64,000 nucleotides of DNA. Origin: Alphaproteobacteria bacterium. Its GTDB lineage: Bacteria > Pseudomonadota > Alphaproteobacteria > TMED109. The position numbers were made by a program, and so were the translations under genes. Of the stretch, positions 1 to 64,000 are shown piece by piece (the first letter of the stretch is position 1; every line of letters starts with the position of its first letter). The stretch is taken from NCBI GenBank assembly GCA_022825235.1, contig JAJDYI010000014.1, forward strand, positions 1 through 64,000. The letters run 5' to 3'. The notes beneath the pieces were generated by a model that was given only the letters and a program-made list of their open reading frames with translations, searched no databases and had not been told where the DNA came from.

Positions 1-1806
1 CGTCCGCTGCTCGACCCGATCTTGCGGGAGATCGCGACCGAATCGGAATCACACGATGCCCGCTACTGGGTTGAGCGGCTTGCTCCGCATTCCGAGTCGG
101 TGATCCCCCAAGCGCTGGACGGGCTCGTTCGGCGACAGATTCTCGACCTCCACCCGGGCGATTTCTATACCTTCACCAAGCGCCAGCGGCAGGGCGACGC
201 ACCGCTAGAAGAAGACCACCTAGCGGGCGAGTTCGTAAAGGCCCGGCTGACTAGGATCATCTTCGCGGACGAGATTCCGGGGCCGCGCGACGTGATTCTG
301 ACCGGCCTCGTCAACGCTTGCCACGTGTTCCATCTGATGTTCCAGATCGACGAGGAGGCGGAAGAACGGATTGAATTCGTCACCAACATGGACCTGATCG
401 GCCAAGCGATCGCGTCAGCGGTGGGCCAGAGCATCGTCGCGCCCGCGCTTCGCCGGCCCTCGCTGACCAAGCCGATTCCAACCGTGTCCCTGCGTGATCT
501 GGTGTTCAACCGCGAGCTGCGGGAGGGCAGGCTTCCGGCAGGGTTCGCCTATTTGGCCAACAAGTACGGCCCAGTGTTCGAGCTCCGGCTCCCGTTCCGC
601 AAGAACGTGATTTTCCTGGCAGGGGTGAAGGCAAATGAATGGGCCCATCGGATGGGGCGGGTGTACTTGCGGTCGAAGGAGTACTTCGAGGGCGTCGACA
701 AGGCGTATGGCGTGTCGCGCTCAATGCACTCCATTGACGGTGCCGATCACTTTCGCTTTCGCAAGTCGTTGCATACCGCCTACTCTCGCAGGACCTTGAC
801 CAGGCGTCTGGACGAGGTCTACGACTTGGCCCGCACGCACATGGCGAGTTGGGACGTCGGCACCACGATGCCGGTGCAGGTGATGCTGCGACCGTTTGTG
901 AACGCGCAGACATCGCCGCTCCTGGCCAACATTGACACCCAAGCCGAGATTGTCGAAGCGCTCGAATACAAGGTACGGGTGCTCCATGTAGGCATCATCA
1001 AGTCGATGCCGTCTTTCATGCTCAAGACCCCGTCGATGCGCCGCCGGGCGAAGGCCATGCAACGGATCGTAGACCGAATGCAAAGGACGCATACGGCCGG
1101 GCAGCGGGCCGGGATGCATGAGGATGTGGTGGACGCGTATCTGGCCCTGCATGCGTCTGATCCCCAATTCCTGCCCGAATCGGACCTGTCGCTGCCGTTG
1201 GGAGCGATCTTGATGACCGCCATGTACATGGGCGATCAGCTCGGCTTCACCCTTTACTGGTTGCTGCAGAATCCCGAGTTGTACGAGCGAGTCACGGCCG
1301 AAGCGGACGCATTGTGGGCCGAGGGCGATCCCGGCGAGGATGACTTCAGTCGAGACCGGATCGACGTGACCCACCGAGTGCTGATGGAGACGCTGCGGAT
1401 GTCGCCGATCGTGCCCATGTCGATGCGCACGGTGATGAATACCTGCGTGGTGGAGGGTTACGAATTACCGGTCGGGGCGCAGCTCGTGATTGCGCAGACA
1501 GCCACGCACTACTCGGAAGAGGCGTTTCCGGATCCGTGGAAGTTCGACATTGACCGCTACGCGCCCCCGCGAAACGAGCACATGGGCAGAGGCTACGCGC
1601 CCTTCGGTCTGGGCACCCACTCATGTCTCGGGAGCCGCTGGGCCGACTTGCACATTGTGATCAACCTGCTGATGCTCACGCACTACTTCAAGATCGAGCT
1701 GGCCCGCCCCTACAAGCGGTTGCCGATGGACCCGTTGCCCTCACAGTCGCCCAGCAACAGACTCAAGTTCAGGCTCGCTGAGCAGCGGCACGAAATTCGA
1801 GCCTGA
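1..1806 (+). CDS. GPP34 (GOLPH3-like) domain fused to cytochrome P450, 5'-truncated by window edge
   Basis: The frame is open from the first base, so the true start lies upstream; the TTG at 22 is only an internal codon. The first ~140 residues match the C-terminal half of a GPP34/GOLPH3 domain, a phosphoinositide and membrane-binding fold in eukaryotes (LDPILREIA, then WVERLA, then RIIFADEIPGPRDVILTGL). From about residue 160 the protein is a cytochrome P450: ExxR as ETLR in the K helix, DRYAPPR for the PERF region, and haem loop FGLGTHSCLG with the Cys ligand near nt 1624. The I helix reads MGDQLGFTL, without the usual acid-alcohol pair. An SDR and a 5-alpha-reductase-like gene follow on the same strand, suggesting lipid or steroid oxidation. 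The P450 call is very sure; the GPP34 call is a family-pattern match. Confidence 0.9.
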   Translation, partial: RPLLDPILREIATESESHDARYWVERLAPHSESVIPQALDGLVRRQILDLHPGDFYTFTKRQRQGDAPLEEDHLAGEFVKARLTRIIFADEIPGPRDVILTGLVNACHVFHLMFQIDEEAEERIEFVTNMDLIGQAIASAVGQSIVAPALRRPSLTKPIPTVSLRDLVFNRELREGRLPAGFAYLANKYGPVFELRLPFRKNVIFLAGVKANEWAHRMGRVYLRSKEYFEGVDKAYGVSRSMHSIDGADHFRFRKSLHTAYSRRTLTRRLDEVYDLARTHMASWDVGTTMPVQVMLRPFVNAQTSPLLANIDTQAEIVEALEYKVRVLHVGIIKSMPSFMLKTPSMRRRAKAMQRIVDRMQRTHTAGQRAGMHEDVVDAYLALHASDPQFLPESDLSLPLGAILMTAMYMGDQLGFTLYWLLQNPELYERVTAEADALWAEGDPGEDDFSRDRIDVTHRVLMETLRMSPIVPMSMRTVMNTCVVEGYELPVGAQLVIAQTATHYSEEAFPDPWKFDIDRYAPPRNEHMGRGYAPFGLGTHSCLGSRWADLHIVINLLMLTHYFKIELARPYKRLPMDPLPSQSPSNRLKFRLAEQRHEIRA

Positions 1807-1870
1807 GTTCGCTGCGCCCGCTCCTCCAGCGCCCGGTCTGGTCAATGAATCGGGAATTGAGCCTTTCGCT

Positions 1871-2890
1871 ATGGAATCTCCTGTCGACGGACGACCTCAC
1901 ACCGTACGGGTGATCACGGGAGCAAGCGGGCACATCGGCGGAGTCCTCGCGCGGGCCCTGGCCGACCGGTACGGGCCTGGTCATGTCCGCGCGATTTACC
2001 GGGAACGTCGAGGCACGGCGGCGGACCTGGATATCGCATGGGTCAATGGCGACATCCTGGACAAGGAATCGCTGATCGCCGCCTTCAAGGGCGCGGAGAC
2101 CGTGTTTCATCTGGCCGCGCTGGTCTCGATCGATGCCGTCAGGGCGGAGGAGTTCCATCGCACGAATGTCCTGGGCACGCGCAACGTCGTGGAGGCCGCC
2201 CTGGCCTGCGGTGTGCGGCGCCTGGTCCACGTTTCCTCGATCCACGCCTACGACCAACACCCATCGGACGAAGTACTTGATGAGAACCGCCGTCCTGCGG
2301 ATGGCCCCCGCCACGGCCCCTACGACCGCTCGAAAGCCGCCGGCGAAGTGGAAATTCGTCGGGGCATCGACCGCGGCCTGGACGCGGTGATCCTGAATCC
2401 GACCAGCGTGATCGGCCCCTACGACGGCGGGCCGTCCCCTATGGGGCAAGTCTTTCTCGACCTCTACCGCAGACGGATTCCCGCGCTGATTGCAGGCGGC
2501 TACGACTGGGTAGACGTGCGGGATTTCGCGGCGGCCACGGTGGCCGCCGAGACGAAGGCGAGATGTGGCGAGAACTACATCGTCTCCGGCCACTGGCACA
2601 CCGTGCGCGAATTGGCCGAGCTTTCCCAGCGGACGACCGGGGTCGCCGCGCCCCGTCTCCAGTTCCCGTTGTGGGTCGCCCGGTTGTGGGCGCCCTGCCA
2701 GGTCGTCCTGGATCGATGGCGCGGCCGGCGGCCGCTCTACACGCCGGTGGCCGTTCGCGTCATGGCCTTCGGCAACCGGCAGATATCCAGCGCCAAGGCG
2801 CAGGCGGAGCTCGGCTTCCAACCGCGCCCTCTCGCAGAATCGGTCGAGGACACGTATCGCTGGTTCGACGAACACGGCATGCTGGGTTAA
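1871..2890 (+). CDS. NAD(P)-dependent epimerase/dehydratase (extended SDR, 3-beta-HSD/DFR-like)
   Basis: This 339-residue extended short-chain dehydrogenase starts with a Rossmann nucleotide-binding loop (VITGASGHIGG, residues ~14-24), followed by DIxDxxSL-type and FHLAA motifs and the catalytic YDRSKAAGE (Tyr-x3-Lys). Proteins of this length and pattern are dihydroflavonol-reductase or 3-beta-hydroxysteroid-dehydrogenase-like enzymes acting on cytosolic or membrane-associated hydroxy/keto substrates. It begins 64 nt after the P450 and ends 10 nt before the 5-alpha-reductase-like gene, so the three are probably co-transcribed. No strong ribosome-binding site precedes the ATG at 1871. The substrate is inferred only from context. 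Confidence 0.85.
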   Translation: MESPVDGRPHTVRVITGASGHIGGVLARALADRYGPGHVRAIYRERRGTAADLDIAWVNGDILDKESLIAAFKGAETVFHLAALVSIDAVRAEEFHRTNVLGTRNVVEAALACGVRRLVHVSSIHAYDQHPSDEVLDENRRPADGPRHGPYDRSKAAGEVEIRRGIDRGLDAVILNPTSVIGPYDGGPSPMGQVFLDLYRRRIPALIAGGYDWVDVRDFAAATVAAETKARCGENYIVSGHWHTVRELAELSQRTTGVAAPRLQFPLWVARLWAPCQVVLDRWRGRRPLYTPVAVRVMAFGNRQISSAKAQAELGFQPRPLAESVEDTYRWFDEHGMLG

Positions 2891-2900
2891 GGGGCGTTAC

Positions 2901-3662
2901 ATGACCGAGGAACGACTGCACGGGATCTTGGTATGGGCCGTCCTCGCGATGGCGGTCCCGACGTTCCTGTACCTGTTCCGCAGCGCTGCACCCTACGGGC
3001 GCCACTACGCGGGCGCGGGCTGGGGGCCGCACATTTCCACCAGGCTCGCGTGGGTCCTCATGGAACTGCCGGCGCCCGTGCTCTTCCTCGTCGTCTATCT
3101 CAACGGCCAGGGCGCGTTCCAGATCGTGCCGCTGCTGTTCCTGGTCATGTGGCAGGGCCACTATCTGAACCGGACGTTCGTCTATCCGTTTCGCGTCCGG
3201 GCACGCGGCAGGAAGACGCCCCTGCTGCTGGTCGGGTCCGGCTTTTTCTTCAATGCGATCAACGCGTACATCAACGCCCGCTTCATTTCGGAATTCGGCG
3301 AGTACGCCGCGGATTGGCTCGCCGACCCCCGCTTCCTGATCGGGGTCGGGATTTTTCTCGCCGGACTCGCGCTCAATCTTCACGCCGACAACGCCCTCAG
3401 GCGCCTGCGCCGGCCCGGCGAGACCGGCTATGCGATACCGCAAGGCGGCGGGTTCCGATTCGTCTCGTGCCCGAACTACCTCGGGGAAATCCTCGAATGG
3501 CTGGGCTGGGCGGTTGCGACTTGGTCGTCGTGCGGTCTTGCATTCATGCTGTTCACCGTCGCTAATCTTGCTCCAAGGGCGCGGAGCAACCATCGGTGGT
3601 ATCTGGAAACGTTCAGCGATTATCCGGCGCGTCGCCGCGCGCTGATACCCGGCATCTACTGA
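2901..3662 (+). CDS. 3-oxo-5-alpha-steroid 4-dehydrogenase family membrane protein
   Basis: The 253-residue product has about six hydrophobic segments and the C-terminal signature of the steroid 5-alpha-reductase/DUF1295 family (FVSCPNYLGEILEWLGWA, then ARSNHRWYLETF). These enzymes reduce C=C bonds next to a keto group using NADPH, in the membrane. The ATG at 2901 lies 10 nt after the SDR stop with a GGGG tract just upstream; the longer open frame running back into the SDR is spurious. The order P450, SDR, 5-alpha-reductase-like suggests modification of a sterol or similar polycyclic or isoprenoid lipid, which is inference. Confidence 0.88.
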   Translation: MTEERLHGILVWAVLAMAVPTFLYLFRSAAPYGRHYAGAGWGPHISTRLAWVLMELPAPVLFLVVYLNGQGAFQIVPLLFLVMWQGHYLNRTFVYPFRVRARGRKTPLLLVGSGFFFNAINAYINARFISEFGEYAADWLADPRFLIGVGIFLAGLALNLHADNALRRLRRPGETGYAIPQGGGFRFVSCPNYLGEILEWLGWAVATWSSCGLAFMLFTVANLAPRARSNHRWYLETFSDYPARRRALIPGIY

Positions 3663-3743
3663 GACCGGAGAGCCTGATCGGGAATTCCTGACTAGACGTG
3701 GCCCTTGCCTGCGATGTGGTTTCGACCCTGCATCGTACTCTTT

Positions 3744-3845
3744 ATAGGGGACCTGACGGATGCGGCATGGGGCCAGGTTGCGGAGCTGGTGCCGGCACCG
3801 TTGTGGCGGCCGGCCCGTTTGTGGTCAGAAGGTCGAGACCATGTC
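3744..3845 (+). pseudogene. Possible IS5-family transposase N-terminal relic
   Basis: A short stretch reads GDLTDAAWGQVAELVP followed by WRPARLW and DHVTR. This resembles the start of IS5/IS1031-type transposases (DLTDAxW...LLP...GR). Nothing after it continues the transposase and no terminal inverted repeats were seen. It is an old fragment at best and could be chance. Confidence 0.3.
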
Positions 3846-3883
3846 ACAAGAATCCCCGTTGCCGTGCCCCCATCTTTCCGGAA

Positions 3884-4171
3884 ATGGAGGAAGTCGTGAC
3901 CGGCACTAATCCGTCTCCCGTCACCAAGCAGCGCCAACGGCGGGGCTTTGTGCGTGTCGAGGTTCAGGTCCGGAAAGAGGACGCTTCGCTCGTGCGGGAC
4001 GTCGCCACCGCGCTGGTCGATCCCGAGCGAGAGACAGAGACACGCGCCATTCTGCGCGAGAAGGTCGCCGCGCCGTGCTCCGGCGGGCTCAAGGCGCTGC
4101 TGGCTTCGGCACCGCTCGAGGGAATTGATCTCGAACGTCCGCGCAATCTCGGGCGTGACGCCGCCTTGTGA
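3884..4171 (+). CDS. Putative antitoxin of a PIN-toxin (FitA/VapB-like) module; toxin missing
   Basis: The 95-residue product reads RRGFVRVEVQVRKEDASLV then VDPERETETRAILREK and ends LLASAPLEGIDLERPRNLGRD. I recognise the pattern of small antitoxins encoded just upstream of PIN-domain toxins. The ATG at 3884 is preferred over the upstream GTG because homology starts there. The stop codon TGA overlaps a GTG at 4168 that begins a toxin-like VTFL and is lost after four codons, so the antitoxin looks intact but orphaned. The function as antitoxin is inferred from family resemblance and from this overlap. Confidence 0.6.
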   Translation: MEEVVTGTNPSPVTKQRQRRGFVRVEVQVRKEDASLVRDVATALVDPERETETRAILREKVAAPCSGGLKALLASAPLEGIDLERPRNLGRDAAL

Positions 4172-4245
4172 CCTTCCTGATGGGGCCGGTGCCGACTGCT
4201 CGTGGCGTTGCCCGCAAGCCTTGCTGCACCCGATTGTCGGGGTAG
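4168..4245 (+). pseudogene. Toxin stub (PIN-type start, then lost)
   Basis: A GTG overlapping the antitoxin stop (GTGA) opens a 25-codon frame beginning V-T-F-L, the usual beginning of partner PIN toxins (VTFLLDTN). From codon 5 the sequence no longer resembles a PIN domain, and it stops at 4243-4245. It is read as the 5' fossil of a deleted toxin gene. Confidence 0.4.
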
Positions 4246-4453
4246 CGTTTCGCCTCGAACGCATTGACCGTGGACGGGCGGCTTGCGTGCTTGCTTGTTG
4301 CGTGTATGGTCGTTTGACGTCGCCGAGCCGTTGTCGTCTGCGTGGCTCCCCGCGAGAGCAGGTAGTCAGGTCGCACCTCCGGCCGTGTCGATGTCTTCAA
4401 GAAGCGTTGCTTGGAGCGGTGCTTCGATCCAACTGTGGTGGAAGGACGTGATC

Positions 4454-4663
4454 GTGGCTACTGGTACCGTCAAATGGTTCAACGCAAATAAGGGATACGG
4501 ATTTATCCGGCCGGAGGATGGCTCCGAGGATGTATTCGTGCATATCAGCGCCGTGGAGCGGTCCGGCCTTTCCACGCTGACCGAAGGACGCGTGGTGTCC
4601 TACGAGCTTGTGGAAGGCCGGAACGGCAAGATGTCGGCCGAGCACCTCGCGCTGGCCGACTAG
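4454..4663 (+). CDS. cspA: Cold-shock protein (CspA family)
   Basis: This 69-residue single OB-fold cold-shock protein carries the RNP-like motifs [11 protein letters not shown] and [14 protein letters not shown] that bind single-stranded RNA/DNA as an RNA chaperone in the cytoplasm. The length is the family standard. The GTG at 4454 is chosen because it gives the typical start [10 protein letters not shown] and has GGAAGG eight bases upstream (4440-4445); a GTG at 4448 is the alternative. The 280-nt upstream region is long enough for a structured cold-shock leader, but none was demonstrated. Confidence 0.95.
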
Positions 4664-4862
4664 GTCCACACCGGAGCGGCCAGCGGCCGCCCCGCCCGCA
4701 TCTCCTGAACGTTCGGACCCGGCCAATCGGTCGGGGCCGGTGCTTGGCGCGTTCGGGCGCATGGTCGAGCATCGACTGACGTGGGCGCCGGAAAGGGCGT
4801 CAGCCGTCATGACAAGGCGTGTCGCTTCCGGCATCTCCTGACTGCCGGGTCGTGCGCTTGCC

Positions 4863-4998
4863 ATGACCAAGGTCTCGAAGCTGCGCCGGCAGGATCCAGG
4901 GACCCGGAATACCGGAAGACCTACGACGAAATGGCGTCGGGGTTTGCTCCGGCCCAAGCACTGATCGAGGCCCGCACCGGCCGAATGCGAAACCTTGC
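4863..4998 (+). pseudogene. XRE/HigA-type antitoxin relic, frameshifted and truncated
   Basis: An ATG at 4863 gives MTKVSKLRRQDP, the start of many HigA-like antitoxins. After a frame change near 4900 the next frame reads RDPEYRKTYDEMASGF then PAQALIEARTG, the helix preceding the helix-turn-helix in that family. The helix-turn-helix itself (LTQEELA-like) is missing. The gene cannot make a functional protein. Confidence 0.5.
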
Positions 4999-5049
4999 AG
5001 GGTGCAGGCGGCAACCTGTGCGGGCACCCGGCGAACATTCGTCAGGGAA

Positions 5050-5892
5050 TTAGCGGCCTGCCAGCTGCAGCCACGCCCAGAGCAGGCCCATCATGACGGG
5101 CTGGTGCAGCAGGTAGTAGACGAGGCTGTTGCGGCCGAGGAAGCGGACCAGTCGCCCGGCGCGGCCCTCCAGCCTGGGAATCGCCAGTACGCGCAGTGCG
5201 CCCGCCTCGTGCGCCCATTTGGCGGCGCCGATCCCGAAGAGAACCGCGGCCAGCCAGGGGAACACCGGGAAATAGTCGCCAGAGACCGGGGTGACGGCGG
5301 ACAGGCCCGTCCAATGCCAGATGGGCGCGTCCAGCAGCTGGGTCTGCACCGTTTCGTTGAGGACCAGGATCGCCATCGCCGTGGCGGTCGCCAGCCACCA
5401 GGGAGCCCGCACGAAGGCCAGGCCGGCGATCCCCGCAAACGCGATCAGGTGCAGGATCCCGAAGAAGATGAACGCCTGCGGCGTTGCGAACCAGGTGACG
5501 ACGGTGATGGCCAGCGCCGCCAGGGCGATCCAGGCCAGACGCCTTGCCCAGCGCTTCCAGTTGAACCCGCCCGCGTGCGCGAGATACAGGCTGGCCCCGG
5601 TCGCGAACAGAAATGTGATGGCCACTGCCTTGGCCAGGGCCCACCAGTGGAATTGCGTCGTGTAGCCAGGCTCCCGAAGACCGAAGAACATGAGGTCGTA
5701 GGCGAAATGGAACACGGTCATCCCGATTAGCGCGCCGCCCCGCAACACGTCCAGCAGCGGAATCCGGGGGATGCCCGGGGCGCCGGCCGGCTGTGCGCCG
5801 GCGAGGGGGCGCTGCGCTGCGGCCCGGTGCGTCGAACGTCCGGGTTTTCGCGATTTCGACTTCGATGCACGCGATGCGCGTCTTCGAGCCAT
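5050..5892 (-). CDS. DUF1624 / heparan-alpha-glucosaminide N-acetyltransferase-like membrane protein
   Basis: The 280-residue protein has a basic, low-complexity N-terminus (~40 residues) followed by about eight transmembrane helices. It starts with LLDVLRGGALIGMTVFHFAYDLMFFG and ends in LVYYLLHQPVMMGLLW, the pattern of DUF1624 proteins related to heparan-alpha-glucosaminide acetyltransferase and other membrane acyltransferases. The His in VFHFAYD and the Asp after it are typical conserved residues. The start at 5892 has a GGGGGC tract upstream; the open frame extends further 5' but without homology. The gene stands alone on the minus strand. The acyl substrate is unknown. Confidence 0.85.
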   Translation of the reverse strand: MARRRASRASKSKSRKPGRSTHRAAAQRPLAGAQPAGAPGIPRIPLLDVLRGGALIGMTVFHFAYDLMFFGLREPGYTTQFHWWALAKAVAITFLFATGASLYLAHAGGFNWKRWARRLAWIALAALAITVVTWFATPQAFIFFGILHLIAFAGIAGLAFVRAPWWLATATAMAILVLNETVQTQLLDAPIWHWTGLSAVTPVSGDYFPVFPWLAAVLFGIGAAKWAHEAGALRVLAIPRLEGRAGRLVRFLGRNSLVYYLLHQPVMMGLLWAWLQLAGR

Positions 5893-6215
5893 GCGGCCTT
5901 GCCCCCGGCAGGATCGCCCGTCTCTCCGTCCATTCGGCATGCCCGTGCCCCGCGCAGCCAGAGGACGCGTCATCGCCTGACGAGCAGCAGACGACCTTGA
6001 TGCCAATCGCCGGCATATCTTAGCGTCGCGTTCGCACGCCCCGGCACCCGTCGTGCCGCGAGACGGCCGTTGTCGAGTGGCGACCGGCCGTCCGTGTCCC
6101 GTCGGTGCGACTCCCGTCCCCGTCTTGCGACGCTTGCCGGCATCCATGGGACGTTCGCGGATATCATCGGCGCCCCCGAAGTGGGCAGCCAGCGTCTACT
6201 GGGTTGGAGGGCAGC

Positions 6216-7199
6216 GTGAAGTATCGCCGATTGGGCCGCACCGGTCTCGAGGTATCGGAAATCGTCTTCGGCGCGGGCTGGGTCGGGGGCGTCCTGATCC
6301 ATCACGATGCCGACATCGGGCGCGAGGCGCTGCGTCGGGCCCGGGCCGCGGGGATCAACTGGATCGACACCGCCCCGTCCTACGGCGACGGTGTTTCCGA
6401 GCGCGCTCTGGGCACGCTGCTGCCGGAGCTGGAATGGGATCCCTACCTCTCGACCAAGTTCCATGTCGATCCGGCGAGTGAACTACCGGTCCACGAACAG
6501 ATCGGGCGCAGTGTCGCAGCCAGCCTCGCGCGGCTGGGCCGGACGTCCGTGGATCTCCTGCAGCTGCACAATCCCCTCGGGGCGGAGAGCGGCTCGCGCC
6601 GCCTTGCCGTTGACCGGGTGCTGGAACCAGGTGGCGTGGCGGACGCGTTGGACGACCTGAAACACCGCGGCGTGACCCGGCACGTGGGTTTCACCGCCAA
6701 CGGCGATGCGGCCAGCCTCGAGCGGATGGTGGCAAGCGGGCGCTTCGACACCGCGCAGGTGTACTACAACCTGCTCAACCCGAGTGCCGGGCGGGTGGTG
6801 CCGGCCGGATGGTCGGCCATGGATTTCGGTGATGTCCTTGCCCGTTGCGCGGAACACGACGTCGGGGCGTTCGTGATCCGCGTGATGGCGGCCGGCGTGC
6901 TGGCGACTCCGACCCGGACGGGCCGGGAGATTCCCATGTACGAGAGTGCCGACATGGCTTCCGAGGAAACCCGGGCCCGCGCCGTCTGGGCGGCGATCGA
7001 GGATGAACCGGGCAGCCGGGCCCAGGCCGCCATCCGGTTCGTGCTGGGCGATCCGCGGGTGGGCGGCGTGCTCGTGGGCCCGCACCTCCCCGAGCACGTG
7101 AGCGAAGCGGCGGCGGCCGTCGACATGGACCTCTTCGCGCCCGGCACCGAGACGGCGCTCGCGCGGCTGTACGCGAACGACTTTGGCCGCCTTTCCTGA
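6216..7199 (+). CDS. Aldo/keto reductase
   Basis: The 327-residue NADPH-dependent TIM-barrel oxidoreductase begins VKYRRLGRTGLEVSEIVFG. The catalytic tetrad is visible as Asp in NWIDTAPSYGDG (with its Tyr), Lys in STKFH, and His in LLQLHNP. The GTG at 6216 is chosen because GGAGG (6206-6210) sits five bases upstream. It reduces aldehydes or ketones, or oxidises sugars; its substrate cannot be read from the sequence. It appears to be a single-gene transcript. Confidence 0.93.
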   Translation: MKYRRLGRTGLEVSEIVFGAGWVGGVLIHHDADIGREALRRARAAGINWIDTAPSYGDGVSERALGTLLPELEWDPYLSTKFHVDPASELPVHEQIGRSVAASLARLGRTSVDLLQLHNPLGAESGSRRLAVDRVLEPGGVADALDDLKHRGVTRHVGFTANGDAASLERMVASGRFDTAQVYYNLLNPSAGRVVPAGWSAMDFGDVLARCAEHDVGAFVIRVMAAGVLATPTRTGREIPMYESADMASEETRARAVWAAIEDEPGSRAQAAIRFVLGDPRVGGVLVGPHLPEHVSEAAAAVDMDLFAPGTETALARLYANDFGRLS

Positions 7200-7620
7200 C
7201 CTGGCGCCGGACGTGTCGGTCCCGCGTTGCACATCGTACTCGAGCTTCCTGCAGGGGTCCCGCGCCACCACCATGCGATGCCTGTCTTGGAATCGGGCAG
7301 AGAGGGGCAAGCGGATTCCCGGCGCGACTGGCCGGGCCGGCGCTCGTCGATCACGGCCGGTGCGCGCGCATCACTTGGCTGACCGCCGGTTGGCAATCCG
7401 CGTCCTGAGCTCAGCGGGCGGCGTGATCGAACACCCAGGGCCCCCCTTAACCTCTTGAACCTCTTGGTCCCAGCTACGACCGCATCCGCGTCACGGGCCG
7501 CACGAAGTTCTGCGACAACCTGGTCAAGATCGGTCCCGAATAGCGTGGCGCCGGGTCGGAGCGCCACGTCATCATCAGTGATCGCCGGGCCGTCATGCTT
7601 ACCGGAATTGATCAGCCGCT
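7200..7620 (+). other. Intergenic, no gene recognised
   Basis: No convincing coding sequence is visible in this stretch. Short open frames such as 7455-7712 lack homology and codon bias. The base composition falls sharply toward 7600, just before the Fic gene. Confidence 0.5.
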
Positions 7621-7752
7621 TTTCGACCTATGGCAAGATTGTGAATGCTATTTCGATTTTGATGAATGATTTTCGGCGAAATCGTTGTATGGTATATTTC
7701 GACAGAATATGAACAGATCGTATTTTTTTCGACTAGCGTGAAGGCATTTCGA
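7621..7752 (+). repeat. Phased TTTCGA hexamer array upstream of the Fic gene
   Basis: TTTCGA occurs exactly at 7621, 7651, 7697, 7727 and 7747, with a one-mismatch copy (TTTCGG) at 7671. The spacing is 30 then 20 bases in each of two triplets, and the triplets are offset by 76 bases. The region is AT-rich and ends four bases before the Fic ATG, so it could be an operator array or a decayed tandem duplication. The role is inference. Confidence 0.5.
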
Positions 7753-7755
7753 CCG

Positions 7756-9291
7756 ATGGAGCTGAATCGCGAAACGCCTCCGACATTCCAGGATCGCCTG
7801 GTCCCGAAAGAGACAAGGCTGGCAGGCTGGGCTGCGCTGGTTCATGGCCTCGGGATGGCAGCCCCGGTCCGGGCCGCGAGCGCCGTTGCCGACGGCTACA
7901 TCAAGGGCAGCAAGCGCGGAGAAGACGGCTGGACCGTTTTCGACAAGCGGTACTGGCCGGGCCACCACGTCATGGATCATGTCAGTTTCGCCCTCCGCCA
8001 TGAGTGGCTCGACCCGCTCGTGCTCAAACGTGTGTTCGACGCCACGGACCCGGACACGATTTCGGCCTTCGTGCGCGATGCGCCGACCGGGACGGTCACC
8101 CGCCGGGTCTGGTTCTTCTACGAAACGATGACCGGCCGGCGACTGCCAATCGAGGACGCGCCGACCGTGACAGCCGTCGACGCTCTCGACCCCAAGAGTT
8201 ACGTGACCAGCCATGCAGCGCTATCGAAGCGCCACCGCGTGCGGGACAACCTGCTTGGCACGGGCGGCTATTGCCCGGTCATTCGCCGCACCGAGGCTCT
8301 CGAAGACCATCGAAAACGCCGCCTCGCTGACAAAGCTGCAGAAACCGTAGGCGGATCCAGCCGACAACTGATCTCCCGGGCCGCGAGCTTCCTGCTGCTG
8401 GCAGACAGTCGTGCCAGCTTTGCGATCGAAGGCGAGCGCCCGCCGCGCAGCCGGCTTGAGCGCTGGGGTCGTGCGGTCCTTCAGGCCGGCAAAAATCGAC
8501 TGACACTCGAAGAGCTCAACCGCGTGCACGGCGTCTTGATCGAGGATTCCCGCTTTGTCCGGGCTGGCCTGCGCCCTGATGGCGTGTTCGTGGGCGAGCG
8601 CGATCGAAACGCCGATCCCCTACCGGAATTCATCGGCGCGCGACCGGAAGATCTCCCTGCCCTGCTGGATGGCCTGCTCGCGGCCAATATGCGGATGACC
8701 GAGAGTGCGATCGATCCGGTGCTTCAGGCAGCAGCCACAGCGTTCGGCTTCGTTTATGTCCACCCATATCAGGATGGAAACGGCCGCCTGCACCGCTGCC
8801 TGATCCATCACGTGTTGGCGGAACGCGAATTCACGCCGCCGGGCATGATCTTTCCCGTTTCCACGGTGATGCTGGATCGGATCGATGAATACCGCCGCAC
8901 GCTGCAAGGTCATTCCGGGCCGCTCATGCCTTTCATCGACTGGCGGCCGACGACGAACCGGAACGTCGAGATCCTGAATGATACGGCCGACTTATACCGG
9001 TATTTCGATTGTACGGCTGAAGCCGAGTTTCTGTATGCCTGTGTCGCCCGCGCCGTCGAACACGACCTGCCGGAAGAGATCGATTATTTGCGCCGCCACG
9101 ACGAAGCGCGGCGGCGCATCATGGAGACGGTGGAAATGCCCGACGGACTGGCGCAGGACCTGATCATGTTTATCCGGCAGAACAGCGGCAAACTGTCGAA
9201 AAGGCGTCGCACGAGGGAGTTCGCGGCTCTGACCGATGAAGAGGCGGCGGAAATCGAGACCATTTGCGGAGAGGTCTTCGGCGATGGCTGA
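7756..9291 (+). CDS. Fic-domain protein (class II, with N-terminal inhibitory helix)
   Basis: The 511-residue protein holds the Fic active-site motif HPYQDGNGRLHR (~336-347), which in the family transfers AMP or another nucleotide to a target hydroxyl. An inhibitory-helix motif SFAIEG (~221-226) fits the (S/T)xxxE(G/N) rule, so this is a class II, self-inhibited Fic, possibly also a de-AMPylase. The first ~190 residues form a separate conserved region (RRVWFFYETMTGRRL) seen in related Fic proteins, and the C-terminal ~120 residues are helical. The ATG at 7756 is preferred; GTG 7738 and ATG 7666 are alternatives. The upstream DNA is unusually AT-rich, which suggests acquisition. No separate antitoxin is needed. 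Confidence 0.93.
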   Translation: MELNRETPPTFQDRLVPKETRLAGWAALVHGLGMAAPVRAASAVADGYIKGSKRGEDGWTVFDKRYWPGHHVMDHVSFALRHEWLDPLVLKRVFDATDPDTISAFVRDAPTGTVTRRVWFFYETMTGRRLPIEDAPTVTAVDALDPKSYVTSHAALSKRHRVRDNLLGTGGYCPVIRRTEALEDHRKRRLADKAAETVGGSSRQLISRAASFLLLADSRASFAIEGERPPRSRLERWGRAVLQAGKNRLTLEELNRVHGVLIEDSRFVRAGLRPDGVFVGERDRNADPLPEFIGARPEDLPALLDGLLAANMRMTESAIDPVLQAAATAFGFVYVHPYQDGNGRLHRCLIHHVLAEREFTPPGMIFPVSTVMLDRIDEYRRTLQGHSGPLMPFIDWRPTTNRNVEILNDTADLYRYFDCTAEAEFLYACVARAVEHDLPEEIDYLRRHDEARRRIMETVEMPDGLAQDLIMFIRQNSGKLSKRRRTREFAALTDEEAAEIETICGEVFGDG

Positions 9292-9652
9292 CGCAAATGG
9301 TTCGCTACCGATTGTGCGGACTGGACCGATTACCTGAAAAAGGTGGGGCTTGATCCGTCGGGTATGCAGGACAGCAGCGCCAATCGACCGATAGCCTCGA
9401 GCCGTTCAGACACCTGAAACACACGATCGTCGACGTCGCGGCGGGACTTCGACATGAGGTGTCTCGAGGCGCCGAAGCACAGGCGTGCCCGTTGCTGGCC
9501 GGGACCAGCCGGTGCGCGTGACGCGGTGACGTGCGCCGGTCTGATCGAAGCAGTTCCTCCGCGTTACATCGTCGGGCCGCCAATCATGGGATGGCCGCCA
9601 GCCGAGCCGGCTCCGCCGGCGGCGCCTACAATGCAGCGGTCGAGACCGACCG
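9292..9652 (+). other. Intergenic, no gene recognised
   Basis: The region holds only short frames. One 33-codon stretch starting near 9318 (DWTDYLKKVGLDPSGMQDSS) looks protein-like but ends quickly and could be a gene fragment. I could not assign it. Confidence 0.4.
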
Positions 9653-10012
9653 ATGGTGATCTGGTTTCATTTGGCGACAGCTACCCTGGCACTCGGACTG
9701 GGGACCGCGAACTTGGCGCTCGCCAAGGGCACGCCACGTCATCGCGTCGTCGGCTGGATATGGATCGCAACCATGGCGTTCGTGACGCTGTCCTCGTTCT
9801 CGATCCGGGAACTCAATGCGGGCCAGTTCAGCTGGATCCACGGGCTCACGGTGTGGACGCTGATTTCCATGGCGGTCGCGCTCTTCTCCATCCGTAGGGG
9901 CTGGGTGCGAATGCATGCGGGCTTCATGGTCGGCACGATGGCAGGACTCCTGGCTGCGGGCGCGTTCGCGCTCATGCCCGGACGCTTTATCAGTCGTCTT
10001 TTCGGCGTCTGA
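9653..10012 (+). CDS. DUF2306 family membrane protein
   Basis: The 119-residue product has four hydrophobic helices and the features of DUF2306 membrane proteins: an N-terminal HLATATLALGLGTANLA helix, then KGTPRHRVVGWIW with the conserved His pair, and R-x-H before the last helix (RMHAGFMVGTMAG). The function of the family is unknown. No clear Shine-Dalgarno precedes the ATG at 9653. It stands alone between the Fic gene and the hydroxyacyl-CoA dehydrogenase operon. Confidence 0.8.
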   Translation: MVIWFHLATATLALGLGTANLALAKGTPRHRVVGWIWIATMAFVTLSSFSIRELNAGQFSWIHGLTVWTLISMAVALFSIRRGWVRMHAGFMVGTMAGLLAAGAFALMPGRFISRLFGV

Positions 10013-10307
10013 AGCTGCCCGGGCCCCCTCCCGGCCTGTCGGCTGCGTTCGGGGCCGTGCCCAACGTCCGCCACTGCGCCAGCGCGCCTCCAGGTTCTGC
10101 CATTTCGGCCCGTGGTCTGCCAGCTACCCGGATCACACGCCGTGGGACATGCTTTTGCTGGCTGCCCGAAGCGGTCGGACGCGCGCGGGATCGACGGTTC
10201 CTGCAAGATCCCGAGACCGGGACGACGGGCAGGGCGGCTGCACGCATTAACCTGTCGGCTGCCATGCAGGCCCGGCACGGACCGTCCATCGCCAGGAGAG
10301 CGAGCTC
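10013..10307 (+). other. Intergenic, no feature recognised
   Basis: There is no gene here. The region presumably contains the promoter of the dehydrogenase pair downstream, but I could not identify convincing -35/-10 boxes. Confidence 0.4.
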
Positions 10308-11273
10308 ATGAACCTGCCCGAACCGTCAGCGATCCGGCGCGTGAGCATCATCGGCGCCGGGACCATAGGGGCCTCCTGGGCCGCCTATTTCCTGGGGCGT
10401 GGGATGGAGGTCCGGGCGTGGGACCCGGCCGCCGGCGCGGAGCAGTCCCTCCGTGCAACCGTCAGCGGGGCCTGGCCGGTTCTCGAGGAGCTTGGCCTGG
10501 TTGTCGCCGACGCCGACCCGGGTCGTCTGCAGTTCCATGCCGACCCCGCGGGCGCCCTGGCCGACGTTGAGTTCGTGCAGGAGAGCGCCCCGGAAGAGCT
10601 GGAGCTGAAGCAATCGCTGTACGGGGAGATCGACGCCGCCCTGCCGGCCAATGCCGTGCTCGCGAGCTCCACGTCCGGTCTGCTCATGTCGAAAATGCAG
10701 GCCGGCTGCGCGAACGCTGCCCGGTTCGTGGTGGGGCACCCGTTCAATCCACCCCACCTGATCCCGCTCGTGGAAGTGCTCGGTGGTGCCGAAACGGACC
10801 CGGGCGCGGTGAACTGGGCGATCGACTTCTACAACGCGCAAGGAAAAAAGGCGATCCGGCTCAATCACGAAGTTCCCGGCCACCTGGTCAACCGGCTGCA
10901 GGCCGCGCTGTGGCGCGAGTGCGCTGCGGCCGTGCTCTCGGGGCTGGCGAGCGTGGAGGACGTCGACATCGCCGTGAAGTATGGGCCCGGGCTCCGGCTC
11001 GGCGTGATGGGCCCCTTCGAGATCTGCCACCTGGCTGGAGGGGTCGGCGGCTATGCGCATTTTCTCGATCACCTGGGTGATGCCCTGCAGCACTGGATGA
11101 ACGATCTCGAGCCGGTGGATTTCACCCCGGCAGTCCGGGCCCGTCTCAAGGCGCTGGTCGATTCTGCGATGAAAGGCCGCGACCCGGCCGCGCTCGCCGG
11201 CGAGCGCGACGCGCTGCTGCTGGCTACGCTCAGCACGATTGCACGCGTCCGGCGGGACAAGGGACTGCACTGA
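10308..11273 (+). CDS. 3-hydroxyacyl-CoA dehydrogenase (single-domain, L-carnitine dehydrogenase-like)
   Basis: The 321-residue protein has an N-terminal Rossmann fold (SIIGAGTIGASWAAYFLGRG), the family signature HPFNPPHLIPLVEV around residues 146-159, and one C-terminal helical domain. This size matches stand-alone 3-hydroxyacyl-CoA dehydrogenase, lambda-crystallin or carnitine dehydrogenase types rather than the multifunctional FadB. It oxidises a beta-hydroxy group with NAD+. GGAGAG precedes the ATG at the right spacing. The SDR gene begins 12 nt after its stop, so the two are an operon. Confidence 0.92.
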   Translation: MNLPEPSAIRRVSIIGAGTIGASWAAYFLGRGMEVRAWDPAAGAEQSLRATVSGAWPVLEELGLVVADADPGRLQFHADPAGALADVEFVQESAPEELELKQSLYGEIDAALPANAVLASSTSGLLMSKMQAGCANAARFVVGHPFNPPHLIPLVEVLGGAETDPGAVNWAIDFYNAQGKKAIRLNHEVPGHLVNRLQAALWRECAAAVLSGLASVEDVDIAVKYGPGLRLGVMGPFEICHLAGGVGGYAHFLDHLGDALQHWMNDLEPVDFTPAVRARLKALVDSAMKGRDPAALAGERDALLLATLSTIARVRRDKGLH

Positions 11274-11285
11274 GAGGACCGACCC

Positions 11286-12152
11286 ATGGCAGATCCTGAA
11301 CGAGGCCAGCTTGCCGGCAGGACCGCTGCGATCACGGGAGCGGCGGGAGGCTTCGGCCGGGAACTGGTGTTCGGGTTGCTCCGGGAAGGGGCGGCGGTGG
11401 CGGCGCTGGATATCGACGAGCGCCGCCTCGAATCCCTGAAGGACGAATGCTCGGAACGGGGTCTCGCCGCCCGGCTGGCGACGTTCCGCACCGACATCTC
11501 GCGGTACGAAGACTGCGCGGAAGCGATTTCCCGCACCCGCGCGCGGTTCGGTGGTCCGGACATCCTGATTAACAACGGCGCCATGGGAATGAGCGTGATC
11601 CGGCGCGACCACATGGCCAGGTTGATCGACATTCAGGAAATTTCCCCGGAGATGTGGGACCGGTTCACCGCCACGAACTATTCGGGGGCGTGGTACATGA
11701 CCCGGGCGGCGATCGACGGGATGCTGGCGGCGGGCTGGGGCCGGATCGTGAACGTCACCACCAGCTTCTTCACGATGCTGCGCACGAGGTTTCATCCCTA
11801 CGGCCCCGCCAAGGCCGGAATGGAAGCCATGTCGGCGGGCCATGCGGAGGAGTTCGCCGGCACCGGGGTCACGGTGAATGTCGTGGTGCCCGGCGGACCG
11901 GCGGACACGCCGATGGTGCCGGAGGAATCAGGTTTCGATCGGCAGGCGCTGATCGCCCCGTCGGCGATGGTGCCGCCGATGGTCTGGCTATGCGCGCAGG
12001 CGGGCGGCGACGCGACCGGCCATCGCTACATCGCTGCCGACTGGGATTCGTCCTTGGAGCCGGATGCAGCGGCAGCGGCCTGCCGGGCACCAATCGCGTG
12101 GCCGGACTTGGCCCACAACCCGGTCTGGCCCGGCGGCAGACCGGCGGAGTGA
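11286..12152 (+). CDS. SDR family NAD(P)-dependent oxidoreductase
   Basis: This 288-residue classical short-chain dehydrogenase has the nucleotide loop ITGAAGGFGRE (~16-26), NNGAMG in place of the usual NNAG, and the active site YGPAKAGMEAMSAGHAEEF with Tyr-x3-Lys. A Ser/Thr-rich stretch (VTTSFFTM) supplies the catalytic hydroxyl. It lies 12 nt downstream of the 3-hydroxyacyl-CoA dehydrogenase and probably acts on the same, unknown, hydroxyacid pathway. Confidence 0.92.
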   Translation: MADPERGQLAGRTAAITGAAGGFGRELVFGLLREGAAVAALDIDERRLESLKDECSERGLAARLATFRTDISRYEDCAEAISRTRARFGGPDILINNGAMGMSVIRRDHMARLIDIQEISPEMWDRFTATNYSGAWYMTRAAIDGMLAAGWGRIVNVTTSFFTMLRTRFHPYGPAKAGMEAMSAGHAEEFAGTGVTVNVVVPGGPADTPMVPEESGFDRQALIAPSAMVPPMVWLCAQAGGDATGHRYIAADWDSSLEPDAAAAACRAPIAWPDLAHNPVWPGGRPAE

Positions 12153-12354
12153 GCGGGCTCGACGGCGAAACCGGGACCGGCGTACACGCTTGCTTCCGGC
12201 TTCTCCGGGTTCGTGCTCTCAGTGTTCCGCGCAACCTACCGGCGGTCCCGGGACGACGGCTGACAGACCGCCTGGACCGACCAGCTTCCGGTGGGATCCT
12301 GCCGGATTGTGAACGCCCCTGATCGCAACTGCGCTTCCGCCGTGGCCCTTCGAC

Positions 12355-12864
12355 TTACAGCCCGAGCCTCTCGAAGGTTCGGAGCGGCAGGAACAGGCGC
12401 CGAGCCGTGGACGGAAAGGACTTGAACCCGTAGCGCTCATAGAAGGCGAGAACGTGGTCGTTCTTCGCATCGACGACGACCGCGTAAACGCCGACCACGT
12501 CGCTCGCCCTGACGATTCGACGGATTGCATCCAGGAGCAGGGTTTCGCCAAGCCCGCGTCCCTGGTGCCTCTGGTCGACCGCCAGGCGCCCGATTACGAC
12601 CGCTGGCACCGGATAGTGCGGGAGGCGACGCGCCAGCTCCGTCGGCAATCGGTCCTTCTGGAAGCTAGCCGCGCTGAGCGTGTAGTAGCCGATGATCTCT
12701 CCGGGGACATCCCCTGCCGCAACGAAGACCTGAGCGATCCGACGCCGGGCATCCTGGGAGGCCTGCTGACGGATGTAGTTGTCCAGTGCAGGATCTCCAC
12801 ATGAGAACGACGCACGGTCGTGACGAGGGCCGAGTGGCTCGACGGTAATCTGTGGTTCATCCAC
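12355..12864 (-). CDS. tacT: TacT-type GNAT acetyltransferase toxin
   Basis: The 169-residue GNAT protein carries the acetyl-CoA loop QRHQGRGLG and the late FYERYGFKSF element with the conserved Tyr. It has the length and N-terminus (CGDPALDNYIRQQASQDARR) of TacT/AtaT toxins, which acetylate the amino group of charged aminoacyl-tRNAs and block translation. The start is a GTG whose first eight bases overlap the end of tacA (12857-12864), the usual translationally coupled arrangement. Both partners look complete, so this module is probably active. Confidence 0.9.
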   Translation of the reverse strand: MDEPQITVEPLGPRHDRASFSCGDPALDNYIRQQASQDARRRIAQVFVAAGDVPGEIIGYYTLSAASFQKDRLPTELARRLPHYPVPAVVIGRLAVDQRHQGRGLGETLLLDAIRRIVRASDVVGVYAVVVDAKNDHVLAFYERYGFKSFPSTARRLFLPLRTFERLGL

Positions 12865-13162
12865 GGATGCGGTCGCGGAAGCGACGGGCTGCTCTCCGCA
12901 GGGCCGTGTTCGGCTTGGGCGGGTGGAGCAGGGCATCGTGGAAGGCGTCCCAGTCGGTCGCCGGAAGGACGATCCTCTCGTGCGCCTCGATCACCCGCTC
13001 CGCCGCCTCGACGGCGTTGCGTACCACGAACCGGCTGACCGTGGTGTCCTCATAGGCCGCTGCCCGCTCCAACGTGCGCTTGCTCCTGGCGTCAACGCGC
13101 AGATGCACGCGCGCGCGCCTTGATTCTGCTGCTTCAGCCATTCGCCGATCCCCTGCGTTCAT
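12857..13162 (-). CDS. tacA: TacA-type antitoxin (DUF1778, ribbon-helix-helix)
   Basis: The 101-residue protein has an N-terminal ribbon-helix-helix (RVHLRVDARSKRTLERAA, then TTVSRFVV) for DNA binding and the DUF1778 C-terminal toxin-wrapping segment (LPATDWDAFHDALLHPP). It neutralises the overlapping TacT and should repress its own promoter. The ATG at 13162 has GGAG nine bases upstream; an ATG at 13141 is also possible. A perfect 8-bp inverted repeat lies 15 bases upstream of the start. Confidence 0.92.
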   Translation of the reverse strand: MNAGDRRMAEAAESRRARVHLRVDARSKRTLERAAAYEDTTVSRFVVRNAVEAAERVIEAHERIVLPATDWDAFHDALLHPPKPNTALRRAARRFRDRIRG

Positions 13163-13176
13163 GGGTAATCACTCCA

Positions 13177-13193
13177 TACGCCATTATGGCGTA
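13177..13193. promoter_or_regulatory. Inverted-repeat operator candidate of tacAT
   Basis: TACGCCAT, one central base, then ATGGCGTA form a perfect 8-bp inverted repeat just upstream of tacA. Its position fits autorepression by the ribbon-helix-helix antitoxin. Binding is inferred. Confidence 0.55.
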
Positions 13194-13579
13194 CAATACA
13201 ACGATGGCGGTGAGGTCGCATCGCACGCCTGCCGACCCTGCCGACGCCAGCACCCGCCTTGCGTAGACAAGTGCCTGAATCGGTTTAGACAGCTGCCCAT
13301 TGGAAACATGTGACACCGCCCAATCCTTGGCCTACATCTGCCCTCGGAGAACGGTGACTCCAGGGGGCCGTGTCGGTGAGGAAAAATCGAGGCAGCCGCG
13401 AGCACGCAGATACAGGGGCGTGAGAAGCGGTCGCCGACAATAGTGGCGGGGCCGGAGGCCTGCGTGCAACCCGCCGTCCTGTCACCTGGACGAGCCCGCA
13501 GTGCCTTTTGGCCGCCTGCAGGCCCCCAATCAGCCGACATGCACATGGTCACATCCGGCGAGCTCGGCCGGGGGCGACC
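13194..13579 (+). other. Intergenic, no gene recognised
   Basis: This stretch is upstream of tacA on one side and beyond the end of the aldolase gene on the other. No open frame in it has family resemblance and no terminator with a T-tract was seen. Confidence 0.4.
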
Positions 13580-14365
13580 TTACCGCTGGTAGTCGATTCC
13601 TTCCTGATCGAGTTGGCGAAGCAGGCCCGGCCATTCGCGCTCGCCGCACCCCTGGTTCCCGTACTGCTGGACCGTCCGTTCGCAGACCTCCTCTGACGGG
13701 TGTCGGATCGCGCCGCCGGCAGCCGTCGCCGCCTGCAGGGCAAGCTGTGTCGAGCACACCTTCTCGAGATAGAACATCTGCACCCAAGCGTCGGCGACCG
13801 ACACGCCCGTGGTCAGCAGGCCGTGGTTGCGGAGGACCATCACCTTCTTGTCGCCGAGGTCGTTGACCAGCCGTTCGCGTTCCGAAAGGTCGAAGGCGAG
13901 ACCCTCGAAGTCGTGGTACGCGACCCGACCGTAGAACATCATCGAATCCTGGTTGGTGAAGGTGAGGCCGTCCTCCAGCGCGGAAACCGCCATGCCCGAC
14001 TCGGTGTGAGTGTGCAGGACGCACATCGCGTCCTCGCGCGCGGCATGAATCGCGCTGTGGATGGTGTATCCGGCGCTGTTAATTTCGTGCGGGGTGTCGT
14101 CGAGAATGGTGCCGTCGAGATCGATCTTCACGAGGTTGGACGCCGTGATCTCGTCCCATCGCAGGCCGAAGGGATTCAGCAGGAAATGATGGTCGGCACC
14201 CGGGATCCGCGCCGAGATGTGGTTGTAGATCAACGAGGTCGCCCAACCGTAGAGATGGGCGAGCCGATAGCCCGCGGCCAGGTCAACGCGGGTCTGCCAT
14301 TCGGCCTCGCTAACGCGGTCGCGCAATGAAGGCCCGCGAAATTCGCGGACAGCCGTTACCGTCAT
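13580..14365 (-). CDS. Class II aldolase/adducin family protein
   Basis: The 261-residue protein has the fold markers of class II aldolases: LIYNHISARIPG, FLLNPFGLRWDEITASNL, the metal-binding HTHTESGMAVSAL and a third His in LRNHGLLT. These are Zn-dependent aldolases, epimerases or decarboxylases acting on sugar or ketoacid substrates; the subgroup here is commonly annotated only at family level. The start at 14365 (MTVTAVREF) is where homology begins. A clear paralogue is encoded at 35470-36246. The gene is divergent from cinA. Confidence 0.9.
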   Translation of the reverse strand: MTVTAVREFRGPSLRDRVSEAEWQTRVDLAAGYRLAHLYGWATSLIYNHISARIPGADHHFLLNPFGLRWDEITASNLVKIDLDGTILDDTPHEINSAGYTIHSAIHAAREDAMCVLHTHTESGMAVSALEDGLTFTNQDSMMFYGRVAYHDFEGLAFDLSERERLVNDLGDKKVMVLRNHGLLTTGVSVADAWVQMFYLEKVCSTQLALQAATAAGGAIRHPSEEVCERTVQQYGNQGCGEREWPGLLRQLDQEGIDYQR

Positions 14366-14709
14366 TATCTGTCTCCCCGGTCGGACGTAGTCGGAAATAG
14401 TAAGCGATTTCTTGCTGGGCAGGCACGTTGGATGTTGTCGGCTCCCGGGCGTGTGGCACGACGGGCCTCGTTGATCGCGCGAAACCCCGACAAACAGATC
14501 CCTGGCCACAGCCGGCACGCCCGGCGGGGCTCCCGGCTGGCAGTTGCGCGGGGACGGCCCATCGTCCCGTCAGCCGCGTAGCGCGCCCATGGGAAGCACG
14601 TGTCCAACATGCTGGCTGGTGTCGGGTTGGCGTTGAGACCACGGGCTCGGGCTCCGGCAGGTAGGATTGCGCGCCGCGGCAGTGGCCGTCGTTACGGGGG
14701 CGCAGAGGC
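14366..14709. other. Divergent intergenic region between class II aldolase and cinA
   Basis: Promoters for both flanking genes should lie here, but no consensus boxes could be picked out with confidence. No gene was recognised. Confidence 0.4.
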
Positions 14710-15966
14710 ATGCGTTGCGAAATCGTCGCAGTCGGGACCGAGCTGCTGCTTGGACAGATCGTCGACACCAACTCGTCGTGGATGGGAGAGCAACTCGCCC
14801 TGGCCGGGATTGATTCCCACTTCCAGGTAAAGGTCGGGGACAACCGGGCACGGATCGTGGACACGATCCGGCGCGCGCTCGCGCGGAGCGACGCCGTCAT
14901 CCTGTGCGGCGGGCTGGGGCCAACCCAGGACGACATCACGCGCGAGGCCATTGCCGAAGTGATGGGGGTGGCGCTGGTTCGCGACCAGGCGATGGGGGAG
15001 AAGATCCGTCGCGGGTTCGAGGCCCGCGGACGCCGCTTCACCGTGAACAATCTCCGCCAGGCGGACTGCCCCGTCGGCGCAACGTTCATTCCCCAGATGC
15101 CGGGTACGGCGCCAGGGCTCGTCTGCTCGCTCGGGAAGCAGGTGATCTACGCGGTGCCGGGGGTGCCGTTCGAGATGCGCGAGATGATGGAGGGAACGAT
15201 TCTCCCGGATCTCCAGCAGCGCGCCGGTGTGACCGCGGTGATCAAGAGCCGGGTTCTCAAGAGCTGGGGCGAGACCGAATCACGCCTCGCCGAGCTGCTG
15301 GCGGAGCGGATCGACGTGCTCGACCGGGCCGGCAATCCCACGATCGCCTTCCAGGCCAGCGGTATCGAAGGCCTCAAGATCCGCATTACAGCCAAAGCGA
15401 AGGACTGGGCAGCCGCGGAAGCGCTGATCGCCGCCGAGGAGACGAACGTACGCGCCATCGTCGGCGATGCGATCTTCGCCGTCGACGAACAGACCATGGA
15501 GTCGATGGTCCTCGACCTTCTCCGCGAGCGCGGGCTCACCCTCGCGGTCGCCGAATCGGTCACTGGCGGCCTGGTCGGCGCGAGGCTCACGGCGGTACCC
15601 GGCGCGAGCGATGTCTTCCGCGGCTCAGTGGTGTCCTATGCAAGTGACGTGAAGTTCAATGTCCTCGGCGTGCCGAACGGGCCGGTGGTCACGGCTGACG
15701 CGGCAAAGGCGATGGCAATTGGGGCGCGGGAGCATCTCGGCGCGGACGTCGGGATCGCGACGACCGGCGTTGCCGGGCCGGCCGAGCAAGAGGGCCATCC
15801 CCCAGGCACCGTGTTTCTCGGGCTTGCGCACGGTGAGATCCCCGAGGCGATGTGGGTGCGCCTGCCCGGCGACCGTCGCCGCGTGCGCGAATACGCGGTG
15901 ATCAGCGTGCTCAACTTGCTGCGGCTTCGGGTCTCGGGTTCATCCAGGAGTCCCGTGCTTCGGTAG
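14710..15966 (+). CDS. cinA: CinA family protein (nicotinamide-nucleotide amidase / competence-damage protein)
   Basis: This is a full-length, 418-residue two-domain CinA. The N-terminal MoaB/MogA-like domain shows CEIVAVGTELLLGQIVDTN and the GGLGPTQDDITREA motif. The C-terminal amidase domain shows LAVAESVTGGLVGARLTAVPGAS and TTGVAGPAEQEGHPPGTV. The C-terminal domain deamidates nicotinamide mononucleotide for NAD recycling, and the N-terminal domain in some members hydrolyses ADP-ribose-type compounds. It stands alone and complete. Confidence 0.95.
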   Translation: MRCEIVAVGTELLLGQIVDTNSSWMGEQLALAGIDSHFQVKVGDNRARIVDTIRRALARSDAVILCGGLGPTQDDITREAIAEVMGVALVRDQAMGEKIRRGFEARGRRFTVNNLRQADCPVGATFIPQMPGTAPGLVCSLGKQVIYAVPGVPFEMREMMEGTILPDLQQRAGVTAVIKSRVLKSWGETESRLAELLAERIDVLDRAGNPTIAFQASGIEGLKIRITAKAKDWAAAEALIAAEETNVRAIVGDAIFAVDEQTMESMVLDLLRERGLTLAVAESVTGGLVGARLTAVPGASDVFRGSVVSYASDVKFNVLGVPNGPVVTADAAKAMAIGAREHLGADVGIATTGVAGPAEQEGHPPGTVFLGLAHGEIPEAMWVRLPGDRRRVREYAVISVLNLLRLRVSGSSRSPVLR

Positions 15967-16208
15967 CGGGTTCCCGGGAAGGCCCTCGCGGGTTCGCGTT
16001 GGCTCGCAAGTTGCGCGCCGCGCAATGGTCCGGGGCTCCCCCGTGCTCGTCGCTGGTCTTCCTGGCGACGGGCTGGAGGACGCGGACGTCAGGCGGATGC
16101 CGCTCGGCAATTGCCGGCATAATCCTCAGAGATTTGTCATGTTTCTGGACAGGGCGGTCCGATAACCTAGGCTTCATCCAACCTGGCTAAGTCGACACGG
16201 AGAGACTG

Positions 16209-16463
16209 GTGAAGGTCGACCTGCACGAGGCGCAATCGCAGCTCACGAGACTCGGCCGGCTGGCGTGGGAAGGCGAGGAAATTGTCATTGCCAAGGCCGG
16301 CGAGCCATGGCTGCGGCTTGAGCCGTACCGCTCGGGGCCGACACGGCGCCGGCTTGGGACCATGCGGGGGAAAATCCGGATTGCCCCGGACTTCGACGAG
16401 ACCCCGTCGGCGGTGACCGAGCAGTTCGAGGGCTCCGTCATCTTCCCAGAACAAGAGAACTGA
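16209..16463 (+). CDS. Phd/YefM-type antitoxin
   Basis: The 84-residue protein begins VKVDLHEAQSQLTRLG and continues EGEEIVIAKAGEPWLRLEP, the Phd/YefM DNA-binding fold. The C-terminal toxin-binding tail has RRRLGTMRGKIRIAPDFDE and TEQFEG. The GTG start at 16209 has GGAGA six bases upstream. The stop overlaps the reading frame of the adjacent PIN toxin, which is degenerate, so this antitoxin may persist as an autoregulator or passenger. Confidence 0.88.
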   Translation: MKVDLHEAQSQLTRLGRLAWEGEEIVIAKAGEPWLRLEPYRSGPTRRRLGTMRGKIRIAPDFDETPSAVTEQFEGSVIFPEQEN

Positions 16464-16843
16464 CGGCCCGCCTGCTCCTGGACACCCACGTCCTGCTTCG
16501 GGTTCTCTCCGATCCCGGAAGCCTGAATCCGGTTGCTCGCACGGCCGTGGAAACCCCAAGCAATGAGGTGTTTGTGAGCACGGCGAACGGCTGGAAAACC
16601 GCGCTCAAGCGGACACTTGGCAAGCTCGAGGCTCCGACCGTGCCGGAGTCCGGGTTGCGGGAGGCGGGCTTCGAGTTGCTGGCCATCACCTTCGGGCACG
16701 CAGAGCGTGCGGGTGAGCTTCCCCCGCGCCATCGGGACCCGTTCGATCGGGCGCTGATCGCGCAGGCCCAATTCGAGGGGTTGGCCCGCGTCACTCGCGA
16801 CGCGCGCATCCCGATCTACGACGTCGCGACCTTGGCGGCCTGA
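16460..16843 (+). pseudogene. VapC-type PIN toxin, probably inactivated (no ATG/GTG start, catalytic Glu replaced)
   Basis: From the CTG that overlaps the antitoxin stop (CTGA, where ATGA is usual) the frame encodes 127 residues: LTARLLLDTHVLLRVL at the start, NGWKTALKRTLGKL in the middle, and PFDRALIAQA and VTRDARIPIYDV at the end. This is a full-length VapC-type PIN RNase pattern. The family's WE-[IL]-x-[IL]-K motif reads WKTALK, so the second catalytic acid is Lys. The first usable alternative start (GTG 16547) would delete the first catalytic Asp. Loss of toxicity is inferred from these two defects. Confidence 0.8.
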
Positions 16844-16994
16844 CGGTATCCGCCCCGGTACTGGGTCCACGCCAGGCCTGGTTGTGCGGTGACCTCTGTC
16901 GATCTGTGCGCGTCGCGGACGCAGCCACGGGCCGCATGGACTCGGTGTGCCGAAAATGGGCTACATTGTGGCCCAAAACAAGGGGGTTTGAGGC

Positions 16995-17252
16995 ATGCGT
17001 ACCGTCGTTCGAGCCCGCATTGACGAGAAGACCAAGAACGAGGCTGTCGATGTTCTGAGCGCGATCGGCCTCACCGTGTCCGATGCCTTCCGCATGATGA
17101 TGGTGCGGATTGCGGTCGAGAAGCGCTTGCCCTTCGAGCCGCTGGTGCCAAACGAGGAGACCATCGCAGCCATGGACGCCGCCCGCCGCGGCGACCTGGT
17201 CACGGTCGGCGGCGTCGACAGCCTGACGGCCGACTTCAATGCGGACGATTAG
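16995..17252 (+). CDS. dinJ: RelB/DinJ-family antitoxin, orphan
   Basis: The 85-residue protein has the RelB/DinJ ribbon-helix-helix (MRTVVRARIDEKTKNEA, GLTVSDAFRMMMVRI) and the common tail LPFEPLVPNEETIAAMDAAR. Such proteins neutralise YafQ/RelE-type ribosome-dependent mRNA endonucleases and repress their operon. An AGGGGG ribosome-binding site lies eight bases before the ATG, and a short GGGC...GCCC inverted repeat lies at about 16960-16976. The partner toxin survives only as a start fragment overlapping its 3' end. Confidence 0.9.
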   Translation: MRTVVRARIDEKTKNEAVDVLSAIGLTVSDAFRMMMVRIAVEKRLPFEPLVPNEETIAAMDAARRGDLVTVGGVDSLTADFNADD

Positions 17253-17376
17253 GCGGTCCACTGCTGGTATCGCCAATTGGAGGCTGTGCCCGCACCCATC
17301 ACGTGGCCGAAGGCCGTCCCGACGGGTTCGCATCAGGGCGCCTTTAGCGCTGGCTTCAGGCTGTATCGGGATCTGA
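17239..17376 (+). pseudogene. YafQ/RelE-type toxin stub
   Basis: An ATG 14 nt inside the end of dinJ begins MRTIRRST, the typical start of YafQ-like toxins. The 45-codon frame that follows has no RelE fold residues and stops at 17376. It appears to be the 5' remnant of a deleted or scrambled toxin gene. Confidence 0.5.
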
Positions 17377-17537
17377 ACTGGCCAGTACCGCAGACCTAGG
17401 CGCACTGCGCGACCATTGCCGCCATGCAGGGTCGGTTACCTTTGGCTTTGTCCCGCAGGCGCGGCTTCAGCGGTAGCGCTTCAGCCGCCAGAGGCATCTT
17501 GTCAAGCGGCTTATCGCTGCAGGCTTCGATGTCGGCG

Positions 17538-18044
17538 TCACGGCCGGTTGGCTGGTAGGGCACCGAGTCGTTTTCGCTGGCCCTGGTGCTGGCGCAGGTA
17601 GTCCCGGAACGCGATGAGCCTGGGCAAGGTTTCGCGATCCTTCACGCGGTTCGCGGCCTGCTTGCTTGCGATGATGTCGTCGAGGGAACAGACGGCGATG
17701 CCGTCGACGTCGATGCCGCGTGTCCAGGCATCCTCGAAGCGCTCGATGCCGTCAGGGGCGTACACCAGGTCGATATCAAACGGCCCGTTTTTCAATTGGA
17801 CGAAATCCTTGCCCTGTTCGATTTCTTTCGCTTCCTGATCGCTCAATCGGAACTGCAGTTCGCGCAGCGCTCGCACCAGCGCGCGGCCGTTGTCCAGGGT
17901 CTTGCGGATGAACAGGTCCGCATCCTGGGTGGTGTCCGGGAACCCGTGCAGGAGCGCTCCGCTCTTGCCGATGACCAGGTACGCGACGCCGTGGCGCGCA
18001 CAGGCGTCTCGCAACTCTTCGAGCTGCCGGTAGTCAACGGCCAT
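17538..18044 (-). CDS. Nucleotidyltransferase of a two-gene, TA-like pair
   Basis: The 168-residue protein has a minimal nucleotidyltransferase motif: VIGKSGALLHG then TTQDADLF, with Asp41 and Asp43 as the metal pair, and a third acid in GPFDIDLVY. The pattern is of the AbiEii/MNT-like superfamily. Its start overlaps the end of a small upstream gene by 11 nt (18034-18044), the tight coupling usual for toxin-antitoxin or NTase-accessory pairs. The target of nucleotidyl transfer is unknown. Confidence 0.8.
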   Translation of the reverse strand: MAVDYRQLEELRDACARHGVAYLVIGKSGALLHGFPDTTQDADLFIRKTLDNGRALVRALRELQFRLSDQEAKEIEQGKDFVQLKNGPFDIDLVYAPDGIERFEDAWTRGIDVDGIAVCSLDDIIASKQAANRVKDRETLPRLIAFRDYLRQHQGQRKRLGALPANRP

Positions 18045-18276
18045 AGCCCAGCCATGCCGGCAAGTGCGCTTCACACCATGCCCGGTAAGCCTCCATCGTG
18101 TCGAAGGCCCGGTACGAAGCATCGTCGAGGACCGGTTTGTAGGTCTTCACGAACCCGTACCGCAGATGCTGTTCCAACGGCCGCGCGGCGGCCGCGTCGA
18201 ACTCCGCGCGCCATTCAGGGTCGATGTCGATCGGGTTCTCGAGATTTTCCCGGGGCTGTTCTGCTGGTGACGGCAT
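18034..18276 (-). CDS. Small partner protein of the nucleotidyltransferase (hypothetical)
   Basis: The 80-residue, soluble, acidic and aromatic-rich protein (DPEWRAEFDAAAARPLEQHL, YRAFDTMEAYRAWCEAHLPAW) is not a family I can name. It is translationally coupled to the downstream nucleotidyltransferase by an 11-nt overlap. It may be the antitoxin or accessory subunit of that enzyme, which is inferred from layout only. Confidence 0.65.
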   Translation of the reverse strand: MPSPAEQPRENLENPIDIDPEWRAEFDAAAARPLEQHLRYGFVKTYKPVLDDASYRAFDTMEAYRAWCEAHLPAWLGYGR

Positions 18277-18439
18277 GTTGCAAGTCTACCCAGTGGGCGG
18301 AGTCAGTGGAGCCTGCAGAATCCGTGATCGTGAGATTTCCGAGGCGCGGCGTCGAAAAGCCGGACAGCATCGGCTCATCGCGGCACCGGTTTCCCCTGGG
18401 GCCACATTGCCCGCCAGGCGGTACGCGCCTATCTTGTGG

Positions 18440-18770
18440 GTGCTGGCTTCGGTCGGCTATGGCGATAAACGTCTCATGCAATAGGCGTGTTGGACCCGGG
18501 GGCAGTGCCCGGCGCCTCCACCAGTTTTCCGACCTGTCACGCGGTCGGCCATGGGGGCGATCCAGGATCGACAACCGCTGAAAGATGAGGGCCTTCGCCC
18601 GGCATGGTACCGCCGTGACGGACCGAACTTAAAACTGCCAACGACAACAGTCGTGAGGTTGCTCTCGCTGCCTAACCAGTGAGAGGAACGACAGTTCCAA
18701 GTCCCTTCCGCTTCACACGGTAGGGCGGGGTTCGGGGGCACCCGGCAACAGAAGCCCCCACCGAAGCCCT
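18440..18770 (+). ncRNA. ssrA: tmRNA (ssrA), circularly permuted two-piece alphaproteobacterial type
   Basis: The acceptor piece comes first: a 5-bp T-stem (18496-18500 with 18508-18512) with a 7-nt loop, a 7-nt acceptor strand CGCCTCC (18513-18519), and an encoded ACCA ending at 18523. A 29-nt intervening hairpin follows (CCGACC 18529-18534 with GGTCGG 18543-18548). The coding piece starts at 18553 with GGGGGCG, which pairs with the acceptor strand and leaves the G3-U70 wobble that marks a substrate of alanyl-tRNA synthetase. Helix P2 forms between AACCGC/ATGAG (18573-18589) and CTCAT/GCGTGTT (18473-18491). The tag frame ends in ALAA-stop. The outer ends are approximate. It rescues stalled ribosomes and tags their products. 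Confidence 0.9.
18637..18675 (+). other. tmRNA tag reading frame (ANDNSREVALAA, stop TAA)
   Basis: From a GCC resume codon the tmRNA encodes ANDNSREVALAA then TAA. With the alanine carried by the tmRNA, the appended tag is 13 residues. The AND N-terminus and ALAA end are the conserved SspB/ClpX recognition parts. Confidence 0.88.
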
Positions 18771-18806
18771 TCCCCCGTGACGCTGCCGTGTAGCCCGTGT
18801 GCGCCT

Positions 18807-19358
18807 GTGACTGATCGCCCCCCGCAGATTTCCCGGCTCATCGACTACGAGTCGCTCACCCTGCAGGCGATGCGGGGGGTTGCGCGCAGTGCCCTGGAAC
18901 GTGTCGCAGAGGAAGGTTTGCCGGGTGACCATCACTTCTACATCGAGTTCGACACCACCGCCGACGGTGTGGCGATACCGGACTTCCTGCGGAACCGGTA
19001 TCCCGAACGGATGACCATCGTCCTCCAGCACCAGTTCTCCGGCCTGGAGGTCGCGGCGGAACAGTTCCGGGTCGGTCTCGCGTTCGACGGCGTACCGGCG
19101 ACCCTGACCGTGCCGTTCGTCGCGATCACCGCGTTCATGGATCCCGCGGCACAGTTCGCGGTCCGGTTCGCGCCGGAAGCGCCGAAGCCGGAAGCATCTG
19201 CCGACGCGGCGAGCGGGCACGATGACGCCGGGGCGCCGACCGGTGACACCGCGGCGGAACCTGCGGCCGGCCATCCGGACGGCGTCGTCTCGCTCGAGGC
19301 GTTCCGGACGCGTCGGGGCATGCCGCCGTCGCGAAGAGAGGACAGGGATCCGGCGTGA
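18807..19358 (+). CDS. sspB: ClpXP adaptor SspB (alphaproteobacterial type)
   Basis: The ~183-residue protein has the SspB fold markers: [43 protein letters not shown], and [21 protein letters not shown] disordered Ala/Pro/Asp-rich linker follows, then a short C-terminal segment ([12 protein letters not shown]) that in the family docks on ClpX. SspB binds the ssrA tag and hands tagged proteins to ClpXP. It sits immediately downstream of the tmRNA gene. The GTG at 18807 is favoured because the region before it belongs to the tmRNA; GTG 18777 is an alternative. It overlaps fumarase by four bases. Confidence 0.93.
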
Positions 19359-20974
19359 CCGACTTCCGTTACTCGGCGCTGTTCCCGCGCGCGGCCGATA
19401 CGACCCCATACCGCAAGCTGACCGGTGACCACGTGGAGGCTTTGACGCTTCGCGGGCGTCCCGCCCTCGCGGTCGACCCGGCGGCCCTGGAGCTCCTCGC
19501 GTTCACGGCGTTTCAGGACATCTCGCACTATCTCCGTCCGTCCCATCTCGCGCAGCTCCGCGCCATCCTCGACGACCCGTCCGCATCGGCGAACGACCGC
19601 TACGTCGCGCTGACGCTCCTCAAGAACGCGAACACCGCGGCAGGTGGCGTCCTGCCGATGTGCCAGGACACCGGCACCGCGATCGTGGTCGGCCACAAGG
19701 GCGAGCAGGTCTGGACCGGGGGCAAGGACCGGGAGGCGCTGTCCCGCGGCATCTACCGGGCCTACACCGAAACCAGCCTGCGCTACAGTCAGCTGGCGCC
19801 GCTCTCGATGCACGAGGAGGTGAACACCCGTACCAACCTGCCCGCGCAGATCGATCTGTACGCCGACGCCGGCGATGCCTTCGAGTTCCTGTTCATCGCC
19901 AAGGGAGGGGGCTCCGCGAACAAGTCGTTCTTCTACCAGGCCATGCCGTCCGTCCTGCGGACCGGCCGGCTGCTCGAGTTCCTGGAGGAGCCGATCCGCT
20001 CGATCGGGACCGCGGCCTGCCCGCCGTACCACCTCGCCGTGGTCATCGGCGGCCTTTCGGCGGAAATGACCATGAAGACCCTCAAGCTGGCAAGCTGCCG
20101 GGAGCTCGACGACCTGCCGGCCGACGGCAGCCCGGAGGGCCGGGCGTTCCGGGACCGCGACATGGAGCAGTCGGTGCTCGAGATGACCCGGTCCTTCGGC
20201 ATCGGCGCCCAGTTCGGCGGCCGGTATTTCTGCCACGATGTCCGGGTCATCCGGCTCCCGCGCCACGGTGCCAGCCTGCCGATCGGCGTCGGGGTGAGCT
20301 GCGGCGCGGACCGCCAGGCGCGCGCGAGGATCACGGCGGAGGGCGTGTTCCTGGAGGAGCTGGAACGGAATCCCGCGCGGTTCCTTCCCGAGGTCGGGAG
20401 CGAGGTGCTCGAAGGCGAGGCGGTCGAAATCGACCTCAACCGGCCGATGCGCGAGATCCGGGCCGAGCTGTCCAGGCACCCGGTGCGAACCCGGCTGTCG
20501 CTGTCCGGTCCGATGGTGGTCGCGCGCGACCTCGCGCACGGGATGCTGAAGGAACACCTCGAGCGGGAGGGGGCGCTGCCCGACTACATCCGGGACCACC
20601 CGGTCTACTATGCCGGGCCCGCCAAGACGCCGGCTGGCCTTCCGACCGGGTCGTTCGGTCCGACGACGGCCGGGCGGATGGACAGCTACGTCGACCAGTT
20701 TCAGGAAGCGGGGGGCAGCCTGGTCATGCTCGCCAAGGGCAACCGGTCGCGCGCGGTCGTCGATGCGTGCCGCACCCACGGCGGCTTCTACCTGGGCTCG
20801 ATCGGGGGTCCCGGCGCGGAGTTGGCCGCGCGGAACATCAAGCAGGTGGAATGCCTCGCCTACGAGGAGCTCGGCATGGAAGCCGTGTGGCGTATCCAGG
20901 TGGAAGATTTCCCCGCGTTCGTGGTGATCGACGACAAGGGCAACGACTTCTTCGAGGAGTTCGGCCTGTCCTGA
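19355..20974 (+). CDS. fumA: Fumarate hydratase class I
   Basis: This 539-residue class I, oxygen-sensitive [4Fe-4S] fumarase interconverts fumarate and malate in the TCA cycle. Visible markers are [13 protein letters not shown] with the first cluster Cys, [30 protein letters not shown] with a second Cys, [11 protein letters not shown], and the C-terminal beta domain [15 protein letters not shown] and KGNRSRAV. The GTG start overlaps the sspB stop (GTGA), so the two genes are translationally coupled. Confidence 0.96.
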
Positions 20975-21074
20975 CCGCCCTTCGGCTGCCTTGAGCGCAG
21001 GCGGCCGACCCGGAACTCCCGCGGATCGCCGCGCCGTGTCGTGACCGGTGCCCCGACCGCGGCCCGAGGCGCCG

Positions 21075-23402
21075 TCAGGGAGTCTTTGTCTTACCCGGCC
21101 TGACCAGCCAGGCGCCCAGGGCCGGCAGCAGGACGACCGCCCCGATCATGTTGACCAGGAACATGAACGTCAGCACCGTGCCCACATCGGCCTGGAACTT
21201 CAGCGGCGCGACGATCCACGTCGCGACCCCGACGGCCAGGGTGAGGGCGGTGAGCACGACCCCCGCTCCGGTGGTCGCCAGCGTCCGCTCGTAGGCCGTG
21301 GCGAAGTCGAGGCCCTCCGCGAGCAGAGTGCGGAGCCGCCCGTAGATGTAGATGCCGTAGTCCACCCCGATCCCCGCCCCGAGCGCCACGACCGGCAGGG
21401 TGGACACCTTGAGGCCGATCTCGAGCAGCCCCATGAGGGCGTAGGCGAGCAGGGAGACGACCGCGAGCGGCGCAATGATGCACACGGTCGCTGCCGCCGA
21501 CCGGAAGGAGAGCAGGCACAGCACGATGACCGCGGCGTACACGTAGGCGAGGATTGGGAACTGCGAAGCTGCCACCTCTTCGTTGGTCGCCGCCATCACT
21601 CCGACGTTGCCGGAGGCAAGCCGGAACGCGATGCGGTCGTCCGGGTTCGCGGCGTCGAATGCCTTCACCGCGTCGACCACGCGCTCGATGGTCTCGGCCT
21701 TGTGGTCGGCCGTGTAGATCGACACCGGCATGACGCTGCAGTCGAGGTTGAGCAGCCCGCTGCTCGTCGGCACCGGGGAGACGGACTGCACGATCATGTA
21801 GCGATTGCGGGGGACGGTCCGCCACTTGAGGTTGCCCTCGTTCCACATCGCGTTGATGCTGCTCATGGTGCCGGCCAGCCCGCGCACCGACTGGACGCCC
21901 TCCACGTTGCGGACGTGCCATTCGAAAGCGTCGAGGGCGCGCATCACGTCGTAGTCGATGCAGCCCTCCGCCACCGTCTCCACGATCACCGTCAGGACAT
22001 CCACGCCGATGTCGAAGCGTTCAGTGATCACGGCCGAATCGAGGTTGTAGACGGACTCGGCCCGCAGCTCCGGCACGCCCTGGTGCTCGTCGCCAATCCG
22101 TACTTCGGGTGCCACGTACGCGCCGCCGGCCAGGAGCACCAGGGCCACGCCGATCACGGCGGCGGCGGGCCCCCGGTGCGCGAGGCGCGCCATCCGCGAC
22201 CACACCGGCTGCAGCAGGTCGTCGCGCTCGCGGGTCGCGCGGCGCTGCGCGTCGCTCGTCTCGAAGTACGAGAGCAGCACCGGCAGCAGCGCGAGATTGG
22301 TGAGGATGATCGCCGCCACCCCGAGGCTCGCGGTCATGGCGATCTCCTTCATGACCTGGACCTCGATGAACGAGATGGTGATGAAGCCCACCGAATCGGA
22401 GGCCAGCGCGACCGCGCCCGGCAGCAGGAGGCGGCGGACGCTCGCCCGCGCGGCCGCAAGAGCGGTGGCGCCGCCCGCTTCCTCCGCGCGCATCGCGCTC
22501 ACCATCTGGACCCCGTGGCTCACGCCGATCGCGAACACGAGGAACGGCACCAGGATGGACATCGGATCGACGCCGAAACCCAGCGCTGTGACGCCGCCGA
22601 GCTGCCAGACCACGGCGACCAGGGAACAGGCGAGCGGCGGTATCGTCAGCCGGAGCGACCGGGTGTAGGCGTAGACGAACAGCGCGGTGATCAGGACCGC
22701 GATCCCGAAGAACGCGACCACCCGGGTCGCGCCCGCCGCGATGTCGCCCACCACCTTGGCGAACCCGATGACGTGCAGGTCGACGTGCACCTCCACGTCC
22801 GCGTCCGCGGTGACCGACTGGCGGATTCGTTCCAGCTCACCCGCGACCTCGATGTAGTCAAGCCGCTCGCCGGTGTTAGGGTGGAACTCCTGCAGCTTGG
22901 CGGCCACGATCGCGCCGGTGAAGTCGTTGGCCACCAGGCGTCCGACGAGGCCGGCCTTGATGATGTTCTCCCGTACCCCGGCAAAGCCCGCTTCGTTGGG
23001 CTCGAAGTCCACCGGCAGCACGTTTCCGGCCGCGACGCCATCCTCCACCACCTCGATGAACCGCACGTTCGGCGTGAGGATCGAGAACACCTGGGTCCGG
23101 TCGACGCCCGGCAGGAAGAACGTCGCATCGGTCACCTGCCGGAGCGCCTCGAAGAAACCGGGCGTGAACATGTCGCCGTTGCGCGCCATCACCGCGATCA
23201 GGACGCGGTCGGCGCCGCCGAACTCCTCGCGGTACTCGAGGAAGGTCTGCATGTACTCGTGCTCGACGGGTACCAGCTTGGTGAAGCCAGCATCCACGCG
23301 CAGCCCAGTCGCGGACCATCCCATCGCGATGGTGACGAGCGCGAACGCCGCGAGCACGAGCGGGCGGCGGGCGAACAGGAGCCGTTCGATGCGCTCCGTC
23401 AC
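21075..23402 (-). CDS. RND/MMPL family transporter
   Basis: The 775-residue inner-membrane protein has the MMPL/RND layout: one N-terminal helix (residues ~13-33), a large periplasmic loop, five or six helices, a second loop and a C-terminal helix cluster. Characteristic helices include FLVFAIGVSHGVQMVSAM and VVALGAGIGVDYGIYIYGRL, with the acidic and Gly residues of the proton relay. It is the last gene of a minus-strand operon with DUF1302, DUF1329 and YCF48-like genes. This quartet recurs in bacteria that handle lipids, sterols or other hydrophobic compounds, so export or import of such a molecule is likely; the substrate is unknown. Confidence 0.92.
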   Translation of the reverse strand: MTERIERLLFARRPLVLAAFALVTIAMGWSATGLRVDAGFTKLVPVEHEYMQTFLEYREEFGGADRVLIAVMARNGDMFTPGFFEALRQVTDATFFLPGVDRTQVFSILTPNVRFIEVVEDGVAAGNVLPVDFEPNEAGFAGVRENIIKAGLVGRLVANDFTGAIVAAKLQEFHPNTGERLDYIEVAGELERIRQSVTADADVEVHVDLHVIGFAKVVGDIAAGATRVVAFFGIAVLITALFVYAYTRSLRLTIPPLACSLVAVVWQLGGVTALGFGVDPMSILVPFLVFAIGVSHGVQMVSAMRAEEAGGATALAAARASVRRLLLPGAVALASDSVGFITISFIEVQVMKEIAMTASLGVAAIILTNLALLPVLLSYFETSDAQRRATRERDDLLQPVWSRMARLAHRGPAAAVIGVALVLLAGGAYVAPEVRIGDEHQGVPELRAESVYNLDSAVITERFDIGVDVLTVIVETVAEGCIDYDVMRALDAFEWHVRNVEGVQSVRGLAGTMSSINAMWNEGNLKWRTVPRNRYMIVQSVSPVPTSSGLLNLDCSVMPVSIYTADHKAETIERVVDAVKAFDAANPDDRIAFRLASGNVGVMAATNEEVAASQFPILAYVYAAVIVLCLLSFRSAAATVCIIAPLAVVSLLAYALMGLLEIGLKVSTLPVVALGAGIGVDYGIYIYGRLRTLLAEGLDFATAYERTLATTGAGVVLTALTLAVGVATWIVAPLKFQADVGTVLTFMFLVNMIGAVVLLPALGAWLVRPGKTKTP

Positions 23403-23510
23403 GGGCTCGCCCTGCCGACGGCGCCCTTCGTCACCCCGGCGCGCGCGCGGCTCGTTTGGCGGTGCCTGCGCACATGCGGCGAGAGGACGGCCACGGCCTC
23501 CATCGGGGAG

Positions 23511-24524
23511 CTAGTCGGCGCCCGGCCAGCGCCGGACGCCGAATTCTCCGACCAGCAGCACGCCGCCGTCCGAGAGCGGCAGCGCCGCCAAGATCCCTGC
23601 ACGCGACTCCAGCCTGTGGCCGGCCATGCTGTGCCCATCGTCGTCGCTGGTGAGCACGCTGCCTTCCAGGCCGGTCACGACGATCCGACCGGACGGGAGC
23701 CGGACGGCTCCGGTCAGGGTCGCACGGGTGCGGGTGGTCACCTCCGCCCAGGTCTCGCCGCCGTCCGCGGAGCGGAACAGATGGCCCTTGAGCCCCGCCA
23801 GCAGCACCTGGTCCTCGTCGAGCGCGAGCCCGCCGAACCACGAGCCGGCGTAGGGCGAGGACAGTTCGCGCCAGTTCGCGCCGCCGTCGTCGGAGCGGTA
23901 CGCGACCCCGGCCTCCGCGGCGATGAACAGGCGTTGCGACGGCGGCCGCGACGGATCAGTCGCCGGTCCCGCCGCGGGTACCAGCGCGTTCAGGTGGAAG
24001 TCGTTCGCGCTGATGGTCCGCGAGGTCCAGGTCTCGCCGCCATCCTCGGTCGCTAGGAAGTAGCCGTAGGCCCCGACCGCGAAGCCGGTGTCCGCATCGC
24101 GAAACCAGACGTCGAGCAGGGGGAGTTCCTCCTCCGGCGCCTGGTGCACCATCGACCAGGTCGCACCGCCGTCGCCGGTACGGAGGATCACCGCGTCGTG
24201 TCCCACGGCCCAGCCCGTGTGCTCGTCGTGCATGTGGACCGCCGTGAGCAGGACGCGGGTGGGCACCTCGGCCTGCGTCCAGCTGGCGCCGTCGTCGGTG
24301 GATACCAGCACGTGGCCACGTGCCCCCACCACCACCAGCCGCGAGCCGACCGCGGCGCCGTCGAGCAGCAGGGATTCGATCGCGAGCGGCGCCTGTACGG
24401 CTGCCTCGGCGCCCGCGCTCCCCGGCGCGAGAAGGGCCAGCAGGCCGACGATCGTCAGGTGCGGCGTCGGTCGGCGCGAGCGAGCGCGGGCCGGGGCGCC
24501 CCGGACCGGCAGTGCGGGTCCCAT
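23511..24524 (-). CDS. YCF48-related beta-propeller protein, secreted
   Basis: The ~337-residue protein has an N-terminal signal-like segment (LTIVGLLALLAPGSAGA) and a series of BNR/sialidase-type repeats (STDDGASWTQAEVP, RTGDGGATWSMV, ATEDGGETWTSR, RSADGGETWAEV). This is the YCF48/Hcf136-like seven-bladed propeller. It should be periplasmic and may be an accessory or assembly factor for the MMPL transporter encoded next. The start at 24524 is preferred because it places the signal peptide near the N-terminus. Confidence 0.88.
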   Translation of the reverse strand: MGPALPVRGAPARARSRRPTPHLTIVGLLALLAPGSAGAEAAVQAPLAIESLLLDGAAVGSRLVVVGARGHVLVSTDDGASWTQAEVPTRVLLTAVHMHDEHTGWAVGHDAVILRTGDGGATWSMVHQAPEEELPLLDVWFRDADTGFAVGAYGYFLATEDGGETWTSRTISANDFHLNALVPAAGPATDPSRPPSQRLFIAAEAGVAYRSDDGGANWRELSSPYAGSWFGGLALDEDQVLLAGLKGHLFRSADGGETWAEVTTRTRATLTGAVRLPSGRIVVTGLEGSVLTSDDDGHSMAGHRLESRAGILAALPLSDGGVLLVGEFGVRRWPGAD

Positions 24525-24658
24525 CCGCGGCGCTGCGCACGGGACTGTCACGCCCCCGGCGCAAACGCCGCGCGCTTCACGCGTCCAGGTGGACCGGAAC
24601 GGGCTCACCCCGGGGTGGCAGCCGAGGCAGCCGTCGTTTCAGCCGTTCAGTGCCGCGT

Positions 24659-26038
24659 TCACCGCCGACCTTCGCGGCGCAGCGCCGCGGGCGTGAAGTC
24701 GCGTGATGTCAGGCCCGAGTCCCACGTGCACATCGGGAACTCGTTGTCGAGGCCGAAGGCAAGGTAGCGCCCGGCCTGGAGATCGGTGTGCACCTCGAGC
24801 GTCGACCACATCAGCGGCTTCTCGTAGTAGTTGACGACGTGGGCCTCCGACACCCGCCAGAGCTGGTCGCGGCTGTCGTAGATGTCCCCGACCATGATCT
24901 GCCACGAATCCTCGTCGACGTACAGGGTGCGCCGCTTGTAGATGTGGGTCGCGCCCTCCTTGAGCGTGGCTTCCACCACCCAGACCCGGTGCAGCTCGTA
25001 GCGCAGCAGTTCCGGGTTGACGTGCAAGGGGTGGAGGATGTCGGTGAAGGCGAGGTCGCCGCCATGCAGCCGGTACGAGTTGTACGGGACGTACAGTTCG
25101 CGCTTGCCGACCAGCTCCCAGTCGTAGCGGTCCACGGCCCCGTTGAACATGTCGAACTGGTCCGCAGTCCGCAGGCCGTCGGCCGACGTGCCCGGGTTGT
25201 CGTAGGCGATGTTCGGCGCCCGCCGTACCCGGCGCTGGCCGGGGTTGTAGGTCCAGGCGTTCCGCGGCTCGCGGAACTGGTTCATGGTCTCGTGCACCAG
25301 GACGATATCGCCCGCGAGCCGGGCCGGCGCGAGCGTTTCCTGCTTGAACAGGATCATCGTGTTGCCGAGTTCGTCCAGCGTCATGTCCGGGAGCGAGTAG
25401 CGCAGCTCGATCTCGAGGCTCTGCTTCACCAGCGTGAAGTCGCCGCCGCGGGTGACGGCGGCCTGCCCGATGACGCACGCTACCGACTCGCCCCGGTAGC
25501 GCAGCAGGTGGTTCCAGATCACCTCCAGGCCGTTGGCGGGAATCGGGAACGGGATGCCGATTACCGCATCACCCACGCCGTTGCCATCGTCCACGAGCCT
25601 GGCGGTGGCGGCGACGTCCCGGGTGGCGTCGTAGATCCGTTGGGGAACCGACGCGCTCCGCCGGGTCGGATAGACCTGCATGTTGAAACTCGGATACGTC
25701 TCCAACAGGCGCTGGTGTCCGATCGAGAGCCGGTCGCGGTGCTCATCCAGGTTGCCGGCGTCGATGACGAACAGCGGCGCATCGGCGGCGTACGGATCGC
25801 GGTGATGCTCGCCGACGCTGTAGCCGGCCGGCGGCTCCGTGATGCCGCCGGTCCACTCCGGGATGGTGCCGTCGGCATTGCCGGCCCGTTCGCCGCCCAG
25901 CGGCGTGAGGTCGGCGCCGAGCCGCGCAATCTCCTCCGCCGGGATCTCGGCGGAGGCAGGGGTGGCGAGGACGCAGCCGAGGACGAGGGCAGCGCCCAGA
26001 CGAAGCGTGGTCGAACTCGTGTCATTCATGGCGTTCAT
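24659..26038 (-). CDS. DUF1329 outer-membrane lipoprotein-sorting-like protein
   Basis: The 459-residue protein has a signal peptide (TLRLGAALVLGCVLATPASA) and the DUF1329 pattern: LTPLGGERAGNADGTIPEWTGG near the mature start, and tryptophan-rich strands such as RAPNIAYDNPGTS, FDMFNGAVDRYDWELVGKRE and RRTLYVDEDSWQIMVGDIYD. The fold is LolA/LolB-like, suited to carrying a lipid through the periplasm. It begins 12 nt after the DUF1302 stop, in the same operon as the MMPL transporter. The cargo is unknown. Confidence 0.93.
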   Translation of the reverse strand: MNAMNDTSSTTLRLGAALVLGCVLATPASAEIPAEEIARLGADLTPLGGERAGNADGTIPEWTGGITEPPAGYSVGEHHRDPYAADAPLFVIDAGNLDEHRDRLSIGHQRLLETYPSFNMQVYPTRRSASVPQRIYDATRDVAATARLVDDGNGVGDAVIGIPFPIPANGLEVIWNHLLRYRGESVACVIGQAAVTRGGDFTLVKQSLEIELRYSLPDMTLDELGNTMILFKQETLAPARLAGDIVLVHETMNQFREPRNAWTYNPGQRRVRRAPNIAYDNPGTSADGLRTADQFDMFNGAVDRYDWELVGKRELYVPYNSYRLHGGDLAFTDILHPLHVNPELLRYELHRVWVVEATLKEGATHIYKRRTLYVDEDSWQIMVGDIYDSRDQLWRVSEAHVVNYYEKPLMWSTLEVHTDLQAGRYLAFGLDNEFPMCTWDSGLTSRDFTPAALRREGRR

Positions 26039-26050
26039 GGCCTCGGATCC

Positions 26051-28288
26051 TCAGAACGAGTACTTGACGGAGGCGGAGATGAAGTCGCGGTCGAGCAGCT
26101 CGTTGCCGTCGCCCGCGTACCGCGTGAAGCCGACATCGGCCTGCCAGCGACTGAGATAGTCGGCGCGTATCCCGACTGTCAGCGCGGTCCGCCCCTCCAC
26201 GAAGGGGCCGCTGGGTGCGGGGCTGTTGCCGCCGACATCGTGCAGGAACTGCGCGTAGGGGAAGAGGTTGATGGATCCGATCGCGTTGTTGTAGTCGAGA
26301 CGCGCTGCGATCCGGTACCCCCACGAGGTGGCGTCCGCGTCGGCTTCATGGGGCGTGTCGGCGGGAGCCATCGGGGGTGGAGGTGGGTCTGGCAGGATGC
26401 CGCCCGCTGGACTCTCCAGGGGGGTCGTGCGCCTGTCCGGCATGTCATGGACGTGCATCATTGCGGCTTCCATGACGAACGCTAGGCTGTCCGCCCCCAT
26501 GGTGGGTCCGAAGACCTTGGTCGCGGTGGCCTGGACCTGGCTCACGTCGCGCCTGACGTAGCCCTCCACCTGCGTCGGCTCGTAGGCCGCGAGATAGCCG
26601 GGGAGACGCTCCGGAGCGGCGGAAGCCAATCCCAGCGCCGTGATGATCGGCCGGAGACCGTCCTCGAGGACCTTCCGCTCCGCCCTCTGCAGCGGCGCGT
26701 CGGCACGCAGGGAGTACTCCCCCTGCAATGCCCAGCCGGAAGCGCCGAGCACCGTGTTGAAGCTCACGCCGACGAGCCGGATGTCCTCGGGATACTCGAG
26801 GAAGTACCGCCCGCCCTTTCCGTACCGGTCGATCGCCAGGGCAGCGGCAATCCCGCCGACTTGCGCTTCGACTTGCGCCGCGGCTTCCGCTTCGACGATT
26901 CTTCTGACGTCGTTGATGCCCGTTTGGATGATGCTTGCCGCATCCTCCGGCGGCAGCAAGCCGGCCTGAACCGCCTGCTGGACGTTTTCCGTGATCTCTG
27001 CGGCGTGCCGGGCGATCTCGGCCCCGGCGGCCGCGCTCGCGGCAGCGCCCACGGTGGCTGCGGTTGTGGAAGTCGGCCTGCCGATGGCGTCGGCCGCGAA
27101 GAGCCCCGCCTGCACGCTGCTCAATTCTGAGGTCTGCGCACCGACCGTAGGCAGTCTGCTGTGGTAGTTGATGACGTAGAAGCCGAACTCGGTATCGTTC
27201 AGTTCTTCAGCAAGGTACCGCACCGCCATGCCCCACTGGCCGGATTCGTCGGGAGACCGGTCAGCGCCGCGCAGCACGCTCAAGAAGTCTCCATCGAATG
27301 CCGCCTGCGGACGTTGCGGCGCGGGGATCAACTCCCCTGTCAGCGGGTGGGGCACCGTGTAGGCGGCCAGGTCCGCATTGATCGCCGCCGTCAGCGGGCC
27401 GAATCCGAACCCCTGGTCCCAGAGTTGCTGCTGGCCGGGCAGGAGGAGTTCATAGATGCTGGTAATGACGGCCTTTCTCGCACCCGGTCCCGCGTAGTCG
27501 GTGCTCGAGAAGTAGCTCCCGACCGGATCGATCCGGGTCTCGTCCCAGTCAAACTGGTAGAAGCCTTCGACCGACAGGTTGTCGGTCGGTGCGACTGCCA
27601 CCGAGGCCAGTCCCGCGGGCAGCAGCGCTTCCCGGAGTTCGGAACCCGGCAGCCTGAGCTTGCTGACGTCGAAGGGGTTGACGGCGTTGATGCCGTTCGG
27701 GATGAAGGTGCTCTCTCCCCAGTTCAGCACGTGCCGGCCCAGCCGGACGTCGATGGGCATGTCGCCGGCGTCGAATGCAGCGGTGACGTACGCATCGAGG
27801 ATCTCGACATCGCTGCCCACGCGCTCTTTCGCCTCGTCGCTCAGTGGGGTGCGCTCGCGCTCGCCGTCCTGATTCTCGAAGTCGAGGAAGCCCGTGGCCC
27901 GGACGAATGCGCCGAACTCGCCAGTGCGGATGTCGAGGTCCGAGGTGAATTTGGAGGCGTTGCTGACGACGCCGCGGTCGTAGTTGAGATCGCCGTCGTT
28001 GCCGTTGGTGTCGTCGGCCAGAGTGCCGTCGCGCTCCTCTACCCGGATGGTCAGGCCGTGGGAGAGGATGGTGTCCAGGCTCCCCCGGTACCCGTTCTCA
28101 TTGAACTCGACGGCCGTCGCGGGCACGGTCTGCAGGAGGAGGCCGCCAACCGTGACGATCGTGGCCATGGCGATCGGCCCGACGCCGCAGCTTCGGGCCC
28201 AGCCGGGTCGGCGCGTCGCGCCTCCAGGCAGCAGCCCGCGCGCAGGATGAAGCGATCCGGTCGCGTCAGATTCACGAATGTTCCGCAT
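26051..28288 (-). CDS. DUF1302 outer-membrane beta-barrel protein
   Basis: The ~745-residue protein starts at an ATG (28288) with GGAGG six bases upstream. It has a signal region ending near TVPATAVEF and a long series of amphipathic strands with aromatic girdles, ending in a C-terminal Phe (SASVKYSF), as outer-membrane barrels do. DUF1302 markers include NYDRGVVSNASKFTSDLDI, VRLGRHVLNWGESTFIPNGI and AFDGDFLSVL. It heads the operon DUF1302-DUF1329-YCF48-MMPL and is likely its outer-membrane channel. A helical Ala-rich insertion (~residues 380-480) is longer than I expect for a barrel loop. Confidence 0.92.
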   Translation of the reverse strand: MRNIRESDATGSLHPARGLLPGGATRRPGWARSCGVGPIAMATIVTVGGLLLQTVPATAVEFNENGYRGSLDTILSHGLTIRVEERDGTLADDTNGNDGDLNYDRGVVSNASKFTSDLDIRTGEFGAFVRATGFLDFENQDGERERTPLSDEAKERVGSDVEILDAYVTAAFDAGDMPIDVRLGRHVLNWGESTFIPNGINAVNPFDVSKLRLPGSELREALLPAGLASVAVAPTDNLSVEGFYQFDWDETRIDPVGSYFSSTDYAGPGARKAVITSIYELLLPGQQQLWDQGFGFGPLTAAINADLAAYTVPHPLTGELIPAPQRPQAAFDGDFLSVLRGADRSPDESGQWGMAVRYLAEELNDTEFGFYVINYHSRLPTVGAQTSELSSVQAGLFAADAIGRPTSTTAATVGAAASAAAGAEIARHAAEITENVQQAVQAGLLPPEDAASIIQTGINDVRRIVEAEAAAQVEAQVGGIAAALAIDRYGKGGRYFLEYPEDIRLVGVSFNTVLGASGWALQGEYSLRADAPLQRAERKVLEDGLRPIITALGLASAAPERLPGYLAAYEPTQVEGYVRRDVSQVQATATKVFGPTMGADSLAFVMEAAMMHVHDMPDRRTTPLESPAGGILPDPPPPPMAPADTPHEADADATSWGYRIAARLDYNNAIGSINLFPYAQFLHDVGGNSPAPSGPFVEGRTALTVGIRADYLSRWQADVGFTRYAGDGNELLDRDFISASVKYSF

Positions 28289-28803
28289 GGAGCCCCTCCT
28301 GGCTGGACCGACGGCGGCGGTTCCGCTCGCTCGCCCGGTCACAGGTCCACGAAGACCCCTTGATTGGGTTCGGAACCCTGCGAGTTCCCGGGCAGTGGAA
28401 CGCAACGTCACCGCCGCATACTCACTTTCCTACCACGTTGATGCACCAGCGTCTATCGTACGTGTTCATATGCCCATGCCCTTTCGGGCAAATTGGGTCT
28501 GTGGCAGGCGGGGTTTGATATCGCAGCGGGCGGTCGGGTGGGCCGCGGAATCCGGTGAGCCGCGGGGTTGTGAACTTCGCGATAGCAAGGGTTGGACGAT
28601 TAGGCGACGATTGCGGGCAGCGTGGTCGCCGAGACGACGCGACCCGGATGGAACGGCCTGGGCATGCACCGTTGCGCGGCCTGGGGCGCGCCTCGTGGAC
28701 GGCCGCGAGGGCGGATATCGGCGCCCGGGAAGTGGCAGGTTTCGAGCTGTCGAGGCCCCTTGATCACCGCGGCGGCGCACTGGGGCAGTCACTGCGGCGG
28801 AGC
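28289..28803. other. Intergenic region upstream of the DUF1302 operon
   Basis: The region separates the thiolase stop from the DUF1302 start and must contain the promoter of the four-gene operon. It includes a less GC-rich patch around 28400-28480, but no clear -35/-10 pair or gene could be identified. Confidence 0.4.
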
Positions 28804-30009
28804 TCAGGTGCGCTCGAGCAGCAGTGCGATCCCCTGGCCGACGCCGATACACATGGTGCACACGGCGTAGCGGCCGCCCCGCGCCGCGAGTTCCCGCGCG
28901 GCCGTCATGGCGAGGCGCGCGCCCGACATCCCGAGCGGATGGCCGTACGCGATGGCGCCGCCGTTCGGATTGACATGCTCGGCATCGTCCGGGAGGCCGA
29001 GCTGGCGGAGGCACGCGAGGGCCTGGCTGGCGAACGCCTCGTTCAGCTCGATGACGTCGATGTCGCCGAGGCCAATGCCGGCCCGGTCGAGCAGCTTCGG
29101 CACGGCGGCGGCCGGCCCCATGCCCATGACCCGCGGCGACACGCCCGCGACGGCGGCGCCGACGACCCGCGCCAGCGGCGTAAGCCCGTGCGCTTCGACC
29201 GCCGCACCCGATGCGAGGACGAGGGCGCAGGCGCCGTCGTTCACCCCGGACGCATTGCCGGCCGTGACCGTGCCGCCGTCCCGGAACGGCGCCGGGAGCT
29301 TCGCGAGCCCCTCCAGACTGGTGCCGGGCCGCGGGTGCTCGTCTTCGGCCACGCTGACCGGCGCGCCGCGCCGCTGGGGGACCTCGACCGGAGCGATTTC
29401 CGATGCCATGCGCCGCGCTGCCATGGCGCGGGCCGCCCGCTGCTGCGACCGAAGCGCGAACGCGTCCTGGTCGGCCCGGCTCACCTGGTAGTCGGTGGCG
29501 ACGTTTTCCGCGGTCTCCGGCATCGAGTCCGTGCCGTAGAGCTTCTCCATCAGGGGATTCACGAACCGCCATCCGATCGTGGAGTCCTCGATCCGGGCGG
29601 ACCGCGAGAAGGCGTGCTCGGCCTTCGGCATGACGAAGGGTGCGCGCGACATGCTCTCGACGCCGCCCGCGAGCACGAACTCGTGCTCGCCCGTCCGGAT
29701 CGACCGCGCGGCCTGCGCCGTCGCGTCGAGCCCCGACCCGCAGAGGCGGTTGACCGTCGCACCCGGCACCGATTCCGGGAGCCCTGCCAGCAGCAGCGCC
29801 ATCCGGGCCACGTTGCGGTTGTCCTCGCCGGCCTGGTTCACGCAGCCCAGCACCACGTCGTCCAGGGCTTCCCAGTCGAGTTGCGGGTGCCGATCCACGA
29901 GCACGCGGATGACGTGCGCGGCCAGGTCGTCGGGACGAACGCTTGCGAGCGCGCCCCCGAAGCGGCCGATGGGGGTGCGGACGGAGTCGCAGACAAAGGC
30001 TTCGGGCAC
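28804..30009 (-). CDS. pcaF: Thiolase, 3-oxoadipyl-CoA thiolase-like (acetyl-CoA acyltransferase)
   Basis: The 401-residue thiolase has the nucleophilic Cys in TVNRLCGSGLDA (~95), GGVESMSRAPFVMPK, the substrate loop NPLMEKLYGTDSMPETAENVA, the GHPLG His loop (IAYGHPLGMSGAR) and the second Cys in CTMCIGVGQGIALLL. The ending and the GCVNQAGEDNRNVARM segment are closest to PcaF/PaaJ-type 3-oxoadipyl-CoA thiolases. The GTG at 30009 gives the standard length and has GGAG upstream; the longer frame to 30075 is unnecessary. No other aromatic-degradation genes are near, so a general beta-ketothiolase role is possible. Confidence 0.92.
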   Translation of the reverse strand: MPEAFVCDSVRTPIGRFGGALASVRPDDLAAHVIRVLVDRHPQLDWEALDDVVLGCVNQAGEDNRNVARMALLLAGLPESVPGATVNRLCGSGLDATAQAARSIRTGEHEFVLAGGVESMSRAPFVMPKAEHAFSRSARIEDSTIGWRFVNPLMEKLYGTDSMPETAENVATDYQVSRADQDAFALRSQQRAARAMAARRMASEIAPVEVPQRRGAPVSVAEDEHPRPGTSLEGLAKLPAPFRDGGTVTAGNASGVNDGACALVLASGAAVEAHGLTPLARVVGAAVAGVSPRVMGMGPAAAVPKLLDRAGIGLGDIDVIELNEAFASQALACLRQLGLPDDAEHVNPNGGAIAYGHPLGMSGARLAMTAARELAARGGRYAVCTMCIGVGQGIALLLERT

Positions 30010-30234
30010 GACAAGCTCCGGCAGGGATTCCGAGGGGCAGGCCCATCCTAGCGGAACCCCCGGAGCCCGGATCACCGGAACCGCCCCCGGATCCGGGCCG
30101 CTTCCTCCCGGTGACCGGCGCTTTCCTGTTGCAGGTGATTCAGCCCTGTGCTACGAAAAGTCCCTAGCCGGAGGCTGTCCGAATCCGTTGCGCACGGTGC
30201 GCACCCTCCGGACGCCCATAGTCTCATTCCACCC

Positions 30235-30813
30235 ATGCGTCCGGACTCGGTCTTGGCTGAATCATCCGAGGGGCTCGCGAGCCTCGCAGCCCCCTACGCG
30301 TCTGCGCTGTTTGCCATCGCGGTGGAACGCGATGCGCTCGATCGGACCGAGCAGGGTCTGGGCGCGGTCCTGGCCCTGACGGCCGGCAGCCCCGATCTCG
30401 GCCGCCTGATCCGGAGCCCCGTGGTGGCGCGGGCGGATCAGGCGCGCGCCATGGCGGCCGTTCTCGAGGCGATGGGGGCGGAGCCGCTGGTGCGGAACTT
30501 CATCGGCGTCCTGGCCCGCAACCGCCGGCTGGGCGCGCTGCCGGCCATCGTCCGCCGGTTCCGGGCGCTGGTGGCCGAGCGCCGGGGCGAGGTCGAGGCG
30601 GTGGCGGAAGCCGCGATCGATCTCGATGACGCCACCACGAACCGCATCCGGGACGCCCTGGCGGCCGCGCTCGGGCGCCGGGTGGCGCTCCGCACCGAGG
30701 TCGTCCCGGACCTGCTGGGCGGCCTGGTCGTCCGGGTGGGCTCAATCCGCGTCGACGGCTCGCTTCGCACCCAACTCCAGTCGCTTGCCCATGCCATGAA
30801 GGGAGCCGCGTAG
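30235..30813 (+). CDS. atpH: F1F0 ATP synthase subunit delta
   Basis: This 192-residue delta subunit (OSCP) forms the peripheral stalk connection at the top of F1. Markers are YASALFAIAVERDAL near the N-terminus, GVLARNRRLGALPAIVRRF in the middle, and the conserved end VVPDLLGGLVVRVGSIRVDGSLRTQL. It is the first gene of atpHAGDC; its stop abuts the atpA ATG without a gap. The F0 genes are not in the window, as is usual in alphaproteobacteria where F0 and F1 operons are separate. Confidence 0.94.
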   Translation: MRPDSVLAESSEGLASLAAPYASALFAIAVERDALDRTEQGLGAVLALTAGSPDLGRLIRSPVVARADQARAMAAVLEAMGAEPLVRNFIGVLARNRRLGALPAIVRRFRALVAERRGEVEAVAEAAIDLDDATTNRIRDALAAALGRRVALRTEVVPDLLGGLVVRVGSIRVDGSLRTQLQSLAHAMKGAA

Positions 30814-32343
30814 ATGGATCTTCGCGCATCCGAGATTTCCTCGATCCTCAAGCAGCAGATCGAGGACTTCGAGACCGGCGTCGAAGTCGCCGAAGTCGGT
30901 GAGGTGATCGCGGTCGGAGACGGCATTGCCCGAATCTACGGCCTGGACGAGGTGATGGCCGGCGAGCTCGTCGAATTCCCCGGCAACATCGTGGGGATGG
31001 CGCTCAACCTCGAGGCCGACAACGTCGGCGTGGTGATCTTCGGTGACGACCGCTCGATCCGCGAGGGCGACACCGTCAAGCGCACCGGGCGGATCGTCGA
31101 CGCGCCGGTCGGCCCGAGCATGCTCGGCCGGGTGGTCGACGCCCTCGGCAACCCGATCGACGGCGGCTCCGACATCGAGGTCACGGAACGGCGCCCGGTC
31201 GACGTCCGGGCGCCCGGCATCATTGCCCGGCAGTCGGTTTTCGAGCCGATGCAGACCGGCCTCAAGGCCATCGATTCGCTGGTACCCATCGGCCGCGGCC
31301 AGCGCGAACTCATCATCGGGGACCGCCAGACCGGGAAGACCGCGCTCGCGGTCGACACCATCATCAACCAGAAGGACATCAACGCCCACGGCCCCGTCGA
31401 GAAGCGCCTCCAGTGCATCTACGTCGCGATCGGCCAGAAGCGGTCCACGGTGGCCCAGGTCGTGCGCACCCTGCAGGACGCGGGCGCCATGGACTACACC
31501 TGCGTCGTCGCGGCGACGGCGTCGGAGCCCGCCCCGCTCCAGTACCTTGCCCCCTATACCGGCTGCACCATCGGCGAGTGGTTCCGCGACAACGGGCAGC
31601 ACGCGCTCATCATCTACGACGATCTTTCAAAGCAGGCGGTGGCTTACCGCCAGATGTCGCTGCTCCTGCGCCGCCCGCCGGGCCGGGAGGCCTACCCCGG
31701 CGACGTGTTCTACCTGCATTCGCGGCTGCTGGAACGGGCCGCCAAGCTGTCCGAGGAGGAGGGCGGGGGCTCGCTGACCGCGCTCCCGATCATCGAGACC
31801 CAGGCGAACGACGTGTCCGCCTACATTCCCACCAACGTGATCTCGATCACCGACGGCCAGATCTTTCTCGAGACCGATCTCTTCTATCAGGGCATCCGGC
31901 CGGCCATCAACGTCGGCATCTCCGTGAGCCGGGTCGGCTCCGCCGCCCAGGTCAAGGCCATGAAGAAGGTGGCGGGGACGATCAAGCTCGAGCTCGCCCA
32001 GTACCGCGAGATGGCGGCGTTTGCCCAGTTCGGCTCCGACCTCGATGCCTCGACCCAGCGGCTCCTCAAGCGGGGTGCTCGCCTTACCGAGCTGCTCAAG
32101 CAGGGTCAGTACGCGCCGCTGTCCGTCGAGGAGCAGGTCTGCGTGATCTTCGCGGGCGTGAACGGCTACTGCGACGCGATCGAGACTGACCAGATCCAGC
32201 GGTTCGAGGAAGGGTTCCTCGCCCTGCTGCGGGCCGAGCACGGCGACCTCCTGGCGGAGATCCGCGACAGCGGCGAGCTCTCGGAGGACACCGACGCCAA
32301 GCTCCGCGCCGCGCTCGACTCCTTTGTCGCGAGCTTCGGCTAG
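30814..32343 (+). CDS. atpA: F1F0 ATP synthase subunit alpha
   Basis: This 509-residue regulatory nucleotide-binding subunit of the F1 hexamer has the Walker A loop [14 protein letters not shown] (~169-182), [17 protein letters not shown] for Walker B, and [17 protein letters not shown] with the arginine finger that completes the catalytic site on beta. It starts directly after the atpH stop. The length is standard. Confidence 0.97.
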
Positions 32344-32363
32344 GACCCCGAGAAGCTCCGGCC

Positions 32364-33254
32364 ATGTCGAGTCTCAAGGAACTCCGGACGCGGATCAGCA
32401 GCGTCCGCTCGACGCGGAAGATCACGCAGGCCATGAAGATGGTGGCCGCCTCGAAGCTGCGCCGGGTCCAGGAGCGCACCGAACGCGCCCGCCCGTACGC
32501 CGCCGGGATGGAAGCGATGGTGGCGCGGCTCGCGGGCACGGTCGCGCCCGAGGATGCCCCGCCGCTGCTGGTCGGGACCGGCAGCCGGAAGGTGGCCCTG
32601 CTGCTGGTCATCACGGCGGACCGCGGGCTTTGCGGCGCCTTCAACACGGGGGTGGTCCGGGCGGTGCGGCGCAAGCTCGCGGCGCTCGCCGAGGATTCGG
32701 TCGAGGCGAAGATCTACTGCGTCGGGCGCAAGGGCCACGACATGCTGCGCCGCACGCACGGTGCGCGGATCGTCGGCAGCCGGCTCCTGCCGCCCGGGCG
32801 CGACCTGCCCTTCGCCGAGGCGGCGGCGGTCGCCGAGGAAATCCTAGGCTTGTTCGCCGACGGCGGCTTCGACCTGTGCACCATGCACTACAACCGGTTC
32901 CGCTCGGCGATGTCGCAGGTGGTCACGGAGACCGGGGTCATTCCGCGTACGGCGCCGGAATCGGAAGCGCCGGACGAGCCGGCCGCGCCGACCGTCGGCG
33001 CGCTGCACGAATTCGAACCCGGCGAGGACGAACTCCTCGCCGAGCTCCTGCCGCGCAACCTCGCCGTGCAGATCCACGGCGCGTTCCTCGAGAGCGCGGC
33101 CGGCGAGCACGGCGCGCGCATGACGGCGATGGAGAATGCCACCCGGAACGCGGGCGACATGATCGGGCGTCTGGAGCTGTCGTACAACCGCCAGCGCCAG
33201 GCGGCCATCACCAAGGAGCTCATCGAGATCATCTCGGGCTCGGAAGCACTGTAG
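32364..33254 (+). CDS. atpG: F1F0 ATP synthase subunit gamma
   Basis: This 296-residue central rotor shaft has the family N-terminus LKELRTRISSVRSTRKITQAMKMVA and C-terminus ATRNAGDMIGRLELSYNRQRQAAITKELIEI, which form the coiled-coil that turns inside the alpha/beta hexamer. The middle is less conserved and includes a Glu/Pro-rich loop. It lies between atpA and atpD in the F1 operon. Confidence 0.95.
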   Translation: MSSLKELRTRISSVRSTRKITQAMKMVAASKLRRVQERTERARPYAAGMEAMVARLAGTVAPEDAPPLLVGTGSRKVALLLVITADRGLCGAFNTGVVRAVRRKLAALAEDSVEAKIYCVGRKGHDMLRRTHGARIVGSRLLPPGRDLPFAEAAAVAEEILGLFADGGFDLCTMHYNRFRSAMSQVVTETGVIPRTAPESEAPDEPAAPTVGALHEFEPGEDELLAELLPRNLAVQIHGAFLESAAGEHGARMTAMENATRNAGDMIGRLELSYNRQRQAAITKELIEIISGSEAL

Positions 33255-34709
<1,455 letters not shown>

Positions 34710-34710
34710 C

Positions 34711-35130
34711 ATGGCGGACGCGCCGCTGATCGACCTCGAGCTGATCACGCCGGAAGCAACGGTGCTCGCGGCCACGCCCGAGATGGTGGTCGTGCCCGGG
34801 TCCGAAGGCGAATTCGGCGTGCTCCGGGACCATGCGCCGGTCCTGTCGTCGCTGCGGCCCGGCGTCGTGCAGGTGCACGCGACGTTCGACGCCGAACCGG
34901 AGTGCTACTTCGTGACCGGCGGGTTCACCGAGGCGGGGCCGGCCCATTGCCTCATCCTCGCGGACGCGGCGGTGCCCGTCTCGGAGATCGATGTGGAGGC
35001 GGCGGACCGGGCGGTGGCCGAGGCCGAGGAGGCCGTTCGCGAGGCGGGAGCAGGAACCGACGAGGCGGCGCGCGAGCGCGCCGACCGTGTGCTCGACGTC
35101 GCGACGGCGAGGCGCGCAGCAGCGGGCTGA
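34711..35130 (+). CDS. atpC: F1F0 ATP synthase subunit epsilon
   Basis: The 139-residue rotor subunit has the N-terminal beta-sandwich (LELITPEATVLAATPEMVVVPGSEGEFGVL, with HAPVLSSLRPG) and a short C-terminal helical region rich in Ala/Glu/Arg. It couples gamma to the c-ring and can inhibit ATP hydrolysis. It is the last gene of the operon, one base after atpD. Confidence 0.95.
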   Translation: MADAPLIDLELITPEATVLAATPEMVVVPGSEGEFGVLRDHAPVLSSLRPGVVQVHATFDAEPECYFVTGGFTEAGPAHCLILADAAVPVSEIDVEAADRAVAEAEEAVREAGAGTDEAARERADRVLDVATARRAAAG

Positions 35131-35469
35131 ACACGACCGGCAGCCCGCGCAGGCCGGACGACAGTTGCACGGCGTCCTCGGAACCCACGGGCAATGAGAC
35201 CACGCTGAAGGACAGACGTGCGCATGTGAGCGCGCAGGCGCAGCTGTGCTCGTCGCGGCCGCCCCGGCCGCTTTCTGCCGGAGACGACTGAAGCCGGGCG
35301 GGGATCGCCCTCGCCCGCGAGACGCTGCGTTCCGCGGCGCACGGGACGGTGCGGCGCCAGGGCCCCTGGCCGTCTTCGCTGGGACAGCCCGCGGGCCCGC
35401 GGTTCACTACAATTGATCCATCGCGATCCCGGCGCCCGGTGCGCGGCGCCCAGGCCAGTGGAGGCCCCC
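35131..35469 (+). other. Intergenic region after atpC
   Basis: No gene was recognised in either strand. GC-rich inverted repeats are present but none is followed by a T-tract, so no terminator is called. The last 15 bases carry the GGAGG site of the next gene. Confidence 0.4.
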
Positions 35470-36246
35470 ATGAGCGCCGTCCTCTCCGCCGTCCAGGCCA
35501 GTTCCGTGGATTCCGAAGCCGTCGAGCGCGAGCTTCGGGTCCAGCTCGCCGCCGCGTACCGGCTCGTCGAGCACTTCGGATGGTCGGAGCTCATCTACGG
35601 ACACCTCACGGTGCGCGTCCCCGGCGAGGTCCCGACCTTCCTCATCAATCCCTACGGCTTCAACTACGAGGAGATCACGGCCTCCAGCCTCGTGCGGATC
35701 GACGTCGACGGGAACGTGGTCGGCGGGTCGAACCACCCGGTGAACCGCGCCGGATTCGTCATCCACTCCGCCGTCCACATGGCGAACTCGGTCAACAAGT
35801 GCGTCATGCACACCCACACCCGCGCCGGCATGGCTGTCGCCGCGCTCGAGGACGGCCTCCTCCAAGTGCACATGTACTCGACCGGGTTCCACGGCCGGAT
35901 CGCCTATCACGAGTACGAGGGGCCGAGCCTCGATCTCGACGAACGCGAACGCCTGCTCGCCGACCTCGGTGACAGCAAGGCGATGGTCCTGCGCAACCAC
36001 GGCATCCTCACGGTCGGCCGCACCATCCCCGAGGCGTTCATTTGGCTCTACCGCCTGGAACGCGCCTGCCAGGTGCAGCTCGACGCCATGGCGGCGGGCC
36101 GGCTGCACGTCATCGACCCGAAGGTGGTGGCGCACTCGGCGAAGCAGACCACGCGCTTTCTCGAGTCGGAGGCCGCGGCAGGCGAGCTCGAGTTCCAGGC
36201 GCTGATGCGCAAGCTCGACCGGATCGACCCGTCATACCGGCACTGA
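35470..36246 (+). CDS. Class II aldolase/adducin family protein (paralogue)
   Basis: This 258-residue class II aldolase fold shows ELIYGHLTVRVPG, FLINPYGFNYEEITASSLV, metal-binding HTHTRAGMAVAALEDGL and LRNHGILTVG. It closely parallels the protein at 13580-14365 in length and motifs. The ATG at 35470 has GGAGG five bases upstream. It is a monocistronic gene placed between the ATP synthase operon and rppH. The substrate is unknown. Confidence 0.92.
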   Translation: MSAVLSAVQASSVDSEAVERELRVQLAAAYRLVEHFGWSELIYGHLTVRVPGEVPTFLINPYGFNYEEITASSLVRIDVDGNVVGGSNHPVNRAGFVIHSAVHMANSVNKCVMHTHTRAGMAVAALEDGLLQVHMYSTGFHGRIAYHEYEGPSLDLDERERLLADLGDSKAMVLRNHGILTVGRTIPEAFIWLYRLERACQVQLDAMAAGRLHVIDPKVVAHSAKQTTRFLESEAAAGELEFQALMRKLDRIDPSYRH

Positions 36247-36443
36247 CGTTCGCGACCTCGCTGCGGTCCGGCCGGCGCCTGACCGGCGGCATCGGCAACG
36301 CGGTGCGACGTGTGTCTGGATCACCGCCCGCGTGGCAGAACTCGAGGTAGCGGCGCTCGGAGTGAGGGCGCCAGGGCTCCAGCGTCCAAAAAGGCAAAGA
36401 TCAGGAAGTGGCCGCGGCTGGGACGGCGAGAGCGGGTGCCCGG

Positions 36444-36917
36444 TCAGTTTCCGGCGGGCCGATCCAGGAACTCCGAGAACTCGGCGAGCAGTTCCACGTA
36501 CATCGCCCGCTTGAAAGGCACGATCAGGCGCGGCAGCTCGTGCGGGGGCACCCAGCGCCAGGCTGAGAACTCGCCGCCCGGGCCGATGTCGATTTCCGAT
36601 TCCGGGCCCGTGTGCCGCATCGCGAACCACTTCTGCCGCTGCCCCCGGTAGCGCCCCCTCCACAGGTTGCCGGCCAGCGCGTCCGGGAGGTCATAGCGAA
36701 GCCAGCCGCGCGAGCTGGCGAGGACTTCCGCCTGTGCGACCCCAGTTTCCTCGCGGAGCTCGCGGAACGCAGCGGCCTCCGGATTCTCGCCCGCATCGAT
36801 CCCGCCCTGCGGCAGCTGCCAGGCGTCGGCCGTGTCGATGCGCTGGCCGACAAACGCCTTGCCGAGCGGGTTGAGCAGCAGGATTCCGACCGCCGGACGA
36901 TAGAGATCGCCGGGCAT
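36444..36917 (-). CDS. rppH: RNA pyrophosphohydrolase RppH (Nudix)
   Basis: This 157-residue Nudix hydrolase has the Nudix box as GGIDAGENPEAAAFRELREETG preceded by WQLPQ. The RppH-specific markers YRPAVGILLLN at the start, RGQRQKWFAMR, and EFSAWRWV are present. It removes pyrophosphate from the 5' end of mRNAs to start RNase E decay. It is just downstream of ctpA on the minus strand, a pairing common in alphaproteobacteria. Confidence 0.96.
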   Translation of the reverse strand: MPGDLYRPAVGILLLNPLGKAFVGQRIDTADAWQLPQGGIDAGENPEAAAFRELREETGVAQAEVLASSRGWLRYDLPDALAGNLWRGRYRGQRQKWFAMRHTGPESEIDIGPGGEFSAWRWVPPHELPRLIVPFKRAMYVELLAEFSEFLDRPAGN

Positions 36918-36931
36918 GGATGGGGGCGGGT

Positions 36932-38269
36932 TCAGGCCGCCTTCGGCCGGAAGAGCTCCAGGCCGCGGAGCAGGTCGAGCGCCCGCTGCAGCTGGTAATC
37001 CTCGAGCGAGGGATCGGCCTCCTCGACGGCCGCGACCTCCGGATCATTGGCCGGATCCTCGGCGGAATCTGTTTCCTCGCTCTCGCTCTCGAGGGCATTC
37101 CGGAGGGTGGCCTCGCTCCGGCCGGCGCCGGTTTCCAGGACCTCGATACGCGCGAGCGGCACCTCGATGTCCGGCGTGACGCCGGTCGACTGAATCGAGC
37201 GCCCTTCGGGTGTGTAGTAGCGCGCCGTCGTCAGGCGCATGGCCCCGTGGTCACCGAGCGGCAGGACGGTCTGGACCGATCCCTTGCCGAAGGTCTTGGT
37301 CCCCATCAGGATCGCGCGGCCGTGGTCCTGGAGTGCCCCGGACACGATTTCGGATGCGCTCGCCGAGCCGCCGTTCACCAGGACGACGATCGGGAGGCCG
37401 TCGGAAATGTCGCCGCTGCTCGCGTTGAACTGTTGCTGGGTCTGGTTGGTGCGGCCCCGGGTGGAGACGATCACCCCCCGCTCCAGGAAGAAATCCGCCA
37501 CCGCCACGGCCTGCGTCAGCAGGCCGCCCGGGTTGTTCCGCAGATCCAGCACGATTCCCTGGATGTTCTCCGGCCCGATTTCCGCATGGAGTTCCTCGAA
37601 GCTCTTCTTGACGCCGTTGGTCGTCTGTTCGGTGAAGGAACTGATCCGGATGTAGCCCACGTTCCCTTCGGCCCGCGCGCGCACCGACTGGACGTGGATG
37701 ATCTCGCGGATGATCGTGACATCGAAGGGTTCGACGCCGGGCCGGCTCACGCGGATGATGATCTCCGTATTGGGCTCGCCCCGCATGCGGTCGACGGCCT
37801 CGGACAGGGTCAGCCCCAGCACGGCCTCGTCGTCGATGTGGGTGATCAGGTCGCCCGCCAGAACGCCGGCCCGGTACGCAGGGGTGTCGTCGATGGGCGA
37901 GACGACCTTCACGAAGCCGTTTTCCATGGTCACTTCGATCCCGAGCCCGCCGAAGCGGCCGCTCGTCTGCACCTGCATTTCCTCGAACTGGTCGGCACTC
38001 ATGTAGCTGGAATGGGGATCGAGGGCCTGCAGCATTCCGTTGAGCGCTGCGTGGATCAGGGTCTGGTCGTCGACCGTTTCGACGTAGTCCTCGCGGACGC
38101 GCTGAAAGACCTGGCCGAACAGATCGAGCTGGCGATAGGTCTCGCTGTTGGGGGTGCCGGCGCTGCTTTGCTGGTTGGGCGAGCAGGTGCCGATCAGCAC
38201 CACGAGGAGTGTGGCCAGGGCGCCTGCACCAAAGTGGAGGCCCGTGCGGGTCAAGCGGGTCACGGTCAT
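36932..38269 (-). CDS. ctpA: S41 family C-terminal processing peptidase CtpA
   Basis: The 445-residue periplasmic protease has an N-terminal membrane anchor or signal (GAGALATLLVVLIGTCSP), a PDZ domain (GGLGIEVTMENGFVKVVSPI to AVLGLTLSEAV), and the S41 catalytic domain with LDLRNNPGGLLTQAV, the Ser of VNGGSASASEIVSGAL and the Lys of GTKTFGKGSVQ. The C-terminal ~60 residues are acidic. It cleaves C-terminal tails of envelope proteins. It precedes rppH by 14 nt in the same operon. Confidence 0.96.
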   Translation of the reverse strand: MTVTRLTRTGLHFGAGALATLLVVLIGTCSPNQQSSAGTPNSETYRQLDLFGQVFQRVREDYVETVDDQTLIHAALNGMLQALDPHSSYMSADQFEEMQVQTSGRFGGLGIEVTMENGFVKVVSPIDDTPAYRAGVLAGDLITHIDDEAVLGLTLSEAVDRMRGEPNTEIIIRVSRPGVEPFDVTIIREIIHVQSVRARAEGNVGYIRISSFTEQTTNGVKKSFEELHAEIGPENIQGIVLDLRNNPGGLLTQAVAVADFFLERGVIVSTRGRTNQTQQQFNASSGDISDGLPIVVLVNGGSASASEIVSGALQDHGRAILMGTKTFGKGSVQTVLPLGDHGAMRLTTARYYTPEGRSIQSTGVTPDIEVPLARIEVLETGAGRSEATLRNALESESEETDSAEDPANDPEVAAVEEADPSLEDYQLQRALDLLRGLELFRPKAA

Positions 38270-38435
38270 CTCAGTGCTAAGGCGCGGGCAGCCGCCCCGC
38301 CTCTCCGAAAAGGCAGTCTTGAATTTCTAATCTAGTCGGTCGGAACGCGCCGGGCTAGGGCCCGCAAGGGCTTGCGGCGGGTTCCCGCCACGACTAGCGT
38401 CGGGGCGCCCAGAAGAGTGGAGCTCGAAAAAACCG

Positions 38436-38750
38436 ATGTCGACGATTCACGTAGTGGCCGTCATCAAGGCCAAGCCAGGCAAGCGCGCGGAACTTCTCCA
38501 AGCGTTTCAGGCCAATGTACCCGCCGTCCACGCAGAAGACGGCTGCATCGAGTACGTCGCCACCGTCGATGCCGACGATGTCGGCGGGTTCCAGGCCCGT
38601 TTCGGCGACGACTCGTTCGTCGTGGTCGAGAAGTGGGCGAGTCTCGACGCCCTGAAGGCGCACGCGGTGTCGCCGCACATGCGCGAGTATGCGGCCCGCG
38701 CGAAAGACCTGATCGCCGATCGGGCGGTACACGTCCTGACGGCAGCCTGA
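38436..38750 (+). CDS. Antibiotic biosynthesis monooxygenase (ABM) domain protein
   Basis: The 104-residue dimeric ferredoxin-like protein has the ABM pattern: VVAVIKAKPGKRAELLQAF, HAEDGCIEYVATVD, FVVVEKWASLDALKAH and SPHMREYAAR. These small proteins are quinol or hydroxyquinol monooxygenases without metal or flavin, or stress proteins like YgiN. It is divergent from ctpA and stands alone. Confidence 0.88.
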   Translation: MSTIHVVAVIKAKPGKRAELLQAFQANVPAVHAEDGCIEYVATVDADDVGGFQARFGDDSFVVVEKWASLDALKAHAVSPHMREYAARAKDLIADRAVHVLTAA

Positions 38751-38916
38751 GGTCCACGGCCGGTCGTCGTCGGCCGGTCCCGCGATCGACGGTGCGGTAG
38801 TCGGGCGCCCGGCTGCCGGTACCGGCTCCGCCGCGCCGGCCGGCCCGGGCCCTCCGGTTGGCACGGGGGCCTCGCGTCCCTATGTATGCAGACCCGCCCC
38901 TGCCGGCCCGACTGAC

Positions 38917-39777
38917 ATGACCATTGCGTTTGCAAAGATGCACGGGCTCGGCAACGACTTCGTCATCGTCGATGCCCGGCGGCGCGCGCTCGAGCCAGCA
39001 CCCGAGCGGATCGTCCGCTTGGCGGAGCGTCGCACGGGCATCGGCTTCGATCAGCTCATCCTGCTGGAGCCCGGTGCCGGGACAGCGGATGTGGCCATGC
39101 GGATCTTCAACCGCGACGGGAGTTCGGCCGAGGCCTGCGGCAACGCAGCGCGGTGCATCGGGCGCCTGCTGGCCGACGAGCATCGCCCCGGGCGCCCGGT
39201 CGCGATCAGCACGCCCGCCGGCGTGATCGCGGCGCTTCCCCGGGCGGACGGACAGGTGACCGTGGAACTGGGTCCACCCGCGTTCGACTGGGAGCAAATT
39301 CCCCTCGCAGCGCCCAGGGATACGCTCGATCTTGGCCTTGCGGCCGGCCCACTGCGCGGCGGCGTCGCAGTCAACGTGGGCAATCCGCACGTGGTCTTCG
39401 TCGCGGACCGTCTCCGGGACGTCGATCTGGCAAGGTGGGGCCCGGAGCTGGAGCACGATCCGCTGTTCCCCGAGCAGACGAACGTCGAGGTCATCTGTAT
39501 GGACCGGGACAAAGCGACCGGAAGGGAGGCTCGTGACCGGATTACCATGCGGGTGTGGGAGCGGGGCGCCGGGCTCACGCGGGCCTGCGGAACCGGGGCC
39601 TGCGCCGCCCTGGCGGCGGCCCACCGGCTCGGCATCGGCGACCGGGCGGCTGCGGTACGCTTTCTCGACGGGGGCGTCCTCGACATCGAATGGCGCGAGC
39701 ATGACGGGCGGATCTGCATGACCGGTGATGCGGAGCTGAGCTTCCGCGGTGAAATGCCCGAGGAGGCGCTGCTGTGA
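38917..39777 (+). CDS. dapF: Diaminopimelate epimerase
   Basis: This 286-residue two-lobed epimerase converts LL- to meso-diaminopimelate for lysine and peptidoglycan. The two catalytic Cys residues are in SSAEACGNAARC (~76) and GLTRACGTGACAAL (~222). It starts MTIAFAKMHGLGNDFVIVD, standard for DapF. Its stop overlaps the GTG start of mtaB. Confidence 0.97.
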   Translation: MTIAFAKMHGLGNDFVIVDARRRALEPAPERIVRLAERRTGIGFDQLILLEPGAGTADVAMRIFNRDGSSAEACGNAARCIGRLLADEHRPGRPVAISTPAGVIAALPRADGQVTVELGPPAFDWEQIPLAAPRDTLDLGLAAGPLRGGVAVNVGNPHVVFVADRLRDVDLARWGPELEHDPLFPEQTNVEVICMDRDKATGREARDRITMRVWERGAGLTRACGTGACAALAAAHRLGIGDRAAAVRFLDGGVLDIEWREHDGRICMTGDAELSFRGEMPEEALL

Positions 39778-41006
39778 CCGCGCCGCGGGTCGTTACCTTC
39801 GGCTGCCGGCTGAACCGCCACGAGGCGGAGGTCATCGAACGCCACGCAGCCGCAGCCGGCCTCCGCGATACCGTCGTCGTCAACACGTGCGCCGTGACAG
39901 CGAAGGCCGTCCGCGAAGCGCGACGCACGGCCCGCCGGATTCGCCGGGAACAGCCGCATGCCCGGATCGTGGTCACCGGCTGCGCCGCCCAGACCGACCC
40001 GGAAACCTTCGCCGCGATGGCCGAGGTCGACGCCGTCGTCGGGAACGACGAGAAGCTGCGCCCGGCCACCTGGAGCGCGGAGCGGCTGACGGGGTCGCGG
40101 GTCGCCGCGGCGGCGGAGATGGAGGCGGTGGCCGGGAGCGTGGCCACCCTGCGCGGCCGGACCCGCAGTTTCGTGCCCATCCAGAACGGCTGCGATCACC
40201 GCTGCACGTTCTGCATCATTCCCTACGGCCGCGGACCCAGCCGGAGCGTGGCCCCCGAGGCGGTCATCGCGGAAATCCGGGAGGCAGTGCAGCGCGGGGT
40301 GCCGGAAGTGGTCCTGACGGGCGTGGACCTCACCGACTACGGCGCCGGGCTGGCCAGCCCGGTGACGTTCGGCGAACTGGTGCGCCGCATCCTTCGTGCG
40401 GTGCCCGAGCTTCCGCGGCTCCGGCTGTCGTCGATCGATGCCGCCGAACTGGATGATGCGCTGATCGACTGCTTCGCCGAAGAGCAGCGCCTGATGCCGC
40501 ACCTGCATCTCAGCCTGCAGTCGCACGATCCCATGATCCTCAAGCGGATGCGCCGGCGGCACACGCCGGAACAGGCCGAACGGCTGCTGGAACGGGTTCG
40601 GGCGGCCAGGCCGGATATGGCCTTCGGGGCCGATTTCATCGCGGGCTTCCCGACCGAATCCGACGCCATGTTCGGAAACACGCTGGCCGCCGTGGAGCGG
40701 CTGGGGCTCGTCCACCTCCACGTTTTTCCGTACTCGGAGCGTCCGGGCACGCCGGCGGCACGCATGCCGCAGGTGGCGCCGGCGGTCCGCCATGCGCGGG
40801 CCCAGGCTCTCCGGACCGCAGGGGAGCGGGTGTTCCGGCGGCGCCTGCGTGACCGCGCGGGCACCATCGCCGCCATCCTCGTGGAGGACGAGGGCGGGCT
40901 TGGGCGGACCGAGGACTACCTTCCGGCCGCCGCTCCCGGCGCCGTACCGGGGTTGATCGTGCGGCAGCGGGTCGAGGCTGTCGGCCGCCGGCTCTGTGCC
41001 GCATGA
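39774..41006 (+). CDS. mtaB: tRNA (t6A37) methylthiotransferase MtaB
   Basis: This 410-residue radical-SAM methylthiotransferase adds the methylthio group to t6A37 of tRNA. The N-terminal UPF0004 domain has Cys residues in TFGCRLNRHEAE, VVNTCAVT and VVTGCAAQ. The radical-SAM cluster motif is NGCDHRCTFCIIPYGRG (CxxxCxxC). It sits between dapF and ispZ with four-base overlaps at both ends (GTGA and ATGA), so the three are one operon. The C-terminal TRAM domain is present but short. Confidence 0.95.
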   Translation: MTAPRVVTFGCRLNRHEAEVIERHAAAAGLRDTVVVNTCAVTAKAVREARRTARRIRREQPHARIVVTGCAAQTDPETFAAMAEVDAVVGNDEKLRPATWSAERLTGSRVAAAAEMEAVAGSVATLRGRTRSFVPIQNGCDHRCTFCIIPYGRGPSRSVAPEAVIAEIREAVQRGVPEVVLTGVDLTDYGAGLASPVTFGELVRRILRAVPELPRLRLSSIDAAELDDALIDCFAEEQRLMPHLHLSLQSHDPMILKRMRRRHTPEQAERLLERVRAARPDMAFGADFIAGFPTESDAMFGNTLAAVERLGLVHLHVFPYSERPGTPAARMPQVAPAVRHARAQALRTAGERVFRRRLRDRAGTIAAILVEDEGGLGRTEDYLPAAAPGAVPGLIVRQRVEAVGRRLCAA

Positions 41007-41596
41007 CGGCGCCGGAGCAGGGTCGGACGTTGCCGTCGCATGTGCGGACGGCGATCGATTTCGTGCCGCTGCTCGTGTTCTTCGGCGCAAATTACGTCTG
41101 GGGAATCCTGCCCGCCACGGCGGTTCTCGTCGTCGCAACGGCCATCGCCACCCTGGTGCTCTGGCTGGCCGAACGCCGCATCCCGCCGATTCCAGTCGCG
41201 ACGGCGGTTCTGGTCGGGTTCTTCGGCGCCCTGACGCTCGTGTTCGACGATGCGTTCTTCATCAAGATCAAGCCAACCGTCGTCTCGCTGCTGTTTGCGG
41301 TCGTGCTCGCCGGCGGGCTCGCGCGCGGCAAGCTGCTGGTGAAGTACCTGTTCGGTGCGGCGGGTATCCAGCTCAGGGATGCCGCGTGGCGGGTGCTGAC
41401 GTGGCGGTGGATCGGGTTTTTCGTCCTGCTGGCCGTCCTCAACGAAGTGGTCTGGCGGTCGTTTTCGACCGACACCTGGGTGAGTTACAAGGTGTTCGGG
41501 ATACTGCCGCTCACCCTGCTGTTCGCGGGCCTGCAGATGCCACTGATCCTGCGCGAGCAGAAGGCCCTGTCGGCGTCGGGCGACTCACCGAACTGA
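41003..41596 (+). CDS. ispZ: Inner-membrane-spanning protein YciB / intracellular septation protein A
   Basis: The 197-residue membrane protein has five to six helices and the YciB/IspZ pattern: AIDFVPLLVFFGANYVWGI, FFGALTLVFDDAFFIKIKPTVV, and WRVLTWRWIGFFVLLAVLNEVVWR. It is needed for normal cell envelope and division in several bacteria. The ATG overlaps the mtaB stop. In many alphaproteobacteria ftsY lies between mtaB and ispZ; it is absent here. Confidence 0.94.
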   Translation: MTAPEQGRTLPSHVRTAIDFVPLLVFFGANYVWGILPATAVLVVATAIATLVLWLAERRIPPIPVATAVLVGFFGALTLVFDDAFFIKIKPTVVSLLFAVVLAGGLARGKLLVKYLFGAAGIQLRDAAWRVLTWRWIGFFVLLAVLNEVVWRSFSTDTWVSYKVFGILPLTLLFAGLQMPLILREQKALSASGDSPN

Positions 41597-41788
41597 CGCT
41601 TCCTTTCCTACCGGCTCGCCCTTTTGGTCGCGCGATGGCCGATGGAGCGTGAAGCGACCAAGATCGGACGCCGACTACCATTCAGGGCAGTAGAATCTGC
41701 GTCCCGATCAGTGCGAAGGCACCCAATCAACGGAGGCTTGCAGAGGTCGAGGGGCGCGCACAAGGGCCGCAGGACGGAGTAGTTTCGA

Positions 41789-42163
41789 ATGACTGATTCG
41801 GAAAACCCGATACGGTCTCGCTTCGGGACCGCTTCCCCGGACATCGCAAGGGGCCTGCGGGAGTTTTCGAAGTCCGCGGCAATGCTCGCCAACGATGGAC
41901 CGCGTCTCATCGATGAGCATTCATCGCAATGGATTGGCGTGTGTCGAGGCGAAGTGTCGGCGAAGGCCAACGATCTGCCATCGCTCATGGAGGACCTGGA
42001 AAGGCAAGGCGTTCCGCTCGGCGACACGATTGTTCGCTTCATCGAGAAATACCAGCGCACGCTGATCCTCCTGTACGTAGCGAGGAAGGTTCGGCGATTC
42101 TTCCGGCCGACCTTACATGGAGGGTTATGTCCTGATCACCGGCGGTGTTCGCTCGACGGTTAG
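41789..42163 (+). CDS. DUF5678-like small protein
   Basis: The 124-residue product contains a region (LIDEHSSQWIGVCRGEV through ANDLPSLMEDLERQGVPL to FIEKYQRTLIL) that resembles DUF5678 domains, which usually end at about this RT[FL]IL position. The extra 27 residues after it are basic and unlike the rest, so the original stop may have been lost. Codon use is less GC-biased than in neighbours, in line with acquired DNA. The function of the family is unknown. Confidence 0.5.
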   Translation: MTDSENPIRSRFGTASPDIARGLREFSKSAAMLANDGPRLIDEHSSQWIGVCRGEVSAKANDLPSLMEDLERQGVPLGDTIVRFIEKYQRTLILLYVARKVRRFFRPTLHGGLCPDHRRCSLDG

Positions 42164-42350
42164 CCCGAGGTACGTCGACAGCGAAATTGCGCCGCACACG
42201 AGGGGCACCCTTCGCGGGATGCTCAGTTACCGGGGAAGCGCCGAGAATCAGATCAACACGATTAGACTCGCAGCCCGCTGAAACGGATCGGGCAGCACAG
42301 TTGCGCGGATTTCACGCGAAGACCTTGGGCCGGATAAAGGAACTCATCGC

Positions 42351-43112
42351 ATGAGGATGCACGTGTTTTCCGGAGGCCGGCTGCGGATGTCGAAGCACAT
42401 CTATTTGCCTGACACGGCGCCCGAGGAAACCATCGACCTTCCGGTTGCCTGTTTCCTGTTTCGGCATCCGCAGGGCAATGTGCTGTTCGATACCGGCTGC
42501 CACCCGATGGTCGCCGAAGAACCTGAAATGAGATGGGGGAATCTCGCTCAGTCAGTCGTTCCGACTACGGGAAGCGACGAAAATATCGTCGGTGAGCTTC
42601 GCCGGTTAAACCTGACCCCTGCTGATGTAGATGTTGTCGTGAACTCCCATCTGCATTGCGATCATTGCGGCTGCAACGAATTCTTCTCCAAGGCGACCAT
42701 CTACGCCCATGAGGACGAGCTTGAACGGGCGAGGCGCCCGCGTATGGAGAAGCTGGGATACTTCAGGGCCGACTGGGAACACCCGATGCCAATCGTCGGG
42801 GTCACCGGTGAGGTCGATATCTTCGACGATGGAAGCATGGTGCTTCTTCCTCTCCCCGGGCATACACCAGGCCTCATCGACATGCTTGCCAGCCTGCCCC
42901 ACAGCGGCGCCTATCTGCTGGCTTCGGATGCGGTGGCGCTCAGAAAGCATCTGGATATGGAGATCATTCCCAAGAACACCTGGAGCCGAGACTTGCATGC
43001 GAAATCCCACGCCGAGATCAAGCGCATCGAAAAGTCCGGCGCGCTGGTTGTATGTGGCCACGATCTTGCGCAGTGGTCGGCTTTTCGAAGGGCAGTGGAC
43101 TTCTATGACTAA
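42351..43112 (+). CDS. MBL-fold hydrolase, N-acyl homoserine lactonase family
   Basis: The 253-residue metallo-beta-lactamase-fold enzyme has the dinuclear metal site as NSHLHCDHCG (HxHxDH), PGHTPG, LASDAVAL and a final VVCGHD. The start MRMHVFSGGRLRM and overall length match AiiA/AttM-type lactonases that open acyl-homoserine lactones and quench quorum sensing. No quorum-sensing genes are nearby, so another lactone or ester substrate is possible. Confidence 0.87.
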   Translation: MRMHVFSGGRLRMSKHIYLPDTAPEETIDLPVACFLFRHPQGNVLFDTGCHPMVAEEPEMRWGNLAQSVVPTTGSDENIVGELRRLNLTPADVDVVVNSHLHCDHCGCNEFFSKATIYAHEDELERARRPRMEKLGYFRADWEHPMPIVGVTGEVDIFDDGSMVLLPLPGHTPGLIDMLASLPHSGAYLLASDAVALRKHLDMEIIPKNTWSRDLHAKSHAEIKRIEKSGALVVCGHDLAQWSAFRRAVDFYD

Positions 43113-43946
43113 CGATCGGGACGAAATGCGACGACGGGAAATTCCTGTGCTTGGCCCTGATCATTTCCCGAAACCACTAGTGTTTCCAGTAATTAGTCTT
43201 GTTGGCGTGGAAGCGCATGGGCGCGCTTCCATCATTTGCTGTCACAGACGGAGGCCGTCCTGAGGGAACAAGACAGCTGCTCGAAACAGATGACGTGGCC
43301 CGCATGAGCCGTACGACAGCCGGCCGGAGCGGCTGAGCCCAAGGCGATATCGAGGAAAACATCAGAAAGAGGCGGGTCGTCATGTCTCGCTTCGCTTATG
43401 GCGCCATCGGGGCGTGGGATGTGCCCCTCTACATGCCGAACGGCGTCTCCACGCCGCTTCCTGGACGCTCAAACCAATCTGGAAAAGCGCGGCGCCGTCT
43501 ATCCGACTGTCAGCCCGAGCGGCGATTGAGAGTCCGCGTCCGCTGTGCACTTGGAGGAATGGTTCCCGAACCGTCGCACGGCTTCCGGGCGGCGGTACAG
43601 GAAGCACGAGGTAACAGGACAGTGCGGGGCGGCATGACAGCCGCCGGCCTCGTTGTCTCGGGCGCGAAGTGCCGGGGAACGAATACATAGGCAAAGAGGG
43701 GAAGCGGTCGTCAGATCGCACAACGGTCGCCGTGCCGCGGGTGACAGTTGCGGGGTAGGAAGTGCCGGGCTGTCTGTCGGCGCTCGTGCTCGTCGAGGCG
43801 TGTCGCCGCTGGGCGGACTCCCGACTTGCTGTTGTCGGACGGTCTGCGACCTTGTGGACGGTCCGAGCCATCATCCACGCGGCTGGATTTGCTGTTCGCA
43901 GTGGCTTGTACTTGGATGATCGCCTGCTTGACGAAACGGAGAAGCC
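43113..43946 (+). other. Long intergenic region, no gene recognised
   Basis: The 834 bases contain several short frames (for example 43382-43690) without family resemblance. A hairpin lies at 43208-43231. The stretch may contain decayed genes of the surrounding island, but I could not identify any. Confidence 0.4.
43208..43231. terminator. Hairpin, possible terminator of the MBL gene
   Basis: A perfect 9-bp stem (TGGAAGCGC with GCGCTTCCA) closes a 6-nt loop about 95 bases after the MBL-hydrolase stop. The T-tract after it is weak, so it may be a terminator or only a stable hairpin. Confidence 0.4.
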
Positions 43947-44588
43947 ATGGACCTGGATGTCGAACGCCTCCTCGGCGCCGTGGAGCGCACAGTGTCGTCC
44001 CTGGAGCGCGACGGACAGGCCGCGCGCGCGGTCACCTTGGCCCGCAGCTACGCGACGACAGTGGAGGATCTCTGGGACGCCGTGACGAGCGCGGAACGAA
44101 TCCCACGCTGGTTCCTGCCAGTCAGCGGCCGCCTCGAACTCGGCGGTCGCTTCCAACTGGAAGGAAACGCAGGCGGCACGATCAGGCACTGCGAGCGTCC
44201 CTCGTATCTCGGGCTGACGTGGGAGTTCGGCGGTGACGTGAGCTGGGTGGAGGCGCGTCTGTGTAACGAAAGTACCGGCCGCTCGCGCCTGGCGATTACG
44301 CATTCCGCGCTGGTGTCGGACCACTGGCACAAGTTCGGTCCCGGTGCCGTCGGCGTCGGTTGGGAGATGGGCTTGCTGGGGATGGAACTGCATCTTACGC
44401 GGCCGAACGAACCCAAGTTAGACGGGGCGACGTTCCACACGACCAGTGACGGGAAGGCGCTCATCGTCGGAAGCAGTGCGGCGTGGGGCCGGGCGGCCGA
44501 GGCAGCGGGAACGGACGCCGACGTTGCGCGCGCCGCAGCGCAGCGTACGGCGGCCTTTTACACGGGCGACGCGGTCGCGCCGGTTTGA
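43947..44588 (+). CDS. SRPBCC / AHSA1-like protein
   Basis: The 213-residue protein has a START/Bet v1-like fold typical of the AHSA1 group: LARSYATTVEDLWDAVTSAERIPRWFLPV, LGGRFQLEGNAGGTI, and WEFGGDVSWVEARL. Such proteins bind hydrophobic ligands or modulate Hsp90. No ArsR-type regulator, often paired with them, was found upstream. Its 3' end is next to a decayed integrase on the other strand. Confidence 0.82.
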   Translation: MDLDVERLLGAVERTVSSLERDGQAARAVTLARSYATTVEDLWDAVTSAERIPRWFLPVSGRLELGGRFQLEGNAGGTIRHCERPSYLGLTWEFGGDVSWVEARLCNESTGRSRLAITHSALVSDHWHKFGPGAVGVGWEMGLLGMELHLTRPNEPKLDGATFHTTSDGKALIVGSSAAWGRAAEAAGTDADVARAAAQRTAAFYTGDAVAPV

Positions 44589-44649
44589 TGCACGCTTTCG
44601 ACGTGCTCCGCGACCCGGAGCGCTGCGGTGCGATTGTCGATGCGTTATC

Positions 44650-45405
44650 GGTCGTGGGCGTTGACTCGCCGTCGCGGTGGCGATGATTGCTCCGGCCTTT
44701 TCCGTCGCTTCGACAAGGTGCGCATCGGCAAGGTGGGTGTAGCCTGCCGCGGTGCGATGCCGGTTGTGCCCGAGAAGCCGGCCGACGAACTGCAGACCTT
44801 CGCCCGACATAACCGGCCGACTTGCGGCGGTATGGCGCAGGTCATGCAGGTGCAGACTGCGCGCCAGCAGGCCGCGAGGCTGTACGCGCCCCGGCCTTCG
44901 GCGAGGCGCGGAAACGGGAACAGATCGGGGCCGACCGCACGGGGCAGCGCGGCGACGTGCGCTCGCGAGGCTTCGCCGAGCGCGACCGCGCGCGGGCCAG
45001 TCTTCGAATCTTCCAGGTTCAGCGCATTGGCTCCGACGTCCCGCCGGCGTAGATTGAGCACCTCGCTGAGGCGGCATCCGGTGAGCGCCCGCAGCCGGAC
45101 CGCGGCGATGGCCTCGGGCCATGCCGCCTCCCGGGCGTCGAGCGCGCGTCCGAGCCGGGCCAACTCGCCCGCGTCGAGGAACCCCGCGACATGGTTGCGC
45201 GGGTTCTTCGCTATGCCGAGGCAGGGGTTGGAGCCGCGCGCACAATCCCCACTCATCGGCCCGGAACATCATCGCGCGCAGTATCTTCGGGGCGCGGTTG
45301 GCGCTGCCGGGCTTTTCGGCCATGGACGCCAACCGGTCCTTGACGTGCTCGACGGCGATGGAGTCCACGGTCATACGACCGAAGGCCGCCCGAGCCGGCG
45401 CCTGT
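44650..45405 (-). pseudogene. Tyrosine recombinase (integrase), frameshifted and N-terminally truncated
   Basis: Pieces of one integrase lie in two minus-strand frames. The first reads AFGRMTVDSIAVEHVKDRLA to MFRADEWGL. After a frame change near 45240 the second reads RGSNPCLGIAKNPRN through LRALTGCRLSEVLNLRRRDV, which holds the first catalytic Arg. A return to the first frame near 44860 gives LHLHDLRHTAAS, LLGHNRHRTAAGYTHL with the His-x-x-Arg and the catalytic Tyr. The N-terminal DNA-binding part is missing where the SDR gene begins. It is a dead remnant of a mobile element. Confidence 0.8.
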
Positions 45406-45408
45406 CCG

Positions 45409-46170
45409 TCAGTAAGTGGCCCGTCCGCCGCTGACATCGAAGCATGCGCCGGTGGTGAAGCTGCAGCGGGGACTGGCTACCCAGGCGACCATGTCGGCGA
45501 CCTCCTCGACTGTGCACAGCCGCCCCATCGGGATCCGCGACCGCCGGTCCAAGATGTAGTCCCCGTCCAGGCCGTCGAGGATGGCCGTCTCCGTCAGCGC
45601 CGGCGTCACGCAGTTGACGGTCACGCCGGCATCGCAGAGCTCACGGGCAAGGCCCTTGGTCAGGCCGAGCACGCCCGCCTTGGCCGCGCCGTAGGGGCTG
45701 GCGCCCGGATTGCCTTCCTTGCCGGCGATCGAGGCGACGTTGATGATCCGCCCGTAGCCGCGTTGGCGCATGTGCGGGATGACCGCCCGGCACGCGAGGA
45801 ACACGCCCGTGAGGTCAACGGCGAGGACGTGCTCCCACTCGGGGAGCGTGTAGTCGGCGAGCGGCTTGGTCGGGCCGTTGACGCCGGCGTTGTTGACCAG
45901 GATGTCTACCCGGCCGAGGGCGTTGCGCGTGGACGCGAAGGCCGTTGCGACGGCCCGTTCATCGGCCACGTCCACCTGCCGGCATTCGGCGAACGGCGCC
46001 CGGTCCTGAACGTCGGGGCGGAGGTCCCAGCCTGAGACGGCGACGCCGAGCTCTTGCAGGCGCCTCGCGATGGCGAGGCCGATGCCCCGCGCAGCCCCCG
46101 TCACGATGGCCGTGCCGCCCGCGAGTCCGAAGCCCGCGTCCGCCGCGCGCGGGGGCATGGGTTCCGGCAC
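45409..46170 (-). CDS. SDR family oxidoreductase
   Basis: This 253-residue classical short-chain dehydrogenase has TGAARGIGLAIARRL, NNAGVNGPTKPL, the Ser in INVASIAGKEGNPG, and the catalytic YGAAKAGVLGLTKGLAREL. The ending VDV/SGG (FDVSGGRATY) is the 3-oxoacyl-ACP reductase/alcohol dehydrogenase type. It is a single gene placed between the integrase remnant and the M23 peptidase. Confidence 0.92.
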   Translation of the reverse strand: MPEPMPPRAADAGFGLAGGTAIVTGAARGIGLAIARRLQELGVAVSGWDLRPDVQDRAPFAECRQVDVADERAVATAFASTRNALGRVDILVNNAGVNGPTKPLADYTLPEWEHVLAVDLTGVFLACRAVIPHMRQRGYGRIINVASIAGKEGNPGASPYGAAKAGVLGLTKGLARELCDAGVTVNCVTPALTETAILDGLDGDYILDRRSRIPMGRLCTVEEVADMVAWVASPRCSFTTGACFDVSGGRATY

Positions 46171-46218
46171 GGACGTTCGCCTACCGCCGCAGGGGGCCGT
46201 GCACGGAGGTCGCGCCCG

Positions 46219-47046
46219 TCAGTCGCATCGCCACTGGTCCGGCCCGGCGGGAACCACCAGTTCCGGGTCGATGCGCGCATCCTGCCAGTTGAATCGCCAG
46301 TCGAGGTGCGGCCCGGTGCTCCGGCCGGTCGAACCCACCGTCGCCACGGGGTCGCCCTTGCGGACCCGGTCGCCTCGGCGGACCGAGATCGAGGACAGGT
46401 GCAGGTAAGTCGAGGTCAGGCCCTGTCCGTGGGCGATGATCAGCGTGCCCCCGCTGTAGTAGAGGTCGCGCTCGGCCATGACCACGACGCCGTCCCCGGC
46501 GGCCCGGACCGCCGTGCCGCGGGGCGCAGCGAGGTCGATCCCGTAGTGGGGCTGCCGCGGTTCGCCATTGAGAATGCGTCGCGTGCCGTACACGCCGGTG
46601 ATGCACCCTTCGGCCGGCCACTCGAAGCCCTCCAGGTAATGCGGTGTCGTGACCGGTGCCGCGCGGGCCTCGCGCACCTGTTCCGCCTCGTTCCGGATCC
46701 GCTGCAGCACTTCCGTGGGCGGGGTCACCAGGTTGGACGGCAGGCCGTCGATCCGCTGCTCGGCGTACTCGCGCTGGGCGATCTCCAGCTCCATCCGCAG
46801 CTCCTCCTCCCCCGGCTCGCGAATGCGCAGGACCATGGTGCCGGGCGTGTCCCGGTGGAAGCCGATCACGAGCGAGCCGTCCTGCGCGACCGGAACCGGC
46901 TTGCCGTCGAGCGTCGCCGTGGTGCCGGGCGCACTCTCAACGAACAGCAGCCCGCCCTCGACGGGGACGCCGGTCACGGTGGCCGCCTGCGCGGGCATGG
47001 CGGCCAGCAGGAGGATCAGGGCGGGGACCGCGGCGCGGTACGTCAT
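46219..47046 (-). CDS. M23 family metallopeptidase
   Basis: The 275-residue envelope protein has a signal peptide (AVPALILLLAAMPAQA), an N-terminal beta-rich domain and a LytM/M23 domain. Zinc ligands are His and Asp of HYGIDLAAP; the later motif reads STYLHLSSI and GPHLDWRFNW. It is likely a peptidoglycan endopeptidase or an EnvC-like activator. It overlaps the xseA stop by four bases and is translationally coupled to it. Confidence 0.92.
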   Translation of the reverse strand: MTYRAAVPALILLLAAMPAQAATVTGVPVEGGLLFVESAPGTTATLDGKPVPVAQDGSLVIGFHRDTPGTMVLRIREPGEEELRMELEIAQREYAEQRIDGLPSNLVTPPTEVLQRIRNEAEQVREARAAPVTTPHYLEGFEWPAEGCITGVYGTRRILNGEPRQPHYGIDLAAPRGTAVRAAGDGVVVMAERDLYYSGGTLIIAHGQGLTSTYLHLSSISVRRGDRVRKGDPVATVGSTGRSTGPHLDWRFNWQDARIDPELVVPAGPDQWRCD

Positions 47047-48491
47047 GGCAGGCCGTCGGGCGCGGGCTCGAGGATCCGGGCGGGTGTCGGCTGCCCGGGC
47101 GGAGAGTCCTGGAACAGGAGCGTGACAGCCTGGCCGGCGGCGAGATCCTGCGCCCGCCGGACCAGCGTGTCCTCCCCGGTCTGCACGATCGCGAACCCGC
47201 GCTCCAGGATCCGCTTGTGGCTGGAAGCCTCCAGGAGCCGGGCCTGCGCGGCCCAGCGGCGGCGCGCCTGCTCGAGTCGCTGCTCCGCGAGGTCCCCGAG
47301 CCGCGGCCGGTCGGCGCCAAGCCGCAGGCGGAGCTCGGCCTGGTCGTACCGCGCGCCGATCCCGCGTACCGCGGCATTCAGCGCAGCTTCCGTGCGGCGG
47401 TGCATCGCGCGGACCTGGTCCACGGGGGTCCGCAGGCGCCCGGAGGCGTGGGCGAGTGCCGCCCGGACCCGTGCCACGCGCTGGGCTCCGTCCGACACGA
47501 CCCGGTTCCAGGTGAGATCCACGCGCTGGGTCAGCCGCTCGATCCGCGTGGACGGGCGGGCCAGCTGCTGGCGGACTGTCTCGAGGCGGGCCAGCCGGGT
47601 CTCGGCCGCGCGCTGCAGGCCGGCGGCGAGTCGGGCCGCGGTCGTCATCAGGCCGGCCCTGAGCTCGGCCCGGACCGGCACCGCCATCTCGGCGGCCGCG
47701 GACGGGGTCGGCGCGCGGAGGTCGGCGGCAAAGTCGGCGATCGTGGTGTCGGTCTCGTGGCCGACGGCGGAGATGACGGGGATCCTCGACGCCGCGATGG
47801 CCCGCGCGACGACCTCCTCGTTGAACGCCATCAGATCCTCAACGCTGCCGCCGCCGCGGCCCACGATCAGGACATCGGGGCGGGGGGCCGGACCGCCCGG
47901 CTCCAGGTCGTTGAGGAACGCGATGCCCGCCGCGATCTGCTCGGCCGCGCCCTCGCCTTGGACGAGCGCCGGCCACAGGACCACCTCGCGCGGGAACCGT
48001 TCCCTGAGGCGGTGCAGGATGTCGTGGATGACGGCCCCCTGTTCGGACGTCACCACGCCGATCACCGATGGCAGGTAGGGAATGGGACGCTTGCGTTGCT
48101 CGTCGAACAGGCCCTCCGCGGCGAGGCGCTCGCGCCGGTCGTTGATCATCTTCAGCAGGGCGCCCTCGCCGGCGACCTCGACCGCCTCGACGATCAACTG
48201 GTACTCGGAACGCTGCCCGTACGTGCTGACGCGCCCGGTCACGACTACTTCCAGCCCGTCCTCGGGGCGCACGGCGAGACGCTGGGCGGCCGAGCGGAAG
48301 CAGGCGCACTTCAGGCCGCTGCGGTCGTCCTTCAGGGTCCAGTAGAGGTGTCCGGCGCCGGACCGGAAGAAACTGGAGATCTCGCCGCGCACCCGGGCGC
48401 GGCTGAAAGCCTCCTCCAGCGTGCCCTTGATCTGTTCCGCGAGCTGACTGACCGAGTACTCGGGTAGGTTGGAGCCGGTGCGCAAGTCCAT
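47043..48491 (-). CDS. xseA: Exodeoxyribonuclease VII large subunit
   Basis: The 482-residue protein has the N-terminal OB-fold (YSVSQLAEQIKGTLEEAF, then GHLYWTLKDD) and the catalytic core with DVLIVGRGGGSVEDLMAFN and ISAVGHETDTTIADFAADLRAPTPSAAAE, both XseA signatures, followed by a long coiled-coil and a C-terminal strand domain (ILERGFAIV). With XseB, encoded elsewhere, it degrades single-stranded DNA. It is divergent from purD. Confidence 0.97.
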   Translation of the reverse strand: MDLRTGSNLPEYSVSQLAEQIKGTLEEAFSRARVRGEISSFFRSGAGHLYWTLKDDRSGLKCACFRSAAQRLAVRPEDGLEVVVTGRVSTYGQRSEYQLIVEAVEVAGEGALLKMINDRRERLAAEGLFDEQRKRPIPYLPSVIGVVTSEQGAVIHDILHRLRERFPREVVLWPALVQGEGAAEQIAAGIAFLNDLEPGGPAPRPDVLIVGRGGGSVEDLMAFNEEVVARAIAASRIPVISAVGHETDTTIADFAADLRAPTPSAAAEMAVPVRAELRAGLMTTAARLAAGLQRAAETRLARLETVRQQLARPSTRIERLTQRVDLTWNRVVSDGAQRVARVRAALAHASGRLRTPVDQVRAMHRRTEAALNAAVRGIGARYDQAELRLRLGADRPRLGDLAEQRLEQARRRWAAQARLLEASSHKRILERGFAIVQTGEDTLVRRAQDLAAGQAVTLLFQDSPPGQPTPARILEPAPDGLP

Positions 48492-48538
48492 GCGCCGGAT
48501 ACTACTGATCCGGCGCCGGCAAAGGGGGAGGGACAGCG

Positions 48539-49798
48539 ATGCACATCCTGCTGCTCGGTAGCGGTGGCCGCGAGCACGCGCTGGCCTGGGCGCTGGCGGC
48601 GTCGCCGCTGGTTGACCGCCTGTCCTGCGCGCCGGGCAACCCCGGGATCCTCGAGCTGGGCGAGGCGGCGGACTGTGATCCGGCCGACCTCGATTCGGTC
48701 GTGGCGTTTGCCCGGGCGGCGGCGGTGGACCTGGTGGTGCCGGGCCCGGAGGCGCCGCTGGTGGCCGGCGTCGTCGACCGCCTGGAGGCGGCCGGGATCC
48801 GGGCCTTCGGTCCCACGGCCGCCGCGGCCCGACTCGAGGGGTCGAAATCGTTTACGCGCGCACTCTGCGCCGAGGCCGGGATCCCGTGTGCGGCGGGCCG
48901 GTCCTTCGATGATGTCGACGCCGCCATCGCCTACATCCGCGCCCAGCCCGCGCCGCCGGTGATCAAGGCGGACGGGCTGGCCGCGGGCAAGGGCGTCACG
49001 GTGGCGGCGACCTTCGAGGCGGCGGTCGACGCGGCAGAGGCGGCCTTCGGCGGGCGCTTCGGCGCGGCCGGCCGCCGCGTCGTGGTGGAGGAGCGCATGA
49101 CCGGCACGGAGGCCAGCCTGTTCGCGATTGCGGACGGAACCAGCGTGCGGATGCTGGCCGACGCGCAGGACTACAAGCGCATCGGTGACGGCGACCGGGG
49201 CCCCAACACCGGCGGCATGGGAGCCGTGTCGCCGGCACCGGCGATGACCGATGCACTGCGGGCCGAGGCGATGGAGCGGATCCTCGGGCCCGCCGTCACC
49301 GCGATGGCCCGCCGCGGCACCCCCTTCCGGGGCATCCTGTACGCCGGCCTGATGCTCACCGACGACGGGCCGAAGCTGGTCGAGTTCAACGTCCGGTTCG
49401 GCGATCCGGAATGCCAGGCGCTGCTGGTCCGACTCCGCTCCGACCTGGTGCCGGCGCTGGTCGCGGCGGTCGATGGGGAGCTGGAGAACTTCGATCTCCG
49501 GTTCCGGGCGGAGCCGTCGGTCTGCGTGGTCATGGCGGCCCCCGGGTATCCCGAGGCGCCGGTCACGGGGAGTACGGTCCGCGGTCTCGGTGCGGCCGAG
49601 GAGTCGGGGCCCGACGTGCACGTCTTCCAGGCATCCACGGCCCACCGCGGCGAGCGCCTCGTGGCCGCGGGCGGGCGGGTCCTCGGAGTAACGGCCGCCG
49701 GGCCGGACGTGGCGGCGGCCCGCCGGGCGGCCTATGCCGCCGTGGCCGCCATCGACTGGCCCGAGGCGATCTGGCGGCGGGACATCGCGGCAGCGTGA
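48539..49798 (+). CDS. purD: Phosphoribosylamine-glycine ligase
   Basis: The 419-residue ATP-grasp ligase (GARS) makes glycinamide ribonucleotide, step two of purine synthesis. Markers are MHILLLGSGGREHALAW, VVPGPEAPLVAGVVDRLE, IKADGLAAGKGVTVA, the signature DYKRIGDGDRGPNTGGMGAVSPAP, and FNVRFGDPECQALLVRL. A strong GGGGGAGGGA site precedes the ATG. It is divergent from xseA and convergent with tadA. Confidence 0.97.
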   Translation: MHILLLGSGGREHALAWALAASPLVDRLSCAPGNPGILELGEAADCDPADLDSVVAFARAAAVDLVVPGPEAPLVAGVVDRLEAAGIRAFGPTAAAARLEGSKSFTRALCAEAGIPCAAGRSFDDVDAAIAYIRAQPAPPVIKADGLAAGKGVTVAATFEAAVDAAEAAFGGRFGAAGRRVVVEERMTGTEASLFAIADGTSVRMLADAQDYKRIGDGDRGPNTGGMGAVSPAPAMTDALRAEAMERILGPAVTAMARRGTPFRGILYAGLMLTDDGPKLVEFNVRFGDPECQALLVRLRSDLVPALVAAVDGELENFDLRFRAEPSVCVVMAAPGYPEAPVTGSTVRGLGAAEESGPDVHVFQASTAHRGERLVAAGGRVLGVTAAGPDVAAARRAAYAAVAAIDWPEAIWRRDIAAA

Positions 49799-49820
49799 CC
49801 GGCGGCCGGGGCGGACCGCG

Positions 49821-50276
49821 TCAGGGGCGAAGCGCGCGGAAGAAGGCCCGGAGCAGGGTGGACGCGGCCCGCTCGCCCACGCCCCCGTACACTTCCGGCC
49901 GGTGGTGGGCGCTGGCGCTCTCGAAGATTCTGGGGCCATGCTCGACGCCGCCGCCCTTGGGATCCGGGGCGCCGTAATAGAGGCGCCGGATCCGGGCCAG
50001 CACGATCGCATGGGCGCACATCGGGCAGGGCTCGAGGGTGACGAACAGATCGCAGCCGCTCAGGCCGTGCCGGCCGAGGGCGCGGGCGCCGCTCCGCAGC
50101 ACCAGCAGCTCCGCATGCGCGGTCGGGTCGCCGGTGACCTCCACGCGGTTCCCGTCCCTGGCGACGATCGTGCCGTCGCGGGCGAGGACCGCGCCCACCG
50201 GGACCTCCCCCCGATCGGCCGCGGCCCGGGCTTCGGCCAGCGCCGCGTCCATCAGCGGATGGTCCAGGAGAGTCAT
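49821..50276 (-). CDS. tadA: tRNA adenosine(34) deaminase
   Basis: This 151-residue cytidine-deaminase-fold enzyme converts A34 to inosine in tRNA-Arg(ACG). The zinc site is TAHAELLVL (His-Ala-Glu) and LEPCPMCAHAIVLARI (Cys-x2-Cys). The N-terminus MDAALAEARAAADRGEVPVGAVL is standard. The end is slightly shorter than in E. coli TadA. Confidence 0.94.
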   Translation of the reverse strand: MTLLDHPLMDAALAEARAAADRGEVPVGAVLARDGTIVARDGNRVEVTGDPTAHAELLVLRSGARALGRHGLSGCDLFVTLEPCPMCAHAIVLARIRRLYYGAPDPKGGGVEHGPRIFESASAHHRPEVYGGVGERAASTLLRAFFRALRP

Positions 50277-50353
50277 CGGTCGCCGGTCCCGCGGGCGTCG
50301 GTATGGTGTGCCCTGGCGCGGAGGCTGACAGCGGGTCCTCCGGGGAGACAGGC

Positions 50354-51037
50354 ATGCCCGAAGTGACCCCGCGCGACGCGGCCACCCTCATCCTGGTTCG
50401 CAATGCGCCCCGGCAGCCCGAGGTGCTGCTCGGCCGGCGGCAGACGTCGGCGCGGTTCATGCCCGGGTTCTACGTGTTTCCGGGCGGCGGGATCGAGCAG
50501 GACGACTACCGGGCCGGCTCGGCCAGCGAACTCGCGCCCGAGCTCGTCGAACGGGCCGTGCGGGTCCCCGAGATCGGGGTCGACCGCGACTACTTCCGGG
50601 CCATGGCGTGCGCCGCGGTGCGCGAGACGGTGGAAGAGACCGGCCTCATGCTCAGTGCGCCGGGGGCGGTCGGGGGCGGTCTCGAGGGCGGCTGGACGAC
50701 GATGCACGCGGCCGGCCTGGCGCCGGCCCTCGAACCCCTGCGCTACGTCGGGCGGGCGGTCACCCCGGCCGACAGCCCGATCCGGTTTCACGCCCGGTTC
50801 TTCGCCGCCTCCGCGGACGCGCTCCAGGGCGACCTGCAGCCGACCGCCGAACTCGACGACGTGCTCTGGGTACCGCTTTCCGCGACCCTGGATCTCGCCC
50901 TCGCCTCGCCGACCCGCTTCATGCTGAAACTGATGATGGAGCGGGGGTCCGATCCCACCCGGTTCGAGCATCGGCACCCGACCCCGCTCTTCACGAAGAT
51001 CGACGGGCGCCGGCAGGTGATCTGGGATCCGGCGTAA
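50354..51037 (+). CDS. NUDIX hydrolase
   Basis: The ~227-residue NUDIX-fold protein begins ATLILVRNAPRQPEVLLGRR and continues MPGFYVFPGGGIEQDDY. The NUDIX box is a relaxed variant (CAAVRETVEETGLML) without the leading GGxxExGE, like NUDT19/RP2p-type CoA or acyl-CoA diphosphatases. The ATG at 50354 has GGGGAGA upstream. The last 47 bases overlap the end of the convergent Rieske gene. Confidence 0.88.
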   Translation: MPEVTPRDAATLILVRNAPRQPEVLLGRRQTSARFMPGFYVFPGGGIEQDDYRAGSASELAPELVERAVRVPEIGVDRDYFRAMACAAVRETVEETGLMLSAPGAVGGGLEGGWTTMHAAGLAPALEPLRYVGRAVTPADSPIRFHARFFAASADALQGDLQPTAELDDVLWVPLSATLDLALASPTRFMLKLMMERGSDPTRFEHRHPTPLFTKIDGRRQVIWDPA

Positions 51038-51356
51038 TCCGCGCGAGGCCGTCGGCGACCGCGACGTCGAGCCGGGTGAGCCGGCGCCCGCGGCACGGGC
51101 CCCGCACGCACAGCCCGTCGCTCGTGCGGAACAGCGCCCCGTGATTGGCGCACAGCAGGTGCCGCCCGTCCCGCGCCATCACCCGCCCGGGGATCAGATC
51201 GAGCGGGAGGTTCGCGTGCGGGCAGTCGTTGCGGAAGGCGGTGACGCAATCCCCCGCGCGCGTCACGATCGTGCCGGGATTGGCGGCGTCCGGTCCGTCG
51301 AGCACGCAGGCCCCGCCGTCGGGGATGTCGGCGACCGGGATTGCGCGCTCCGTCAC
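50991..51356 (-). CDS. Rieske [2Fe-2S] domain protein
   Basis: The 121-residue ferredoxin-like protein has the Rieske cluster ligands in NDCPHANLPLDL (Cys-x-His) and LLCANHGALFR (Cys-x2-His). It resembles small Rieske electron carriers or nitrite-reductase NirD-like proteins. Its GTG start overlaps the EVE gene stop (GTGA), so it is the last gene of the ubiE-EVE-Rieske transcript. Its 3' end overlaps the convergent NUDIX gene by 47 bases. Confidence 0.88.
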   Translation of the reverse strand: MTERAIPVADIPDGGACVLDGPDAANPGTIVTRAGDCVTAFRNDCPHANLPLDLIPGRVMARDGRHLLCANHGALFRTSDGLCVRGPCRGRRLTRLDVAVADGLARITPDPRSPAGARRSS

Positions 51357-51778
51357 GGGTCCGGGCTGAGACCCGCCATCGCGGCCAGCAGGTCCCAGTG
51401 GGCCGGGGCCACGGGGACTACGGAGAGGCGGGACTGGCGGACCAGGGCGAGATCGGCCAGCCGCGGCTCCGCCTTGATGTCGGCAAGGGTGACCGGATTC
51501 GGGACCGCGGTGACGGCGCGCACGTCCACCATGCCGAAGCGCCCCGAGGCGTCCGTCGGGTCGGGGTAGTAGGTCCGGATTACCTCGACCACGCCGACGA
51601 TGCGCTTCTCGTTGACCGAGTGGTAGAAGAAGCCGCGGTCGCCCACCTGCATCGCCTTCATGTTGTTGCAGGCCTGGTGGTTGCGGACGCCGTCCCATTC
51701 GCATCCCTTGTCTCCGCACTTCACCTGGTCGTCCCATGACCAGGCGCCGGGTTCCGACTTGAAGAGCCAGTAGGCCAT
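51353..51778 (-). CDS. EVE domain protein
   Basis: The 141-residue single-domain protein has the EVE/PUA-like pattern: YWLFKSEPGAWSWDDQ at the start, WDGVRNHQACNNMKAMQVGD and FFYHSVNEKRIVGVVEV. EVE domains bind modified bases in DNA or RNA. GGAGAA lies eight bases upstream of the ATG. It sits between ubiE and the Rieske gene. Confidence 0.94.
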   Translation of the reverse strand: MAYWLFKSEPGAWSWDDQVKCGDKGCEWDGVRNHQACNNMKAMQVGDRGFFYHSVNEKRIVGVVEVIRTYYPDPTDASGRFGMVDVRAVTAVPNPVTLADIKAEPRLADLALVRQSRLSVVPVAPAHWDLLAAMAGLSPDP

Positions 51779-51800
51779 CGCGGTGTTCTCCAGTCCGGGT

Positions 51801-52535
51801 TCAGGTACGCCGGGCGCTGTACAGGCAGGCGACCCCGGCGGCGTACCGATGTAGGCGGACGGTGCCGAGCCCGGCCTCGCCGAGTTCGGTCGACATCGCC
51901 TCGGGCGGCAGGAACCGGCGGATGCTTTCCGCCAGGTAGCTGTACGCGTCCCGTCGGCCGGTCACGGCGTCCCCGAGCCACGGGACCACCTCGAACAGGT
52001 AGCGCTCGTAGAGCGAGTCCAGGCACTCAGGCTGGGGCGCGAACTCGAGCGCGAGGAACCGCCCGCCGGGGCGCAGCACGCGCCGGACCTCCCGGAGCGA
52101 GCGCCCCAGCTCGGCGAAGTTCCGGAGGCCGAACGCGCAGACGACCTGTGAGAAACTCCGGTTGGCGAACGGCAGTGCGGCGGCGTCGGCACAGATCCAG
52201 TCCGGCTCGTGGACGAGACCCCGGTCGAGGGCGCGCCGGCGGCCGACCTCGAGCATCTCGGCGGAGGCGTCGGCCACGACGACGGCCGCGCCGGCGAACC
52301 GCCGCCGGATCCGGAACGCCATGTCGCCGGTGCCGCCCGCCAGATCGAGCGTTCGGCGCGCGTCCCGCTGCGTCATGCGCAGCATCAGGTCCCGCCGCCA
52401 GGCCCGGTGCAGGCCGGCGGACATCAGGTCGTTCATCAGGTCGTAGCGGGTGGCGACGCCGGCGAACACGTCCCCCACGAGCGCGCGTTTGTCCGCGCGC
52501 TCGACCTCGCGAAACCCGAACGGCACCGTGTGCAT
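51801..52535 (-). CDS. ubiE: Ubiquinone/menaquinone C-methyltransferase UbiE
   Basis: This 244-residue SAM-dependent C-methyltransferase of the quinone pathway begins VPFGFREVERADKRALVGDVF with ATRYDLMNDLMSAGLHRAWR. The SAM loop is LDLAGGTGDMAFRI and the family motif is FGLRNFAELGRSLREVRRVLRPGG. The start at 52535 (MHTVPFG) is typical. It is divergent from mutM, a layout frequent in alphaproteobacteria. The usual downstream ubiB is absent here. Confidence 0.96.
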   Translation of the reverse strand: MHTVPFGFREVERADKRALVGDVFAGVATRYDLMNDLMSAGLHRAWRRDLMLRMTQRDARRTLDLAGGTGDMAFRIRRRFAGAAVVVADASAEMLEVGRRRALDRGLVHEPDWICADAAALPFANRSFSQVVCAFGLRNFAELGRSLREVRRVLRPGGRFLALEFAPQPECLDSLYERYLFEVVPWLGDAVTGRRDAYSYLAESIRRFLPPEAMSTELGEAGLGTVRLHRYAAGVACLYSARRT

Positions 52536-52623
52536 GGCCCGACCATAGGGCATTCGCGGGCGGGACGGCAGCCGGCCGCGGGGCTCGCCTATGGTGCCGG
52601 GAGCGAGCGCCCTGGAGGACCGC

Positions 52624-53454
52624 ATGCCGGAGCTGCCTGAGGTCGAGACCGTTTGCCTGGGCCTCCGGGCCCGGGTGCGCGGCTTCACTGTGGACCGCGT
52701 CACGGCCCGCCGGCCGGGGCTGCGGTTCCCGTTCCCGGCGGACCTCGCCGAGCGGATCGCCGGGGCCAGGATCACCGCCGTCCGGCGCCGCGCCAAGTAC
52801 GGGATCATCGTCCTGGCGGACGCGCCCGCGATCCTGTTCCACCTCGGGATGTCGGGACGGATCGTGCTGGAGCCGCCGCCGTACCCGCCGCCGGGGCCGC
52901 ACGACCACCTTGCGCTCGAGCTCGCCTCGGCGTCCGGCGCGCAGCTTCGGCTGACGTTCCGCGATCCGCGGCGGTTCGGTCTCGTCGACCTGCTCCCCGG
53001 TGGCGCGGAAGCCGCGCATCCGCGGCTGCGGGAGCTGGGGCCCGAGCCGCTCGACATCACCGGTCCCGAGCTGCGCGCGGTCCTCCGTGGGCGCGCGGCC
53101 CCGATCAAGGCGGCGCTGCTCGATCAGCGGGTCGTCGCGGGGGTCGGGAACATCTATGCCTGCGAGGCCCTGTTCCGGGCCCGGATCAGCCCGCGCCGGC
53201 GCGCCGGCACCGTCGGCCCCCGCCGCGCCGAGGCATTGGCGGCGGGGCTTCGCTCGGTCCTGGCCGACGCCATCCGGGCGGGCGGCTCCACCCTCCGCGA
53301 TCATGCGCAGATCGGCGGCGAGGCGGGCTGGTTCCAGCGCGAGCTCCTGGTCTACGGGCGCGCCGGCGAGGCATGCATCGCATGCACGCGCCCGATTCGC
53401 CAATTCCGCCAGGGCGGCCGGTCCACGTTCCATTGTCCGGCCTGCCAGCGCTGA
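52624..53454 (+). CDS. mutM: Formamidopyrimidine-DNA glycosylase
   Basis: The 276-residue bifunctional glycosylase/AP lyase removes 8-oxoguanine. The catalytic Pro and Glu are in the start MPELPEVETV, the Lys in RRAKYGIIVL, and the C-terminal zinc finger reads CIACTRPIRQF...FHCPACQR. The start at 52624 is fixed because Pro2 is catalytic. Confidence 0.97.
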   Translation: MPELPEVETVCLGLRARVRGFTVDRVTARRPGLRFPFPADLAERIAGARITAVRRRAKYGIIVLADAPAILFHLGMSGRIVLEPPPYPPPGPHDHLALELASASGAQLRLTFRDPRRFGLVDLLPGGAEAAHPRLRELGPEPLDITGPELRAVLRGRAAPIKAALLDQRVVAGVGNIYACEALFRARISPRRRAGTVGPRRAEALAAGLRSVLADAIRAGGSTLRDHAQIGGEAGWFQRELLVYGRAGEACIACTRPIRQFRQGGRSTFHCPACQR

Positions 53455-53709
53455 TGCCGGCCGCCGCCGCCCCCGCTGCCCGGTGGGCGCGTTCTGCAGC
53501 AGGGGCCTAGGCACGGGGATCGACGTCAATCGCCGACGCGGGCGGCCGATCCCCGCACCCGCGCGTGCGCGGTGCGCGACCTGCTCGGCGAGGCCGTATT
53601 CTCTGGGCCCGTCGGCGGGTCCTGCCGGACTTCCGATGCAGTCCCGGCTGGTCCGCGCCGGTGCGGGGCAGCGAACCGGTGGCTGTTCGGTGAAGAGGAG
53701 GTGAGGCAC
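53455..53709 (+). other. Intergenic region between mutM and the secreted hypothetical protein
   Basis: No gene was recognised. Toward its end a strong GAGGAGG tract (53695-53701) serves the next gene and decides its start. Confidence 0.5.
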
Positions 53710-54084
53710 GTGTGGAGATCGCTGCGGCCGGGCATCGTGGCCCTGGGACTGACGGGGATGGCCGGCTCGGTTCAGGCCGAGGGGTTCCTGTCCTGCGTCG
53801 ATCACCTGCCGCTGGCCCCAGGGCTCGTGGAAGTGGAGGAGGGCTGCCTCAACTTCGATACCGCGGCGGGCCGCGTGGCGCAGGCTGAGGCGCGCGGGAC
53901 GGTGCCCGTCGCTGCGGTCCGGCGGTTCTACCGCTCGGCGCTGCCGGCGTTCGGATGGATCCTGCTGGACTCCGAGGCGCTCGACGCGACCCGGTCGGGA
54001 GAGCGGCTCAAGATCTCGGTCGAGGTGACCGAAGGCAACGAGGTGCGGGTCCACTATGCTCTCGCGCCGTCGCCCGGCCCCTAG
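53710..54084 (+). CDS. Small exported hypothetical protein
   Basis: The ~124-residue product has a signal peptide (SLRPGIVALGLTGMAGSVQA) and a small mature domain (LPLAPGLVEVEEGCLNFDT, VAAVRRFYRSALPAFGWILL, RLKISVEV). Proteins with this PLxPGLxE...FD...FY...LPxxGW pattern are conserved beside enoyl-CoA hydratase and rpsT in alphaproteobacteria, but the function is unknown to me. The GTG at 53710 lies eight bases after the Shine-Dalgarno; GTG 53701 is the alternative. Confidence 0.75.
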   Translation: MWRSLRPGIVALGLTGMAGSVQAEGFLSCVDHLPLAPGLVEVEEGCLNFDTAAGRVAQAEARGTVPVAAVRRFYRSALPAFGWILLDSEALDATRSGERLKISVEVTEGNEVRVHYALAPSPGP

Positions 54085-54101
54085 ACAGGAGGACATCCGG
54101 C

Positions 54102-54875
54102 ATGCCGTACAACTGCATCCAGACCGAGATCCGGGGGCGCGTCGCGTTGATCACGCTCGATCGCCCCGAGGCGCTCAACGCCATCAACGCCGAACTCGTC
54201 CGGGAACTGGCCGCTGCCCTCGACGGTTTCGAGCGAGACGACGGCATCGGGGCCGTCGTGCTGACCGGGTCCGAGAAGGCGTTTGCGGCGGGTGCGGACA
54301 TCAAGGAGATGCTGGCCAAGGAATTTGCCGACGTGGTGCGCCACGATTTCATCGAACCCTGGGAATGCCTGTCACGCGGCCGCAAGCCGATCGTGGCCGC
54401 GGTGTCGGGCTATGCCTTGGGGGGCGGGTGCGAGATCGCCATGATGTGTGACATCGTGCTGGCCGCCGACACGGCTCGTTTCGGCCAGCCCGAGATCCTG
54501 CTGGGTACGTTCCCCGGTGCCGGCGGCACCCAGCGTCTCCCGCGCGCGGTCGGCAAGGCGAAGGCGATGGAGATGGTGCTGACCGGGCGCATGATGGATG
54601 CCGAGGAGGCCGAGCGAGCCGGCCTGGTCAGCCGGGTCGTGCCTGCGGCAAAGCTGCTCGACGAGGCCATGCGGGTGGCCGCCAAGATCGCAGAGCAGTC
54701 CCTGCCGTCGGTGATGATGGCCAAGGAGTCGGTGAACCGGGCCTACCAGTTGACACTCGACGAGGGCATCCGGTTCGAGCGGCGCCTGTTCCAGTCGACG
54801 TTCGCGATCGAGGATCGGCGCGAGGGCATGCAGGCATTCGCCGACAAGCGCAAGCCTGACTTCAAGCACCGTTGA
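54102..54875 (+). CDS. Enoyl-CoA hydratase
   Basis: The 257-residue crotonase-fold enzyme has the oxyanion-hole segments AFAAGADIKEM and ALGGGCEIAMMCD, and the two catalytic Glu residues in GGGCEIAM and GQPEILLGTFPGAGGTQRL. It hydrates trans-2-enoyl-CoA in beta-oxidation. AGGAGGA lies eight bases upstream of the ATG at 54102. It is followed by rpsT. Confidence 0.96.
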   Translation: MPYNCIQTEIRGRVALITLDRPEALNAINAELVRELAAALDGFERDDGIGAVVLTGSEKAFAAGADIKEMLAKEFADVVRHDFIEPWECLSRGRKPIVAAVSGYALGGGCEIAMMCDIVLAADTARFGQPEILLGTFPGAGGTQRLPRAVGKAKAMEMVLTGRMMDAEEAERAGLVSRVVPAAKLLDEAMRVAAKIAEQSLPSVMMAKESVNRAYQLTLDEGIRFERRLFQSTFAIEDRREGMQAFADKRKPDFKHR

Positions 54876-54934
54876 CCCCGCGCGGAAAGAACGCTAGGAA
54901 CGCGTCGCCCCCCGCATAATCCCCGGAGAACCCC

Positions 54935-55198
54935 ATGGCGCATCACGCGTCCGCAAAGAAGCGCATTCGCACGAATGCCCGGCGCCGGAAGATCAACCGC
55001 ACCCGCATGAGCCGGATCCGCACCTTCGTGCGCCGGGTCGAGGAGGCCCTGGCCTCCGGCAATCACGAGACCGCCCGCGAGGCGCTGCGCGTCGCCGAGG
55101 CGGAGTTGCGGCGGGGCGTGAACAAGGGCGTCCTGCAGTTGGGCACCGTGTCACGCAGGGTTTCGCGCCTGAACGCCCGCGTCCGCGCGCTCGCATGA
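54935..55198 (+). CDS. rpsT: 30S ribosomal protein S20
   Basis: The 87-residue S20 is a three-helix basic protein that binds 16S rRNA. It starts MAHHASAKKRIRTNARRR and has the standard tail GVLQLGTVSRRVSRLNARV. It precedes dnaA, as in many alphaproteobacteria. Confidence 0.97.
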   Translation: MAHHASAKKRIRTNARRRKINRTRMSRIRTFVRRVEEALASGNHETAREALRVAEAELRRGVNKGVLQLGTVSRRVSRLNARVRALA

Positions 55199-55273
55199 GC
55201 CAGCGGCCGGTCCGCCGCAGCGGGATGCGGTCCGGGCCGGCCGCCGCTGCCGCACGCACGGCGGACCGGACCG

Positions 55274-55291
55274 CCCGAACATTTGTTCGGG
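55274..55291. promoter_or_regulatory. 18-bp palindrome with CGAAC-N4-GTTCG core
   Basis: CCCGAACA, TT, TGTTCGGG form a perfect 8-bp inverted repeat. The core matches the Gram-positive-type LexA operator, although alphaproteobacterial LexA normally binds direct repeats (GTTC-N7-GTTC). It could also be the base of an rpsT 3' hairpin. Confidence 0.45.
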
Positions 55292-55414
55292 GCCCGGAAC
55301 GGGGTGATTCGAGCATTCTTCAATAGGACCCAACGAATAACTTGTGGGACCGGTGCGGGGCCCCGATCGACGCGTGCTTGGTGCGAGATTTACTTCTTCG
55401 GGCATCGTGCAGAT

Positions 55415-55443
55415 TTGACAAACAATTTGCGTTTCAGTGACAG
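55415..55443 (+). promoter_or_regulatory. Candidate dnaA promoter
   Basis: A perfect TTGACA (55415-55420) lies in the most AT-rich part of the region. A weak -10 candidate (TGACAG) lies 17 bases downstream. The resulting leader would be about 200 nt. Confidence 0.4.
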
Positions 55444-55548
55444 AAATGGGTCAGGTTGCTGAAATGCCCCGCTTGTGCGACGTCGTGGCCCGGTCCTATT
55501 CTGACCCGGCGTTGCAGGAGCACGGCACCTCCCTCCGGGTCTTCCTAA

Positions 55549-55571
55549 CAAACGGCTTTATAAGCGTTTGT
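55549..55571. repeat. Imperfect inverted repeat in the dnaA leader
   Basis: CAAACG plus GCTT, a 3-nt centre, then AAGC plus GTTTG pair with one bulged base. The hairpin would lie about 80 nt before the dnaA start in the mRNA. A regulatory role is unproven. Confidence 0.4.
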
Positions 55572-55648
55572 GGGGGTTGGCCTGTGCTTCTGCCGGAATG
55601 GGCGTAGCGTCGGCTGCCGGTGCCGCGCCGGGGCAGGAGGACCGCCGG

Positions 55649-56962
55649 ATGGACCGACACTGCTGGCACGCGGCGCAGTCCCGACTTCGCGACGAGATCA
55701 GTCCGGCAGCCTTTGAGAACTGGCTCTTGCCGCTGCAGCCCGTGGGGCCCGGCCGCGACCCGGTGGTGCTCGCGGCCCCGTCGGAATTTCACCGGCAGTG
55801 GGTGCGGAGCCAGTACCTCGGGCAGATCCTCTCCAGTTGCACGGCCGCGGACCCGTCGGTGCGCCGCGTCGAGATCGTCGTGCAGGAGGACGCGACCGTG
55901 CCGTCGGCGGAGGCGCCGCGTGCGTCTTCCTCCTCGCACCTCGGTAGCACGCTCGATCGCCAGCGAACGTTCGACTCGTTTGTGGTCGGCGCCTGCAACC
56001 AGGTCGCCTATGCCGCGGCCCGGCGCGTGGCCGATGGACGGACCAGTGGGAATCGGAACCTGCTGTTCTTCTCCGGCGGCGTGGGTCTCGGCAAGACCCA
56101 CCTGATGCACGCGATCGCCTGGGAGATCATGCACCACGGGGACCGCAACGTCGCTTACCTGTCCTCCGAGAAATTCACCTCGGAGTTCGTCGCCGCGCTG
56201 CGCGCCAAGGACACCGACGCGTTCAAGCGCCGCTTCCGCACGGTCGACGTCTTCATGGTCGACGACGTGCAGTTTTTGGCCAGCAGGGTGCAGACGCAGG
56301 AGGAGTTCTTTCACACGTTCGACGCGCTCTCGAACGAGGGGAAGCAGATCGTGGTGTCGGGCGACCGGGCGCCGGTCGACATGGAGGACGTGGACCGGCG
56401 GCTGCGTTCACGGCTCGGCGGCGGTCTCCTGGTCGAGCTGCGGGCGACCACCTACGAGCTGCGCCTCAGCATTCTCCAGCGGCACCGCGGCCGCTACGAC
56501 GAGGTCGACGTGCCGGATTCGGTGCTGGAGTTCCTGGCCAACAAGATCACCAACGACATTCGCGAACTCACGGGGGCACTGGCGCGCGTCGTGGCGCAGG
56601 CGGAATACACAAAGCAGCCGGTCACGCTTGGCCTGGTGCGCGACGCGCTGCCCGACCTGCTGCGGGCGAACGAGCGCCGGCTGACCGTGGAGATGATCCA
56701 GAAGGCGGTGACCGAGTACTACGGCCTGCGTCGCGGCGACCTGTCCTCGCCTCGCCGCGAGCGCCGCATCGTGGGGCCGCGCCAGGTCGCGATGTGGCTC
56801 TGCAAGCAGCTCACCCCGATGAGCCTTCCCGACATCGGGAGCCGGTTCAACCGGGATCACTCCACCGTGGTGCATTCCACGCGCCGGGTGGACGAACGGC
56901 TGGCGAACGAGCCTGTTCTGGCCGAGGACGTCGAGAAGCTGAAACACTGGATTCTCGACTGA
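55649..56962 (+). CDS. dnaA: Chromosomal replication initiator DnaA
   Basis: The 437-residue initiator has domain I (CWHAAQSRLRDEISPAAFENWL), a short Ser/Ala linker, the AAA+ domain from ~107 with Walker A GGVGLGKTHLMHAIAW and Walker B DVFMVDDVQFL, and domain IV with the helix-turn-helix signature. That signature reads FNRDHSTVVHS where FGGRDHTTVxHA is usual, one residue shorter. The ATG at 55649 has AGGAGG eight bases upstream; the longer open frame is not needed. It begins the replication cluster dnaA-dnaN-recF-gyrB. Confidence 0.97.
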   Translation: MDRHCWHAAQSRLRDEISPAAFENWLLPLQPVGPGRDPVVLAAPSEFHRQWVRSQYLGQILSSCTAADPSVRRVEIVVQEDATVPSAEAPRASSSSHLGSTLDRQRTFDSFVVGACNQVAYAAARRVADGRTSGNRNLLFFSGGVGLGKTHLMHAIAWEIMHHGDRNVAYLSSEKFTSEFVAALRAKDTDAFKRRFRTVDVFMVDDVQFLASRVQTQEEFFHTFDALSNEGKQIVVSGDRAPVDMEDVDRRLRSRLGGGLLVELRATTYELRLSILQRHRGRYDEVDVPDSVLEFLANKITNDIRELTGALARVVAQAEYTKQPVTLGLVRDALPDLLRANERRLTVEMIQKAVTEYYGLRRGDLSSPRRERRIVGPRQVAMWLCKQLTPMSLPDIGSRFNRDHSTVVHSTRRVDERLANEPVLAEDVEKLKHWILD

Positions 56963-57072
56963 TTCCAGGTGCGCGGAGGGCCGCATCCTGCTAGGATGGC
57001 GCTCCTGACGACTCAACGTGCAATGACGTGCGGTTGTACCGGTCGCTACGCCGGTTCCAATCACGTGGATCC

Positions 57073-59508
57073 ATGAAATTTACGCTTGATCAAAAGGATC
57101 TACTGGCGCCTTTGAAGCACGTGTACGGGGTGGCGGAACGCCGCGACCGAACCCGTGCGCCGATCCTCGCCCACACGCTGATCCGGGCTCGGCGCGGCGC
57201 GGAGGGAGAGGACGGCACGATCGCCTTCGACGCTTGCGACGACGAGGTCCTCTACGAGTCCGAAGAGCTCGCCGGCACCGTCGAGGAGGAGGGCGACGCT
57301 ACCGTCGAGGCGCATCTCCTGCACGACCTTGTCAACCGGTTTCCGCGCAACACGGCAATCCGGGTGCGGATCACGCCGACCGCGGAAGCGGGCGCCGGCG
57401 ACGCAGCGGTCGAGGAGACCACCGGAGCGGTGACCGAACTCCCGGACTCCATGGGCGGCGAGCCCGAGAAACGGGTGATCATCGAGGCCGGCGGCAGCAC
57501 GTTCGCCCTGCCCTCGCTGGCGCCGGACGACTTCCAGCGCTTCGCCGACCCGCCTGGCGAGGCGCCGCTGCAGTTGCCGGCGGCTGAACTTCGGCGGCTG
57601 ATCGATTCGTGCCGCGTCTCAATGTCAGACGACGACGCGCGGCTGCACCTCAACGGGATCTTCCTCCATACGGCGGACGAGGACGGGAAGACGCTGCTGC
57701 GGGCGGCGGCGACCGACGGACACCGCTTGGCGTGTTCGGCGCACGTGCTGACGGCAGGCGGCGGCGCGATCAAGGACGGCATCACGCTCCCCAAGAAGGC
57801 GGTCGAGCAGGTCGACGGGCTGCTGCGCAATGCGGACGGCGACGTCGCGCTCTGGTCGGGCGACAACCTGCTGCGGCTGAACGTCGGGTCGGTATCGATG
57901 ACGGCGCGTCTCAACCAGGGCGGCTTCCCCGACTACCGGCGCGTGATCCCCGAGGCGCTCGAGAACCGGCTGCGGGTCAACCGGCAGGCGCTGCTGCAGG
58001 CGATCGACCGGCTGTCGGCCGTGACCGACCCCAAGAGCCGGGGCATCACCTTCCAGATCAGCGGCGACACCCTCGTCCTGAGCGCGGGCAGTCCAGCCAC
58101 CGGCCTCGGCCGCGAGGAGGTCGGCGCCAAGTACGCGGGCAAGGCGCTGGCCATCGGCTTCAACAGCGACTACGTGACCGCCTGCTGCCGCGTGATTCCG
58201 GACCAGGAGCTCGTCCTCGAGTTCGACAGCCCGAAGCACGCAGCCGTCATTCGCGGAGCCACGAGCGACGAGACCGTGCACGTGGTCATGCCGCTCAACG
58301 TCGCTGCCCAAAGCCATGCGGCGCTCTTGGAGGAGGTCGGTGCCGGTTCCGACGTCGGCATGCGGTTCACGCAGGGTCGGAACACGCTGCTGGCCCCGCT
58401 GGCCCACATGCACGGCGTCGTGGAGCGCGTCGGCACCCGTCCCATCCTCTCGCACGTCCTGATCCGGGCGGAGGCCGGCAGTGTCGTGTTCGACGCTGGC
58501 GACAACCAGGTCCTGTACGAATCCGAACGCCTGACCGCCGAGGTCGACGTTGCCGGTGCGGCCACCGTCGAGGCGCCGCTGTTCTACAGCGTGGTCGGCA
58601 AGCTGGCGGAGGGGGACGACGTCCGGGTGTCCCTGGCCCCGGGCGCTGGCGCGGACGCGGACGTAGACGGGGCCTGGCTGGTGGTCGAAGCCGGGCCGAG
58701 CAAGTTCATCCTGCCCTCGCTCTCGACCGATGATTTCCCCACGCTGCACGATCTGGAGTGGGAACGGGGCTTCGAGCTCCCCGTTTCGGATCTCCGGGGA
58801 CTGCTGAACTGGTGCCGGATCTCGATGTCGAACGATCCCGCGCGCATGCACCTGAACGGCGTGTTCCTGCACGCCGTGGAGGACGGTGGGCAGCACCTGC
58901 TCCGGGCCGGTGCCACCGACGGCCATCGCCTGTCACAGGCGGAATGCCAGTGCCCCGAGGGGGCCGAAGCGCTGGTGGACGGGGTGACGCTGCCGCGCAA
59001 GGCCGTCGAGCAGGTCGAGCGACTGCTGGCGGACGCCGACGGCGCCGTGCGGGTGGGCATGGGGAACGGCTGGATGCGGCTCGAGGTCGCAGACGTTGTG
59101 GTCGTCACCCGGCTCCACGAGAGCAAGTTCCCGGACTATCAGCGGGTCATCCCGACGGTCTGCAACAGCACGCTGCGGGTCAACTGCGCGATCCTGCAGC
59201 GGGCCCTCGAGCGCCTCACCCTCGTGGCGGACCGGAAGAGCCGTGCGATCCGCTTCGAGCTGAGCGAGGAGAGCCTCGCGGCCAGTGCCGGCGACCACCA
59301 GCACGGCGTGGGACGCGAGGTCTTCGAGGGCACGTTCCGCGGTAAGCCGGTCGTGATCGGGTTCCGGTCCGAGTACCTCATGGAGTTCTGCCAGACCGCG
59401 CGTGGCGACGAGATGATCATGGAATTTCAGGCGTCCGGCCAGCCGGCGGTGATCCGTGACACCGGAGAGGTCGGCAGGCTGCACGTCATCATGCCGATAA
59501 GGGTCTGA
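57073..59508 (+). CDS. dnaN: Tandem-duplicated single-chain DNA polymerase III beta sliding clamp
   Basis: A single 811-codon frame encodes two complete beta clamps. Half 1 is residues 1-410, a linker is ~411-429, and half 2 is 430-811. Each half has the three-domain clamp with LLAPL near the start, ATDGHRL (214-219 and 615-620), FPDYRRVIP / FPDYQRVIP (285 and 686), and a C-terminal VVMPLNV / VIMPIRV tail that forms the partner-binding cleft. Residues 180-410 and 581-811 align at a constant offset of 401. Half 1 has an acidic insertion of about 28 residues in domain I. Ordinary clamps are ~370-residue homodimers; this gene should make a whole ring from one chain. The ATG at 57073 (MKFTLDQKDLL) is the family start. 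recF follows 11 nt later. Confidence 0.95.
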   Translation: MKFTLDQKDLLAPLKHVYGVAERRDRTRAPILAHTLIRARRGAEGEDGTIAFDACDDEVLYESEELAGTVEEEGDATVEAHLLHDLVNRFPRNTAIRVRITPTAEAGAGDAAVEETTGAVTELPDSMGGEPEKRVIIEAGGSTFALPSLAPDDFQRFADPPGEAPLQLPAAELRRLIDSCRVSMSDDDARLHLNGIFLHTADEDGKTLLRAAATDGHRLACSAHVLTAGGGAIKDGITLPKKAVEQVDGLLRNADGDVALWSGDNLLRLNVGSVSMTARLNQGGFPDYRRVIPEALENRLRVNRQALLQAIDRLSAVTDPKSRGITFQISGDTLVLSAGSPATGLGREEVGAKYAGKALAIGFNSDYVTACCRVIPDQELVLEFDSPKHAAVIRGATSDETVHVVMPLNVAAQSHAALLEEVGAGSDVGMRFTQGRNTLLAPLAHMHGVVERVGTRPILSHVLIRAEAGSVVFDAGDNQVLYESERLTAEVDVAGAATVEAPLFYSVVGKLAEGDDVRVSLAPGAGADADVDGAWLVVEAGPSKFILPSLSTDDFPTLHDLEWERGFELPVSDLRGLLNWCRISMSNDPARMHLNGVFLHAVEDGGQHLLRAGATDGHRLSQAECQCPEGAEALVDGVTLPRKAVEQVERLLADADGAVRVGMGNGWMRLEVADVVVVTRLHESKFPDYQRVIPTVCNSTLRVNCAILQRALERLTLVADRKSRAIRFELSEESLAASAGDHQHGVGREVFEGTFRGKPVVIGFRSEYLMEFCQTARGDEMIMEFQASGQPAVIRDTGEVGRLHVIMPIRV

Positions 59509-59519
59509 TCAGGACCCGA

Positions 59520-63178
<3,659 letters not shown>

Positions 63179-63199
63179 CCGGAGTCGGGGCGGAGCCCG

Positions 63200-64000
63200 A
63201 TGGTGATGCGCCGTTCGCGAAAGACCTCCCGCCCGCCAGGGGATGCCCGTGCACGTGCGGGGGCGGCGCCACGCAAGGGTGCCGGGCGCCGGCGTTCGGG
63301 TACAGTGCCCGAGCGTTCGTGGGGCGCGGTCATCGGCCGCTTCGTGGCGCGCCTGGTCGCGCGCGTGGCCGGGTTGGCGCTGGTGGCGGTCTTCGGCTTC
63401 GTCGCCTGGTGCGCGCTCGGGCTGCCCGACATCTCCGACATGGGCGGCGGGGACCGGGCCGGGAGCGTGTCCGTGTTCGCCGCCGACGGGACGTTCACGG
63501 CGGCCTACGGCGATGTCTACGGCGGGTATGTCACCCTGGACGGGATCTCACCGGTGCTCGTCGATGCGGTGATTGCGATCGAAGACCGGCGGTTCTTCCG
63601 GCACTGGGGCTTCGACCCTCTGGCGCTGGCGCGGGCCGCGCGGGCGAACTGGCGCGCCGGCCGGGTGGTGCAGGGCGGTTCCACGATCACGCAGCAGCTC
63701 GCAAAGCTGGCGTTCCTCACGCCGGCGCGCACGCTGGAACGCAAGGTGCAGGAGATGCTCCTCGCGTTCTGGCTGGAGCTCCGCTTCGAGAAGACGGAGA
63801 TCCTCGCGAGCTACCTGAACCGCGCCTATTTCGGTGCCGGCGCCTACGGCATTGCGACGGCGGCCCGCCGCTATTTCGGGACCACCCCGGGGCGGCTCAC
63901 CCTGGCCCAGTCGGCCATGCTGGCGGGGTTGCTGCGGGCTCCGTCGCGCCTCGCCCCAACCCGGCACCCGGACCGCGCCCGCGCTCGGGCGGACGTGGTG
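63200..64000 (+). CDS. Peptidoglycan glycosyltransferase / class A penicillin-binding protein, 3'-truncated by window edge
   Basis: The frame is open through the last base, so only the first 267 residues are seen. A very basic cytoplasmic tail (~40 residues) is followed by one transmembrane helix ([20 protein letters not shown]) and a GT51 glycosyltransferase domain with the catalytic Glu in [20 protein letters not shown], then [36 protein letters not shown], and [22 protein letters not shown]. It polymerises lipid II in the periplasm. A penicillin-binding domain probably follows outside the window. The start is the ATG at 63200 or 63206. Confidence 0.93.

Follow-up and report, generated by a model that had tools for sequence, protein, structure and literature searches.

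A natural dnaN-dnaN fusion in an alphaproteobacterial genus probably encodes a single-chain sliding clamp

The window analysed here, a 64,000-nucleotide stretch of an alphaproteobacterial contig (JAJDYI010000014.1), carries the gene order dnaA - dnaN-dnaN - recF - gyrB, in which the dnaN position is occupied by a single uninterrupted frame of 811 codons plus stop, read from ATG to TGA (Table 1). An earlier note on this DNA had described the frame as one gene encoding two complete clamps in the canonical dnaA-recF-gyrB position, and both the reading frame and the profile matches bear this out. The three Pfam families DNA_pol3_beta, DNA_pol3_beta_2 and DNA_pol3_beta_3 (PF00712, PF02767 and PF02768) each match the chain twice, in all cases above the curated cut-offs, and the NCBIfam dnaN model TIGR00663 (cut-off of 138 bits) also matches it twice. 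Domains I, II and III, which follow one another in this order in each protomer of the DnaN family, are present in both halves, and the architecture of the chain is that of two protomers arranged head to tail, with a linker between them and one interface left free. The single gene of about 370 codons from which homodimeric clamps are built is absent: the frame has 811 codons, the genome holds no dnaN of about 370 codons, and there is no conserved internal start. Nor does the fused gene provide the two equivalent junctions of a homodimer, as the linker bridges one of them and the junction residues differ between the halves. Elsewhere in the window, adjacent DUF1329 and DUF1302 genes (24662-28411, reverse strand) lie beside a 1002-codon frame with no Pfam match (21048-24056, forward strand), and a 541-residue Fic-domain protein (PF02661, E 3.5e-13) is encoded at 7666-9291 on the forward strand.

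Table 1. Position and supporting evidence of the fused dnaN gene, its parts and its neighbours in the window.
Feature	Position	Strand	Basis or remark
dnaA (5' neighbour)	55568..56962	+	identified from translation; mechanical ORF start TTG, true start may be further in
dnaN-dnaN fusion gene	57073..59508	+	single frame, two full DNA_pol3_beta domain sets; one frame genus-wide
Half 1, complete three-domain protomer (residues 1-410), extra loops in domain I	57073..58302	+	TIGR00663, 189 bits (residues 1-406); Z about 24 with E. coli beta 2POL (365 residues)
Half 1 DNA-contact loop I, ERRDRTRAP (22-30)	57136..57162	+	R24 kept; two residues larger and more basic
Half 1 partner-cleft motif, TDGHRL (214-219)	57712..57729	+	T172, G174, H175, R176 and L177 kept
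Half 1 C-terminal cleft strand, MPLNV (406-410), continuing into linker	58288..58302	+	alignment; R365 position is Asn
Linker (residues 411-429), 19 residues in all members	58303..58359	+	alignment, dN/dS, DSSP on model
Half 2, complete three-domain protomer (residues 430-811)	58360..59505	+	TIGR00663, 207 bits (residues 430-810); Z 25.9 to Bartonella DnaN 6ptr over 371 residues
Half 2 loop I, ERVGTRP (451-457)	58423..58443	+	R24 position is Val in all members
Half 2 partner-cleft motif, TDGHRL (615-620)	58915..58932	+	residue comparison
Half 2 free C-terminus, MPIRV (807-811), canonical	59491..59505	+	alignment; R365 kept
recF	59520..60674	+	identified from translation
gyrB	60674..63178	+	identified from translation

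The two halves share 43% identity over 410 columns (BLAST, E about 1e-106), far beyond chance. The gap-free correspondence claimed for residues 180-410 and 581-811 was confirmed, with 105 of 231 positions identical, and the 27 identities counted earlier in the 40-residue block starting at 180 versus 581 proved exact on recount. The offset of 401 residues is constant in domains II and III only; domain I, the site of the length difference, has longer loops in half 1 and differs by a net 28 residues of insertions. Out of 91 positions that are near-invariant in ordinary clamps, 47 are retained in both halves and 27 are altered in both, while 17 are altered on one side only (11 in half 1 and 6 in half 2). 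As several of the changes common to both halves go to the same residue, part of these 27 appear to predate the duplication.

The linker, put at about 19 residues in the earlier note, is exactly that long, and its length is fixed in all members of the genus. It shows dN/dS values of 0.05-0.39 in pairwise comparisons, and DSSP assigns a helix at residues 412-421 of the AlphaFold2 model. These properties bear on the idea that the fusion is a precursor, whose linker would be cut by a protease to leave as the working clamp a two-chain heterodimer, half 1 paired with half 2; such a cut inside the cell might indeed yield two chains again, though not identical ones. The tandem clamp that Sutton and colleagues engineered in E. 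coli, with His6 as linker, underwent substantial cleavage in vivo (PMC3022782), and, compared between the two subclades of the genus, the linker has diverged more than the halves (dN about 0.16 vs 0.07). Cleavage fits less well with a length of exactly 19 residues throughout, kept although the domain I loops vary in length, with the predicted helix and with a linker dN/dS well below 1, and we consider a cleaved precursor improbable. Separate initiation of half 2 was examined as a further candidate and rejected. Codon 430, its natural start, is ATG in one subclade and CTG in the other (three genomes), no conserved and well-spaced ribosome-binding site precedes it among members of the genus, and the GAGGAGG that clade A has upstream, at a distance of about 23 bases, lacks conservation. 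Because codon 430 varies and no usable ribosome site is conserved, half 2 is not conserved as a separately initiated product.

The host genome (3.85 Mb in 87 contigs, 96.3% complete) contains no second dnaN detectable with PF00712, PF02768 or TIGR00663, each of which matches the fused frame alone, twice. A separate normal dnaN elsewhere, named at the outset as an observation that would speak against the reading, was therefore not found by profile search in this genome. Since the fused gene is the sole dnaN and stands at the canonical locus, its product is most likely the essential replicative clamp of the cell, and we infer from its sole-copy status that it encircles DNA and confers processivity on the polymerase.

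The fusion was found in every genome of this genus of uncultured alphaproteobacteria in which the dnaA-gyrB locus is assembled, namely six of seven, and on two further contigs. The five genus relatives concerned (G001-G004 and G006) carry the same fused frame of 804-811 codons (830-837 when open codons upstream of the start are counted), each with two DnaN matches, and a peptide-pattern scan of the contigs of GTDB species recovered six loci with 87-99% identity across all 811 residues. Overall, eight loci from several separate assemblies show one frame each, with 87-100% identity, and none has a stop and start between the halves. With neither a split frame in a relative nor a second dnaN in the genome, the earlier interpretation as a whole is supported. 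The seventh genome (G005) gave no dnaN match, and a DNA search showed that the entire dnaA-gyrB stretch is missing, the only match to the locus being a paralogue of 66-74% identity that is also present in G001; loss of the fusion was rejected in favour of an assembly gap. Two of the contigs bearing the fused gene, L033 (JAJEFC010000077.1) and L036 (JAJDZH010000184.1), sit in metagenome-assembled genomes named Vicinamibacteria and Thermoanaerobaculia, which probably reflects binning error or contamination, or misnamed species representatives.

The whole gene is under purifying selection (dN/dS of 0.11-0.17, about 0.15), with similar values in half 1, half 2 and the linker, and synonymous divergence between the two subclades amounts to about 0.45-0.49. 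In most comparisons, no domain of the gene is under stronger constraint than domain II of half 1 (dN/dS 0.02-0.13). With purifying selection acting on the halves and the linker alike, assembly error and gene decay can both be dismissed. The records of the named relatives are all metagenome-assembled genomes, which might raise the suspicion of an assembly or sequencing artefact, or of a broken tandem gene pair read as one; against this, the eight loci keep the frame at a synonymous divergence reaching about 0.5, at the low dN/dS given above, and halves with 43% identity are too different for false collapse or expansion of a repeat. The probability of such an artefact is, in our opinion, negligible.

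In a tree with 36 ordinary alphaproteobacterial DnaN proteins, half 1 and half 2 together formed one clade with support of 100/100, within which the half 1 and half 2 sequences fell into separate, well-supported clades with long branches (branch lengths of 2.36 and 1.79, respectively). The halves were again sisters when the tree was repeated with an E. coli outgroup. As the halves are each other's closest relatives, the gene has been duplicated in place and fused in frame, an event that precedes the radiation of the genus; acquisition of one half from another lineage was rejected on the same ground. Other genera of the same family possess an ordinary dnaN of 370-395 codons. Genomes of the genus (G000-G006) measure 2.5-3.8 Mb, versus 0.8-1.7 Mb in the rest of the family (G007-G027); the lineage bearing the fusion thus has a far larger genome than the rest of its family.

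No further dnaN fusion was detected among 385 genomes drawn evenly across the class Alphaproteobacteria, where second dnaN-like genes are scattered as separate genes. Fifteen other genomes of this sample with two matches were re-searched, and these proved to contain split, partial or separate genes and not fusions. A profile of the whole fusion, run against 398 Pseudomonadota genomes, gave an end-to-end match in the host genome only (1861 bits), the next best match in the sample being an ordinary clamp aligned with the second half only (276 bits). Long frames in three genomes, G093 (873 codons), G652 (754) and G078 (615), were dismissed as fusions because each has a single DnaN match. In plasmid and phage collections, only single genes of about 1.1 kb were matched by both halves among the top matches listed, and viral contigs gave no match. 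These results describe rarity within the class and phylum samples, which could miss a distant fusion, and beyond Pseudomonadota within a peptide-pattern scan that reaches close relatives. The alphaproteobacterial genome G078 encodes, besides a normal dnaN, two 615-codon frames (L052, 4156-6000, reverse strand; L053, 1814-3658, forward strand), whose products are DnaN-like (23% identity) from residue ~218, after an extra N-terminal stretch of ~215 residues; they are possibly mobile clamp-like proteins.

The AlphaFold2 model of the whole chain, built from a 25-row alignment, has a mean pLDDT of 82.9 and a pTM of 0.75, which is not very high, and pLDDT falls below 50 only in two domain I loops (residues 104-130 and 526-532). 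Half 1 folded alone and with no alignment gave a pLDDT of 33, a value that is uninformative. Each modelled half aligns with solved beta clamps at Z scores of 23-26 over about 350-376 residues, so that both are predicted to have the beta clamp fold, and the pTM of the whole model is consistent with a six-domain closed ring. The cleft residues L155, T172, G174, H175, R176, L177, P242, R246, V247, M362 and P363 are kept in both halves; half 1 departs from the canonical cleft at R365N and half 2 at N320R. In addition, DnaE1 retains a QSSLF clamp-binding motif. With the core cleft residues in both halves and this motif in the polymerase, both clefts probably still bind partners. One half might nevertheless be a structural filler that binds no partner and leaves a single working cleft, a sub-case of the single-chain ring and not exclusive of it. 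Half 1 would be the candidate, given the Asn at R365, the C-terminus that runs into the linker, the replacement of I272 by Ala and the longer branch, and E. coli is viable with one cleft (PMC3022782). The conservation of core cleft residues in both halves and the strong constraint on half 1 domain II make this rather unlikely, if less so than cleavage of the linker.

The completeness of the domains, the fold model and the engineered precedents lead us to propose, as the likely reading, that the duplicated and fused dnaN specifies the sole replicative clamp as one 811-residue chain, forming a self-closed six-domain ring with one gate. A single chain would fold six clamp domains and close on itself around DNA. 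The 19-residue linker would tether domain III of half 1 to domain I of half 2 and, even when this junction parted, would keep the ring topologically closed and permit no passage of DNA; the sole DNA gate would then lie where domain III of half 2 meets domain I of half 1. If the ring is made by one chain, its topology leaves it a single gate. Head-to-tail pairing between molecules, with half 1 of one chain bound to half 2 of the next, would yield 12-domain dimers, or doubled or interlinked rings, which a flexible linker permits and the picomolar tightness of beta interfaces (reviewed in PMC11139829) might favour. However, the effective concentration for intramolecular closure is very high, and an engineered single-chain E. 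coli clamp acted like wild type (PMC3763527), so we give pairing between molecules very little credence.

The E. coli loader opens the clamp where domain III of subunit I, the delta-bound one, meets domain I of subunit II; A (delta), B and C of the loader hold the former, and C, D and E the latter (PMC11044049). By analogy, in each monomeric ring formed the delta-bound place would fall to half 2 and that of the second subunit to half 1. R24, which in E. coli contacts DNA in the second subunit and is needed for efficient loading (PMC11044049, PMC5042465), is Arg in all 36 single clamps compared; half 1 retains it and half 2 has lost it, which mildly matches this assignment of roles, although the match carries little weight alone, a chance match being easy with 17 one-sided changes. 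R80, another DNA contact, is lost in both halves, and the interface position I272 is Ala in half 1, on the tethered side, and Leu in half 2, on the gate side. The differences at R24, R365 and I272 are consistent with fixed roles, of which they are not proof. Clients, polymerases included, may bind either half, and the halves would be free to diverge. We tentatively suggest an asymmetric clamp in which the loader opens the same junction and docks on the same half each time, and the clefts split their duties, for example with loader and replicative polymerase on one half and repair or translesion factors on the other. Specialisation of the clefts, as envisaged in the earlier note, is possible, and the halves do differ at conserved positions. 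If true, an asymmetric clamp of this kind would be a bacterial counterpart of heteromeric clamps.

The delta gene holA is present in the genus. Its clamp-wrench motif (host copy on L065) reads ISLDG, with Asp at the position of E. coli F74, in seven of seven genus genomes; since this position is variable in other alphaproteobacteria, one of which also has Asp, no conclusion was drawn on co-evolution of the loader. The Pfam model PF06144 is too insensitive for delta, having missed that of Caulobacter too. A further locus of the host (L071, G000:C3:33500-42500) contains an ImuB-like Y-family polymerase frame immediately followed by a second, DnaE2-like DnaE frame, a mutasome-type cassette that would also use the fused clamp.

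Bacterial clamps are described as homodimers (PMC11139829, PMC11044049, PMC4858162), and replicative clamps are treated as such, both interfaces being equal and likewise both clefts; a single-chain clamp found in nature would show that a living cell can do without this symmetry. The fusion also offers a ready-made clamp with separately mutable halves, a tool that the authors of PMC3022782 attempted and abandoned over proteolysis. With it, one could determine at which interface the loader opens the ring, which of the halves is held by delta, and if a second cleft is required for polymerase exchange. We found no report of a natural fused clamp in the literature, subscription papers and database-only annotations lying outside the search. 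The statement of the earlier note that no natural clamp of this kind had been described accordingly stands for the literature searched; engineered single-chain E. coli clamps have been published (PMC3022782, PMC3763527).

The fused clamp is a new natural variant of the beta clamp. With bacterial beta clamps (E. coli beta2, Caulobacter 6izo/6jir, Bartonella 6ptr) it shares the same three domains, cleft and fold in each half, as well as many core positions and the dnaA-dnaN-recF-gyrB locus. Unlike the ordinary beta clamp, it holds both protomers in one chain, with halves that are 43% identical and a single free junction. The eukaryotic 9-1-1 clamp is likewise a ring of non-identical subunits with fixed roles, but it consists of three separate chains and has a checkpoint function, not a replicative one. 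Duplication is also seen in Bacillus DnaN-2 (reviewed in PMC3290774) and in the second dnaN-like genes of alphaproteobacteria, although there the copies are separate genes and proteins. Engineered single-chain yeast PCNA (PMC2824762, PMC3763527) similarly places the whole ring in one chain with one free interface, yet it is made of three two-domain protomers. A like layout is found in the engineered single-chain and tandem E. coli clamps, with head-to-tail protomers joined by a short linker and one interface free (PMC3763527, PMC3022782), of which the version with an 11-residue linker was wild-type-like in a clamp-loader ATPase assay (PMC3763527). Those clamps, however, are man-made from E. 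coli protomers, whereas the fusion described here arose in nature, has diverged halves joined by 19 residues and stands alone as the clamp gene of its genome.
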